Shown one piece after another: positions 1-64,000 of a stretch of DNA of 64,000 bases. The position numbers and the translations under genes were made by a program. Each line of letters starts with the position of its first letter. Positions within the stretch are counted from its first letter, which is position 1. The notes beneath the pieces were generated by a model, which was not told the origin of the DNA, made no database searches, and was given only the letters and a program-made list of their open reading frames with translations. The DNA is from Benincasa hispida (taxonomy: Eukaryota; Streptophyta; Magnoliopsida; Cucurbitales; Cucurbitaceae): assembly GCF_009727055.1 (NCBI RefSeq), contig NC_052352.1:28555283-28619282 (forward strand). The letters are read 5' to 3'.

Positions 1-1057
1 CATGGAGTGGACTACTCATGATGATGCAAAGGACTTGACACAGATAGAGGAAGAAAAATTCAATCTGAGTGAGCCAAAAGTTTTGATGCAAAAGCTAGTT
101 AAAAGAAGTTATTCGTCCGAGTCTTTAGACAACATAGATGTTCAGGTATGCATATTTCTGGCCAAGTTATTAATCATGTCCTCTCGTGCACTACATGTTT
201 GTCTTATTTTTAATCTGAATATATTGAAGGACGTTTGTTTGGACAAAGCAATTTTAGCTCCACTTGCTCAAAAATTTCATGTGTGATGCTTTTTAGAATT
301 GGTTGATGTAGATTGGATTTCTTTTGATTTCAGATATCCGGTGAAAAAGTAAACTCGGAAGACCCTTCTTTGGCTTCCAAATCTGTTGAATCTTGCAATG
401 GTACTCCTGCTCTGGGTGCTGCGGCAAAACCACCAAATGATAATAACATCCCAACGCATCCTTCAGGTTGTACTAATGAATCTGAGAATGGAAGTATTAC
501 ACTTAATTTCAATTCAATCTCTCCCGTGGCCAATGGTGGAGAAGAACATCATGGAAATCCCAACTTAAACTATCCAGCACCCATGACCAGCAGTGCAGGA
601 ACACAGGAGTGTCATGAAAGAAGTGATTCTGTAATTGGAACTCAAGTTTCAACCAATCTGGAACATAGAACTTCAGATAGTAGACTAGTTTCAAATCAGA
701 GCCTGCACGACATTGGCGAGTCTAGTTTCTCTGCTGTAGATCCACTAGCTAGTCTTGTTACTTACTCAGGACCAATAGCTTATTCTGGAAGCATCTCGCT
801 TCGATCAGAAAGTAGCACAACAAGCACACGTTCTTTTGCCTTTCCTATGTAAGTTGCAAATCTAACTTCACCTCACAAGCTTCTTCTTTATATATCCTTT
901 TCTAAATTGTAATCTAATGTTAATTATATTTACTCTCTGGGTTTACAGATTACAGTCTGAATGGAATAGTAGCCCGGTTAAAATGGTAAAAGCTGAACGT
1001 AGGCATTACCGGAAGTATCGAGGTTGGAGGGAGGGCCTTCTATGTTGCAAATTCTGA
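1..1057 (+). CDS. 3' exons of a gar2-related-like plant protein (5' partial)
   Basis: Three exons join in one frame: 1-145, 334-848 and 949-1057, with stop TGA at 1055-1057. Introns 146-333 and 849-948 have GT donors and AG acceptors. Exon 1 ends on a codon boundary and exon 2 ends after two codon bases, restored by exon 3. The visible product is about 256 residues, Ser/Asn-rich and apparently disordered, with no membrane segment. The C-terminus is the conserved part: it runs from a TSTRSFAFPILQSEWNSSPV block to a basic region and ends GWREGLLCCKF. From memory, this ending is typical of Arabidopsis proteins annotated '18S pre-ribosomal assembly protein gar2-related' (At2g03810/At1g13650 type); their function is poorly known and the name may be misleading. 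The true start lies left of the window, so the ATG at position 2 need not be the initiator. Exon structure is solid; the family name is moderate. Confidence 0.72.
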
Positions 1058-2722
1058 CTGGTTGAGTTAGATTCTGTTTGTGCATCATCCAAATTTATTT
1101 TCACATACATGTAAGTAGATGTATTATTTACTGGAGGTTATGCATTTCATTCAATAGTCATTCTTTACAGTTTGGCCTATTATGTGAAATTTAAGGTATC
1201 CTCATCTCTCTCTCTGTGGAAAATTTCTCCAGTAGAGCATATTTCTCCACTATGCTTGTAAACCATGGCTCTTTGATTTATATAAGGATGGCATGACATG
1301 GTTGCTCTGTTTAGACTGATATTATAGCCATGAAATTGGATAGAAGTTTCTTGTGTTTTTTTTTTTTTTTTTTGTCTTGGATGGTTTTTTCTCTCTCTCT
1401 AAGAATCCTATTATTTGTTGAACCTTTTTATAGGATATACAAGCTTAATGTAGCTTTACCTACCAGATTAGCAATTAGAGGCCACTGTTGAGTTGAATCT
1501 TGTCTGCTAGCTAAGATTGGAAGTTTGAAGCTTAGCTAGTTTTCTGGGAGAAAGTCAAAGTAGTATATTTCAGGACTAGGAAAACCAAAACTACTCTTCA
1601 GATCAAGTCCACTAAACGAAAGAAAAAAGCAAACTAAATTCTGATTTAAAGAATTAAATCAAACCAAAACTAACCATTTCATTTAGCATGGATTTAATTC
1701 TTTTTTTTGGTTATTTGTCTAGACATTTCAAAGTAGAGACTGAATTTGAAGTAGAAGAAGAAAAAGAACAGGAGAAAAATATGCAAGAAGGGTGAGTTTG
1801 AAATAGGAAAAAGATGGAGTGAAAAGACAAGACAGAGAAATGGAGGAAAGTGATTGGAGAGAGAAGAAATGAAAGAAAAGTGGTGGAAGCTATTTTGAGA
1901 AAATGAAAGATACAAATGAAAATGATAGAGATGAAATCTAAAAAGTGGAGATTAAAAGAACAGAGAAATGATAGAGCAAATCCTAGGAGAGTGAGTAAGA
2001 AGAGATTAGTATTAAAGGTTGGATCAGCTTAGTTTTAAATTTAAATCTTTTCCCTTCTGTTTATGGTTTCCTCTCACACCATGTATAAATTTTTGAATTC
2101 TTCTTGCTAATTATTTGTAAATTACTAGTTTAAATATATTAAAAAATAAATAAGTTCTAAGTTTCCAATTACTTTTTCAGGAATCTCTCTTTTTCCTTTT
2201 CCTTTTTAGGTATATATGTATAAATCATCACTCTTCTTTCCTTTTGGCTTCTTTTAAAACAAAATGAATAAACATGTAACAATGATGAAGTGTATAGAAT
2301 CAATGCAATATCATTGTGACAAGAAATAAAGCTAACTTGGTGTCATCATTGGTTGAGAAAACCCTTGTGTTTTACCTACAAAGTCAGTCGAGGCTTTTGA
2401 AATTTATATTTTGCTATGTAATTACATGTTAATCTATGGGTGCTTTGTGCTTATTTTCTTGCCAACCATTATTTGCAATCAAATCAACTTCTTTTTCTCT
2501 CTCTCTTCATATTTTTTAGTGAACATATACATATCATTTGGCATTTGAGGTGAGGGATCATTTAACATTCTTATCAGGTATGTTATTCTTCAAGAACAAG
2601 GCATTGCTGAGAGATGTCTCTATTAACTTCCATCTTGTCAAGCACATCAACTCAAAGAAAGTAGCATATATGTCTATTATCTTTAACATATACAAATGAT
2701 CATATAATTCTATCATAAAACT
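1058..2722. other. 3' UTR and AT-rich intergenic DNA
   Basis: The 3' untranslated region of the preceding gene should occupy the first few hundred bases. There is a short TC run near 1206-1216, a T18 tract at 1356-1373 and a purine-rich stretch (GA/AAG runs) at about 1740-2000. The purine run produces a long open frame on the opposite strand made of Ser/Phe/Leu repeats, which I regard as an artefact. No supported gene is seen. Confidence 0.5.
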
Positions 2723-2900
2723 CTTACCGGGTGTTTGGTCTAAAGTGTTGGGAGGAGTAGAGTTGTGAATTCTATTCCTTGTATGGCCTAAAGTGTTTGT
2801 GGACTTCATGACTAAAAAATATCAATTTTATAACTTATTTACTCCTTGCACCATGACTCATGGAGTTCACAATTTTCACTCCTTGCCTCAAATGGCACTT
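2723..2900. mobile_element. possible MITE-like sequence
   Basis: It starts GGGTGTTTGGTCTAAAGTG and contains 'GTATGGCCTAAAGTGTTTGTGG' type repeats followed by a GCCTCAAATGGCAC segment. Plant MITEs often begin with a GGGTGTTTGG terminal motif. I could not find a clean inverted partner or a target duplication, so this is a weak call. Confidence 0.2.
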
Positions 2901-3480
2901 TCCAAAATCCCATATCTTCTATGAGATAATGCTTTTATTCGATAAAAAGTTGTACTCATAAAGGGATTTAACAACAAATGAATATTTCACTATATCATGT
3001 TTGTGAAAGTTGTTTTAACAACAATATTATACAATTTGCTTGTATGTAAACAATCAAATGACTGGCATGAAATTGAAAATACAACACTGTTACGAAAAGG
3101 GATATTATTGTTGATGTGATGAATAAAAAACGCGCAGACATCAAAGTACATGAATTACCCTAGTGAATTAGAAATCGGGAATCCTTCGACTATGTGAACT
3201 CCGAATCCCCAACTACTTGGCTCCCATTGATTTGATTTTGATCAAACTCTTAAGGTGTAGATAACAAGTTTTTTGCTCAAGATTTAAATACTACGTTGAT
3301 ATATAAAATGAGCAATCCTATTTGAATTTTCATGCAAATTCAAGACATGAAATACAAAAGGGATGAAGTTTTTCTATTTTTCTTTTTCTTTTTCTTTTCC
3401 TTTTTCCTTTTAATAGATAAGGAGAAAAATGAAAATGAGGGAGGGAAACAAAAATAAGGGGTCTTAAATTTTTTCTACTT
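2901..3480. other. intergenic DNA without a recognised feature
   Basis: AT-rich sequence with a pyrimidine tract (TTTTCTTTTTC repeats) at about 3374-3412 and an adjacent purine tract. No coding or element signature is visible. Confidence 0.4.
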
Positions 3481-3772
3481 TATTCTCAATATTTAAAAAA
3501 AAAAAAAAAAATTGGTGACATAGTAATAAGCTACTAAGTGCTATTTACTGTTGCTAATAATAGTGTTTTGCGACATGTTATTTATTTATTTATTTTTCAA
3601 TTAAGGGTAGAGGAATTCAAATCACAGACTTTGTGGTTATTATTAGTATTTTTTAGTACATTTTGGGACATGTTATTTGCTACATCATTATAAGTAGTAT
3701 TTAAAGATCAAATTTGATTGTGTCACTAAAAATATTGTTACTAAAAGTGAATTTTCTTGTAGTAAATTCTAA
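3481..3772. mobile_element. non-autonomous CACTA-like element, one terminus
   Basis: The right end reads, on the reverse strand, TACTACAAGAAAATTCACTT, close to the CACTACAAGAAAA terminus common in plant CACTA (En/Spm) elements. Inside it are subterminal repeats of the GTGTCACTAAAAAT / TTACTAAAAGTGAA kind. No transposase is present and the left terminus is not clear. A related terminus lies near 8812. Confidence 0.4.
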
Positions 3773-4167
3773 ACTAAAAACTTACTCCATGATATATGTT
3801 ATGTAAAAGGTCTAAACATACTTCATAGCCTCACAAAACTAATAAAAATTACATCAAAATTATTAAATAAAATATAAACAATAAATTAGTGTAGTTGATT
3901 GTTCATATAAGAAGCTCTTCTAGAAAAAGGGAAGAATAAGAGAAGAACATTGCATGGTGGATGATGCAAACATTTTATGATCTTTTCTTTATGTTAGAGA
4001 AATGACAAAACCAACCCAAATGGTGTGAAGTCCCTAAAAGCATAGAAATTATCTTCTTCTTTCTTTCTTTTTCTTCCATCATGGGTGGTTTATAATTCAT
4101 TATTGCCTTTGTCTTTACAAAGATATAGATCCAAACAGAAATTAATACAGCTCTCTAATGAAAAGAG
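3773..4167. promoter_or_regulatory. upstream region of the peptide precursor gene
   Basis: This is the sequence between the CACTA-like terminus and the start codon at 4168. It is AT-rich and holds TATA-like words (for example TTTATAATTC near 4089), but I cannot assign a transcription start. An upstream ATG at 4158, out of frame with the main start, opens a frame that overlaps the precursor start; the main ATG has G at -3, the upstream one has C. Confidence 0.35.
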
Positions 4168-7100
4168 ATGCCTATTGTAGCCATAACTTTGCTATGTCTC
4201 TTAATCTCCAATCCACAGATGCAGTCTCGGTCATTGCTCCATCCCCCAGGTTCGTATTATTTTATATATTTCCATCAAGTTTAGTAGTAGTTTAAAGTAT
4301 GTTTGGATAGTGATCTGAAAATAGAAATTTAAAAATAAGTAGTTTTAAAAAATGTATTCCAATATTTTCCGATGAATGTTTGATAACAAAATATTTTACT
4401 TACTAACTAAATATTAAGTTAATTAATTTATGAATTAAAATGTTTTATGTTATAAATTGTATATGATTATTATTCTACAATATCCAATGTAATGAATAAT
4501 ATTGTACATATTTTAGTTTAACATAGTTTTTAAAAAAAATTGTCTTCGTTTAGCGAAAAAAAAAAAGGTTTATAATGTGTGAAATACAAAATTTTTTTAA
4601 GCAAGTATTTATTTTGCAATTTATATTTTCTAATTCAAAATCGAGATACACTAAAAAAAAAAAAAATCCAATTATTTTTAAAATTTCATTATTGGGATCC
4701 ATCTATTAAATTTCCTTCCAGAAGTGGCACCATTACGTTCACGAGTTCAAATTGACTTGAAGAATGCATCAACATTTACATTACATTATAAAAATAATTC
4801 ATAAAACATGCAAAATAAACCATAAAATGTCACTTACTATGTGCATATAATAAAAACGATAAACATTTTAATTTATTTAAAAAACATAAAATATTTATTT
4901 ATTTAATTAAATCAATTATTTCAAGTGTAGGTTTTTTTTTTTAATAGTTTTTCATAAATATCAATTGACAATATTTTTATGGATATATTTGTCAACATCA
5001 ACATTTACATCTTGATCATTGAAATAAAAAAATAATTCTACCAGATATAAGTGAATTTGAAAACATAAAATAGAATTCCATTTGTGTTTTCTCCTTCTCA
5101 TTCCAACATTTCACAATCTTTTTTTCGGTTAGTAACTCAAAACTGCAAATTAATTCTTGAGTTGGTCTAGTCAATTCCTAGTTTCTAGGAAATAGTTGAA
5201 GTTATTTTTAGTTGTAGTCAAGTCTAAATTTCTATTTTTGTGGAGTTAGTGGGATTAGTTACTAACATTGTGGAACCTATTTTTAGACTTAAAATATGCA
5301 TTTATATGTAGTTTTCTAGAATGAAATAAACACACATCCCATTTTTCTCATTTCCCTCTCATTAGTTAGAACAACAGTGGTATCAGAGCCCTTAATTCCT
5401 AAGGGACCTGTGATGAGAATCAGTGAAATATCTCTGAGAGAAACTGAGTGATACACCTGTGAGAGTTGTTAGATATGGAATTAGGATCAAACAGTCTTTC
5501 TTCATTGGCTCAATCTGTGTTTGATGGTGAAAACTACCAGGCATGGGCTATCAGAATGCAAGCCTACATGGAAGGTTGTGATTATTGGGAAGCAATTGAG
5601 CAAGACTATGAGATTGCTCCACTTCTTGATAACCCAACAATACATTAGATCATGACTCACAAGGAGAGGGTTACCAGGAAGGCAAAAGCTCGAGCTTGCC
5701 TATATGCAACTGTGTCTTTCGCCATATTCAACAGAATTATGGCCTTGAAGTAGGTAAAGGAGATCTGAGAGTTCCTCAAAAATGAGTATGAAAGTGATGA
5801 GAAAATTAAAGGCATGAAAGTGTTAACTTGGTGCGAGAATTTGAGAGAATGCAAATGAAGGATTTTGAATCCATTAAAGAGTACTCGGATAAGTTGATTG
5901 GGATTGCTAACAAGGCAAGAGCATTAGGAACCAATTTATCTAACGATAGATTGGTTTAGAAGATTCTAGTTTCAGTACCTGAGAGATATGAAGCAACCAT
6001 TGCTTCCTTAGAAAATACTAAAGACCTCTCAAAATTCAAGGTGGTAGAAGTGGTTAATGCTTTGCAAGCACAAGAGCAGAGGAGGTTAATGAGACAAGAA
6101 GGAGGCATTGAAAGCTAAAGTGCAGTAGGGAGAAGGTGGAAGAGAGAAGAAGGGGAAAGGGAAGAAGGGAAGTGGCAACAGTAGCTCAGAGTCTGTTACA
6201 AAGGATGCTGGTAGTACATGCAAGCACTGTGGGAAGCAGAATCATCCACATTTCAAATGCTGGAGAAGGCCAGATGTGAAGTGTAGAAGATGTCATTTAT
6301 TGAGGCACATTGAACGATTCTGTAAGGAAGAAAAAACTCAACAATAAGGAGGAGTACATGTTGTAGTACAACAAGAAGAAAATCAACTCTTTATGGCTAT
6401 TTGTTTCTCAACAGTCACTCAATGTGATGGTTGGTTGGTTGATAGTGGGTGTACCAATCACATGACAAATGACAAAGAATTGTTCAAGGACCTTGACAAG
6501 TCATTCAAGTCAAGGGTGAAGAAAGGAAACAATGAGTATCTAGAAGTAAAGGGGAAGGACAGAGTGTCAATAGAGAGCTATGTTGGAACCAAGTTGATTA
6601 CTGAAGTGTTTTTTGTCCCTGAAATTGATCAAAACTTGTTAAGCGTTGGTCAATTAGTAGGGAAGGGATTCAAAGTGTTGTTTAAAGAAGGAAAGTGCCT
6701 CATTTATGATTCCAATGGGAATGAGTTGTTCAAAATAAAGATGTAGCACAAGAGCTTCTCGTTGGATCCACTCGAGAAGGAGTAGATAGATTTCAAGTGT
6801 CAAGTGAATGACACTGAGTTATGGCATGAGAGGTTGGGACATTTTCATCAGAAAGGGTTGCAATATCTGTAGAAGAATGAGATGGCAGTAGGAGTACTAG
6901 TTTTAGAGGAGCTGAAAACAAACTGTAGAGCTTGTTTAACAGGGAAGCAAACAAGGCTGCCTTTCAAGAAGTCACGATGGAAAGTAACTGAGAAGTTGCA
7001 AAAGGATGATGGAGAGGAACCTGCCGATGAGAATGTGTACAGAAGTCTAGTTGGATGCCTCATATATCTCACATCCACTAGGCCTGACATTATGTACACT

Positions 7101-8258
7101 GTAAGTGTCTTATCTAGATTTCTTCACTGTCCAAGCAAGAACCATATGGTTGCTGGAAAAAGGGTTATGAGATATCTGAAAGGTACACTGTCATTTGGGA
7201 TCAAATTTAGTAAAGTTGAAAATTTTGAGTTACAAGGCTACTCAGATAGTGATTGGGCTAGGTCATTAGATGATATGAAGAACACCTCTGGCTATTGTTT
7301 CACTTTTGGCTTAGGGTGTTTCTCATGGTGTTCAAAAAAGTAAGATATAGTGCCTCAGTCAACTGCAGAAGCTGAGTTCATTGCAGCGATGATAGCAGTC
7401 AACCAAGCTGTTTGGTTGAAGAAATTGATGCATGACTTGCATCTGAAGCAGGAAAAGTGTGTGAAGGTGTTTGTGGATAATCAAGTCACTCAAGCCATTT
7501 CATTGAATCCAGTTTTTCATGGAAGGACCAAACATTTTAAGATCAAGTATTATGTTCTGAGAGAGATGTAGAAGGAAGGAGAAGTGCAGCTGGTACATTG
7601 CAGCTCAGAAGAGCAAATAGCTGATATCTTCACAAAGTCTTTTTGTGTGAGTCGTTTTCAAGCTCTTAAGAGCAAGTTAGGTGTTTGCAGTATTTGAGTT
7701 AGAAGGAGAATGTTAGTTTTTGAGTTGGTCTAGTGAATTCCTAGTTTCTAGGAAATAGTTGAAGTTATTTTTAGTTGTAGTGAAGTTTAAGTTCCTATTC
7801 TTGTGGAGTTAGTGGGATTAGTTGCTAACATTGTGGAACCTATTTTTAGACTTAAGATATGTATTTATATCAAGTTTTTTCTAGTTAGAAATAAACACAC
7901 TTCCTATTTTTCTCATTTCCCTCTCATTAGTTAGAACAACATTTTCTTTTTCAATTTTAATTGAACTAAGTGTATGATTTGGTTGATTTAATGTAGAACT
8001 GCCCAGGAAGATCATAATCTCAAAGGAAGCTTCTTCTTCTGAGGATCAAGAATTTTCCGGTGAGCGAAGGTGATACCGATCAATTAGTTCATTGAAAAGT
8101 CATGAGATGATTGATGTTAAATTATGAAAATTGCAGGCAATGGAGAATGGGATATCGAAGATAAAGATGAAGATGATCAATTGGAGCGCTTTGCAATGGA
8201 TTATAGTAGTGTAAAACGACGTCGTCCCATACATAATATGTCTTCCCAACATCCTTAA
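4168..8258 (+). CDS. secreted GOLVEN/RGF/CLEL-type peptide precursor, three exons
   Basis: Exons 4168-4249, 7997-8059 and 8137-8258 splice at GT/AG sites, each junction splitting a codon after one base. They encode 88 residues ending at TAA 8256-8258. Residues 1-14 (MPIVAITLLCLLIS) look like a short signal peptide. Residues 37-65 are Ser/Glu/Asp-rich with EDKDEDD. Residues 70-82 are DYSSVKRRRPIHN, followed by a six-residue tail. In the RGF/GLV/CLEL family the mature 13-residue peptide starts Asp-Tyr, where tyrosylprotein sulfotransferase modifies Tyr, and ends His-Asn; RGF1 is DYSNPGHHPPRHN. The match in length, start, end and position at the C-terminus is strong. Family members are secreted and act through RGI/RGFR receptor kinases in root meristem and gravitropic growth. 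Intron 1 is 3.75 kb because a Copia element sits in it; without the element it would be about 0.93 kb. Intron 2 is 77 bases. Expression is not shown by the sequence. Confidence 0.78.
5127..5376 (+). repeat. 5' LTR of the intronic Copia
   Basis: From about 5156 it matches 7720-7941 with scattered substitutions and ends TTAGTTAGAACAACA. The first 30 bases are diverged; 5148 is an alternative start if the preceding bases are not LTR. Confidence 0.7.
5378..5389 (+). other. primer-binding site, initiator Met tRNA type
   Basis: TGGTATCAGAGC lies one base after the 5' LTR, the usual plant Copia primer-binding site. Confidence 0.85.
5475..6323 (+). pseudogene. Copia gag with two zinc knuckles, disrupted
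   Basis: The frame opens MELGSNSLSSLAQSVFDGEN and continues with the QAWAIRMQAYMEG block typical of plant Copia gag (UBN2-type). A stop at 5646-5648 interrupts it, and later parts fall in shifted frames. Two CX2CX4HX4C zinc knuckles follow at 6219-6260 and 6282-6323, both with all Cys and His residues. Gag would form the virus-like particle and bind element RNA; this copy cannot make an intact protein. Confidence 0.7.
6393..6746 (+). pseudogene. Copia aspartic protease region
   Basis: The frame holds DGWLVDSGCTNHMT, the Copia protease active site (D-S-G), then the NEYLEVKGKDRV and FFVPEIDQNLLSVGQL blocks. It ends at a stop at 6744-6746. In an intact element it would be continuous with gag and integrase. 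Confidence 0.75.
6810..7697 (+). pseudogene. fused gag-pre-integrase / RNase H remnant with internal deletion
   Basis: TELWHERLGHFHQKGLQYL is the gag-pre-integrase motif. It runs to CRACLTGKQTRLPFKKSRWK, the edge of the integrase, and then passes in frame into a block ending VYRSLVGCLIYLTSTRPDI, from the end of the reverse transcriptase. RNase H follows with YSDSDWARS, QSTAEAEF and VFVDNQ. The integrase core and the reverse transcriptase catalytic region are absent. Stops at 6870-6872, 7341-7343 and 7569-7571 add further damage. The pol frame ends near 7697. Confidence 0.72.
7701..7710 (+). other. polypurine tract
   Basis: AGAAGGAGAA lies directly before the 3' LTR start TGTTAG; second-strand synthesis of the element would start here. 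Confidence 0.7.
7711..7941 (+). repeat. 3' LTR of the intronic Copia
   Basis: Starts TGTTAGTTTTTGAG and ends TTAGAACAACA; pairs with the copy ending at 5376. Confidence 0.85.
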
Positions 8259-8610
8259 TATTTGTCTTGTATATCAATTAACTTCAGAAACCAAACACCC
8301 TCTTTCCTCAAAATTCTGATGCAATGTTTGATCTTTATGAGTATCTAAACTTTTAACGAATGTCTAACGAATCTTTAAATTTCTAATAAGTGATAAAATT
8401 TTGGAAGTTCTAATTTTGTGTACTATCTAATAAGTTTTTGATATATTTGATGTGTTTTAAAATTTACAAACCTACTGAATATATGATTGGAAGTATGATT
8501 GATAATACATGCATTTTGAAGTTAATATATTGATTTGATACAAGTATAAATTAAACAAAAAATTCAAGTTGGTTGAATTGTCTATTCAACCGACCAGCAA
8601 GGTCACCACC
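8259..8610. other. 3' flank of the peptide gene
   Basis: AT-rich sequence that should include the 3' untranslated region of the peptide gene. No further gene is seen. Confidence 0.4.
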
Positions 8611-8650
8611 CATCCCAAAAGATCTGAGTTCATCCCAAAAGATCTGAGTT
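8611..8650. repeat. 20-bp tandem duplication
   Basis: CATCCCAAAAGATCTGAGTT occurs twice head to tail without mismatch. Confidence 0.9.
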
Positions 8651-8675
8651 GAGTTGGATTGGATTGTGTTGTCAG

Positions 8676-8703
8676 GTTATAATTATAATTATAATTATAA
8701 TTA
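8676..8703. repeat. TTATAA microsatellite
   Basis: More than four copies of the hexamer TTATAA. Confidence 0.85.
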
Positions 8704-8811
8704 TTTTATTAATTTAAATAATTCAAAATTTATCTACAACACAAAACTAATAACTAAAATCTCAAAATAAAAATGTTAAATACTAAATATCCATGCTATC
8801 TACTATACTAG

Positions 8812-9025
8812 AAAATTCATTTTCAATGACACTTTCTTTTTAGTGACAACAATTTTCGTCAGTAGAAGTTGATTTACTGATGGGTTAAAAAAAGTCACAA
8901 AACATTATTATTAGCAATGCAACTTAAAATCGTGTCATTAAAATATTTATGTAATGTGTCAATTCATGCTACTAAATATCTATAACTTTTAGCAACATAA
9001 TATGGTGTCACTAAAAGTGTAAAAA
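8812..9025. mobile_element. CACTA-like terminal fragment
   Basis: CTATACTAGAAAATTCATTT followed by CAATGACACTTTC resembles the CACTACAAGAAAATTCA terminus and its subterminal GTGACA / CACTAAAAGTG repeats seen at 3481-3772. The far end is unclear, probably cut by the Copia LTR starting near 9065. Confidence 0.35.
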
Positions 9026-9064
9026 AAAGTATAAACTATTATAAATATTATAATAATAAATAGA

Positions 9065-9410
9065 TGTCCATTGCTTAGTGTCCCACAAGCTATGTATCAC
9101 CCTTCATGTTGTCCATGTGCCTTGTAATTATTTATGTTTGGTGTCCACGGACGTTCACATTTTACTTGTCACTTTGCCTATAAATAGTGGCATTTGGTGG
9201 ATCTTAAAATCACACACACATTGGGCCAATTTTATAGAAATTGGAGAAAGTGGAGAAATTTGAGAATTTTCTCATTTCTCATTTTGTTATTTTATTTTAT
9301 TTTATTTTATTTATATATTATGTTTATTTATTTTATTATTATCTTATATTTATTTTAATATTATATTTTATTATTATCGTGTTCTCGTTGTGCTTCTCAA
9401 ATTCACAACA
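9065..9410 (+). repeat. 5' LTR of the + strand Copia
   Basis: Boundaries are inferred from TGTCC at the start and TTCACAACA at the end, next to TGTTATCAGCATGAG, a primer-site-like word. It contains a TATA box and a (TTTTA)n run at about 9287-9311. No partner LTR is present to confirm the ends. Confidence 0.5.
9178..9187 (+). promoter_or_regulatory. TATA box in Copia LTR
   Basis: CTATAAATAG lies inside the inferred LTR at a position suitable for the retrotransposon promoter. Confidence 0.5.
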
Positions 9411-9560
9411 TGTTATCAGCATGAGCTCCTGTCGTTTTTCCCACCTAAAGGTATGACAATTTTTCCCTCTTTGTTATAATTAATAAATTTAATGTTATTT
9501 TGCATATTCAATATCTATTAAATTTTTAACATAAGTACAATATTTTATGATAGTGCTGCC

Positions 9561-10663
9561 ATGACGAATTTCACAAAATTAGAAATTGTCACCTTAGATA
9601 TTAACAACAATAATTATTTGTCATGGGTACTTGATGCTGAAATCTACCTGGATTCTATGAATCTTGGGGAGACTATTAAAGAAGAAAATACAACATCCAG
9701 TCAGGAGAAAGCAAAAGCTATGATTGTCCTTCGTCATCATATCCACGAAGGATTGAAAATGGAGTATCTTACAATAAAAGATCCCTATATCTTGTGGAAA
9801 AATTTGAAAGAGAGGTATGATTATCAAAAAGTAGTTATTCTTACTAAAAACTAGTTATGAGTGGATGCACTTGAGGCCACAATATTTCAAATCAGTAAGC
9901 GATTACAACTTCGCATTATTTAAAATCAGTTCGAAATTGTTATTATGCAGAGAGGAAATCACTGATTCTGATATTTAGAGAAGACATTTTCTACATTTCA
10001 TGTCTCGAATATGCTCCTACAGAAACAATATTAGGAGAAAGGTTTTAAACATATTCCAAATAATTTTATGTCTTCTCGTGGCTGAACAAAATAACAAGTT
10101 ATTGATACTATGGTAGAGAAGATAGCTGTAAACGCCTCTGCTCTTGTTAAGCTGGTCTTTCATCTCTGTGCTATAAATGGAAAAATCATGAATCTCGACC
10201 AACCGGAACAAGACCATTCCCTGAAGTAAATGTTGTGAATGTTAATAATCGTAGTCGATGTCATGGTCGTCGTCGAGGTCGAGGTCATGATCGTGTTAGA
10301 GGAAGAAATAATTATTTTCGTGGTGGTCGCTCTAATCATTCAAATTTCAAAAGAACCATGCAAAATGATGATCATAAAAGAAAAGTTCAAAAAGTGTTGA
10401 AAATAAATGCTTCTAATGTGGAATAACTGGGCATTGGTCACATACCTATTGTACGTCAAAACACTTAATTGACCTCTATCAAGCTTCCTTGAAGGAAAAA
10501 GAGAAAAATGTGGAAGCAAATTTTGCATACCAGGATAATGACGTATTTGACCCATCCCACGTGACAAATTTGGATATGGCAAACTTCTTTGAATCTCCTG
10601 AAGAGAAGCTTGGCACAGTTGGTAGAACATCAAATGTTTCTTTTGACTTTGAGAATATCTAGA
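9561..10663 (+). pseudogene. Copia gag, broken
   Basis: The open start MTNFTKLEIVTLDINNNNYL and a YLSWVLDAEIYLDSMNL block match plant Copia gag. The frame stops at 9852-9854 and fragments continue in other frames. A basic, Arg/Gly-rich segment (RGRGHDRVRGRNNYFRGG) at about 10250-10340 precedes one zinc knuckle whose second position is a stop (K-C-F-stop-C-G-I-T-G-H...). The remnant ends near 10663. Confidence 0.6.
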
Positions 10664-10804
10664 CTTAATATTGTTATTTTTTTCAAATCTGTCTTCATGT
10701 TTTTTTTAGTAACTTTTGTATATTTTAAGTGTTGATTTCTTATTGTAATTATTTTCTTTTAATGAAGAAACATGGATCATTTTCAAATGTTGGGTGTTTA
10801 AAAA

Positions 10805-11326
10805 ATGAGCAAAGAAGATCTATGTCTGGCAGACAGTACAACTACATACACAATATTTACAAATAAAAAATACTTTTTCAAATTAACAGTGTTGAAAGCA
10901 AAAGTAAATACAATATCGGGTTCTGCAAATTTGATCAAAGGTTTTGGAAAAACAAATATTATTTTTCCTAGAGGAACAAAATTTACAATTGACAATGCAT
11001 TGTTTTCTATCCAATCAAAGAGAAATCTTCTAAGTTTTAAAGATATACGTTGTAATGGTTATCATATTGAGACTGATAGTAAGAACAATGTAAAATATTT
11101 ATATATCATATCAATGGCCTCAAATGAAAAACGTATATTAGAAGAGTATCATGCTTTATCTTCTAGATTATATTATATTCATATACGAATAATTGAAACA
11201 TATGCAACAATGAACTTGAAGTTCATGAATCCAGACATATTTACAATTTGGCATGACCGATTGGGTCATCCAGGATTTATAATGATGAGAATAATTATTG
11301 AGAATTCAAATGTGAAGGATCCACAT
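10805..11326 (+). pseudogene. Copia protease and gag-pre-integrase
   Basis: CLADSTTTYTIF gives the protease active-site region (D-S-T). KRNLLSFKDIRCNGYHIET and IWHDRLGHPGFIMM are the following gag-pre-integrase motifs. The frame is open for about 174 codons and is then cut by an inserted LTR fragment beginning TGAAGGGACCC. Confidence 0.65.
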
Positions 11327-12740
11327 TGAAGGGACCCTTGAGCGGAAGCAGGTCTCCCAAATCCCAATTCTTTAGAATTGAAAATGTTTTACATAGAAGA
11401 AGAAAAAATATGCATTTAATTTTAAAACATATAGCATGCTTTAAACAAAAATAAAGAAATTAGATTAGGGTTTTATAAAACCTCACATTTGAAGACGATC
11501 TTCAATGAAATCCCCGAACACTACCACGAATGGTGACCTCAGTATCCTCAGGTAGAGAACCCAAGAGGAGTGAGCACTCTAATGATTTTGGAGGTTTGAA
11601 GGAATGAGAGAAACAAATTAGAGGAAGAAAGATCTAAGATTGTTCTATCAACCCTCTGTGATGCAGGAGGAAGAAGAAAATTAGAAAACTAGAACTTCCA
11701 CTTACGTGAAATGGAGGGAAGAGGGGAGGGAGTTACAACTCCCTCCCATTAATTAATTTAATATAATTAGATAATATATTTAATATGATAACTACATTCT
11801 CATATAAATATATTAAACTATATGTTATATCAAATGTAACGTATAACCTATAATTTTAATATTGTATCATATACAATATAACATATAGTTTCTTTTTTCT
11901 CACTAATGACATTTAATATAAATCAAATTTACATTAAAATTTAATAATATGAATCTAATTCACATAATTAATATTTGAATCATATTCAAATATTTATTTC
12001 CTCTCAAATAAACTTTATATTATAATGTATCAAATACATTATAGCAATTATATCATATATAATTAATTAGCTTAATTTTATCATATATAATTAATTCCCT
12101 TAATTAATTTGAACAATTCAAATTATTCCAAAAACTGATTTTCATTTAGTCTTATTGAGCTACCAAGGGGATCTCATGGACCTATAGCTTGAAGCTCAAA
12201 CGATACATGAATAATTAATTAAACTCTTTAATTAAATTATTTACCATCTATTAACTGTCGGGAACTCCACTAAAGGCCGACAGTTACACTCTTCGCACTA
12301 CAGATATATTTCTGTGTCCATTGGATATAACTAATCAACAGTACGATGATCCTTCACAAATTGCTTAAATACAGCTAGGCCAAAATTATTGTTTTGCCCT
12401 TGTAGTTACATCTAACTTCTTAAGTACCACTGACCCCTTTAATGAACAATAAATCATAGTCCAACTATGACCAAATCCCTCTCGGGCTAGAAGAGAGTGT
12501 GACGTTACATTATTCAAGCCCCGGAATCAGCCCTTAATAGAGCAATTTATCTACTTGCCCCAACATTAGGGAAGAAATGAATTCCATCTTATGTAGCTAT
12601 GTTTCCAGCTCCCTAATTAGACGAATTCCCAAAATGGTAGACTTGTTGAGTCGGTGAACTAGCCACACCCATACAAATCAAAGGACTGCCATCATAACCA
12701 TGTCATGTCAGAAAAAAATGAAATCATACTAATGTAATCA
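11327..12740 (-). repeat. LTR A-type fragment inserted in the Copia
   Basis: It starts (plus sense) TGAAGGGACCCTTGAGCGGAAGC, matching the LTR termini at 15751, 24241 and 40544 (TGAAGGAACTCT...GAGCGGAAGC). Further right it shares GCTTGAAGCTC, CACTCTTCGCACTACAGATATA and CAAATCAAAGGACTGCC with those copies. The opposite terminus (CCCAACA) is absent, so it is truncated. The right boundary is approximate. Confidence 0.7.
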
Positions 12741-12744
12741 TTGA

Positions 12745-13440
12745 CAATATTTTTGCGTATAATATTACTCTTGATATTATATCTAAAAATGAGGATCCTG
12801 AACCAAAATCTGTTGAAGAATGTCGACATAGAAAAGATTGGCTTCAGTGGAAAGAAGCAATCGAGACAAAATTAAACTCACTTTCAAAATGTCAGGTTTT
12901 TGGACCGTAGTCCAAACACCAGAAGATGTTAAACATGTGGGATACAAATGGGTATTTGTAAGGAAAATAAATGAAAATAATTAAGTCACAAGATATAAAG
13001 CACGACTAGTTGCACATGGTTTTTCACAAAGACTTGGTATTGATTTTGAAGAGATGTATTCTTCGGTGGTAGATGCAATTACATTAAGATATGTAATTGG
13101 CTTGATTGTGTATAAAAATCTAGATATGCATCTTATGGATGTAGTCACAATATATTGATAATGATATTTATATGAGAATCCCAAAAGGATTTAAGGTACC
13201 TGAAACATATACATCAAATTCTCGGGAATAGTATTTAATAAAGTTACAGAGATCACTATATGGATTGAAACAATCAGGACAGATGTGATACAATCGCCTG
13301 AGTAGATATTTATTGAAAGAAGAATATCAAAATAATCCAATATGTCTATGTGTTTTTATAAAGAAATCCCAATTAGGATTTGTTATTATAACTGTATATG
13401 TTGATGACTTGAATGTAATTGGAACTCCTAAATATAATTA
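12745..13440 (+). pseudogene. Copia reverse transcriptase remnant
   Basis: The block EDPEPKSVEECRHRKDW starts the plant Copia reverse transcriptase region, and HVGYKWVFVRK, ARLVAHGFSQRLGIDFEEMY and TVYVDDLNVIGTP follow, so the YVDD catalytic motif is intact. Stops and shifts separate these blocks. The sequence switches to an opposite-strand Copia just after 13440. Confidence 0.7.
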
Positions 13441-13469
13441 GGATTTGTCATTTGAAATTGCAATGTTAG

Positions 13470-14360
13470 CCATCTTTTAACGTTGGCAAGAAATTGTACC
13501 TCATTCCCAATGAGTAGGATATCATCAACGTACAATACCAGAAAAGCTACAGTTTTGTTGACAATTTTCTTGTAAACACAAGATTGTTCAACATTTTGTT
13601 CAAATCCATAAAATTTGATTGTAGTGTCAAATCTTATATTCCAAGATTGAGATGCTTGTTTTAACCCATAAATGGATCTATTAAGCTTGCAAACCTTTTA
13701 CTCTTGACCCTGTTCAATGAATCCCTCTGGTTGAGACATATAGATACTCTCTTCAAGATGGCCATTCAGAAAAGCTGTCTTGACATCCATTTGTCATATT
13801 TCATAATCATAAAAGGCAGCAATAGACAAGATTATTATTCTAATAGATTTAATCATGGCAACTAGAAAGAAGGTTTCTTCATAATCAACACCCTCTCTTT
13901 GGGTAAACCCTTTTGCCACGAGTCTAGATTTGTATGTCTGTAGCTTACCAGTTTGGTCCCGTTTTCTCTTGTTGATTCTTTTGCAGCCAATAGGTTTTAC
14001 CCCATCTAGTTGATCTACAAGTTCCTAGACTGAATTGAAGTACATAGACTCCATTTCAAGGTCCATGGCTTTTATTCATTGGTCTTGATCCACATCTTCC
14101 ATTACCTATTTAAAGATGGAAAGATCCTCTAGGTCATCATCAAGTATGACGACCTGAGTTTTTGTCAAACCCATATAACGGTCAGGCTATTGAACAATTC
14201 TTTTACTACGTTGAGGCATTCTCAATTCTTGAGAAAGATGTGACATACCACTTTCATCAACAATTCTTATTGAAGGACCAGTCTAATCAACAACTCTTAT
14301 TGATCTATCTATAGTTTCTTTGAACATCTCATTCAATACTAGTTTATAGCGAGGTTGATG
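13470..14360 (-). pseudogene. Copia reverse transcriptase (- strand)
   Basis: On the - strand the sequence reads VLYVDDILLIGNE near 13540-13500, an intact YVDD motif. The [11 protein letters not shown] and GFIEQ segments lie upstream, and a region homologous to EDP..YKKAMEDVDRDKW at about 14100-14160. Many stops interrupt the frame. Confidence 0.65.
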
Positions 14361-15394
14361 ATTTCTTATATGGTCTTCCTCTAAGAATGTAGCATTTCTC
14401 GATACAAATATTTTATCATCTTAAAAATCAAAAAATAGGCCACCTTTTGTTTCTTTGGGGTATCCTATAAATAGGCATACTTTAGAACATCGTTCCAATT
14501 TCTTTTGGTTTTGTACCAACTCATGCGTTGGGCATTCCCAAATCCGAAAGTGACGTAAACTACCTTTACGCCCTCTCCATAACTAGTACAGTATTTCTGA
14601 AACACTTTTCAAGGGAACTATGTTCAAAATATATACTGCAGTCTATACTGCATATCCCCAAACTGAATTAGGCAACTGGACATAACTTATCATTGAACGA
14701 ACCATATCTCACATAATTCCATGTTCTATCAAATAGTTCTATAATTTCAAGTCCATATACTCCCCACCTCAATCTAATCGAAGTGTTTTAATCTTTTTAC
14801 CTAATAAGTTTTCAACCTCTGCCTTATATCCTTAAACTTTTCAAGAGTTTTGAACTTGTGATGCATTAGGTAAACATAATCATATCTAGAATAATCATCA
14901 ATAAAACTAATGAAATATTCAGATCTTCTTCATGCTTTAACATTCATAGTACTACAGAGGTCTAAATGTATAAGCTCTATAGGTTCTTTGGCTCTTTGAC
15001 CTTTTCCTGTAAAAGATTATTTAGTCATTTTACCCTCAAGACAAGATTTACAAAGAGGTACAGAGTTGTCTTCTAACTGATTTAGGAGTCCATTCTTTAC
15101 CAACCTCTCAATCATATTGAGATTTATATGCCCAAGTTTTAAGTGCCAAAGATAGGCATTAGGAGAAATTTTTCGTTTTAGCTATTTTAAACATCTTTAT
15201 ATTTAAAATAGCTTTTACCTCAGTTGGTTTTAACATATATAAGTTATTTTCAAGTTTACTAGAACATATTTGAACACCTCTTGAACTAATGAACACTTCA
15301 CTGATATCAAAAGTAACTTTATACATATATTCTAATAAAAAAAAAAAGATTGATATTAAGTTCCTTTTGATACCAGGTACATAATATACATATA
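14361..15394 (-). pseudogene. Copia integrase and gag-pre-integrase (- strand)
   Basis: Recognisable on the - strand are the LEEDH-type C-terminal segment, a YPK(G/E) block, RNRTLLD-related sequence, and CLEGKMTK followed upstream by LWHLKLGHINLNMIERLVKN. Stops are frequent. The 5' part ends in a gag-pre-integrase region near 15390, where it joins leader sequence. Confidence 0.6.
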
Positions 15395-15736
15395 TTCAAC
15401 TGTAGCTACACGATCTGGAACCTCTGTTTCGTATTCTCCATCGAAACAACACTCTGAAACTCTTCTTTGAAGCTTCTCGAGAATAACACGAGCGACTCAA
15501 ACTTACAAATTACAGACTCGATTACAAGATTAATGCCCAAAAACGCAGGGGTCTTTACAAACCAAAATTGTAAATTAAAAAAGCCTTAAACAAAGCGTTC
15601 TATCCCAAAACATCCATCAATAAATTATATCCACAATGATTCATCACATAAAACAAGATGCAGATTATAAAATCCACCATTATTGTAAACCAATTCAATA
15701 TAAGAATGGAATTTGGAATCAGAAACCTATAACCTG

Positions 15737-15748
15737 TCTCTAATACCA
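15737..15748 (-). other. primer-binding site
   Basis: On the - strand TGGTATTAGAGA, two changes from the canonical TGGTATCAGAGC, two bases from the LTR end. Confidence 0.65.
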
Positions 15749-15750
15749 AT

Positions 15751-16462
15751 TGAAGGAACTCTAATGGGAGAGAATCTTGAGCAGAAGCGGATCGACCAAA
15801 TTCTAATTTTATTGAATACAAAGTTTACAGTAAACGATAAACAAGATATGCATTTAAATCTGAATTACAACATGCTTTAGAAAAGGTTTCAAGAAACCTC
15901 ACCTTTGAAGACCTTTTCTTCATGTTTTCCCTCGAACAAATCACAAACTCCTTGAATACCTTCTTCAAGATTAACCTCGAACAAAATCGGACACTACCAC
16001 AAAAGTTACCTTAGTATTCTCAGGGTGAGAACCCAAGAGTGGTGGGCTCTGGCTATTTTGGTTATGAAAGAAAACTTAATGTAGAGGAGGGGTAGAGAAT
16101 TTTCACAAAAAACTCAAAAAACACAGAACTCTTCTGTCGTTTACACTTTCTCAATCGTTCAACCAACCTTTTTTCAAGAAGAAGAAGAAAACACTTTTAT
16201 TCTTCTTGCCAAAAATAATCATCACCCACTTACGTAAGTAGAGAGAAAAGAATGGGAAGGGAGTTACCCTTCCTTATTATTAAAATAATAATAATAATAT
16301 AAATATAAATATGATAACTAAGTTATCGTATTATATATATATATATATTAAATTATATGTTATATCAAATATAACATATAACCTATAGTTTTAATATTGT
16401 ATCACATACAATGTAAACTATAGTTTCTTTTCTCTTTTATATAGAATTTAATATAAATCATA
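15751..16462 (-). repeat. LTR A-type, truncated
   Basis: Begins (plus sense) TGAAGGAACTCTAATGGGAG and continues through GAGCAGAAGCGGATCG and the (AT)n run at about 16330-16350. It breaks off at about 16462, where gag-pre-integrase sequence of a related element begins. Confidence 0.7.
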
Positions 16463-17045
16463 TTACCAGCTCTAAGCTAATGAAAGATCTTTTTGTCATC
16501 TTACCCTCAAGACAAGATTTACATGGTGCTAAAGAGCTATCTTCTAACTGGTTTAGAAGTTTACTCTTAACCAATCTCTCAATCCTATTGAGATTAATGT
16601 GACCTAGTCTTAGGTGCCAAAGATAGGCATTTGGAGAAATTTTCCTTTTCTTATGATGAGTTTCAGCTGTTTTAAACATCTCTATATTCAAAAAGGCTTT
16701 TACCTCAGTCGATTTTAATACATATAAGTTATTCTCTAGATTTTCATAACATACTATATTACCTTTTGAGATAATGAACATTTCATTATATTCAAAAGAA
16801 ACGTTGTAATTTTGTTCTACCAAACATGAGATAGAAATTAAATTTCTTTTCATAAAAAGAATGTAATAAACATTTTCAAGTAAAATGTGCCTATCTCTAA
16901 TAAATAAATTTATATCTCCCACTACTTTAGCCGAAACAACCTCCCAGATCCCTACCTTAAAGGTTTCTTTGCCTTCTATAAGTTGTCTCCAGAAACTAAT
17001 TTCCTGAGCAAAAGTAGAACAGAAGGAGCATAGTAGAACAACTTC
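16463..17045 (-). pseudogene. Copia protease-end / gag-pre-integrase fragment
   Basis: An open - strand frame of 196 codons ends SCLEGKMTKRSF and contains YLWHLRLGHINLNRIERLVK and ENVYYILFMKRNLISISCL. The start region (EISFWRQLIEGKETFKVGIW) corresponds to sequence just after the protease active site. It is bounded by LTR A on the left and an Athila-like element on the right. It may belong to the Copia whose leader is at 23997-24240. Confidence 0.65.
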
Positions 17046-17067
17046 CATTGTAGTTGAACCTAAGATT

Positions 17068-17820
17068 GTGGTAACGCAAGAAGAAGAAAGAGAAAAAGAA
17101 GCAGTAGAACCTAAAGTTGTGTCGACCTCAAAGCCAACTGAAATGGGAACCGTGAAAATTCAGTTACCACCTTTTCCTCATAGACTAAGGAAGAAGAAAA
17201 ACGAAGAGGTACAGTACCAACGCTTCTTATCTATATTAAAGCAATTACATGTTAACATTCCTTTCAGTGAAGCGATTGAGAAAATGCCTACCTATGCCAA
17301 GTTTCTGAAGGACATGGTAACTAAGAAGAAGGGCGTTGGGAAATTTTCCATAATGGCTTTAATGCAAAGCTCAAAATCCATTATCCCACCGAAGATGAGC
17401 GATCCTAGGAGCTTTACCATTCCTTGCTCCATAGAAGGACTCTACATTAGGCACGCCCTGTGTGACTTGGAGGCCAGCATAAATTTGATGTCGCTATCAG
17501 TTTTTAGACAATTAAATGTGGGGCAACTTGTGCCCACATCAGTGACTCTCCAATTGGCCGACAGATCTCTAGTCCATCTAGAAGGTAAGGTGAAGGATGT
17601 GCTGATAACAATTGACAAATTTATCCTGCCAGCTGACTTCATCATCTTAGACAATGAGGCCGACAAAGATGTGCCCATCATTTTGGGGAGACCTTTTCTA
17701 TTAATGGGTCGTGCTCAAATTGATGTGCACAAGGGGGAAATCACTATGAGTATCAACGAACAAAAGCTCAAATTTAATATAATTCGTGCCATGAAGTTTC
17801 CGGATGAAGAAGACCTGTAA
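17068..17820 (+). pseudogene. Gypsy gag C-terminus and retropepsin
   Basis: An open frame of 250 codons. Residues 35-80 match the RLRKKKNEEVQYQRFLSILK to KMPTYAKFLKDM region before the protease. ALCDLEASINLMSLSVF is the active-site segment; the usual D-L-G-A is D-L-E-A here, so the flexible glycine is lost. VPIILGRPFLLMGRAQIDVH completes the protease fold. It ends at TAA 17818-17820. An acidic Glu/Asp-rich linker follows in another frame to about 18027. Confidence 0.75.
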
Positions 17821-18049
17821 GATTCTGATGATGACCTGAATTTGATTGAAGAAGAAAAGTCTGATGAAGAGTATGAAGAAGAGGATGCCAGTGCATCTGT
17901 TGTTGCCTGCAATGCGATTGTAACAAAAACAAACAAGGAAGAAGAAATGATGGCAAAGCAAGAAGTAGAGCTAACAGAAGAAAAAAAAAACAACGCAACC
18001 TTCCTTAGTGGAACCACCAACATTTGAACTAAAAACCCTACCAACCCAT

Positions 18050-19550
18050 CTGAAGTACGCATTTTTGGGGCAGAATGAAAAGCTGTTAGTGATCATTTCC
18101 TCTACGCTCAACAAAGATCAGGAGAATGCGTTGATGAGCATTCTCAAGAAACATGTGTGAGCAATTGGCTGGACGCCCGCTGACATTAGAGGAATTAGCC
18201 CCGCATACTGCATGCACCACATTCGTCTTAAAGACGACCACAAAGCAACAATTGAACATCAACGTAGACTCAACCCTGCGATGAAGGAGGTCGTCAAGAA
18301 GGAGATTATCAAATGGATAGATGTGGGCATTATCTATCCCATAGCAGATAGCACGTGCGTCAGCCCCGTGAAATGTGTGCCAAAGAAGGGCGGAATTACG
18401 GTAGTCCTAAATGAGAACAACGAATTAATACCACAAAGACCATCACTGGATGGCGCATATGTATGGACTACCACAAGTTGAACGCGACCACAAAGAAAGA
18501 TCATTTCCCCCTGCCATTCATCAACCAAATGCTAGACCGACTAGCAGGGAATGATTTTTACTATTTCTTAGATGGGTATGTTGGATACAATCAAATCATG
18601 ATAGCTCCTGAAGATCAAGACAAGACCACATTCACCTACTCATATGGGATATTGGCTTTTCTCCACATGCCATTTGGCCTCTGCAATGCTCCAAGCACGT
18701 TCCAAAGGTACATGATGGTGATCTTTTCAGATTATCTCGAAGACTCAGTGGAAATATTTATAGATGACTTTGCCGTTTATGGGAACACTTATGAAGTGTG
18801 TCTAGCCAACTTAGAGAAAATTCTGAAGAGATGTGAAGAGACGAATTTGGTGCTCAACTGGGAAAAATGTCATTTCATGGTCAAGGAGGGTATAGTGTTC
18901 GGACATAAAGTCTCCCGGCATGGGTTGGAGGTGGACAAAGCAAAGATTGACGCAATTGAAAAACTTCCACCTCTAACCAGCGTGAAGGTTGTGCGTAGCT
19001 TCTTAGGGCATGCTGGATTATATAGACGATTTGTCAAAGACTTTTCTAAGATAGCACGACCACTGAGTACGTTGCTAGAGGCTGACAGAAAATTTGAGTT
19101 CGACAACAACTGCCTTAATGCATTCAGCGTTTTAAAAGATGCACTAATTCCCGCACCCGTACTGATTGTGCCGGACTGGACATTGCCATTTGAAATCATG
19201 TGCGATGCAAGTGGGTATGCGATGGGGGCAGCTTTAGCACAAAAGAGAAAAAAAAAATTTGCACCCTATCACATATGCGAGTAAAACTTTGAACCCTTCT
19301 CAAACAAATTATACCATCACAGAAAAAGAACTCCTAGCTGTGATTTTTGCATTGGAAAAATTTCGGGCATATCTGTTGGGAACCAAGGTACTCATCCACA
19401 CCGATCACTCGGCGATCAAATACTTAATGACAAAGAATGACGCAAAGCCGAGGTTGATCAGATGAGTTCTCCTTCTTTAAGAATTTGATATTGAAATAAT
19501 TGACCGGAAGGGGACAGAGAATCAGGTTGCGGATCATTTGTCTAGACTGG
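18050..19550 (+). pseudogene. Gypsy reverse transcriptase and RNase H
   Basis: The reverse transcriptase starts with the MHHIRLKDDHKATIEHQRRL block (18212) and has a frameshift near 18470 between the PKKGG and MDYHKLNA segments. The catalytic motif is IFIDDFAVYG (FIDD). RNase H has IMCDASGYAMGAAL; after a frameshift near 19260 it continues with TITEKELLAVIFALEKFRAY and IHTDHSAIKYL, so the visible acidic residues are kept. A stop replaces the Trp after KPRLIR at about 19463. It ends with VADHLSRLE near 19550. Confidence 0.8.
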
Positions 19551-20850
19551 AAAATCCTGAAGTCGACCACAACGAGTCTGAGGTGAGTGTCGTATTCTGG
19601 AATGAGCAGCTATTCCACATAGAAGAATTGCCCTGCTATGCGGACATCATCAATTATTTGGTTTGTGAACAATTCCCTGAAGATTACACGTATCATCAAC
19701 AGAAGAAGCTCCATAATGAATGCAGACATTATTATTGGGATGAGTCAAATCTGTATGGAGAGGTGCATACTAGATTATTTGGTTATGCGTACCAAATGCT
19801 GCTCAACAACACATATTGTCACAATGCCACGACTTACTATATGGTGGGCACTTTGGAGGGTAGCTCACCGCAGCCAAAGTTTTGCAAAGTGGATTCTTTT
19901 GGCCTACATTATTCAAGGGTGTGGCTGACTACGCAATGAAATGTGATCGGTGCCAACGCACAAGCAACATTTCATGGAAGAACGCAATGCCAATGAACAC
20001 TATGTTGAAGCTGGAATTATTCGACGTATAAAGGATTAATTTAATGGGACCATCCCCCCCCCTGAATGGTAAACACTATATTTTATTAGCCGTCGATTAT
20101 GTCTCCAAATGGGTAGAGGCAATAGCATGCGCCGCAAATGATGTGGTGGTAGTCTCCCAGTTCCTGAATAAAAATATTTTCACTCGATTTGGTACTCCTC
20201 GTGCCATCATAAGCGATGAAGGATCCCACTTTGTCAATCACACTATCAGGGAGCTACTGCGCAAGTACAATATCCTCCACAAAGTGGCCACCACATACCA
20301 TCTGCAAACGAATGGTTAGGCTGAAGTGTCCAATCAAGAACTTAAGTTGATACTTGAAAAGGTAGTAAAGCCTTCACGAAAAGACTGGGCAACAAAGCTT
20401 GACGATGCATTGTGGGCATACCAGACCGCATTTAAAACACCCATAGGTATGTCCCTCTATGCGCTGGTATTTGGTAAGGCGTTCATTTGCCTTTGAAGCT
20501 AGAGTATAAGGCACTGTGGCGTTAAAAAAGCTAAATTTTGATTTGAAGAAGGTAGGGGAAGCGTGAAAAATGCAATTGGTCGAGCTAGAAGAATGGAGGA
20601 ACAATGCATATGAAAATGCGAAGATTTATAAAGAGCACACCAAGCGCTGGCATGACCAACGCATATGCGGTAAGAACCTCCAAGTCGGGCAAAAATTCTT
20701 GCTCTTCAACTCACGCCTGCGACTCTTCTCGGGAAAGCTAAAGTCACGTTGGTCCGGACTGTTCATAATCAGACAAGTATTTCCGCATGGCGCGGTTGAA
20801 TTATCAAATGATTGCAGAAACAACATATTCAAAGTCAACGGGCAGTGAGT
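19551..20850 (+). pseudogene. Gypsy integrase
   Basis: The zinc-binding region is split by frameshifts (HNATTYYMVG..., then MKCDRCQRTSNISW in another frame). The catalytic core has Asp in [13 protein letters not shown], Asp in AIISDEGSHFVN and Glu in [13 protein letters not shown], so the three acids are present, but a TAG replaces the expected Gln after HLQTNG at about 20317. The C-terminal module reads [15 protein letters not shown], where related copies have WSGPF. The frame ends at about 20848. Confidence 0.75.
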
Positions 20851-22330
20851 AAAGACATATCATGGAGAAGGCTGACATCACCAAGTCGACTCCGTGGAAC
20901 TAAAGAACTTTGAATAAAGAAGGAAGTAGATGGTACTTTCGTTATCAAATGATCACAATCTATCAAGGACGCAAGTTTTGGAAAACATTAATTCTTCAAC
21001 TCCTCTCCACTACTTGGAATTTTTACTATATCTTTTCAATCCTGATCTATCTTTATGTTACTATCACTATCTTTAGTTCTATTTCTACAAAATAAATAAT
21101 AAGAAAAAAATATATAAATAAATTTTTTTAAAAAAAAAAATGGTTTAAAATGCGATAACGAGTTTTATTTGGTTTAAAATAATTTGACCCTCTCTTTGTT
21201 TTTCTTGCAATATCGAGGTGCTGGATTGTGGAGATGTTACGCGACGAAGTACTTATCTTACTCCATCATCGCAACCCAAAGAAGAGAGATCGCCGCAAAG
21301 ATGGATGAGTCAATATAATGCGGGCGACAGCGCAAAATTTGGGGGTGTATTCTTCCTTATTTTTATTTCAAATTTTGCGCTATCACATTGCATTTTAGTT
21401 TTCAAAGTTTAATCATCGCATCCTCTTTAATCACCGCAATCATTTGACATAGATAAATTTAGTGAGTTACCGCATTTTGTTTCTTTGCCAAGTATGATTT
21501 CAATGATGACAAATATGCTTCTATTTCTTTCGTATATACTAGAGTCAAATTAGTCTTAAGATAGTCTCTTCATAAAATATTTCTCGAAGTTAGGGGTTTG
21601 CTAGCTTTCTTTCAAACTCTCTTTACAACGCATTCTATGAGCATCGCATGACTTATTTTAATCTTTTGGCAATGAGGACATTGCCGCATTTTAAATTTGG
21701 GGGTGGGGTATTTGTTTCCAACCTTGCTATTTCAAAAATATATATTTAGAATAATAACTCCACTGTCAACACAATGAGAAACCCATGTTTATAAGAGTTA
21801 AGTTGTGAAAGGTACTTACCCGTAGTTGGATGTCCGCATGACACACGTGGGGGCAAGCCAAAACGAAAGTAAGTCACCAGAATCAACGCATAAATCAATA
21901 ACCGCAACTCCACTGCCAAATCGATATGAGTTTAGTCTAAGAAAGAGTGTATTGCTCATAGTTGGATGTCCATATGACACACGTGGGCGCAAGCCAAAAC
22001 GAAGGCAAGGCACTCGGATGAGCACAAGGTCAGAAAAAATAGCAATGAAGAAAATTTTTGTGCAAGGATAAAATCATTTGACACCCCGGTAGAAAATTTT
22101 CTTTTTGAAATAAATCATGCGATGTTCCGAAATTTAGTAATGTTCTTTTGAAAGTTAAGCTTGCAATCCCTAGATCTTAGAAATATTTTAAGAAGAGACT
22201 TGAATAAGACTTAAGGAAATTCTAATATATAGAATTTGAATGAAGTATCCTTGAGAAGTCTAGGAAAAAAAACTTTGCGGTTGACTTGCTAAAGGAATCT
22301 TTAGCTTATGCTTTAGGACAAGCATTGTTT
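20851..22330 (+). other. 3' noncoding region of the Gypsy element
   Basis: No env-like ORF is recognised. It contains purine-rich AAATTTGGGGGTG words at about 21337 and 21695 and a direct duplication of about 45 bp at 21825 and 21961, each with a CACGTG G-box core. Confidence 0.5.
21825..22005. repeat. direct repeat pair with G-box cores
   Basis: Copy 1 (21825-21869) and copy 2 (21961-22005) share GTTGGATGTCC, ATGACACACGTGGG and GCAAGCCAAAACGAA with only a few differences; they are 136 bases apart. Confidence 0.85.
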
Positions 22331-22343
22331 AAATTTAGGGGTG
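22331..22343 (+). other. polypurine tract before the Gypsy 3' LTR
   Basis: AAATTTAGGGGTG directly precedes TGATAACGGGCAG, the LTR start. Confidence 0.6.
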
Positions 22344-22851
22344 TGATAACGGGCAGAAATGCACGTTATCATAGTGCTAAGTTCTTAAAAAATGTTGGAT
22401 TGCGTTGATGAAATATGCTAAATTGCGTCCATTAAGCATAAATTCTATAATATTGCGGCCGCATGCAATCAGCGCATTAGAACTATTGATTTTTGTATGT
22501 TTGTGTAGAATATGCATTAACGCAATACAAAGATTGCAATCATAGGAATTCATTGGTCAAGCGCAACTTAATCGCAAGGCTTTGCATTGATCGTGCTCGC
22601 AAACATTCGCCTGAGAAGGATCACTGCAACTTGCTCAATGCAACATGGTGGGCGCATCCTAGTGAAAGGATAATTAAGAGCGATGGGACAGAAAGCTGAT
22701 GACAGTCAAATCCAAATTAAGTTGATAGTCGATAACGGTCATAAAGTACATTCAGCTTTATCAGTAACAATTATCCCGCACATCAGTCAGGAATTAAAGT
22801 TATCCCATCTATACAACTAGGAGAAAGAAGCCACTTTTCACCATTGATGCT

Positions 22852-22860
22852 CTATAAATA
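22852..22860 (+). promoter_or_regulatory. TATA box in Gypsy LTR
   Basis: CTATAAATA lies mid-LTR; the related LTR at 45622-47418 has CTATAAATAC at 46161. Confidence 0.6.
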
Positions 22861-23076
22861 CCAAGGGCATTCTTCAGAGAAGGGGTTGACGAGTTAACCA
22901 GTTGCTTCTATTCATAATTTCCTTTCCATTTTAAGGCGGAGCAAGAGAAGAGTGGTGACGTCGGAGATCGCTCAGGGCAACTCAAGAGAGAACCTTAGGG
23001 CGTAAGAGCAAAGAGCGGGCCGACTCTCGCGAAAGCGAGATTATCTTTAGAGCACGAGTAGAAACAATGTAAACGT

Positions 23077-23100
23077 CTGGCAGCAAGAAATTGCTGCCAG
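23077..23100. other. perfect hairpin with GAAA loop in Gypsy LTR
   Basis: CTGGCAGCAA, then GAAA, then TTGCTGCCAG: a 10-bp perfect stem with a GNRA-class tetraloop, about 220 bases downstream of the TATA box and so probably in the transcribed part of the LTR. Confidence 0.8.
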
Positions 23101-23996
23101 GCTCTTTATTATACTTGCATTATTATTTTGTACTTCATCTTCATATATATTCAATGGAAGTTCTATTTCTACATCTACTCACTCTCTTAATACGCATGAG
23201 TAGCTAAACTAGTCGAATGGGTTGAGAAGAACTAAGCTAACATGACCTAGGAAGTTCATTGCTTGCGATTGTCTTGTTTTATGTTGTGCAAAATACCTTT
23301 TAGAGTTACTCGAGAAAGAGTCTAAAGAAAGAACCTAATGTCTCGAGAGAGCTAGGTTAGAATCTGAACTCCAAAAAGCAAGATTAAGCTTGCATAAACA
23401 AGAGATAGGGACTTAGAGATAAGCTCTATTTGTCAACTTGCATCGCATGCATCCTAGAGATGAGAATGATATTATTTGGTCGCATATTTGTGTAGTTGTC
23501 ATGTTGTCATCGCATAAATAGAAATAGAGGTTTATGTGTAAACCCTGTAGACTTATTGCATATATCGTATGCGTTCTAGCCTTAGAAGCCGTGGTATTCG
23601 CACTGAGAGGTGGTTTACTGTTGTATGCATATTGCATGATCGCATAGCATGAACGCATTCTAGGGAGTGTTAGCCAAAACCCTTCTCAACCCATTCACCA
23701 CATGTTCATCGCATTTCCCGTTTACCAACTCTTTTCAAAGTCCGCTGCATTTTTTATTTATTTTTCAACGCAAACAACAACCCATCAATTTATTTATTTA
23801 ACCGGTTACCGCAAAGTCTTCATAAAAATCACCAACAGAATCTATTTTCATAAGTCCATGTGTTTGACCCTGGACTTACCAGGAAACTCAGAGGAATTTA
23901 CACTTGAATTCCGCTGGGGAAACTTAAGTGCACAACGTAAATCCATCAATGCATATCATCCATATTTCCACTTCATAAATACGAGCATCAACCTCA

Positions 23997-24240
23997 CGGT
24001 GTGAACTTCCTAGGGACATGAGAGTTGAAATCAATATATCACATATTTGATTTTATAGTGAACAACTTGCCCTTATTCACCTTGATCTTGATTTATGCAA
24101 ACATTTTCCCAATGGAGCAGTCGAGGTATAATCGACACGAAGCAAAGCATGAGTCTTGAAGTGAACTCTTAGGGACGTGAGAGCTAAAAAAAACATATCA
24201 TATATGTTACTAATCTCCCATTAAAGTGTTCTAACAACAT
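23997..24240 (-). mobile_element. leader fragment of a - strand Copia (host of the nest)
   Basis: It matches the untranslated leader at about 50390-50580: CCTTATTCACC..., GGAGCAGTCGAGGTA, GGGACGTGAGAGCT, CTCCCATTAAAGTGTTCTAA. The same leader resumes at 59401 and 63761, so one Copia leader seems to have been split by later insertions. Confidence 0.6.
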
Positions 24241-26148
24241 TGAAGGAACTCTAAATATAGAGAACCAATGAGCGGAAGCAAATCATTCCAAATCCCAATG
24301 TGAAAGAACATGAACATTTACAATCTAACAACACATTTATGCATAACAAATAAATTATAGCATGCTACAAAGGTAGAAACAAAGGGATTGAGTAAACATA
24401 CCCTTGAAGAACCTTTCTTCTAGTATTTCCTCAATTGAACTCAGCAACGCGTCCCACAGCATGAATGCAACACACCTCTGGAAAGTCCTCGAACAGCAAC
24501 GAGTGAAACTCGATCCTCGACCCTTAAACAGAAACTTGACACTACCACGAGGCTATCTTGGTATTCTTGATGTGAGAATCGATAAGGTGTGAGCTATGTA
24601 TGGATTTGGAAGAGGGAAGGAGAAACTAGACGATCGGGTAGATGATCGAGTAAGTGGGAGAAGGAAAAAGTCTATCATATAGACTTGTGTACTCGATCAT
24701 TTAAAAAATGAGTCATTATCGTATAGTATCCTCGATTGATTGTTTACTCTCTCAAAGCTATCATATAACTTTTTGCTCTTTGTGCGTGGATTTTTAAAAT
24801 GAAAACCATTTTCACTTTTATCCATTCGGTTGCCATAAACTTACTAAAACCACCCACTAAGGTGGTTGGAGAAAATCAAAATCAATTATCTCATAATTAA
24901 TTTATTATAAATAAATATAATAACTAATTTATCATATTATATTTATAACCTAGAGTATTAATATCACATCATATACAACATATAAACTATAGTTCTTTTT
25001 CACCTTTTATGGCATTTAATATAAATCATATTTATATTAATTCCTCCAATCAAACAATGTATCAAATACATTATATCAATTATATCACATATAATTAATT
25101 AATTTAATTATATCATATATAATCAAATTTCCTCTTGTTAATTTGAACACTTGAAATTAACCCAAAAACTGATTCTCAACATGAATTCATTAAGCTACAA
25201 AGGCACCTTATGGACCTCTAGCTTGAAGCTCCAACGATACGTGAATAGCTAACTAAACTCTTTAATCATGATATCCACCATTCATTAACTACTGGGCACT
25301 CCACTAAAGATCGATAGCTACACTCTTCGCACTACAAATATATTTCTGTGTCCATCGAATATAACCAATCAACAGTATGATGACCCTTCACAAATCGCTC
25401 ATAAGTATAGCTAGGCCAATTTACCATTTTGCCCTTGTAGTTACATCTAACTTCTTAAGTATCACTAATTCCTCTAATGAACAATACATCATAGTCCCAC
25501 TATGAGTAAACCCTTCTCGGGCCAGGAGAAGGTGTGGCGCCACAATGTTCAAGTCCCGGTATCAGCCTTAAGGGATCAATTTATCTACTTACCCCCGCTT
25601 CGGGGAAGGAGTGAATTTCGTCTTGTGTAGCTGAGTTCCCAACTCTCAATCAGATGAATCCCCAAAGTGGTAAGTTTGAGTCGGCAATCTGGCCACTCGC
25701 ACCCATGCAAATCAAAGGACTGCCCTTATAGGTAGGAGTTCCTAACTAGTCATCCAAGTGAAATGAAAATCTCTAACATGAACGATGTTATATAACGAGA
25801 CTAAACATTTCGTGGTCCGGTCTTATACAAACTCTTTTATATAGAGTATATCCTCGCTCGCATGTATAATACACGAATGGTCAAGGTCAGACCATTTATA
25901 GCACTTTACAACACATGTAACACCTACAAAGCGAGTCACACTCGTAGCGTTACCAAGATAAGGTTTCCCTCCTTTATTCATATACTACGGACCATTTAGG
26001 TTATCACTTAAAATATGATCCACTTGTATGTCTCCACATACATGCTTAAGTTACAACGATAACCAAGGATCTTATTTTATTGGTTTATGGTTAATGCAAC
26101 TAAAATATCTCATATTTCATAGATTGAAGTGAATAAAATATCTCATAT
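24241..26148 (-). repeat. LTR A of a - strand Copia (3' LTR), cut by Gypsy at its right end
   Basis: It begins (plus sense) TGAAGGAACTCTAAATATAG after AACAT. It is nearly identical in layout to 40544-41988 and breaks off at about 26148 after AATATCTCATATT. In the fragment at 59177-59400 another 80 bases follow before the CCCAACA terminus. It therefore lacks only its first 80 or so bases (in element sense). Confidence 0.75.
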
Positions 26149-26619
26149 TGGACGCACTGCTGGTGACGGTGCGTTATGAGCATAGGCTGGGAGTGGATTG
26201 TGAGTTGTACCCACCATAGTGATGTTAGGGATAATTGGTGGTGTGGCAGGCTTGGTGTCGGGTTTGGATGCGGCCGTAGGTGACGGACACGTCTTTGGTT
26301 TTGCAGGTGTCTTGGCCCTAGGCTTGGGGGTAGGGTCAAGGGGTTTTAGGTTTAGGTTGAGGGATTTTGGCCGGAAGAGTAACGGTGGTTTTGGAGGCTT
26401 TGGACGAGAGTTTCATGGTGGCTGAGGAAGGTTTCAAAGCGGACGGCCACTGGGAAGAGGTAGCTCCGCCGTGTGTGGGTTTGGTTTGGGCGAGGGCTTT
26501 GTTGGTTTTCCTAGGGCTTGAGAGGGTGAAATCGACACAGAGGCAGAGGAGTAAGAGCTTACCAGAGAGTCATTCCTAAAGCTAACACTCTGATTCTGGC
26601 TATCTGAAGCAGACGACAT
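26149..26619 (-). pseudogene. env-like ORF downstream of pol, frameshifted
   Basis: It starts at ATG 26619 in a good context (GCCACCATG) and begins MSSASDSQNQSVSFRNDSLV. It becomes Ser/Pro/Lys-rich and stops at 26434-26436. Pro/Lys/Thr-rich sequence (for example PTPKPRAKTPAKPKTCPSPT) continues in other frames to the element's broken end, which suggests frameshifts in a once longer ORF. Its place after the integrase and its low-complexity Pro-rich makeup resemble the env-like third ORF of Athila elements; a captured host fragment is the alternative. I do not see a signal peptide or a transmembrane segment in what remains. Confidence 0.45.
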
Positions 26620-26753
26620 GGTGGCCGGAGAAGCTCGAACGATGGAAGCGAGGGAGACGGAGGGGTTTAGTTTTCCTTTTTTTTTCTTTTTATTTCAGAG
26701 GGTTCAAGAGTGAAATGAAGAAGAAGAAGCATAAGAAGAACTTGAATCGTTGG

Positions 26754-26765
26754 CCCTTTTTATAG
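26754..26765 (-). promoter_or_regulatory. TATA box upstream of the env-like ORF
   Basis: On the - strand CTATAAAAAGGG, about 135 bases before the ATG at 26619. The interval is a plausible pyrimidine-rich 5' leader. Two inverted repeats lie just upstream (26786-26808 and 26900-26921). Confidence 0.55.
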
Positions 26766-26785
26766 GAAAGGAAATGGTAGTAGCT

Positions 26786-26808
26786 GACGTCAGGCGCCGC
26801 CTGACGTC
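26786..26808. promoter_or_regulatory. 23-bp palindrome with two TGACGTC half-sites
   Basis: GACGTCAGGCG and CGCCTGACGTC are perfect inverses separated by one base. GACGTC contains the ACGT core bound by plant bZIP factors. It lies some 20 bases upstream of the TATA box. Confidence 0.7.
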
Positions 26809-26899
26809 TGTAATAAATGTGAAGTTGAAGGGTCATCTCGGTTATCTAAATACTCGAGTGTTTTTGTGTTCTCAAGACGCGTTTCTTCAACTGGGCCAT

Positions 26900-26921
26900 G
26901 CGTTAGACTTGCGTCTAACGC
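26900..26921. repeat. inverted repeat upstream of the env-like ORF
   Basis: GCGTTAGAC and GTCTAACGC pair perfectly around a 4-base spacer. Confidence 0.8.
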
Positions 26922-27145
26922 GTCCGTTGTTCCAAATTCGATCATACACAACTTTTTAAAGAAAAACAAACAAGTTTCCAACTTTTGTAAAAGCAAAAAC
27001 AAAGACAATCAATCTAAAAACATCCAAACAACTAAATCATTAAATTCAAACGCATCATAAAATACAAAATACAAAAAAAAAAAGGTGGATGAAGCATCCC
27101 TGGAATATATGGCGTTGCAAATGCAGGAACACTTCGACGTGGGCC

Positions 27146-28200
27146 TCAACTGGCTTCGCGTAGTGCGAGAGATGACTTCTGGCATTCCAGTCCATCTTCA
27201 AAGTAAGGCTCTACTCTTTGGTCGTTTAACTTGAATGCGTTGGTGCCATCTTCTTGTGTTATTTCCACAATTCCATATGGGAAGATTGCTTTAATGATAA
27301 AAGGTCCTGACCACCTAGATTTTAGCTTTCCTGGAAACAAACACAGACATGAATTGAACAATAAAACCTTTTGGCCAACAATAAGTTCTTTCTTACTGAT
27401 ACGTTGATCATGCCAACGTTTTTTCTTTTCCTTGTACAACTTGTTGTTTTCGTACGCGTTCAATCGCCATTCCTCAAGCTCGTTGAGCTGAAGTTTGCGT
27501 TGAACGTCCGCGGCATCTAAGTTCATGTTCAACTTTTAACTGCCCAAAACGCCTTGTGCTTCAACTCTACAGGTAAATGACAGGCTTTTTCAAATACAAG
27601 AGAGTATGGAGACATACCTATAAGAGTTTTATAAGCAGTCCTGTAGGCCCAGAGTGCCTCATTCAGCCTCTGTGCCCAATCCTTCCGTATTGCATTGACG
27701 ACTTTCTCCAAGGTGGACTTGATTTCTCGATTTGATACTTCCACTTGACCGTTTGTTTGTGGGTGGTAGGCAGTGGAAATCTTTTGCCTAACATTATATT
27801 TTGCAAGTAATTTGGAAATGATGCGATTAAAAAAGTGCGTACCTTCGTCGCTTATCAGGGCTTTCGGCATTCCATAACGTGTAAAGATATTTCTAGTAAG
27901 AAACTTAAATACAGTAGACGCATCATTCCTAGCATAGGCCACTGCTTCTACCCATTTAGATACATAATCTACTGCAAGCAGGATGTACTGTTGGCCACAG
28001 GACAGGGGAAAAGGTCCCATAAAATCTATGCCTCAAACATCAAAAAACTCAAATTCAAGAATATTGTTCAAGGGCATTGCGTCCCTTGAAGAAATATTCC
28101 CGGTGCGTTGGCAAGGGTCATATTTTCAAACAAACTCCCTTGTGTCTTTAAAGAGGGTGGGCCAAAAGTATTCACTTTGAAGGACCTTCTCTGCGGTTCT
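27146..28200 (-). pseudogene. Gypsy integrase (- strand)
   Basis: The core has Asp in [16 protein letters not shown], Asp in [12 protein letters not shown] and Glu in [14 protein letters not shown], an intact DDE set, with YHPQTNGQ before the Glu. The C-terminal module RWSGPFIIKAIFPYG follows LKSRW. Two open frames (28020-27529 and 27532-27146) overlap by a few bases, so one stop or frameshift separates core from C-terminus. The upstream zinc-binding part (28200-28020) is in poor shape. Confidence 0.8.
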
Positions 28201-28244
28201 TTGCCCACCAAAATGCCCTCCGTAGGGAGAGTCATGACACTCAG

Positions 28245-28838
28245 CTAAGATGCGTTGTGTTTCCACCTCCGGAACGCATCGACGCAGTATGGAGTCGGTT
28301 CATCCCAAAAATAAAACTTGCTATCATGAATTAACCGTTTCTTCTGCTGAGAGTTGAAGTTCTCAGGGAATTGCTTGGTGGATAAATAATTGACTATGTC
28401 CGCATACCAAGGTTCTCTGTCTTCAACTCTAAATAGACTTTCATCAGGAAATGCATCCTTGATTTCACTTTCTTGGGCTTGCATTTCTTGATTCTCTAGC
28501 CTGGACAGGTGGTCAGCCACCTGATTTTCTATTCCCTTTCTATCTTGGATATCGATATTAAACTCCTGTAGCAGCAGCACCCACCTTATCAATGTTGGCT
28601 TTGCATTTTTTTTGCTCATCAGGAATTTTATGGCTGACTGGTTGGTGTATATGGTGGCTGATGCACCAACTAAGTAAGATCGAAACTTTTCAATACCAAA
28701 CACTACAACCAACATTTCCTTTTCAGTAGTGGTATAGTGTTTCTGAGAGTCATTTAATGTTTTAGACGTGTAGGAAATGGGATGTATCAAGTTACCCTTC
28801 TTCTGCCTTAACATTGTTCCTACTGCCACTTCACTCAC
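28245..28838 (-). pseudogene. Gypsy RNase H and connection domain (- strand)
   Basis: YTTTEKEMLVVVFGIEKFRS and QVADHLSRLENQ identify it. The usual C-D-A-S start is read as stop-D-V-S, and the T-D-H motif is T-N-Q (YTNQSAIKFL), replacing a conserved Asp. RNase H activity should be lost. Confidence 0.75.
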
Positions 28839-28859
28839 GTCTCACATAAGAATAAAGCG

Positions 28860-29834
28860 CTGCATTCAGTCTGGTGCTATCAGTACTGAGGCTGTCGTCA
28901 ATGCATACTTTAAAGTTTCAAACGCATCAATGCAGTCTTCATTAAAGTCATAGGGTTGGTTCGCCTCTAGTAATGCACTCAGAGGTCGCACAATCTCAGA
29001 GAATACTCTAATGAACCGTCTATAGAAGCCAACATGCCCTAGAAAACTTTGTAAAGTTTTAACATTTTCTTGTGGTGGAAGTTTTGAAATGACATCTATT
29101 TTGGCTTCATCTACTTCCAAGCCAGCCTTAGATACTTTGTGACCCAAGACAATTCCTTCAGTCACCATGAAGTGACATTTCTCCCAATTCAACACCAAGT
29201 TTGTCTCCTCGCATTGAGCGAGGACGGCCTCCAAATTATCTAGGCATGACTTGAATGAGTCTCCAAAGACTGAAAAATCGTCCATGAAGACTTCAACGGT
29301 CTTTTCTAGGAAGTTAGAGTATATGGCCATCATACATCATTGAAATGTCCCTGGTGCATTACACAGCCCAAAGGGCATGCGTCTGAATGCAAATGTTCCA
29401 AAGGGACAAGTAAACATAGTCTTCTCCTGATCTTTCGGATCTATCAGAATCTAGTTGTAACCAGAATAACCATCGAGAAAGCAAGAAAATTCTTTACCTG
29501 CAAGTCTGTCAAGCATTTGATCGATGAAAGAAAGGGGGAAGTGGTCATTCTTAGTTGCTGCGTTGAGCTTCCGATAATCCATACAGATGTGCCAGCCCGT
29601 GACAGTTCTCGAGGGTATGAGTTCATTATTACTGTTGACTATCATGGTCGTTCCCTCTTTCTTGGGAACACATTGGACTGAACTTACCCAACTACTGTCA
29701 GATATCGGATAAATAACTCCCGCATCCAACCATTTTAAAATCTCCTTCTTGACCACTTCTTTCATTATGGGCTTCAGCCTTCTTTGAGGCTCGATTGACC
29801 CCGACTTCCCTTCTTCCAGCCTAATCTTGTGCAT
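28860..29834 (-). pseudogene. Gypsy reverse transcriptase (- strand)
   Basis: Two frames, 29834-29451 and 29333-28866, with the intervening sequence (PFGLCNAPGTFQ) interrupted by stops. MDYRKLNAATKNDHFPL, then VFMDDFSVFG (FMDD catalytic motif intact), then NLVLNWEKCHFMV and FLGHVGFYRRFI are seen. Breaks are few, so this copy is younger-looking than the + strand one. Confidence 0.8.
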
Positions 29835-30013
29835 GCAATAAGATGGACTTATCCCACGAATATCTGCAAGCGTCTAGCCTATTTCACGCTTGTGCTTTTT
29901 CAACATCTGCAAGATAGATTTCTCATTAGGCTTTGTAAGATTTGCGAAAATGATCATAGGTACAGTGTTGTTGGTTCCAAGGAATGCATATTCTAAGTGT
30001 CCAGGTAACTGTT

Positions 30014-30856
30014 TCAACTCGAGTTCTGGTGGTTCTTCAAGTGATAGACGCGTTGGTTTTGTTCGCCCTCACTCAGACTTGGCGGCTCTGATTCCTTCAA
30101 GCTCTCCTCCAACGCGAGGACCTCATATACATGAGTCTCTTCTTCAGGCAATTCAATGCTGTTTAGTTGACAATCTTCACTGTCTGGGAACTTTAATGCG
30201 TTGAGCACATTAAACTTCACCTCTTTATTGTCCACGCGCATAGTTAATTCACCTTTATGCACGTCAATTAAAACTTTCCCGGTAGCTAAGAAAGGGCGTC
30301 CGAGGATAATTGGTACCTCCCTATCTGTTTCATAATCCAAGACAACAAAGTCTGCTGGGAATATGAGATTGTCAACCTTCACCAAAACATGTTCAATCTT
30401 CCCTTCTGGGTACTTAATTGTTCTGTCAGCGAGCTGAAGGGTGACAGAAGTAGGTTGTGCTTCACCAATCCCCAATTTCTTAAAAATTGAAAGTGGCATG
30501 AGATTAATGTTGGCTCCTAAATCGCACAACGCATGACCCACATCCAATCCTCCTATCAAATAAGGAACTGTGAAGCTCTCAGGGTTCTTCTGCTTCTTTG
30601 GTAGATTGTTGCTTACTAACGCGTTACATTCTTGCATTAGTGCTATCACTTCCTTCTCACTGACTTTTCTCTTCTTCGTTAAAATTTCCTTCAGAAATTT
30701 TACATACGTTGGCATCTGCTCCAAAGCCTCTATAAGTGGAATGTTGATGTGCAACTGCTTTAGAAGCTCAAGAAAGCACTTGAATTGATGTTCATCATTC
30801 TTCTTCATCAGACGCCTAGGGAATGGTGCGTTCAGTGGCACCTCAGGCTTTCCCAC
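30014..30856 (-). pseudogene. Gypsy gag C-terminus and retropepsin (- strand)
   Basis: An open frame of 280 codons. ALCDLGANINLMPLSIF has the normal D-L-G active site, and VPIILGRPFLATGKVLIDVH is the flap-side block. An acidic linker follows. The gag-side part (RRLMKKNDEHQFKCFLELLK) matches 17068-17820. Confidence 0.75.
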
Positions 30857-31299
30857 GTTAGACTAGATTCTGAATGGCTTGCAGTCTCGGGCGTTCTTTC
30901 TTCCTGATCCATTGAACGTGTAATGCGTTCTTTCAAAGGACTGCTGTTTCTTGGATTCATTCTTCTTTCTTCAAGAGAACTCTTCCACTCCCGCAATGTC
31001 ACCAACGTGACATTGCTCCTTCCATTTTATTGTATTCCCAAAGTATTTGGTATTGCTAGGTAAGGAACTCCATGCTGCCTGTATTTCAACTCGCTTAGCT
31101 ATCTGCCCTACACTGGATCTCCAGGTTTCTAATTGATGACGCCTTGACTTTTCAACAACGCGTCGTCATTTCTGGGCTATGTACTCCTTTAATATGTGTT
31201 CTCAAGCGGAGATCCTGAGATCGATGCATGTTCTCTCTATGAAGGTTGTTGATGTTGCGATTCGTTTGTTGAAATGGCAGGCGGCGGTCAATTCCTTTG

Positions 31300-32215
31300 T
31301 GATGGTTTCGCCCCTGGGTGGTGCTCCTTACTGATTTCCTTATGTCCAAGAAACATTTGGATGGTTTCTCCATCCAGGGTTATATGTATTAGAGAATGGG
31401 TTGTTTTTGATGAAGCATACTGATTGAAGGTTTTGTGGACATTCAGCATAGAAGTGAGGATCTCCGCAGCCCACACAGCTGACCGTCGGCTGCCCAAACA
31501 CCTCTACCTGATTCATTTTCTGCTGATTTGATGCGTTTCCTAACGTTATGTTCTGTAGAAGGCTGGTCATCATAGCCACTTGAGTAGAAAGTATGGCTAT
31601 TGCATTGGCATCAACAGAATTAACATTCTGAGATTTCCTTCTCCTGTCATTTCTTCCATCATATGTATCATCCACCCATTCCATATTGTGTTTAGTAATG
31701 CGGTCTAGTATCTCTTTAGCCTCAGTATAGGATTTGTCCATAAGTCCACCAGCTGCTGCTACGTCTGCTGCCATCTATGATGCTCTATTTAGTCCTCTTT
31801 GGATAGTCAGTGGTAGTCCATGGTTTGGGCAATTTTTGACTAAGCCCTTAAAACGCTCCCATGCGGTGCTTAAGGTCTCAGTATCTTCTTGTTCAAAGTT
31901 CATAATCTCTCGAAGCCTCCTCGCGTTGGTGGTAGGTGGGAAGTATTTTTGCATAAATTTTTCCACCAACTTCTCCTAGGTGGTGATTTCACCAGGCTCC
32001 AGTGAGCTCACCCATTGTTTTGCGTCATCACGCAAAGAATAGGGAAACAAGGACAACTTGATTGCCTCTGAGGTGATTCTAGGAATCACAAATGAATTAC
32101 ATGTTTCCAAGAAACGCTTCATATGGGTGTGAGGATCTTTACCATGACCACCCCAAATTGTCCAGCAGTCTGGAGCATTTGGAGCATAACAGATTTCATT
32201 TCGAACCTGTTCCAT
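31300..32215 (-). pseudogene. Gypsy gag (- strand)
   Basis: Three consecutive open pieces (32215-31976, 31969-31775, 31774-31340) read as one gag broken by single stops. They contain HMKRFLETCNSF, YSLRDDAKQWVSSLEPG, FPPTTNARRLREIMNFEQ and a zinc-knuckle-like CVGCGDPHFYAECP. Confidence 0.75.
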
Positions 32216-32590
32216 CCTGGAGAGAAATCATACAGTACAGGGGACGCGTATTCCCTCATGGGACGCGTATTCCCTCATGGGACGCGTGCTGCTATTCGCC
32301 ATCAGGATCGGATTCTGTGCAGCATGAGCTAGTTGCTGATTTGGTTGTTCTTCCGCCATTGCTTCATGCCTGTTCTATTGTCTAAGAAATTGCTGCCTTA
32401 ACCTTCAACGACGGTTGGATCGATTCCTACGCCAAAAGGTCCTTTCAATCTCGGGGTCGTATCTAAATTTAGGAGTGCTCTCCCTGCTCATAAATCTTCA
32501 CAAGCTTATGCGTAGCTTGTAATACTCCCTCGACTGAAGTGTTCCTACAACAGATACAAACGAAATTTCTGGTTAGTTCTTGTTTCTGAA

Positions 32591-32608
32591 TCCCCGGCAA
32601 CGGCGCCA
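32591..32608 (-). other. primer-binding site of the - strand Gypsy
   Basis: On the - strand TGGCGCCGTTGCCGGGGA, the standard Athila/Tat primer-binding site, six bases after the LTR end. Confidence 0.85.
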
Positions 32609-32614
32609 AAAACT

Positions 32615-34155
32615 TGTTCATTGCTATCGTGAGATGCTCTAAGAGTGTATTGTATAAAATAAATTGGAGAAATAAGTTCTAATTATAAGTGATGCGTTTA
32701 TGCTTTGAAGCGTTTAAGTAATTGTAACACATTGGGGCGTTAGTTATATGCACGGAATGCACACAACTCCTAATAATGACATTCAAGTTTTCCTAAACTA
32801 GACCCAAGTATAAATCTAATTTAGTTCTTGGTAAGTCCAAGGTCGATCTCAGGGATTTAGTTAACCAAATGCAGGCCTTGCGTTGTATCTATTGTAGGGG
32901 TTTTTCCTAAATGAATGTGAGAGATGTATTATTTACACTAACTTGTTGTGCCTGTGCAAGAGGATACAAAAGAGTTAAGTGGTGAATGATGGGTCATGAG
33001 AAAATGGAATTTGAGGTAGGAAGACGCGTCGATCTAAGATGAATGTACACAACTAAGATGTGATGTGGATGAGATGGGATGATTTGCTTATCTGTTTTTT
33101 TATGTGTTAGACCTTATTCAACACTTCTCAATGCGAATAACATATAAAGCCTATCTCTAGGATACATGCGTCTAACACAGAATGCAGGAAACACCAGTAA
33201 GTCTATCTCTAGCTGTACTAGGAATTCTACTTGATGCAGCTTAGTTATTCTTTCGAACAATCTAAGTTAAAGATGTTTTTACCAAGTTGTCAAGTTGGCT
33301 TGGGCTTTAGAATGAAGTTGTGCATAAAGTATTAATGCATTCAACATAAACAAGAGATAAACAATAGTAAGTATGATGGATCAAATATATGAATTTTATA
33401 AAGAAACAAGGAGTCTTTACAAAAACAATATTCAATCAAATGGAGTGAAAGCGATAAATAAGAAGGAAACTGAGTCAAGCCAAAGAATACAATATCTTGT
33501 AGTTCTTTGGCTCAATCTCGTTGTGTACAATAACTTGTATAGGCAGTGGACGGAGTATCTTTCTCAAGAGTGGTTTCCTCCGCTCCCCGACTGATGGTGG
33601 TAGTGGTTCTCAACCCTTTTAATCGTCTCAACACCACGACACAGCTTCTACAGAATTAAAACTATAACTACAATTTACAAAGAGTAAGGATCTTTTTATG
33701 ATTTTTCAAACTCTTAACTCTATAGGGACTTAGTGAATGGGTCGCATTAAAGTCCATGCCCTGGTCAGCATTAAAGTCATGCCCTGGTTGGCCGCTTGAC
33801 TCTTGGAAGCTTTTCAGATGCCGCCTGCTGCAGGTGCCCATACTTGCAAGTGGTGATGTGACACAATCAACCGGAAACAATGAATCTTCTCTGCCTTGAA
33901 CTCTCTCTGCATGGCCCATGCATTAGAGCTTTTCTTGCGGCCCTTGTCTAAAGCGTTAATGTTAATTCTTGCATTGAAATCCTACAATACAGTGCATTAA
34001 TGTCGCGATATTCACTAATAAAACTTCTTTTGCATGAATTTGCTGATGTTTGAATAAACCATGCGTTTCTACTAAAAATGAGGAGAGTTTATCATTAAAA
34101 TCCTTAGTTGTTCTAACTTAAAAGCAAAAATAACATGTATTTCTACAAGTTATCA
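32615..34155 (-). repeat. 5' LTR of the - strand Gypsy
   Basis: On the - strand it starts TGATAACTTGTAGAAATACA and ends GCAATGAACA. It holds an imperfect tandem repeat of about 24 bp (GCATTAAAGTC..ATGCCCTGGT twice) at about 33745-33791. No second LTR is in the window. Confidence 0.75.
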
Positions 34156-34189
34156 ATAGATACCAGTAAAACATCTCCCACTTGCCTTA

Positions 34190-35735
34190 GTCCAGCCGCA
34201 GTCGGTTTCGTAGACCCGTACTCTGCAAGTGACCCTCAAACACTGTAGCCGTGAGAGCCTTCATAAACGAATCAACACATACTCGACCTACATAGTGAAG
34301 TCAGCGATGCATCCCTGTTTGGTGCTTCACCATATTACATCTCCTCCATTAAGAGTGAACACTAATCCTGAGGTGGATTTCCAAGAATCCTTATCAGTCT
34401 GAAAATTAGAGCCCGTGTATACTTTAAGGATCAAGTCCTTAGACCCATACACAAGCATGTAGTCCCTCGTTCTCCGAAGATACTTGAGGATGTTCTTGAC
34501 GCTTATTCAGTGACCCAATCCTAGATTAGACGGATACCTACTGACTATCCCTACTGCGTAGCATATGTCAGGTCTAGTACATAACATCGCATACATCAAA
34601 CTTCCCAAACCAGATGCATAGGAGACCCGTCTCATTTCCTCAACCTCTTGAGTTGCCTTAGGACACTACTCCTTAGACAATGAAACTTCTTGCCAAAAAG
34701 GCAAAAGGCCCCTTTTCGAGTTCTGCATCAAGTACTTGCTCAACATCTTTTCAATGTACGATGCCTGAGACAGTGCTAGCACTTTGTTTTTTCGATCCCG
34801 AAAGATCTTAATCCCAAGAACAAACTGAGCCTCTCCCAAATCTTTCATTTGAAATTGGGTCGCTAACCAGTTCTTAATTGAAGTCAGTAAACCTACATCA
34901 TTCCCAATGAGTAGGATATCGCCTATATATAACACCAAGAAAACTTTTGAACTGTTGATGATTTTCTTGTAGACACAAGGTTCATCAACGTTTTGGTCAA
35001 AGCCATATGATTTAATCGCAGTATCAAACCTTATGTTCCAAAATCAAGATGCCTATTTCAGTCCATAAATGGACCGATTCAGCTTGCAAACCTTTTTCTC
35101 TTGACTTTGGGCTATGAATCCCTCGGGCTGCACCATGTAAATGGTCTCCTCAAGATTGCCATTCAGAAAAGCAGTCTTGACATCCATTTGCCATATCTCA
35201 TAATCATAATATGAGGCAATAGATAGGAGGAAGTGTATAGACTTTAGCATGACAACAAGCAAGAAAGTCTCTTCAAGTCAACTCCCTCTACCTGGGTATA
35301 ACCTTTTGCCACAAGTCTAGCCTTGAAGGTTTGTACCTTCCCATCAGCACCCTGTTTCCTCTTGTAGATCCATTTACAACCTATAGGTTTAACCCCACCA
35401 GGTTTATCTACAATATCCCAAACTGAGTTGAAGTACATAGACTCCATCTCAAGATCCATGGCTTTGACCCATTTATCTCTGTCGACATCCTCCATTGCCT
35501 TCTTGTAAGACAACGGATCCTCAACCTCACCATCGGCTACTATAGTCAGGATTTTAGTTAAACCCATATAGCGAATAAGTGGGTTCACAACCCTCCCACT
35601 ATGTCGAGCTTCCCTCAACTGTTGAGGTGGATTTGACCTACTAGATGAACTTCCATCAATAACTCTTGTTGATGTAGCAAGCTCTTCAACAACTCTTGTT
35701 GAAGTTTCAGTAGTTTCTTTGAAAAGTTCACTCAA
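34190..35735 (-). pseudogene. Copia reverse transcriptase and RNase H (- strand)
   Basis: The front reads GRVVNPLIRYMGL and VKPIGCKWIYKRKQGADGKV, then [20 protein letters not shown]. The catalytic motif is LYIGDILLIGND: the usual YVDD is YIGD, so one catalytic Asp is Gly. The RNase H C-terminus (FMKALTATVFEGHLQS) lies at about 34275-34190. The part between 34666 and 34275 is full of stops and most of RNase H appears missing. Confidence 0.75.
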
Positions 35736-35754
35736 TACGATTTTACTTCTTGGA

Positions 35755-36569
35755 CTATGCTCCCTTTATATGATCCTCCTCAAGGAATGTAGCATTTTTC
35801 GACACAAACACCTTCTTTTCCTTAGGATTATAAAAGTAAATCCCTTGTGTCCCTTTGGGGTAGCCTACAAATAGGCACAGCTTCAAACGTGGTTCCAGTT
35901 TCTTAGGATTAGCCTCAAGCACATGTGCTGGGAAAACCCAGATGCGGAAGTGACGTAAACTAGCTTTACACCAGTTCCACAACTCCAAAGGTGTTCTGGC
36001 AACACTCTTGGAGGGAACACAGTTGAGGATATAAGCTGCAGTCTCTACTACAAAACCCCAAAACGAGTTCGGTAAGGAAGCGTAACTCATCATCGACTGA
36101 ACAATGTCCAACAGGGTTCTGTTTCTCCTCTCTGATACACCATTCTGCTGAGGTTTACCAGGTGCTAAGAGTTGAGAAACGATTCCATGTTCTATCAAAT
36201 AGTTTTGGAACTCATAATCCAAAAACTCTCCACCCCTATCAGAACGAAGTGTTTTAATCTGTTTATCTAATGCGTTTTCACCTCAGCCTTGAACTCTTTA
36301 AACTTTTCAATGGATTCTGACTTATGTTGCATTAAATAAACATACTCATACCTTGAATAATCATCAGTAAAAGTGATGAAATATTTGTAGCCTCCCCTGG
36401 CTCGCATATTCATCAGACTACAAAGGTGTGAATGCACTAACTTTAGAAGCTCTTTGGCTCTATAACCTTTTCCAGTAAAAGTTCTTTTAGTCATCTTGCC
36501 TTCAAGGCATAACTCGCACACAGGTAAAGAATTTTCCTTTAACTCGTCTAGAAGTTCATTATTCACCAA
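35755..36569 (-). pseudogene. Copia integrase (- strand)
   Basis: Two frames. CELCLEGKMTKRTFTGKGYR leads into LVHSHLCSLMNMRARGGYKY, where related copies have LVHSDLYGP: the first catalytic Asp is His. KPQQNGVSERRNRTLLD carries the catalytic Glu. The middle Asp segment falls at a frameshift near 36240. The copy is inactive. Confidence 0.75.
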
Positions 36570-36659
36570 CCTCTCAATCCTATTGAGATTGATGTGCCCT
36601 AAACGAAGGTGCCAAAGTTGGGCATTTTCTTTAGGAGAAACTTTAAGTCATTTTTTTTA

Positions 36660-37060
36660 GTTACGACAATTTTAAACATCTCTATGTTATGGAGGAATTT
36701 GTTGCTAACGACCTTAGCACATACAAATTATTTTCCAGTTTAGCTGAACATATCTCAACATCATATTTCAGAATAAACACTTTATTAACTAAAAAGTTTA
36801 CAGTGTATTTACATTCAATCAACGACTTTACAAGAACCAAGTTCCTCTTTAAATAGGGAACAACATACACAAAATTCAAAATGATAAACCTATTTTGTAA
36901 AGTCAACCGAAGGCCTCCCACTGCCACAGCTGAGACGACGTACCCGATGCCAATTCGCATCGTCATCTCACCAGCCTCAAGTTGCCGCCAGGATCTAATT
37001 CCCTAAAAAGAAGAACAAACATGGTTAGTGGCCCTAGAGTCTATAATCTAGGCAGAATCA
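36660..37060 (-). pseudogene. Copia protease end and gag-pre-integrase (- strand)
   Basis: MTMRIGIGYVVSAVAVGGLR and NRFIILNFVYVVPYLKRNLV are the segments after the protease active site. The active site itself (about 37040) reads IIDSR with a preceding stop instead of ILDSG. LRLGHINLNRIERLV lies just downstream near 36570-36620. Confidence 0.65.
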
Positions 37061-37139
37061 TCATTCTCCACTAAACAAGTCTCCAAAACCAGTCAATCAC
37101 ATTTACCTTGTTTGGCTTTATTTTTCTCCTTTAAAAATC

Positions 37140-37987
37140 ATGCGCAGTTCTGCTTGCAGTGCCCATCCTAATTGCACTGGAAACATTTTCCCTTTTAAAC
37201 TATCACTGGTCGCCTGCCCTATGAAGTGACAAGTTATGGGTTAGCCGGTGCCTTTCCCTTCCCTTTACTACCCTTCTTCTTCTTCCACTTGCTAGTGTCG
37301 GAAGAAGAAGGTGCAGACTTAGTTTCTGAGGTCAAACCTCGGAGGAACTTTTTAGGTGATGAAGTAACATTTGCATCACCAACCTTCTTCTCCTTGCTTT
37401 TCAGCAAGGATTGGAATGTCTGCAACTCGTTAAGGAGAGTTATAAGGGTGTAATCAACTCTGTTCAAAATAGAGTTTCTTACGAAGTGTAGGAAGCTTTC
37501 TGGAAACATCTTCAGAATAATGCTAACCTGGCTGCCCTCATCGATGCGAAACCCATTCATTTCTGCCACATTAAAGTGGACCATCATGTTCAGAACATAT
37601 TCTCGAACAGATGTACCCTCCTTCATTTTGGAGTTGAATATAAACTTTAGAACTTCATGCTTCAGCTATGCGAACGGTTATCCAAACATTCCCTTTAGAG
37701 ACTCCATGATCTCACGTGCAGTGACCATGGGCTCATGCTTCTTGGCCAAGACGTCGTTAAGACTGGCCAAGATGTAAGCTCGAGCCTTCTCGTTTGCCCG
37801 TTCCATTTTTCATAGGCCTCTTGAACATTTCGAACGGCATTCTGATTTGGAATGGGAGGACACTTCTTCATAAGGACGAACCGGATGTCATCGATGATCA
37901 GTATTGTGTTTATCATGTTCTTCCAACAGCGTAGTTTTCGCCAGTCAGTTTGTCGGTGGCCAAAAGAGCTAAAGTAGCGGTTTCCAT
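37140..37987 (-). pseudogene. Copia gag (- strand)
   Basis: The start METATLALLATDKLTGENY at 37987 matches the + strand copy at 54849. MKEGTSVREYVLNMMVHFNV is the central block. The zinc knuckle at 37144-37185 keeps all ligands but has a stop after C-F-Q-C-N. Several frameshifts divide it. Confidence 0.75.
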
Positions 37988-37989
37988 TA

Positions 37990-40528
37990 ATTAAAAGTTG
38001 TTGAAAACAAGAATAAACTTAATAAGTCTACTTGTATTACCACTTTTAAGACCAATTTTAGGTTTTAGCAAAATAGTTCTATTGTACCTTAAGTGACATT
38101 TATTTTGCAATGATGCCCCATCGAGGCAGGACAAAAGTCACCATTGGGGTGATCAAGTGCACCTTCACTGGGTTGAGACATTCTCAACCATTAGATAGAA
38201 ACAACTCTTGTAATTGACTCTAACAGTCACCATTGTTCGATCCAGAATGTGTCAACAACCTTAACAATTCTGCATAAGTGTAACCCCTCATTTTAGGCCC
38301 TAGAGTCCAGCCTTAATGCACCCACCGTAGGGAAAAAGTAGATTAGGACAAGAGACTAAAGAAACCTTATCCTTTACAGGAGATCAGATAAAAAGTTGTG
38401 CAAATACAACCATCCTTTAGGGGGACACTCCCAGGGTGCCTCGAGGCTATGCACTAAAACGTTATCCAACTTAATGATAGAAACCGTGGGATATGTTGTC
38501 ACATGTCCCGCTCCCACTTACTATGAATATTCTTTCCATTCACCTTGGTATTGACCTACCCAAACACCATCTTTTAGGGGGACACTCCCAAGGTGCCATG
38601 AGGCTGAGGATAGGTCTAACGGTATGAACTTTTAGGGAGAAACGTGTAGAGGTTTAAGTGAAGTATCATATACCCCAAGTACCTCCCACTGAATGTTCTA
38701 CCTAGGGATTCATTAAATCCGACTACTGATTTTAACTAAGTATGTGTTTAATTTGCTCAAAAACAACTTTTGCTTTTGATAATTAAACAAGTTTGATTCA
38801 AGTCTTATTAAACACTTTAACATACTATCATCAAATTTGCATGAATGCAGCAAATCTATCTAATTCACCTTTCCAGGTAGGTTCCCAAGTAAGGGTGTAC
38901 CGTTTCCATCAGCTTAAATACCCCAGCGTAGCCAGAACCCGCCTTAGATAAAAGGTCCCTTATAAATAGATTTGTTACATATTTAATCTTTTATTAGTCA
39001 ATTTAATCATATTAAACCGAATTAAAATATTAAACTTAGGTTTCTAATCTCATTAGAACCGTGATCTTAGGTCTATCTCAATCAAATTGTAAAACTCTTT
39101 TAAAACATGATTAAAGTCTAGTTTGCATGCATGTCTTTCTTATTGATTTTAGTTCTAATTTCGTTAATTATAACTCTTATAAAAAAAACAACTAAAACCA
39201 ACCACATTGCTAAGCTACACTAGGTATTTATAACTTTTATAAATTAACCTAAGTGCCATGCTTCATGCAATGTTCATTCATTGCTATATATAACTCTTAT
39301 ATAACTTGTAATGAAATAAGCATACATGCTTTCATACACTTTTATACTATAACACATATAATATAAAGATGACACATGAATATGCTTAAGTGCATGCATA
39401 TATTATAACATTTATATTATATGATGCATGAGCATGCTTTAATGTAATTTAATCATGCAAGCTACTATATTATAACTCTTATACATAAAGATGATGCATG
39501 AATAAATGCATAACCTATAGTGGGTTTTAAAACTATATGGCATACTTTATGGCATATAATTAAACATACATCACATGTACATTCATTAAAAATTGATGGA
39601 CTGGGATGATTAGCCTCAAAAACCAGAAATAAAACTATCTATTACATAAGCCACCAAGTCAACCGGTTCAAACAGGTGAACACGGGTCTTGAACCCTCGA
39701 GCGAAGCCTCGTTCCTTGATCGTATAACAGCTCTTTGTGATCGTCGAGCAACGTTGAACGAGTATAAACGATCGTGTAGCATGGATCGAGTGCCTTTAAC
39801 TATGCGATGAAGCATGAAGGCCACGCGATCATGCAGCACACATCGTGTAACGCATGCCTAAACGATCAAGTAGACGACAACTATGCAATGAAACATGATC
39901 ATCTAAATGATCGAGGAGCAAGCGTCGAATATCTTATACTGAGTGGTCGAGTAGCCAGTGACTATGCAATAAGCATGGTGGCCTACTTAATCGTTTAGTG
40001 CGCGCGCCTACCATGCGTCGAGTATCATATACTCAACGATCTTTTACCTCATCGTCTACGCGATTGAGTAGCAAACGCAACACGATCGAGTAAACTCTTT
40101 ACTCGATCGCATAGTATCAGCCATGCGATCATTTAGTAAATACTACACGATCAAGTAGAACTTTTCTACACAATCGTGTAGCCAAATCTAAACGATCGTT
40201 TAGCCTGGGCTGCACGATGCAACCAACCCTTGTTCTTCTTCCTCGAAGTGAATAGCATCTCCATGCGTCTTTGAAGCCTCATCACGAACGACTCAAACAA
40301 AACAAACACTTTCAATACATACTCGATAACAAGTTAATTATGCCTAAAAACGTAGGGGCCCTTATAAATTAACTTTGAAATGAATAGAAAGCTTTAAAAC
40401 AGATGCAATCATCCCAAAACATCCATCAAAACTACATCTAACACTTAAACGCATTGCAGACATAAAACCCACCAAGACTGCAAATGTAATTCAATACATC
40501 AATGGAATTTGGAATATCAGAACAACCT
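37990..40528 (-). other. untranslated leader of the - strand Copia
   Basis: About 2.5 kb without coding potential. Segments such as GGTGCCTCGAGG, GGGGACACTCCCAGGG and TACCTCCCACTGAATG recur in the + strand leader at 54148-54848. At 39690-40230 there is a dense array of GATCGTTTAG/GATCGAGTAG words. Confidence 0.6.
39690..40230. repeat. array of degenerate CGATCGTTTAG-type motifs
   Basis: Many copies of ACGATCGTGTAGC, ACGATCGTTTAG, GATCGAGTAG and similar words occur at irregular spacing. Matching arrays lie at 45190-45480, 51430-52030 and 58500-58800. Confidence 0.75.
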
Positions 40529-40529
40529 G

Positions 40530-40541
40530 GCTCTTATACCA
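40530..40541 (-). other. primer-binding site of the - strand Copia
   Basis: On the - strand TGGTATAAGAGC, one change from TGGTATCAGAGC, two bases from the LTR end at 40544. Confidence 0.75.
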
Positions 40542-40543
40542 AT

Positions 40544-41988
40544 TGAAGGAACTCTAAATATAGAGAACCAATGAGCGGAAGCAGATCGTTCCAAATCTCA
40601 TTGTGAAAGAACATGAACATTTACAATCTAAAAACATATATATGCATAACAAGTAAACAACAACATGTTACAAAGGTAGAAACAAAGGGATCAAGTAAAT
40701 ATACCCTTGACGAACCTTTTCTTCTAGTATTTCTTCGATTCAACTCAACAACGTGTCCCACAGCACGAACGCAACACGCCTCTGGAAAATCCACAAATAG
40801 CAACGAGTGAAACTTGATCCTCGACCCTCGAACAGAAACTTGACACTACCACGAGGCTACCTTGGTATTCTCGGTGTGAGAATCCAAGAGGTGTGGGCTC
40901 TGTATGGATTTGGAAAAGGGAAGGAGGAACTGGATGATCAGGTAGACGATCAAGTAAGTGGGAGAAGGAAGAAGTCTATCATATAGACTTGTGTACTTGA
41001 TCGTTTAGCAAGTGAGTCACTATCATATAGTATCCTCGATTGATCATTTACTCTCTCAAAGTTATCGTATAGCTTTTTTCTATTTGTGTGTGGATTTTTA
41101 AAATGAAAACCATTTTCACTTTTATCCATCCGGTTGCCATAAGCTTACTAAAACCACTCACTAAGGTGGTTATTAGAGAAAACCAAAATCAATTATCTCA
41201 TAATTAATTTATTATAAATAAATATATAACTAATTTATCATATTATATTTATAACCTAGAGTTTTAATATCACATCATATGCAATATATAAACTATAGTT
41301 CTTTTTCTCCTTTTTATGGCATTTAATATAAATCATATTTATATTAATTCCTCCAATCAAACAATGTATCAAATACATTATATCAATTATATCACATATA
41401 ATTGAATTAATTTAATTATATCATATATAATCAAATTCCCTCTTGTTAATTTGAACACTTCAAATTAACTCAAAAACTAATTCTCAACATGAATCCATTG
41501 AGCTACCAAGGGCAACTTATGGACCTATAGCTTGAAGCTCCAACAGTACGTGAATAACTGACTAAACTCTTTAATCCAGCCACTCCACTAAAGACCGACA
41601 GTTGCACTCTTCGCACTACAGATATATTCATGTATCCATCAAATATAATCAATCAAAAGTACGATGACTCTTCACAAATTTCTCGTAAGTACAGCTAGGC
41701 CAATTTACCATTTTAGCCTTATAGTTACATCTAACTTCTTAAGTATCACTAATTCCTCTAATAAACAATACATCATAGTCCTACCATGAGTAAGAAGGTG
41801 TGGCATCACATTGTTCAAGCCCTAGAATCAGCCCTTAAAGGAGCAATTTATCTACTTACCCCTGCTTCGGGGAAGGAGTGAATTTCGTCTTGTGTAGCTG
41901 AGTTCCCAGCTCGCCAATTAGACGAATCCTCAAAGTGGTAGGTTTGAGTCGGCGATCTGGTCACTCGCACCCATGCAAATCAAAGGAT
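40544..41988 (-). repeat. LTR A of the - strand Copia (5' LTR), truncated
   Basis: Begins (plus sense) TGAAGGAACTCTAAATATAG like the copy at 24241. It stops at CAAATCAAAGGAT, where LTR B starts. The matching continuation in the other copy runs another 400 bases or so. Confidence 0.8.
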
Positions 41989-43816
41989 TGTTGGGTTTTA
42001 TGTCCTAAAAACTCGCAGTTTGTAAAATAATAAACATTTTCTATTATCAAATACTTGTTATTGATCTCATAAATTGTATGAAAGTCTAAATCAAATAAAC
42101 TAAGACCCATGACTACTGTATGAGTACTTGAACTTTATGTGGAGACATAAGAGTGGATCAAATTCGAGTAAATAGTCAAAATGATCTATGGTACATGAAT
42201 GAGGTTGGGTACCTTATTCTGGTAACACCATTGGATGCGGCCTACTCTGTAGTTGTTACAAAGAGTTGTAAAGTGCTACATACGATGTGATCCTAATTCA
42301 TACATGTTATGACATGAGGAGTGGGGGCGTCCTATCCAATGAGTTTGCATAAGATCAAGACTAAGAAATAAGTCACGCTTACTTTACAACGTTGTTTACT
42401 ATTTAAGAATGGCTATTTCACCTAGATGACCTAGGTAACTCGATCTTAATCCTGAGCCAACTATGAACTCCTGTTTATTCAGGATTGCCCTTAGATTTTC
42501 ATAGTTGAGGGTTGGCTCAACAACGTCGGCTCAATAAGACTCCCATTTTTGGGGTAAGACCGGATAGATAGCTGGGGACATAGGGTGCAAGACGGAGTTC
42601 ACGCCTACCCGATTTAGGGATAGGAGAAAGGTTGTTCTCTCAAGTACTGAATCAAGGTCTTGAACAAGGGGCCCCACCCTCTCACTAGGCTGAGAGAGTT
42701 TGGTTTAGTGATTGGATCACAAACCAGTTGTTCATTAGAGGATCAGTAGGGACTTGAGGAATAAGACGTAATCTCGGGGGTAAAACAGATATTTGACTTG
42801 GTCGTTATTACAAACAACCTGTGAAGGGTCAACTTGTTGATTATGGTTAAATCATGTGAACATAATATATCTACAATGAGGGGAGTGCAACTATGAGCTT
42901 TAGTGGAGTGACCCATTAGTTAACGAATGAAGATTAATTTGGTCTAATGAGTTTAGCCAATTAATCTCGGATCATTGGAGCCCACGATCTGTAGGTCCGC
43001 GAGGTCCCCTACTAGCTCGTAACAGACTAGCTCTAGAATAGCGTGATAAGTTAATTTAAATCGTTCAAATTAGAATTAAGGGAATTAGTAATTATATGAG
43101 ATATAACCATATGTTTAATTTTAGAATTAAACGGAAAAGGAGAACTTATATATTCAAATATGATTTTAATATATAAAGATGGATATGTATTAAAAGCAAT
43201 TTAATATTTGATATTAAATTAATTAAGTTTTATTTAATAATTAATTTATAAAATTAATAAAATTTTTCATTTTTAAAATCAAAATAGATTTAATAAAATC
43301 AAATTTTTATTTTTTGAGATAAAATTGGAAAAGGAAAACAAAACAAAACACTAAATGAAAAAAAGAGTTTTTCCATTATCCATCTGTGTAGTTGCTCACA
43401 CATGAAGCATTTGCTTTGGCTCTGGCTTCTCCAAGCATGAGCTGCAACTCATGCAACTTTTTTCTTTGCATGTTGATCTGCAATATAATGAAAATATTGG
43501 AGTTAAAATCGGGCATGATTCTAAAGAGAATTTTAGAGAAAATTCGGTTTGAAGAAAGGTTCTTCAACAAGGTTGCTATAGTGAGCTTTTCTCTTTCATC
43601 CCTTGATTCAAGCTTGTTTTGAGTCCAATAACTCAATCTAGAGCACCAAGAGAATAGTGGGAAAGATCTTGAGGTGGTTTGCAACAGGATTTGGAGAAGA
43701 TAGCAGCTGGAGAAAGAGCTTTGAAGAAGTTCTACAAGAGGTATGTCTTGAAACTTACTTGTTTACAAAAAGAGCATGCTTTATATTTTGCCAAAATTAG
43801 TGAATTTGAATGCTTA
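41989..43816 (+). repeat. LTR B, + orientation, 3' end missing
   Basis: Starts TGTTGGGTTTTATGTCCTAA, as does the solo LTR at 59478, and follows it closely to GAATGCTTA, about 60 bases before the expected end. It then passes directly into LTR A sequence in + orientation. Confidence 0.75.
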
Positions 43817-45621
43817 GATGCCCTAAAGTCTCGTGTCCTGTAGTTTGTAAACAGTTTTACTAATGCTGTGATGTATAATATATGATATTTTACTTCACTT
43901 CTTGATTTTGCATAGTTGTTTTGTTTTATTTGCTTTACCACAAACCAATAAACCTAAAATCCCTAGTTATCTGTATGTAACTTAAGTATGTATGTGGTGA
44001 CCTACAAGTGGATCATGTTCTAAGTTATAACCAAAATGGTCTGTAGTATATGGATTATAGGAGGGAAACCTTATCTTGGTAATGCTATGGTGCGACCGCT
44101 TTTGTGGAATGGTCACAAGTGTTGTGACTGTCATAGATGGTTTGATCCTGATAATCGTGTGGGGACATGCGAGCGGGGGCATCCTATACAAAGAGTTTGT
44201 ATAAGACCCGATCACAAAGTGTTAACGTCTCGTTATATAACATCGTTCATGACAGAGACTTCACTTCACTAGGATGACCATAGGTAACTTGACCTCAAAC
44301 CTAAGTGAGTTGGGAATTCCTGCCATTAGGGCAATCCTTTGATTAGTATGGGTGCGAGTGGCCAGGTCGCCGACTCAAACTTCCCCAAAGCAGGGCACGT
44401 AGAAAGATAGCTCCCTAAGGTTGATTCAAGGGCTTGAACGATGTGGCGCCACACACCTTCTCTTGGCCCGAGAGGTGTTCACACATAGTTGGACTATGTT
44501 GTATTGTTCATTAGAGGAATCAGGGGTACTTAAAAAGTGAGATGTAACTATAGGGGAAAAAGGTAAATTGGCCCAGCTGTACTTACGAGCATCTATGAAG
44601 GGTCATCGTACTCATGATTGGTTATATCCGATGGACACAGAAATATGTCTGCATTAAGAAGAGTTCAATTGTTGGTCTTTAGTGGAATGCCTAGCAGTTA
44701 ACGAATGGTGGATCTCATGGCCAAAGAGTTTAGTCATCTATTCACATACGGTTGGAGCTTCGAGCCACAAGTTCAGAAGGTCCCTTTGGTAGCTTGGATA
44801 AAGTCGAGAATTAGTTTTTGGGTCAGTTTGAATTGTTCAAATTGACAAGAGGGAGTTCAATTATATATGACATAATTGAACTAGTTAATTATATGTGATA
44901 TAATTGAATTAATGTTTGAGATACATTATTTTGGAGGAAATTAGATATAAATATGATTTATATCCAGTAGAGGAGAAATTACTATAGTAGATATATGATA
45001 TCAAACTATAGGTTAAGAATATAATATGATTATATTCATTTATTAATTAATTAGTCAGTTATGTGATAATTGACTGGAAATTTCTCCTGAATTGTGCAAT
45101 AGTGGGAAGATCAATTTCGGTTATTGTAACTGAAGAATAAAATGAAAATTGGTTTCATTTTGCAAAGAGTTCGAAAAAATCGCTCACGGTGTGGAAACTT
45201 CACGATCGCTTAGTTGAAAGCCTATACGATAATGCTCATCGCCTAGACATTCGCACATCCGCGCACTAAACGATCGCATGCGTTCTCTAAACGATCGCTC
45301 ACCTTCTCTAAACAATCGCTTAGTGTTTCGAATTTTCCTAAACGATCGCTTAATATCTATTAGACGAACACTTAGTAAAACCTACACGATCGTGTACCTT
45401 TCTCTAAGCGACAAGCACCCGACTATACGATAGTCACCTACTATCTCCCACTTGCTTGTTCGTTCTAAACGATCGTCCTCTCCTCCTCCCTCTACCAATT
45501 CCATCAAAGTCCACTCTTTGGATTCTCACCCCGAGAATATCAAGGGCTTCAAGTGTTGGTGTTGTCCCCGGTTACTACTTGTTCGTGCATTGTCGTTCTT
45601 GTAGACGATCGTGGTGCTGCT
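43817..45621 (+). repeat. LTR A, + orientation, both ends missing
   Basis: It begins at GATGCCCTAAAG (about 11 bases inside LTR A) and continues through the shared GGTGCGAGTGGCC, GTTGGAGCTTCGAGCC and the CGATCG array. It is cut at GTGGTGCTGCT by a Gypsy LTR starting TGATAAC at 45622. The copy at 57685-59176 shows the missing end. Confidence 0.75.
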
Positions 45622-47418
45622 TGATAACTTGTAGAAATACAAGTTATTTATGCCAGCTTATGTAGATATTGCGGCCAAAAGTTAGTAAATATACGCCGAT
45701 TATATGAAAATTAGCCTAGTATTACAATAATTATAAATGTTTGCAATTACACCCACTAACACCATAAAGATGAAAGACAAGCCGAATTTTACTCTGTTTT
45801 GTAGGATACCAAGTCACCGCTTGCGCTCAAGGCTCATGAGAAACTGATCAACGCATCTCTGTCACATTGCACCCGTCAGTCAACAATGAAGAGACGATTA
45901 CCGCAACGACGGCGCAATGCGATAATTGATCCAAAGCTGTGTTCAATCGCATGCAGTAATAAAAACAACACCGCATGTGAATCCATGATCGAAAGATGCA
46001 ACTGAGAAACGTAAAAGTGGAGGATTAAGACACGTGTACAACTAACGATTGTGCAGAATTGACGGTCTGATTGCATAACAGAAGGAATAATATCCCTTCA
46101 TCTTCGAAATTACCATGACAATCAAGTGGGGACCACAAGACCGGAGTCAAAGATCTGCACCTATAAATACCCCATTGATTTCAGAGAAAAAGTATGCTCG
46201 GGATACAGGGTAAATGCTGCAAAACTATTGAGAGAAAAGGCTGAGCTGAGTGCTTAAGTGAAGAAATTTGAGAAGAAGACGAGATAAAGCCGAGAGGTGA
46301 ATCTCATAAATAATCTGCCAAACACCTGATTGAAAGCTCTGTGCAAAGATCCCTGCTACTGGTGGAGCAAGCCTGAGAGGGAAGCTCTTCCTACCATTAA
46401 ATCCATCCTATCTGGCAAGCAGATCTCCATCAAATCAGTGCCAAAACATTGGCACTTGTTTGTATCTGTTCTATCTCTTTCATCATTGTATTTCACTTTC
46501 TCACTCTTTTCATTCACACCATGTATCAAACGCTTAATAGACGTATTAAATGTTTCGATAGCTTTCATTTACCATTTTCTGTCTATTTTCGTTCACCCAT
46601 CAATCACTTTCTTCATGATGTCTTCTTAATTCCCTGATAAGCAATATGAATTAACTAAGTACTTAATCTGTGTTAAAGATATAAAATGCGTTTAGCTAAG
46701 GCATGCTAGACGGCATCTTCACCTGTGAGAGCAGAAGTGAAGATGCCATTCTGATCTATCGAGAGAAGGTCAGAAGAATGCGTTAACTAAAACGAGTAGT
46801 ATTTCCAGACATAGAAGCAACCTTGTGTTCATTACATTAGTCTCTGTTTCACCACAGACATGTGGGAGCGCGGCCAATCACTGAAAGGTGTACACCAAGA
46901 GAAGAGTGGAACAGCATTTGTAGCTTTAACGCAATTGAGAACTTTCGTTGTTTATATTATTTGTCTTTCTCTTTCTATTCTGTTCATAATACTTGTCGCC
47001 GCATTCCACGTCTTTCCACAACTTTCACAACCAGCCTTGACCCCAGCATCTTGTACATGAAGCTGTATCTTGTATCATCTAGCTTAGGTTTATTGTATTT
47101 CATTTTATTATCGCATCTTTACCGCTTTACTTTATTTTATCGCAATTTATATACCTGTACAAACACATTTTTAAAGATTGAAAACCTGGTCGCATATGTC
47201 ATGAACATACCATAATAACCTAAATCAGTCCCCGTGTTCGACCTCGGATCACACCGAGAAACTTGCGATGGAATTACACTTGGTTCTATCATAACGAAAC
47301 TTGTGACAACGCACGGCATACTACGTGAACACCCATCATTAATGCATATCTAGCGATAGTATCGCATCATTTCGAGCATAAAACATCATCAATCATACCT
47401 ATCAAATACTGCGTTACA
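45622..47418 (+). repeat. Gypsy LTR, + orientation (5' LTR)
   Basis: Starts TGATAACTTGTAGAAATACA and ends GCGTTACA, followed by AGTTTA and a primer site. A TATA box CTATAAATAC lies at 46161. A perfect 11-bp hairpin lies at 46712-46747. It is interrupted by no other element. Confidence 0.75.
46712..46747. other. perfect 11-bp hairpin in Gypsy LTR
   Basis: GGCATCTTCAC pairs with GTGAAGATGCC around a 14-base loop, about 545 bases after the TATA box. Confidence 0.8.
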
Positions 47419-47424
47419 AGTTTA

Positions 47425-47442
47425 TGGCGCTGTTGTCGGGGA
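47425..47442 (+). other. primer-binding site of the + strand Gypsy
   Basis: TGGCGCTGTTGTCGGGGA, two changes from the TGGCGCCGTTGCCGGGGA form at 32591-32608. Confidence 0.8.
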
Positions 47443-48489
47443 TTTGGTTAATGGTTTATTGTTTGAGTGTGTTTGTGGTATTTGCAAGACAAATCTCTTT
47501 GTACTGGCTATTTAACGCAAAGAGCAGTCTGACGGCTTATGAGTACTGGAGTGATCCAGAAATTCTAAGCGAACCCAGAGATCATATGTATTTTTTGCGC
47601 AGGAGCACATCTGAACCAGAATAAGCGCTGGACTTTCAAAACCTACGGTTGTGAAGAATGCAAGGTTTGAGAAGTGCACGCATTCCCCATACCTGGTGTA
47701 ACTCCCAAAGGACTTATATTGCATCTCCTCCCATACATATTGTGGGATGAGCCAAGGAAGTGAACAATGTCCTTGAGGACATTGGGTGGGCAAGCAGGAG
47801 TAAATCGCTTGCGGGGGAAGCGATTGCGGTAATTCTGAGAACTTCTTTCAATTAGCATCCCTATCTATGTTTACGTGCTTTCTTTACAATTTCTTTTACT
47901 TCTTTTTCAATCTCGACATTTACTTCTTTTAAAGAGTAGCATTGAATGCTTTCTGTAATTCTCTTCAATTTAATTTTTCATGTCATGTTTAGACTCCTTT
48001 AATTTGTATACATTAGTAGTGCTGCTCTTTAATTTATGTGAATAATTGGGTGAAACATGAGACACCGCAAAGTCTTTTCGACTTTCATTTTTTATGACGT
48101 AAAAAGAAGAAAAATTAGTATGTAATGCGATGATGGGTGCATTGTGAGTAACAAGTGACACCTTGCGGCCATTATACCCAAATACATTGCAATGAGGGGT
48201 GTGTTGCGCGCGTATGTGTCCTTTGCCCATCCTTAGCTAAATGCACTATGTTAAGGTATCCTCCAGAAATGTATTAGTTAATGGGTGTGTTGCAGAGGTG
48301 CATGCATTGTTGCCCATCCTCAGCAAAAATTTATTTGCATTATTAGAAGCGGGGTGTCAAATTTTAGCATGCACCCATCTGAATCAAATTTTTAAGGAAA
48401 TTCTTTGATTCCTGTATGGGCACACATTTTTGTATTGCATTAATTTGTAATTAATTGTATACTTTGTTAATATTCAATACAATGAATAC
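47443..48489 (+). mobile_element. Gypsy internal remnant without pol
   Basis: After the primer site no gag or pol homology is recognised. GAGGACATTGGGTGG near 47775 resembles the 3' noncoding part of the 17-24 kb Gypsy (GAGGACATTGCCGC near 21673), so the coding region seems deleted. An imperfect repeat around GGGTGTGTTGC...TTGCCCATCCT occurs at about 48195 and 48280. Confidence 0.45.
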
Positions 48490-48519
48490 ATATTCACTCC
48501 TGGTACTTCTCCCACTTGC

Positions 48520-48625
48520 CCTGGATTATTAACCTCTAGTATTTCTAGTCTTACTAGATGATTCTTAAACACTTTAGCCGAGAGAATCATTGTAAATATA
48601 TTAGTATACAAATAGGTTTCTTATG
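48520..48625 (-). pseudogene. Copia RNase H C-terminal tail
   Basis: On the - strand SAKVFKNHLV matches the TATVFEGHLQS end of the copy at 34190-34275; the purine tract GGGCAAGTGGGAGAA follows. Confidence 0.5.
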
Positions 48626-49047
48626 GGGAATTCATTTATTTCTCAATAATGGCTAGGAAACACATTTTCCTCCTACTACATTGAGGTACTCTCAACTCTT
48701 TGATTAAGATGGTCTAACCTGCCTTAACAACTCTTGTTAACAGTCAGAGCTAGAAATCTTAAATTCATTTTACTTCGATCTTAGCCATTTAAATATCTGA
48801 ATATTTGCTGATGGCTATTAACAATTTGATTCTTAACAGAAGTTGCTAGAACAAACATAATTTTTGAAAATGAACATTTCATTTAACACAAAAATATGTA
48901 TAAAAGGTTCATTACAAGATTTAACAAAAGCAGGTAATTTACATCTTCATCAGCAACTTCTCCTACTGGATGAGCTAAGCAAATGGTCTCCAGGATTTAA
49001 GCAACCTATTTGCCTTTCTCTGCTCTCTTCTCTGCAAGATATTTAGG

Positions 49048-49863
49048 GCAATTTCTCTTACAGTGCCCTAGCTCGTTGCAGTGGAAACATTTTCCTTTCC
49101 CTGCAGCGGTTTTCTTGCTCTTCTTACCAGCAGGCTTTTTTCCCTTTCCCTTTGTCTTTCTTTGCTAAAATACTCTTAGTCTGCAAAGATGAGGCAACTT
49201 CAGGCTTGGAGGACATTCCTCTCTTCTCTACAGAAGCAACATTTACTTCTGGTACTGGTTCCAGACCTTTAGTTCTCAACATGGTCTGAAAAGCCTGCAA
49301 CTCATTAAGTAGAGTTGTCAAGTTGTATTCAATTTTATTCATCAAGGTATTGGTACAAAATTGCAGAAAACTCTTTAGAAGAGATTCTAGAATAAAGCCA
49401 ACTTGACCACTCTCATCCATCGTAGCACCATTCACTTCAGCCATATTAAAGTGGACCATCATGTCCAGGACATGTTCACAAACATTGGTCCCCTCTTTCA
49501 TGCGACTATTGTAAACATATTTGATAGCACATGCCTCAGGGTGAAGGACGGATGTCCAAACATCCCTCTTAGAGATTCCATAATCTCTTTGGCAGTGTTC
49601 ATAACCTCGTGTTTTTTTGCCAAAATGTCAGACAAGCTAGCGAGAATATAAGCACGGGCTTATTCATTAGCCCTGATCCATTTATCAAACGCTTCTCAAA
49701 CAATTCGGTTGGTATTTGAGCTAGGAATGAGAGGACAGTCCTCTGTTAAGACAAATCTCATATCGTCTATCGTGAGTATTGTATTCAAATTCGATTTCCA
49801 GTTTACATAATAGTCCCCAATTAGTTTGTCCAAAGCCAACAATTGTATAATAGAACTCGTCAT
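49048..49863 (-). pseudogene. Copia gag (- strand)
   Basis: MKEGTNVCEHVLDMMVHFNM and the following leucine-rich block TTLLNELQAFQTM are gag. The zinc knuckle CFHCNELGHCKRNC (49048-49089) has all ligands. The N-terminal part up to the start near 49863 is broken by frameshifts. Confidence 0.75.
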
Positions 49864-49869
49864 TCTGAA

Positions 49870-52328
49870 ATTATAAAAAAATTTATAAGTGAATTGCTTT
49901 TAAATCCAATCAAGTTTTAGCAAAGTGATAACGTACCCATAATCATTATTTTTGCAACGATACTTAAGTGATTTAGAACAAATGCTACCGTGGGGCAATC
50001 AAGAATTCCTTCACAAAAGCAAGATAGTTCTTGACCAAATACTATCTCCAGAATAACTCATATTCCGATAGTCATTTAGTTATCGTTTTCGGTCAAGATC
50101 ATTACTAACACTTAGTAAGTCTTGTAAGTGTAGACCCGCCATTTTCAGATCTTACAGAACGGTATAAGTATGCCTCCAAAATAGAAGACAATACCCAAGA
50201 TGGAACTATAAGACACTATTCATTTTACTGAAGCCTGGGTTGTTCCAAATCCTATGTTACAACCCTCTGTAAGGATCATCGAGGTTAATGACTAGCTAGT
50301 GCCGCATGAAAAATGACAATAGGCACAACATAAGAATCTCACAGTTCAAACTAATGGAGGAGACCGTAGGACAATGTTGACACATTTCCTTCACCCACTT
50401 ACTATGAATGACTTCCCCCATTCACCTTGTTATTGACCCATGCAAACACTTTCTGTATGGAGCAGTCGAGGTAAAATCGACAAAAAGTCGAGCATGGATC
50501 TCACAGTGTGAACTCTTGAGGACGTGAGAGCTAATAACTTTTATTCTCCCACTGAAGTGTTCTAAATGTTTGGGTATTTTACTTAGGCAAGACGGCTAAT
50601 TTCATACAACCTAAGTCTAAGTAGTTTATCCAAATATAACTCTTATAATTAGATTTAACCTACAATGTCTAGGTGTTAAACCATTTTATTACCTCACATC
50701 ACTCACCAATGCTCATAAAATCGGTTACCAACACTCAATTATTCGGCTATAATCCCCAGATAGGAGGTGTTTTGTAGATCGTCAACTTGAACACCCCCGC
50801 CTTCGATAGGATTATATACCGGTTGAGTTTGTAACCATAGTTTTACAAGTTTAAAGACTTATTTTAACTTATTAAAATAAGTGGTTAACCAAAGTGAGCA
50901 TGCAGCTATTCTTTGTTATGGATTTTAAATGTCTAACCAATTTTATAACAACTTACAAAATTTAGACATGTTTAACATCCATGACAAACAACGAAGGTAT
51001 CTAATATAACTATTATATTAAACATAACCCTAACATGCATACTATATATCATAATAATTATAACATACTATCAATACATGTAACATGCTTCCTACGGTGG
51101 AGTTTTAAATTTACATGGCATACTGTATGCATATACATGAATTTATTTAATTATCACATACATCTCATGCATAAACAACTAACTGTTATGGTTTTCGTTT
51201 TCGCATAAACAAGCAAACAGATAGCTAACTATTACAAACAGCTTCATAACCGTCTTTGAACTACTCGAACCACTCCAAACCGAACCCAAAACAACTTGAA
51301 CCGGGTTGGACGAGTCTGAACCGGACCAACAAAGCCTGAACCAGACCAACCAATCCATTTAAGGCTGAACCAGATTAAACCTTGAGTAAACCGGTCGAAC
51401 CGGTTGCTCTCGGTCCAACCTCAATATGTTGCTAAGGTCAATCGTGTAACGCCTGGAGGTAATCGTCTAGCATCGTCACCTTGGGTTGAGAGGAAGTACA
51501 CGTTCGCATAGTGTTTGCTGGAAGCTAGACAATCGTTTAGCTCTATCGCATGGGACTAGACGATCGTTTAGTTCCATCGCAGTGCAATCGTTTAACTCCA
51601 TCGCATAGTACTAAGCGATCGCATAACACCTCGCCCAGCACATTCAAATCATCGTTTATATCCGCTACAGCTAAACAATCGCATAGCTCCATCGTATAGA
51701 ACATCATCACATCGCATAGCATTTATCTACACGATCATTTAGCTCCGCGACCAAACGATCGCTCAGCGCTATCGCGTAGCACTTCATCACATCACTTAGC
51801 ACGCTTCGTTGCTAAATGATCGTTTAGCAAAATCAACGTATCGTCTAGTTCCCACTTATAAAACTAAATGATTGTCTAATGCTATCGTATAGCAATTGAA
51901 CGCATCGTTTAGCTCTCGTAGGTACACGATCGTTTAGCATTCAACATCACCATGACCAGCGCATATTACTAAACGATCGTCTAGTTTTTCTTCTCTCGTG
52001 TAACGTCTAGAGCTAAACGATCGTTTAGCAACTAGACCTCAGCAACAGATTTAAGCAGAAGCTGAAAACTTTGGAACAGCAGCTCGACCTCCTTCGCTTG
52101 TTTGTTCAATTACATCTTAATTTTAACTCTAATGACTCCAAATAAATTACAGACTCTTACTAACACATAAATGCTCATCAAATAAGATCCAATTACAAAT
52201 TTAATTGAGAAATTAAAGAGAATTAAGATGCCAAAATAGAGAAAACCATAGCAGTGCATCAGTTTCATATATCTCATGAAAAAGCACCCACCTTGCCAAA
52301 ATTAGACCGAATTAAAAGCTTAAAAGAT
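49870..52328 (-). other. untranslated leader of the - strand Copia
   Basis: Shares GGAGCAGTCGAGGTA, CTCCCACTGAAGTGTTCTAA and ACAACCTAAGTCTA with 23997-24240 and 63766-64000. It contains a CGATCGTTTAGC motif array at 51430-52030. Confidence 0.6.
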
Positions 52329-52340
52329 GCTCTGATACCA
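52329..52340 (-). other. primer-binding site
   Basis: On the - strand TGGTATCAGAGC, perfect, two bases from the LTR end at 52343. Confidence 0.85.
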
Positions 52341-52342
52341 AT

Positions 52343-54147
52343 TGTAAGAGTTAAACAACATGCAGCAAAAGTATCAAGGATCCATAAGCATTCTAATTCA
52401 CTAATTTTGGCAAAAACTAAAGCATGCTCTTCATAAAAATTGGTTTTCAGAACATACCTTTGATGAACTCTTCAAAAAAAACGTCTGTTCAACTGCTGTC
52501 TTCACTTGATATTACCATGAACCACCTTAAATCCTTCTCTACTATGCTCTTGGAACCTTAGGCAAAGTATGGGACTCAAGAACAGCTTGAAGATGTGGAG
52601 AAACAAGAAAAACTCACAGCAACAGCAAGTTGAAGAAGACAATCTCTTTTTCACCGAAATTTCTCTCAAAATTCTGTATTCCTTTTTTTTTTCTTCTCCA
52701 ACAACTCCAATCTTCTTTATATATTAAGATGAACATGCAAAGAAATGGAGTACATGGCTTGCAGCTCATGCTTGGAGAATCAAAGTAGAGAAGAAAATGC
52801 TTTGTGTGTGAGCATAAAGATGATGATAATGGAGAAAACTCTTTTTTCACTTTTTACAATCCATGCAAAATGAATTTCCATTTTCTTTTTAAAATAAAAA
52901 ATGACTTTTAAATCATTTTCATTAAAAAATTGATTTTATTAAATTAATTTCATAAATTAATTTTAAAAATAATTAATTTAATATCAAATATTAAATTAAT
53001 TTTTGCACAATAATCATCTTCATATATTTAAATCATATTTAAATATTTATTCTCTTGTTATTATTTAATTTGAACGTTTCAAATTAATTTCTCAAGCTAC
53101 CCTAAATCGTACCCATTTACGAGCTTGTAGGGGGACCTCGCGGACCTACAGATCATGAACTCCAACGATCCAAGATTAATCGGCTAAACTCATTAAACCG
53201 ATCTAACCACCATTCATTAACTAATGGGTTATTCCACTAAAGCCCATAGCTGAACTCCCCTGGCTGTAGATATATTATGTCCACTCGATATAACCATGAT
53301 TAGTAAGTTAACCCTTCAAAGGTTGCTCGTAATAATAGCTGGGTCGAATCTCTGTTTTACCCCCGAAATTACCTCTTGTTCCTTAAGTTCCACTGATCCC
53401 CTAATGAACAATTGATTTGTGATCCAATCAACAAATCGAATCCCTCTCAGGCCAATGAGAGGGTGAGGCCTCTTGTTCAAGACCCAGAATCAGCACTTAA
53501 AGGGAACAACCTCTCTATTAACCCTAATTGGGTAGGAGTGAATTCCCTCTTACACCCTATGTTCCCAGCTATTCATCCGGTCTTATCCACAAAATGCTAA
53601 GTTTATTGAGCAGAGGCAATTGGTCTACTCTCACCGTTTGCAGATCAAAGGATAATTCCGAACAAACAAGATTCATAGTTAGCATAGGATTAAGGTTAAG
53701 TTACCTAGGTCATCGCTTTGAAATCGTCAGTCTTAAATAGTAAACAGCGTTATAAAGTAAGAGTGACGGGTTTCGTGGTCCGATTTTGCACAAAACTCAT
53801 TTTCACAAGACACCCTCACTCCTCATGTCTCAATATGCACGAATTAGGATCACTTCGTATATAGCACTTTACAACTCTTTGTAATAAGTACAGAGTAGGC
53901 CGCATCCAATAGTGTTACCAGAATAAGGTACCCAACCTTATTCATATACTATAGATCATTTTGACTATTTACTCGAACCTAATCCACTTGTATGTCTTCA
54001 CATAAAGTTCAAGTACTCATATAATAGTCAAGGGACTTAGGTTTATTGGATTTCTAAAAAACAATATATTCAACAACAACTTTATCAAATTCTCGGAATA
54101 AGTTCTAATGTTTACAAACCACGAGTTTTAGGACATAAAACCCAACA
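52343..54147 (-). repeat. LTR B of the - strand Copia, complete
   Basis: On the - strand it starts TGTTGGGTTTTATGTCCTAA and ends CTCTTACA, 1805 bases. It is the best full reference for LTR B in the window. Confidence 0.8.
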
Positions 54148-54848
54148 CAGTGGGAGGTACTTGGGGCATATGATGCTTCATTTAAACCATCTACGTTTCT
54201 CCTATATAGTCCACACTGTGAGATATACCCTCGGCCTCGTGACACCATAGGAGTGACCCCCTAAAGGATGGTGTTTGGGTAGGTCAATATCAAGGTGGAT
54301 GGAGAGAGTGTCCATAGTAAGTGGGAGAGGGAAGTGCGACAGCATATCCCTCGGTCTCCTTCGTTGGATTGAATAAAGTTTCTGTGCATCGCCTCGAGGC
54401 ACCCTGGGAATGTCCCCCTATAGGATGGCAGTTTTGTGCGTTTCTGTATTTAATCTCCTGTAAGAGGATAAGGTTACTTAGTCTCTTGTCCTAATCTACT
54501 TCTTCCCTACGATGGGCTCATTAGGGCGAGACTCTAGCACCAAAAGCGAGGGGTCACACTTACACGAAATTGTTAAAAGTTAACAGTTCTGGACCAAATA
54601 AATGATGGTTGTTAGGTTCAATTCCAAGAATTGGTTCTGCCTAATGGTTGAGAAGGTCTCATCCCAGTGAAGGGGCATCTGATCACCCCACCGGTGACGT
54701 TTGTCCTGCCTCGCTAGGGCATCATTGCAAAATAGAAGTCTTTCACTTAGGGTACTTGAAACTGTTTTGCAAAATTAATTGGTTAAAATGTGGTTTAGCA
54801 AAATCTAATAAAAGTTTTGTTCATTTTTCAGCAACAATCTTTTGAAAA

Positions 54849-55735
54849 ATGGCCACAGCCACTTTAGCTTTGCTTAGCGCTAAGAAATTAACTGGCGATA
54901 ACTTTTCAACATGGAAACACATGATCACGACGATACTGATCATCAAGGATCACATGTTTGCCCTTATGGAGGTCTGTCCTATTCCAACCCTCAATGCCGC
55001 TCGAAATGTTTGGGAGGCATACGAGCGATGGACACGGGTGAATGAGAAGGCATGAGCCTATATCTTGGCAAGTCTTTCTAACGTCTTAGCCAAGAAGCAT
55101 GAGCCCATGGTCTCAGCACGTGAGATCATGGAGTACCTATGGGGAATGTTTGGACAACCGTCTGAACAGCTCCAGCATGAGGCTCTTAAGTATATATTCA
55201 ACTCTAAAATGCAAGAAGGCACCAATGTGTGTGAACATGTGCTTAACATGATAGTCCACTTCAATGTGGCAGAGTTGAATGGGTCTACCATCGATGAGGG
55301 CAGCAGGTTATCATAATCCTGCATTCTTTGTCGGATAGCTTCCTTAGTAATGTGATTCTTAGCAAAGTGAAATGCAACCTTACAACTCTCCTCGACAAGT
55401 TGTAGACCTACCAATCTTTACTGAATAGTAAGGAGAGGAAGAAGGTTGAGGCAAATGTTGCTTCATCTTCCAGGACATTCCATAGAGGTTCGACCTCAGG
55501 AAAAAAGGCTGCACCTTCTACTTCTAACTCTGCAAAGGGAAATAAGAAGAAGGGTGGTAAAGGAAAAGGAAAGGCACATGCTAACCCACCGCTTGTCGCC
55601 CCAAGAAGGCATCCACCGTCGGTTGAAAAGGGAAAATGTTTCCACTACAACCAGGATGGACACTGGAAGAGGAATTGTCCTCGTTGGCTGAAGGAAATGA
55701 AGGCTACCAAGGTTAAGGTCAAGGCTGATAAAGGT
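54849..55735 (+). pseudogene. Copia gag (+ strand)
   Basis: MATATLALLSAKKLTGDNFS begins gag; KMQEGTNVCEHVLNMIVHFN is the central block. Stops occur at 55053-55055 and 55314-55316. The zinc knuckle at 55637-55678 reads C-F-H-Y: the second Cys is Tyr, so zinc binding would be impaired. Confidence 0.75.
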
Positions 55736-55739
55736 AAAT

Positions 55740-56130
55740 ATGATTTACTTGTACTTGAAACTTGTTTAGTGGAGAATGATGATTCTGCCAGGATAATTGA
55801 TTCGGGCATCACTAATCACATTTGTTCTTCTTTTCAGGGGATTAAATCCTGGCGGCAGCTGGAGGCTGTTGAGATGACGATGCGAGTAGGCATCGGGCAC
55901 GTCGTCTCAGCTGTGACAATGTGAAGGATCTAGTTATCTTAAAGAACAGATTTCCAATTTTGAATGATGTATATATTGTTCCTGAACTTAAGAGGAACCT
56001 CATTTCTATAAAGTGTTTGCTACAATGTAAATACACTATTTCATTTAATGTGGATAAAGCATTTATTCATAAATATGGTGTTGATATTTGTACAGCATAT
56101 TTGGAAAAAAAAACTTGTATGTGCTAAGGT
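55740..56130 (+). pseudogene. Copia protease and gag-pre-integrase front
   Basis: KYDLLVLETCLVENDDSARI precedes IIDSGITNHIC (D-S-G active site). MTMRVGIGHVVSAVTM and FPILNDVYIVPELKRNLISI follow after a stop at 55922-55924. Confidence 0.7.
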
Positions 56131-56199
56131 CGTTAGCCATTAGTTCCCTCCATAACACAGAATCATTTAAAACTACCGTAACTCAAACTAAACGTCAAT

Positions 56200-56931
56200 G
56201 TATTACTCAAGGAAAATTCCCAACTTTGGCACCTTCGATTAGAACACATTGATCTCAATAGGATTGAGAGATTGGTAAAGAATGGACTTCTAAGTGAGTT
56301 AGAAGAAAATTCTTTACCGGTGTGCGAATCTTGCCTTGAGGGTAAGATGACTAAAAGATCTTTTACTGGAAAAGGTTATCGAACCAAAGAGCCTCTTAAG
56401 TTAGTACATTCTGACCTTTATGGTCCTATGAATATGCGAGCCCGAGGTGGCTATGAGTATTTTATCAATTTTACTGATGATTACCCTAGGTATGGGTATG
56501 TTTATCTTATGCAACGGAAGTCTGAATCCTTTGAAAAGTTCAAAGAGTTCAAGGTTGAAGTTGAAAATGCATTGGATAGACGGATTAAAACACTTCGATC
56601 AGATCAAGGGGTAGAGTTTTTGGACTCAGCATTTCAGGACTATTTGATAGAACCTGGAATCGTTTCCCAACTCTCAGCGCTGAGTACACCTCAGCAAAAT
56701 AGTGTAGCAGAGAGGAGAAATAGAACCTTGTTGGACATGGTTCGTTCGATGATGAGTTACGCTTCCTTACCGAACTCATTTTATGGTTTCGCAGTGGAGA
56801 CTGCGGTATACATACTCAACTGTGTTCCCTCTAAGAGTGTTGCAAGGATATCTCTAGAGTTGTGGAATGGGCATAAAGCTAATTTATGTCACTTTCGCAT
56901 TTGGGTTGCCCTACACATCTGCTTAAGGTAG
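56200..56931 (+). pseudogene. Copia integrase (+ strand), catalytic residues intact
   Basis: The best integrase in the window. CESCLEGKMTKRSFTGKGYR is the zinc-binding end. The core has Asp in LVHSDLYGPMN, Asp in KTLRSDQGVEFLDS and Glu in NSVAERRNRTLLD. One frame covers 56272-56931, then a stop interrupts it shortly before the repeated 44-bp block at 56954. Confidence 0.8.
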
Positions 56932-56953
56932 TTGGAACCACAGTCAAGGTTAT

Positions 56954-57042
56954 GCCTTTTTGTAGGCTACCCCAAAGGTACACGAAGGGGTTATTTTNGC
57001 CTTTTTGTAGGCTACCCCAAAGGTACACGAAGGGGTTATTTT
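56954..57042 (+). repeat. 44-bp exact duplication flanking one N
   Basis: Copies 56954-56997 and 56999-57042 are identical (starting GCCTTTTTGTAGGC and ending GGGGTTATTTT), with N at 56998. Related Copia copies have this segment once. Confidence 0.95.
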
Positions 57043-57680
57043 TATGATCTATCGGAAAATAGGGTGTTTGATTCCACGAATGCTACTTTCCTGGAGGAGG
57101 ATCATATTAGGGAGCACAGTCCACAAAGTAAAGTCGTGTTGCATGAGCTTTCCAATGAAACTATTGAAACTTCAACAAGTTGTTGAAGAGCCTACTTCAT
57201 CGACAAGAGTTGTTGATGGTAGTTCCTCTAGTAGGTCGGTTCCACATCAGGAGTTGAGGGAACCTCGACATAGTGGGAGAGTTGCGAACCCGCCCGTTCA
57301 TTATCTGGGTTTCACGAAAATCCTTGCTGTGGTAGCAAATGGCAACGTTGAGGATCTGTTGTCTTATTAGAAAGCAATGAAGGATTTCGACCGGAATGAA
57401 TGGGTCAAAGCCATGGATCTCGAGATGGAGTCGATGTACTTCAACTCAGTATGTGATCTTGTAGATCAGGCTGATGGGGTAAGACCTATAGGTTGTAAAT
57501 AAATCTACAAGTGCAAACGGGTGTTGATGGGAAGGTGCAAACCTTCAAGGCTCGACTTATGGCAAAGGGTTATACCCAGGTAGAGGGAGTCGACTATGAG
57601 GAGACTTTCTCACCTGTTGCCATGTTAAAGTCGATCCGCATCCTCCTGCCCATTGCAGCTATATTTTGTACCACTTAGTT
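57043..57680 (+). pseudogene. Copia reverse transcriptase, N-terminal part
   Basis: FDSTNATFLEEDHIREHSPQ, ELREPRHSGRVANPPVHYLG, KAMKDFDRNEWVKAMDLEME and VRPIGCK are seen, with stops at 57368-57370 and 57500-57502. It ends before the catalytic region. Confidence 0.75.
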
Positions 57681-57684
57681 TTAA

Positions 57685-59176
57685 TATATACTCCTTCCCC
57701 GAAGCAGGGGCAAGTAGAAAGATAGCTCCCTTAAGGGCTAATTCCAAGGCTTGAACGATGTGGCGCCACACATCTTCTCTTGGCCTAAGAGGTGTTCACA
57801 CATAGTTGGACTATGTTGTATTGTTCATTAGAGGAATCAATGGTACTTAAGGAGTGAGATGTAATTACAGGGGAAAAACGGTAAATTGGCCCAGCTGTAC
57901 TTACGAGCATCTATGAAGGGTCATCATACTCGTGATTGGTTATATTCGATGGACAAAGAAATATATTTGTGGTAAGAAAAGTTCAGTTGTTGGTCTTTAG
58001 TGGAATGTCTGACAGTTAACGGATGGTGGATCTCGTGGCTAAAGAGTTCAGTCAACTATTCACGTACGGTTGGAGCTTCGAGCCACAGGTTCGTAAGGTC
58101 CCTTTGGTAGCTTGGATAAGTCGAGAATTAGTTTTTGGGTCAGTTTGAAATGTTCAAATTGACAAGAGGGAGATCGATTATATATGATATAATTGAACCG
58201 GTTAATTATATGTGATATAATTGACTAAATGTATGAGATACATTATTTTGGAGGAAATTAGATATAAATATGATTTATATCAAGTGGAGGAGAAATTAAT
58301 ATAGTAGATATATGATATCAAACTATAGGTTAAGAATATAATATGATTATATTCATTTATTAATTAATTAGTCGGTTATGTGATAATTGACCGGAAATTT
58401 CTCCTGAATCGTGTGATAGTGGGAAGATCAATTTCAGTTATTGTAACTGAAGAATAAAATGGAAATTTGTTTCATTTTGCAAAGAGTTCGAAAAATCGCT
58501 CACAGTGTGGAAACTTCACGATCGCTTAGTTGAAAGCCTATACAATAGCGCCCGTCGCCTAGATGATCGCACACCCACGCACTAAACGATCGCACGCGTT
58601 CTCTAAACAATCGCCCACCTTCTATAAACGATTGCTTAGTGTGTCGAGCTTTCCTAAACAATCGCTTAATATTTACTAGACGATCGCTTAGTAAAACCTA
58701 CACGATCGTGTACCTTTCTCTAAGCGACAAGCACCTGACTATACGATAATCACCTACTATCACCCACTTGCTTGTTCGTTCTATACGATCGTCCTCTCCT
58801 CCTCCCTCTACCAATTTCATCAAAGTCCACTCTTTGAATTTTCACCCTGAGAATACCAAAGGCTTCAAGTGGTGATGTCGTCCCCGGTTGCTACTTGTTC
58901 GTGCGTTACCGTTCGTGTAGACGATCGTGGTGCTGCTAGGCGACTATTTGTTGGGCGATAAGGACCGTAGAGGAGTCACTTTTGCTGGATTGAGTTCGAG
59001 TGAAAATAGTCTTCATCTAGTACGTTTACTCAATCTGTTGTATTTAATTTTTCAAAGCATGCCTATAATAGTGTTAAATCACATGTTTGTTAGAATGTGT
59101 GTGTGGCAATTCGTTCACAATAAAATAGGAAAGATCTGAACCCGCTCATCGATACTCTTGTTTAAGAGTTCCTTCA
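57685..59176 (+). repeat. LTR A, + orientation, 5' part missing
   Basis: Begins mid-LTR at CTCCTTCCCCGAAGCAGGGG and runs to the intact end AGAGTTCCTTCA. It parallels 44380-45621 closely and includes the CGATCG array at 58500-58800. Confidence 0.8.
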
Positions 59177-59400
59177 AGGTTATCACTTAAAGCACGATTT
59201 ACTTGTATGTCTCCATATACATGCTTAAGTTACAACGATAACCAGGGATCTTAGTTTATTGGTTTGTTGTTAATGCAACTAAAATATCTCATATTTCATA
59301 GATAATAAAATATCTCATATTATAAAACACAAAATTGTTTGTTCATACAGGTGTTTACAAACTACAGAACCCTATGAGATTTAGGGCATCAATCCCAACA
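59177..59400 (-). repeat. LTR A, - orientation, terminal 224 bases
   Basis: Matches 25996-26148 (GGTTATCACTT, ACATGCTTAAGTTACAACGATAACC, AATATCTCATATT) and continues to the CCCAACA terminus. Directly abuts an oppositely oriented LTR A end. Confidence 0.8.
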
Positions 59401-59477
59401 AACATATCATATACGTTATTAAACTCCCGCTAAAGTGTTTTTCTTATTTTTGGGTAAATCTTTACTTAGGAATGTTC
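59401..59477 (-). mobile_element. leader of the host - strand Copia, middle piece
   Basis: CTCCCGCTAAAGTG and TTTGGGTAAATCTTTACTTAGG match the leader at 50550-50605. It joins seamlessly with 63766 onward when the solo LTR at 59478-63760 is removed. Confidence 0.65.
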
Positions 59478-61034
59478 TGTTGGGTTTTATGTCCTAAAAC
59501 TCGTGGTTTGTAAACATTAAAACTTATTCTGAAAATTCAATAAGTTGTTATTGAATATATGTATTGCTTATTTCGTTTTAGAAATAAATCCAATAAACCT
59601 AATGTCACACCCCGCCCCAGACTACTCTCTGAGCCTAGGAAAGGACATGACTGCAACAGTTATCAACCCTTTTGTTGACACTTACTGCCTAATAACTCTT
59701 GCGGAAATAACTCTGATACCAATGAACAAATTCAACGATCCACTGATTAAGTCAAGGAGGCAAACAACAACTGATTAAGTAGGCCCATTTTATTACAACA
59801 GTGAAACATTTATACAACTCCAAGACTTAGCTACAAAGTTTACAACAACAACCGTAAAACCATCCGGAAGTGTAATCGTGGCTTGTGGCAGACCTTGACC
59901 TTAGCAGCATCCTGGAACTCTTTACCTTTCGCTACCTGGGAAGAAAAACATTTGAAAACGGGATAAGCTTTAAAGACCAGTGAGTGACCAGAAAACTGAT
60001 TCTTATCAGAAGAACTACCCCACACTTAGGTACTTTTGCTCAGATACCTTCTCAACTGTGTCCTTCAGTATCAAGCTACTTGGATACCTTCTTAATCGTC
60101 CTTCGGTATCGAGTTTCAAGTAAAGTCATACAATTACCTTCTTTAATAAAACGAATAGAAAACATGTCTTTATTTGAAAGATCTTTCTTTAACACATGGT
60201 TTCTTTAAAACATTGTAAATATTTTAGTCAAACATTTTAGTCACTCACCTTGATCATTTAGGAACTTTTCTCTCTAGAAGTTCCTTTGGTCACCTCGGGC
60301 TCCCTTTTGAACCCTACAATCCAGATTCAACTTAATGTTCAGATTACTCATAGTTCTAGGCTTTATCTTGAGATACCTCCTTCTACAAATATGCTCAAAT
60401 GTCTCAGGAAGCTTATCTCTAAAGCTTAGCTCATAAATCTACGTGGTTTCGCCGGAAACATCAAAACATCAAGACTGGCTCAGCTTGTCCGACAGCTCGA
60501 TCCCTCTGTCTTCTCCTCATTCTTCAGCCCGATTCCTTGGAGCTTCTCCTCTAGTAATCCTACCCTAAAAACTAGAATCTCATAGATTTCATATGGCTTT
60601 AGAATCACTCCAAACGCATGAGTATTCTGGGAGAACTCCTCGTCCCAAGTTGATGTTACTTCCTGTCTTTTTTGTCCGACAGCATCTCCCCTCTTGGAAC
60701 CTCTTGACCAACGCATGGTCTTGCTACCAACGCATAGTCTCCTCCCAATACACTCTTCTTTATGTCCTTTGAAGAGAATTTGAGTTCTCATCTGAAGTCC
60801 TTAGCCCTATTTATATGCATCCAAGATTGCTCTAAGGCCGACACCTCCTACTTGGCCGCATGTCCAAGTGTCTCTTCCTTACACTATCAACGCATTCTTA
60901 CATCAGTACACCCAAGGTGTCTTGCTCCCCTTTTACCAACGCATAGCCCTCAATCTTGAATGTCTTCTTATGCATCCACTTCATTTGCTTAAGGCTTAAG
61001 ATTTCTTCCCAACAAGCCAAATGTCCGGATGACG

Positions 61035-61125
61035 TCCTTCATATGCGTTCATCCTTCATATGCTTTCATCATTCCTATGCGTTCATCCTTCCTATGCGTT
61101 CATCCTTCGTATGCATCCATCCAAC
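61035..61125. repeat. ATGCGTTCATCCTTC tandem repeat
   Basis: About five imperfect copies of an approximately 18-bp unit (TCCTTC(A/C/G)TATGCGTTCA). Confidence 0.8.
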
Positions 61126-61204
61126 TCAATATGCATTCAAATAGGATGATGACCACACTTCAACGCATACTACTAGCCTCGGATATCCAACGCATAGCAT
61201 ATCA

Positions 61205-61355
61205 CCACACATAGTACATCACCAACGCATAATGCATCACCAACGCATAGTGCATCACCAACGCATAGCGTATCACCAACGCATAGCGCATCACCAACGC
61301 ATAGCACATCACCCACGCATAGCAACCGATGCATACTGCATCACCAACACATAGT
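61205..61355. repeat. 18-bp minisatellite, CATCACCAACGCATAGYG
   Basis: About eight imperfect head-to-tail copies of CATCACCAACGCATAGTG-like units within solo LTR C. They create a repetitive open frame on the opposite strand. Confidence 0.85.
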
Positions 61356-63760
61356 ATTGCGCTATTGCATCCATCGCATCCATCGCTGCTTACCATCGCA
61401 TAGCACTGCCTCGTCCATCGCGTCCATCGCATCCATACCTGCATGCCATTGCATCCATCGTGCAACATCACCGCATGCCATCGCATCCAACATCCAGCGC
61501 CTTTGGATGCACAACTTGAGGCTGCCGCATACGTTTTCTAACTTCTTCAAGACATTTAGTGCTACATGCACTACTAACCTCCCAAATAACCTCTCAAAGT
61601 CTAATGGCCAACGCATGGCACACACTAACGCATTTGTCAAATACTTAGTCATATTTCTTTTTGGCTTCCAAAGCATGGTTACTCTTGGAAATGCCTCTTG
61701 CCAATACTTCAGCTAATCATGCGTCCAACCTTACAAACACATGGTTACCTTTTTCAACTTATGCATTAATGTCTCCTAACTCTTAACGCATGGGCCCTTT
61801 TTGACCTTACACTTAGCCAAATTTCATCAATTAAAATTTAACTCAAAACTACTCAAGGAAATTCTATTCAACACTTAGAAATTTCCTTTCACTTCAACAT
61901 AGGATTTAACTTTCATTTAGTTAATTTCCTTAACCACCTGCTTAAGTAGGAAAAATGGAAATCCGGCTTTCACACCTAAGAGACCCATAACTATTACATG
62001 AGTACTTGAACTATATGTGGAGACATAAAAGTGGATCAGGTTCGAGTAAATAGTCAAAATGATCTATAGTATATGAATGAGGTTGGATGCCTTGTTCTGG
62101 TAACACTATCGTATGTGGCCCACTCTGTAGTTGTTACAAGGAGTTGTAAAGTGCAACAGATGATGTGATCCTAATTCATACATGTTATGACATGAGGAGT
62201 GGGGGCATCCTGTGCAATAGGTTTGTACAAGATGGGACCACGAAATCAGTAACTCTTATTTTATAACGTTGTTTACTGTTTAAGACTGACTATTTCAAAG
62301 CTACGACCTAGGTAACTTGACCTTAATCCTAAGCTAATTATGAACTCCTTTTTATTCGGGATTATCCTTAGATTTGCATAGGTGAGGATTGGCTCAACAG
62401 CGCCGGCTCAATAAACCTCCATTTCAGGGGTAAGAACGAGTAGATAGCTGAGAACATAGGGTGCAAGATGGAATTCACTCCTACCCGCTTCCAAGGATAG
62501 TAGAGAGGTTGTTCCCTTAAGTGTTGACTTCGGGTCTTGAACAAGAGGCCCCACCCTCTTATTGGCCCGAGAGGGACTCGATTTGTTGATTGGATCATAA
62601 ATCAATTGTTCATTAGATGATCAATGGGACTTAAGGGACAAGAGGTAATCTCGGAGGTAAAATAAACATTTGACTCAGCTGTTATTACAACCTGTGAAGG
62701 GTTAACATACCAATCATGGTTATATCGAGTGGACATAATATATCTACAGTGAGAGGAGTGCAACTATGGATTTTAGTGGAGTGACCCATTAGTTAACGAA
62801 TGGGGTTAATTTGGTGTGAAGAGTTTAGCCAATTAATCTTGGATTGTTGGAGCCCATGATCTGTAGGTCCGCGAGATCCCCCTACTAACTCGTAAATGGA
62901 TTAGCTTTAGTGTAGCGTGATAAGTTAATTTGAAATATTCAAATTAGAATTAAGGGAATTAGTAATTATATGTGATATAATTACGCGTTTAATTTTAGAA
63001 TTAAACAGAATTGGAGAATTTAATTAATATTTAAATATGATTTAAATATTAAATTCATGAAGGTAGAATTTGTGTAAAATTAATTTAATATTTGATATTA
63101 AATTAATTAGAATTAATTAAATTATTTAATTATTTATTTATTATTAATTTTATTAGAAATTAATTTTGTAAAATTAATAAAAGTTTTCAATTTTGAAATC
63201 AAAATTGATTTTGGAAATCAATTTGTAAATTAGAAAATTGGAAAATACAAATTTGGAAATGGGATTTCTCCACTACATTTACCAAGTAGCTCACTCAAAG
63301 TCCACTTGATTTTGCTTCAATCTTTCAAGCATGAGCTACACCTCATGCAACCTTCTTTTATGCATGAATGTCCTGCAATAAATAGAGAAGATGGAAGTGG
63401 AAATCGGGCAAGCAATACTTGATGAACTTGCTGAAGTTTTGTTGAAAACTTATAAGGTTGAAAAAGTGTCCTTCAAATTGCATCAGTGAGCTTCTTTTTC
63501 CAAATTCTTTCATTCAAGCTTATTTTGAGTCCCACAACTCAATCTAAAGCTCCAAGAGAATAGTAAGGAAGATCTTGAGATGGTTCACAATGAGATTTGG
63601 AGAAGATTTTCAGCTGAATTCGAGATTCTAAAGGTTCTACAAATGTATGACTTGAAACCCTCTTATTACTGTATGAGCATGCTTCATTTATGCCAAAATT
63701 TATAAATTAGAATGCTTATTGATCCTAGTTGCTTCTGTTGCATGCTGATATACTCCTTCA

Positions 63761-64000
63761 TGTTCTGGCTAATTAAACAACCTAAGTCTAGGTGATTTTT
63801 CCTAGTATAACTCTTATACCGGGATTAACCTATGATGTTTAGGTGATAAACCAATTTTATTACCTTACATCACTCACGCATGCTCATAAAACTAGGGTTA
63901 TTGACTTAGACGCTAGTTTGATCTCCAGGTAGGAGGTGTTCCGTAAACCGTCGACTTAAGTACCCCCAACCTTAGACAAGATCTCCCCGAGTAAGTAAAC
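63761..64000 (-). mobile_element. leader of the host - strand Copia, right piece
   Basis: AAACAACCTAAGTCTAGGTG, ACATCACTCACGCATGCTC and GTAGGAGGTGTTCCGTAA match the leader at 50610-50790 in the same orientation. It runs off the window. Confidence 0.65.

Follow-up and report, generated by a model that had tools for sequence, protein, structure and literature searches.

The closest described systems are the Arabidopsis RGF/GLV/CLEL peptides, which are cited here from excerpts of the respective papers. For CLEL6 (RGF6/GLV1) and CLEL9 (RGF9/GLV2) the signal peptide is removed, the precursor is cut by SBT6.1 in the cis-Golgi, and maturation includes tyrosine sulfation, proline hydroxylation and a last cut that is aspartate-dependent (PMC7162652). 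Transcripts of GLV1 and GLV2 occur in aerial tissue, the growing hypocotyl included, and overproduction of the two leads to longer hypocotyl cells (PMC4983112). It has also been reported that RGI receptors perceive GLV2 and that GLV2 raises the abundance of immune receptors (PMC9066070). Group R of the family is described by central R/K residues and, in seed plants, mostly by H at position 12, and in lycophyte Group R 9-18 residues come after the mature peptide (PMC8329595). Most RGF genes carry introns that are diverse in number and length (PMC8708909); the exon layout of GLV1 and GLV2 was not found in the portions of PMC8708909, PMC11939866 and PMC5641559 that were covered.

In the window, by which we mean the whole 64,000-nucleotide stretch of Benincasa hispida DNA that was analysed, we found what is, with a probability of roughly 0.9, a nuclear gene whose product is the precursor of an RGF/GLV/CLEL peptide, of Group R and of the GLV1/GLV2 kind. 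The gene adds a new member to a family that is known and whose biology is already established. When the GT/AG combinations were listed, the forward-strand segments 4168-4249, 7997-8059 and 8137-8258 were found to join into an in-frame precursor of exactly 88 residues that ends in MDYSSVKRRRPIHNMSSQHP, which bears out the three exons and the junctions 4249/7997 and 8059/8137 given in the preliminary description. The start ATG is at 4168, the stop codon ends at 8258, and the precursor is laid out as MPIVAITLLCLLISNPQMQSRSLLHPP / ELPRKIIISKEASSSEDQEFS / GNGEWDIEDKDEDDQLERFAM-DYSSVKRRRPIHN-MSSQHP. Exon 1 (4168..4249, 82 nt, coding), for which translation, hydropathy and donor score were used, encodes a strongly hydrophobic N-terminus that is, as judged by hydropathy only, a likely signal peptide. 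It is followed by intron 1 (4250..7996, 3747 nt, GT...AG), which has a retrotransposon remnant inside, by exon 2 (7997..8059, 63 nt, symmetric phase 1-1), in the translation of which the prodomain starts and R-K-I-I is found, and by intron 2 (8060..8136, 77 nt, GT...AG). Exon 3 (8137..8258) translates into an acidic stretch, the mature peptide, a six-residue tail and the stop. The acidic middle noticed earlier is indeed there, as 9 of the 21 residues from 49 to 69 are D or E, and the motif scan placed the predicted mature peptide DYSSVKRRRPIHN at 8199..8237, with the 13-residue length, the Asp-Tyr start and the Pro-x-His-Asn end that had been described; it is not C-terminal as had been stated, because the six residues MSSQHP come after it. 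Likewise, the precursor as a whole is invisible as a single ORF but exon 3 is not, since it can be read as a short ORF of 44 residues from an ATG at 8124 inside intron 2.

The 88-residue precursor matched the Pfam family PF21529 "GLV1-2" with 33.3 bits (E 9.1e-8) over residues 4-82, the curated cut-off being 28.1 bits. Exon 3 alone scored 27.7 bits, slightly under this cut-off, the 48 aa of exons 1 and 2 gave no Pfam match by themselves, and a comparison of the protein with solved structures gave no match. A search for relatives with all 88 residues, as the preliminary description had proposed, found nothing among 5.8 billion database proteins; it was with exon 3 and then with a profile that relatives were obtained. 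The 40-residue exon 3 query returned one candidate from the same 5.8 billion proteins and this one, P0001 (58 aa), passed with 68% identity and an E value of 1.6e-7. The two-sequence profile made of exon 3 and P0001 returned four candidates of which two passed, one being P0001, itself in the profile, and the other P0002 (47 aa, E 4.0e-11). Both relatives carry MDYTTVKRRRPIHNMST and six-residue tails, both have DYTTVKRRRPIHN-MST with 11 of the 13 motif residues identical to those of the window peptide, and in both of them GNGEW or DGEW precedes the motif, GNGEW being the form kept in P0001. They too score above the PF21529 cut-off, with 29.5 bits for P0001 and 29.0 bits for P0002, and the family named in the preliminary description is thus upheld by the precursor and by two outside sequences. 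Unlike the window precursor of 88 aa, the two relatives (source tag lgn) are without a hydrophobic N-terminus, and possibly they are partial gene predictions.

The junctions, above all that between exons 1 and 2, are the least certain part of the model. Splice sites were scored with approximate plant weights and expressed as the rank among all GT or all AG dinucleotides of the window. On this scale donor 4250 is at the 99.5th percentile and donor 8060 at the 99.3rd, and acceptor 8135 is at the 99.4th and acceptor 7995 at the 95.3rd. There were 43 candidate first exons in 2001-7990, starting from 20 distinct ATGs, that join acceptor 7995 in frame, candidates of less than 14 residues having been removed before counting. 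Among these 43, exon 1 at 4168 had the highest 11-residue hydropathy, 3.32 compared to 2.19 for the next ATG, in agreement with the hydrophobic start claimed earlier, and it also had the best donor score, 4.83 compared to 1.35 for the runner-up. The gene could be a true GLV gene whose first exon or junctions differ from those of the model, in which case the precursor would be somewhat different and the mature peptide the same. What speaks for this is that all five alternative splice products sent to Pfam were above the PF21529 cut-off and, with 34.3-37.9 bits, outscored the 88-residue model. The profile therefore fixes neither junction and it is left to splice-site strength, as given by the approximate weights, to decide. 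Here every alternative is weaker than the model at the donor, at the acceptor or at both: the donors are at the 75th (4230) and 20th (4254) percentiles, and the acceptors at the 92nd (8005, near the chosen 7995 at the 95th), 45th (8028), 38th (8144) and 43rd (8159). In addition, acceptors 8144 and 8159 would cut GNGE wholly or partly while P0001 keeps it, and the retention in P0001 of GNGEW, the first residue of which spans the exon 2/3 junction, favours acceptor 8135. We therefore consider other junctions unlikely. The two introns of the model are predicted from splicing signals and are a feature that is not diagnostic of the family. An out-of-frame ATG is present at 4158, ten bases upstream of the gene ATG; its start context looks weaker by eye, and it could damp translation.

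Intron 1 contains a degenerate copia-type LTR retrotransposon of about 2.8 kb on the same strand as the gene. The aligned parts of its LTRs lie at 5150..5376 (5' LTR) and, by direct-repeat alignment, at 7713..7941 (3' LTR), both on the forward strand, and 209 of the 227 aligned bases are identical. One base past the aligned part of the 5' LTR stands TGGTATCAGAGC, which we take to resemble a primer-binding site. The LTR pair differs by 10 transitions and 8 transversions (K2P 0.084); with an assumed 7e-9 to 1.3e-8 substitutions per site and year, this corresponds to some 3-6 million years since the two LTRs parted. The interior (5463..7571, forward strand) consists in the Pfam scan of gag pieces and Pol_BBD interrupted by stops and frame changes. 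Seven stop-free pieces, picked from 25 ORFs on both strands, were scanned; four matched DUF4219, copia-type gag or Pol_BBD with E values of 0.1 or better, one gag piece among them scoring under its curated cut-off, and three were without any match. Neither the integrase core nor RVT_2 was matched by any of the seven pieces, and a target-site duplication was not recognised by eye in the flanks of the element.

Gene decay, or reduced expression owing to the insertion, is conceivable. An unproductive locus, either a recent pseudogene or a silenced copy, in which the retrotransposon in intron 1 or a regulatory loss blocks productive transcription, would fit with the 2.8 kb element and with the surroundings, as 8 of the 10 other long open frames scanned on both strands, at 10802-56931, match retrotransposon domains, which we presume to be copia- and gypsy-like. 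Set against this, the three exons are open and their splice sites rank high, and the LTR divergence implies that there was time enough for some decay. That the exons are still open after the insertion mildly favours a working gene, and we regard a dead or silenced copy as improbable. With the working gene, the copia remnant would leave with the spliced intron 1 and is probably tolerated. The notion that the insertion put the GLV gene under new control, through LTR-driven or silencing-linked expression or an intron-dependent dosage, is decidedly speculative and has a slim chance of being right; if true, it would mean a lineage-specific expression variant of a growth and immunity peptide. In general, annotation can miss short split peptide-hormone genes, above all where a transposon has stretched an intron.

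Some other features were observed elsewhere in the window. At 31815-31918 there is a match to the plant C/D-box snoRNA snoR71 (RF00097) with 45.2 bits at a cut-off of 40. A serine-rich open frame of 174 codons at 328-852 is without a Pfam match, and we take it to resemble plant GAR2-related proteins. At 61187-61355 an 18-base unit is repeated in tandem in about 9.7 copies within an open frame that has SPTHS repeats and gave no Pfam match.

The extent to which the family match depends on the 13-residue motif was seen in shuffled sequences. None of three full shuffles of the precursor matched PF21529, and when the 13-mer was kept and the remainder scrambled the scores were 20.6, 17.3 and 23.0 bits, all three under the cut-off, from which it follows that the stretch before the motif contributes besides the 13-mer. 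The strict motif DY....[RK]3P[IV]HN occurs once in the six frames of the window and in none of 200 two-base-block shuffles, and no second copy of the motif was found within the window. One occurrence in six frames was also counted for the loose family motif, and since 10 of the 200 shuffled windows reached as many it is not decisive alone. That unrelated DNA should resemble a GLV motif by chance, which this last count might suggest, is very improbable because the strict motif was absent from all shuffles, the profile match extends beyond the motif and conserved relatives (P0001 and P0002) exist outside the window. The motif positions D1, Y2, P10, H12 and N13 are all present in DYSSVKRRRPIHN. 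The central K6, R7, R8 and R9 together with H12 agree with the Group R description as excerpted from PMC8329595 and not with H-type RGF1, so the basic subgroup suggested in the preliminary description stands, and position 9 is R, replacing the P9 of the H type, as it is in RGF8 and RGF9 in the PMC11534595 table.

We infer the expression, splicing and processing of the window gene by analogy, and as in the Arabidopsis family the hydrophobic start would direct the precursor to the ER and SBT6.1 may cleave the prodomain in the Golgi. The precursor has two candidate sites for this cut, R21-S-L-L and R31-K-I-I, which match the S1P/SBT6.1 pattern R-X-(L/V/I)-X taken from PMC7162652. This pattern is weak, as at least two such sites were present in 94 and at least one in 730 of 2000 shuffles of residues 16-69. 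The Asp-Tyr pair needed by TPST is present in the precursor, and Tyr71 would be sulfated by this enzyme, after the model of the Arabidopsis peptides. An aspartate-dependent subtilase may then release the peptide and the short tail may be trimmed, and the predicted apoplastic product would be DY(SO3H)SSVKRRRPIHN, to which at least one residue of the tail may remain attached. If it behaves like its Arabidopsis counterparts, the apoplastic peptide would bind RGI-type LRR receptor kinases, and RGI signalling would affect cell elongation, gravitropism and pattern-triggered immunity.

Neither DYSSVKRRRPIHN nor any of three variants of it that are shorter or longer was found in the open-access paper text that was searched, figures and supplementary files being outside this scope, and the same is true of RRRPIHN and KRRPIHN in that text. 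Since DYSSVKRRRPIHN is absent there, it may be a new Group R sequence variant. The literature on cucurbit RGFs and on GLV1/GLV2 gene structure that was searched gave nothing on the window gene. The tail of six residues is shorter than the 9-18 residues reported for lycophyte Group R in the part of PMC8329595 used. Motif identities were counted against ten Arabidopsis peptides, the sequences of which were typed from the table in PMC11534595; among these ten the nearest were RGF8/GLV6 and RGF9/GLV2 with 8 of 13 residues each, followed by RGF6/GLV1 and CLE18 with 7 of 13.

RGF6/GLV1/CLEL6 (AT4G16515) shares the PIHN end and the basic centre with the window peptide, but has P at motif position 9 where the window peptide has R. 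Its precursor is given as 86 aa in the excerpt of PMC4983112, close to the 88 here, yet as 147 in the PMC11534595 table, and its SBT6.1 sites RRLR and RRAL, as cited in the excerpt of PMC7162652, are absent as such from the window precursor. RGF8/GLV6/CLEL2 (AT2G03830) has in common with it the RRRP.HN core, whereas its precursor is longer, 123 aa in the PMC11534595 table. RGF9/GLV2/CLEL9 (AT5G64770) resembles the window gene in its short precursor, 79 aa in the same table, in the frame DY...RPIHN with a basic centre, and in that PF21529 is named for GLV1/2. Compared over the motif, its centre is A-N-K-K-R and that of the window peptide is V-K-R-R-R; the synthetic CLEL9 peptide ends in HNR in the excerpt of PMC7162652, whereas here HN is followed by the tail MSSQHP, and the window gene differs further in having a retrotransposon in intron 1.
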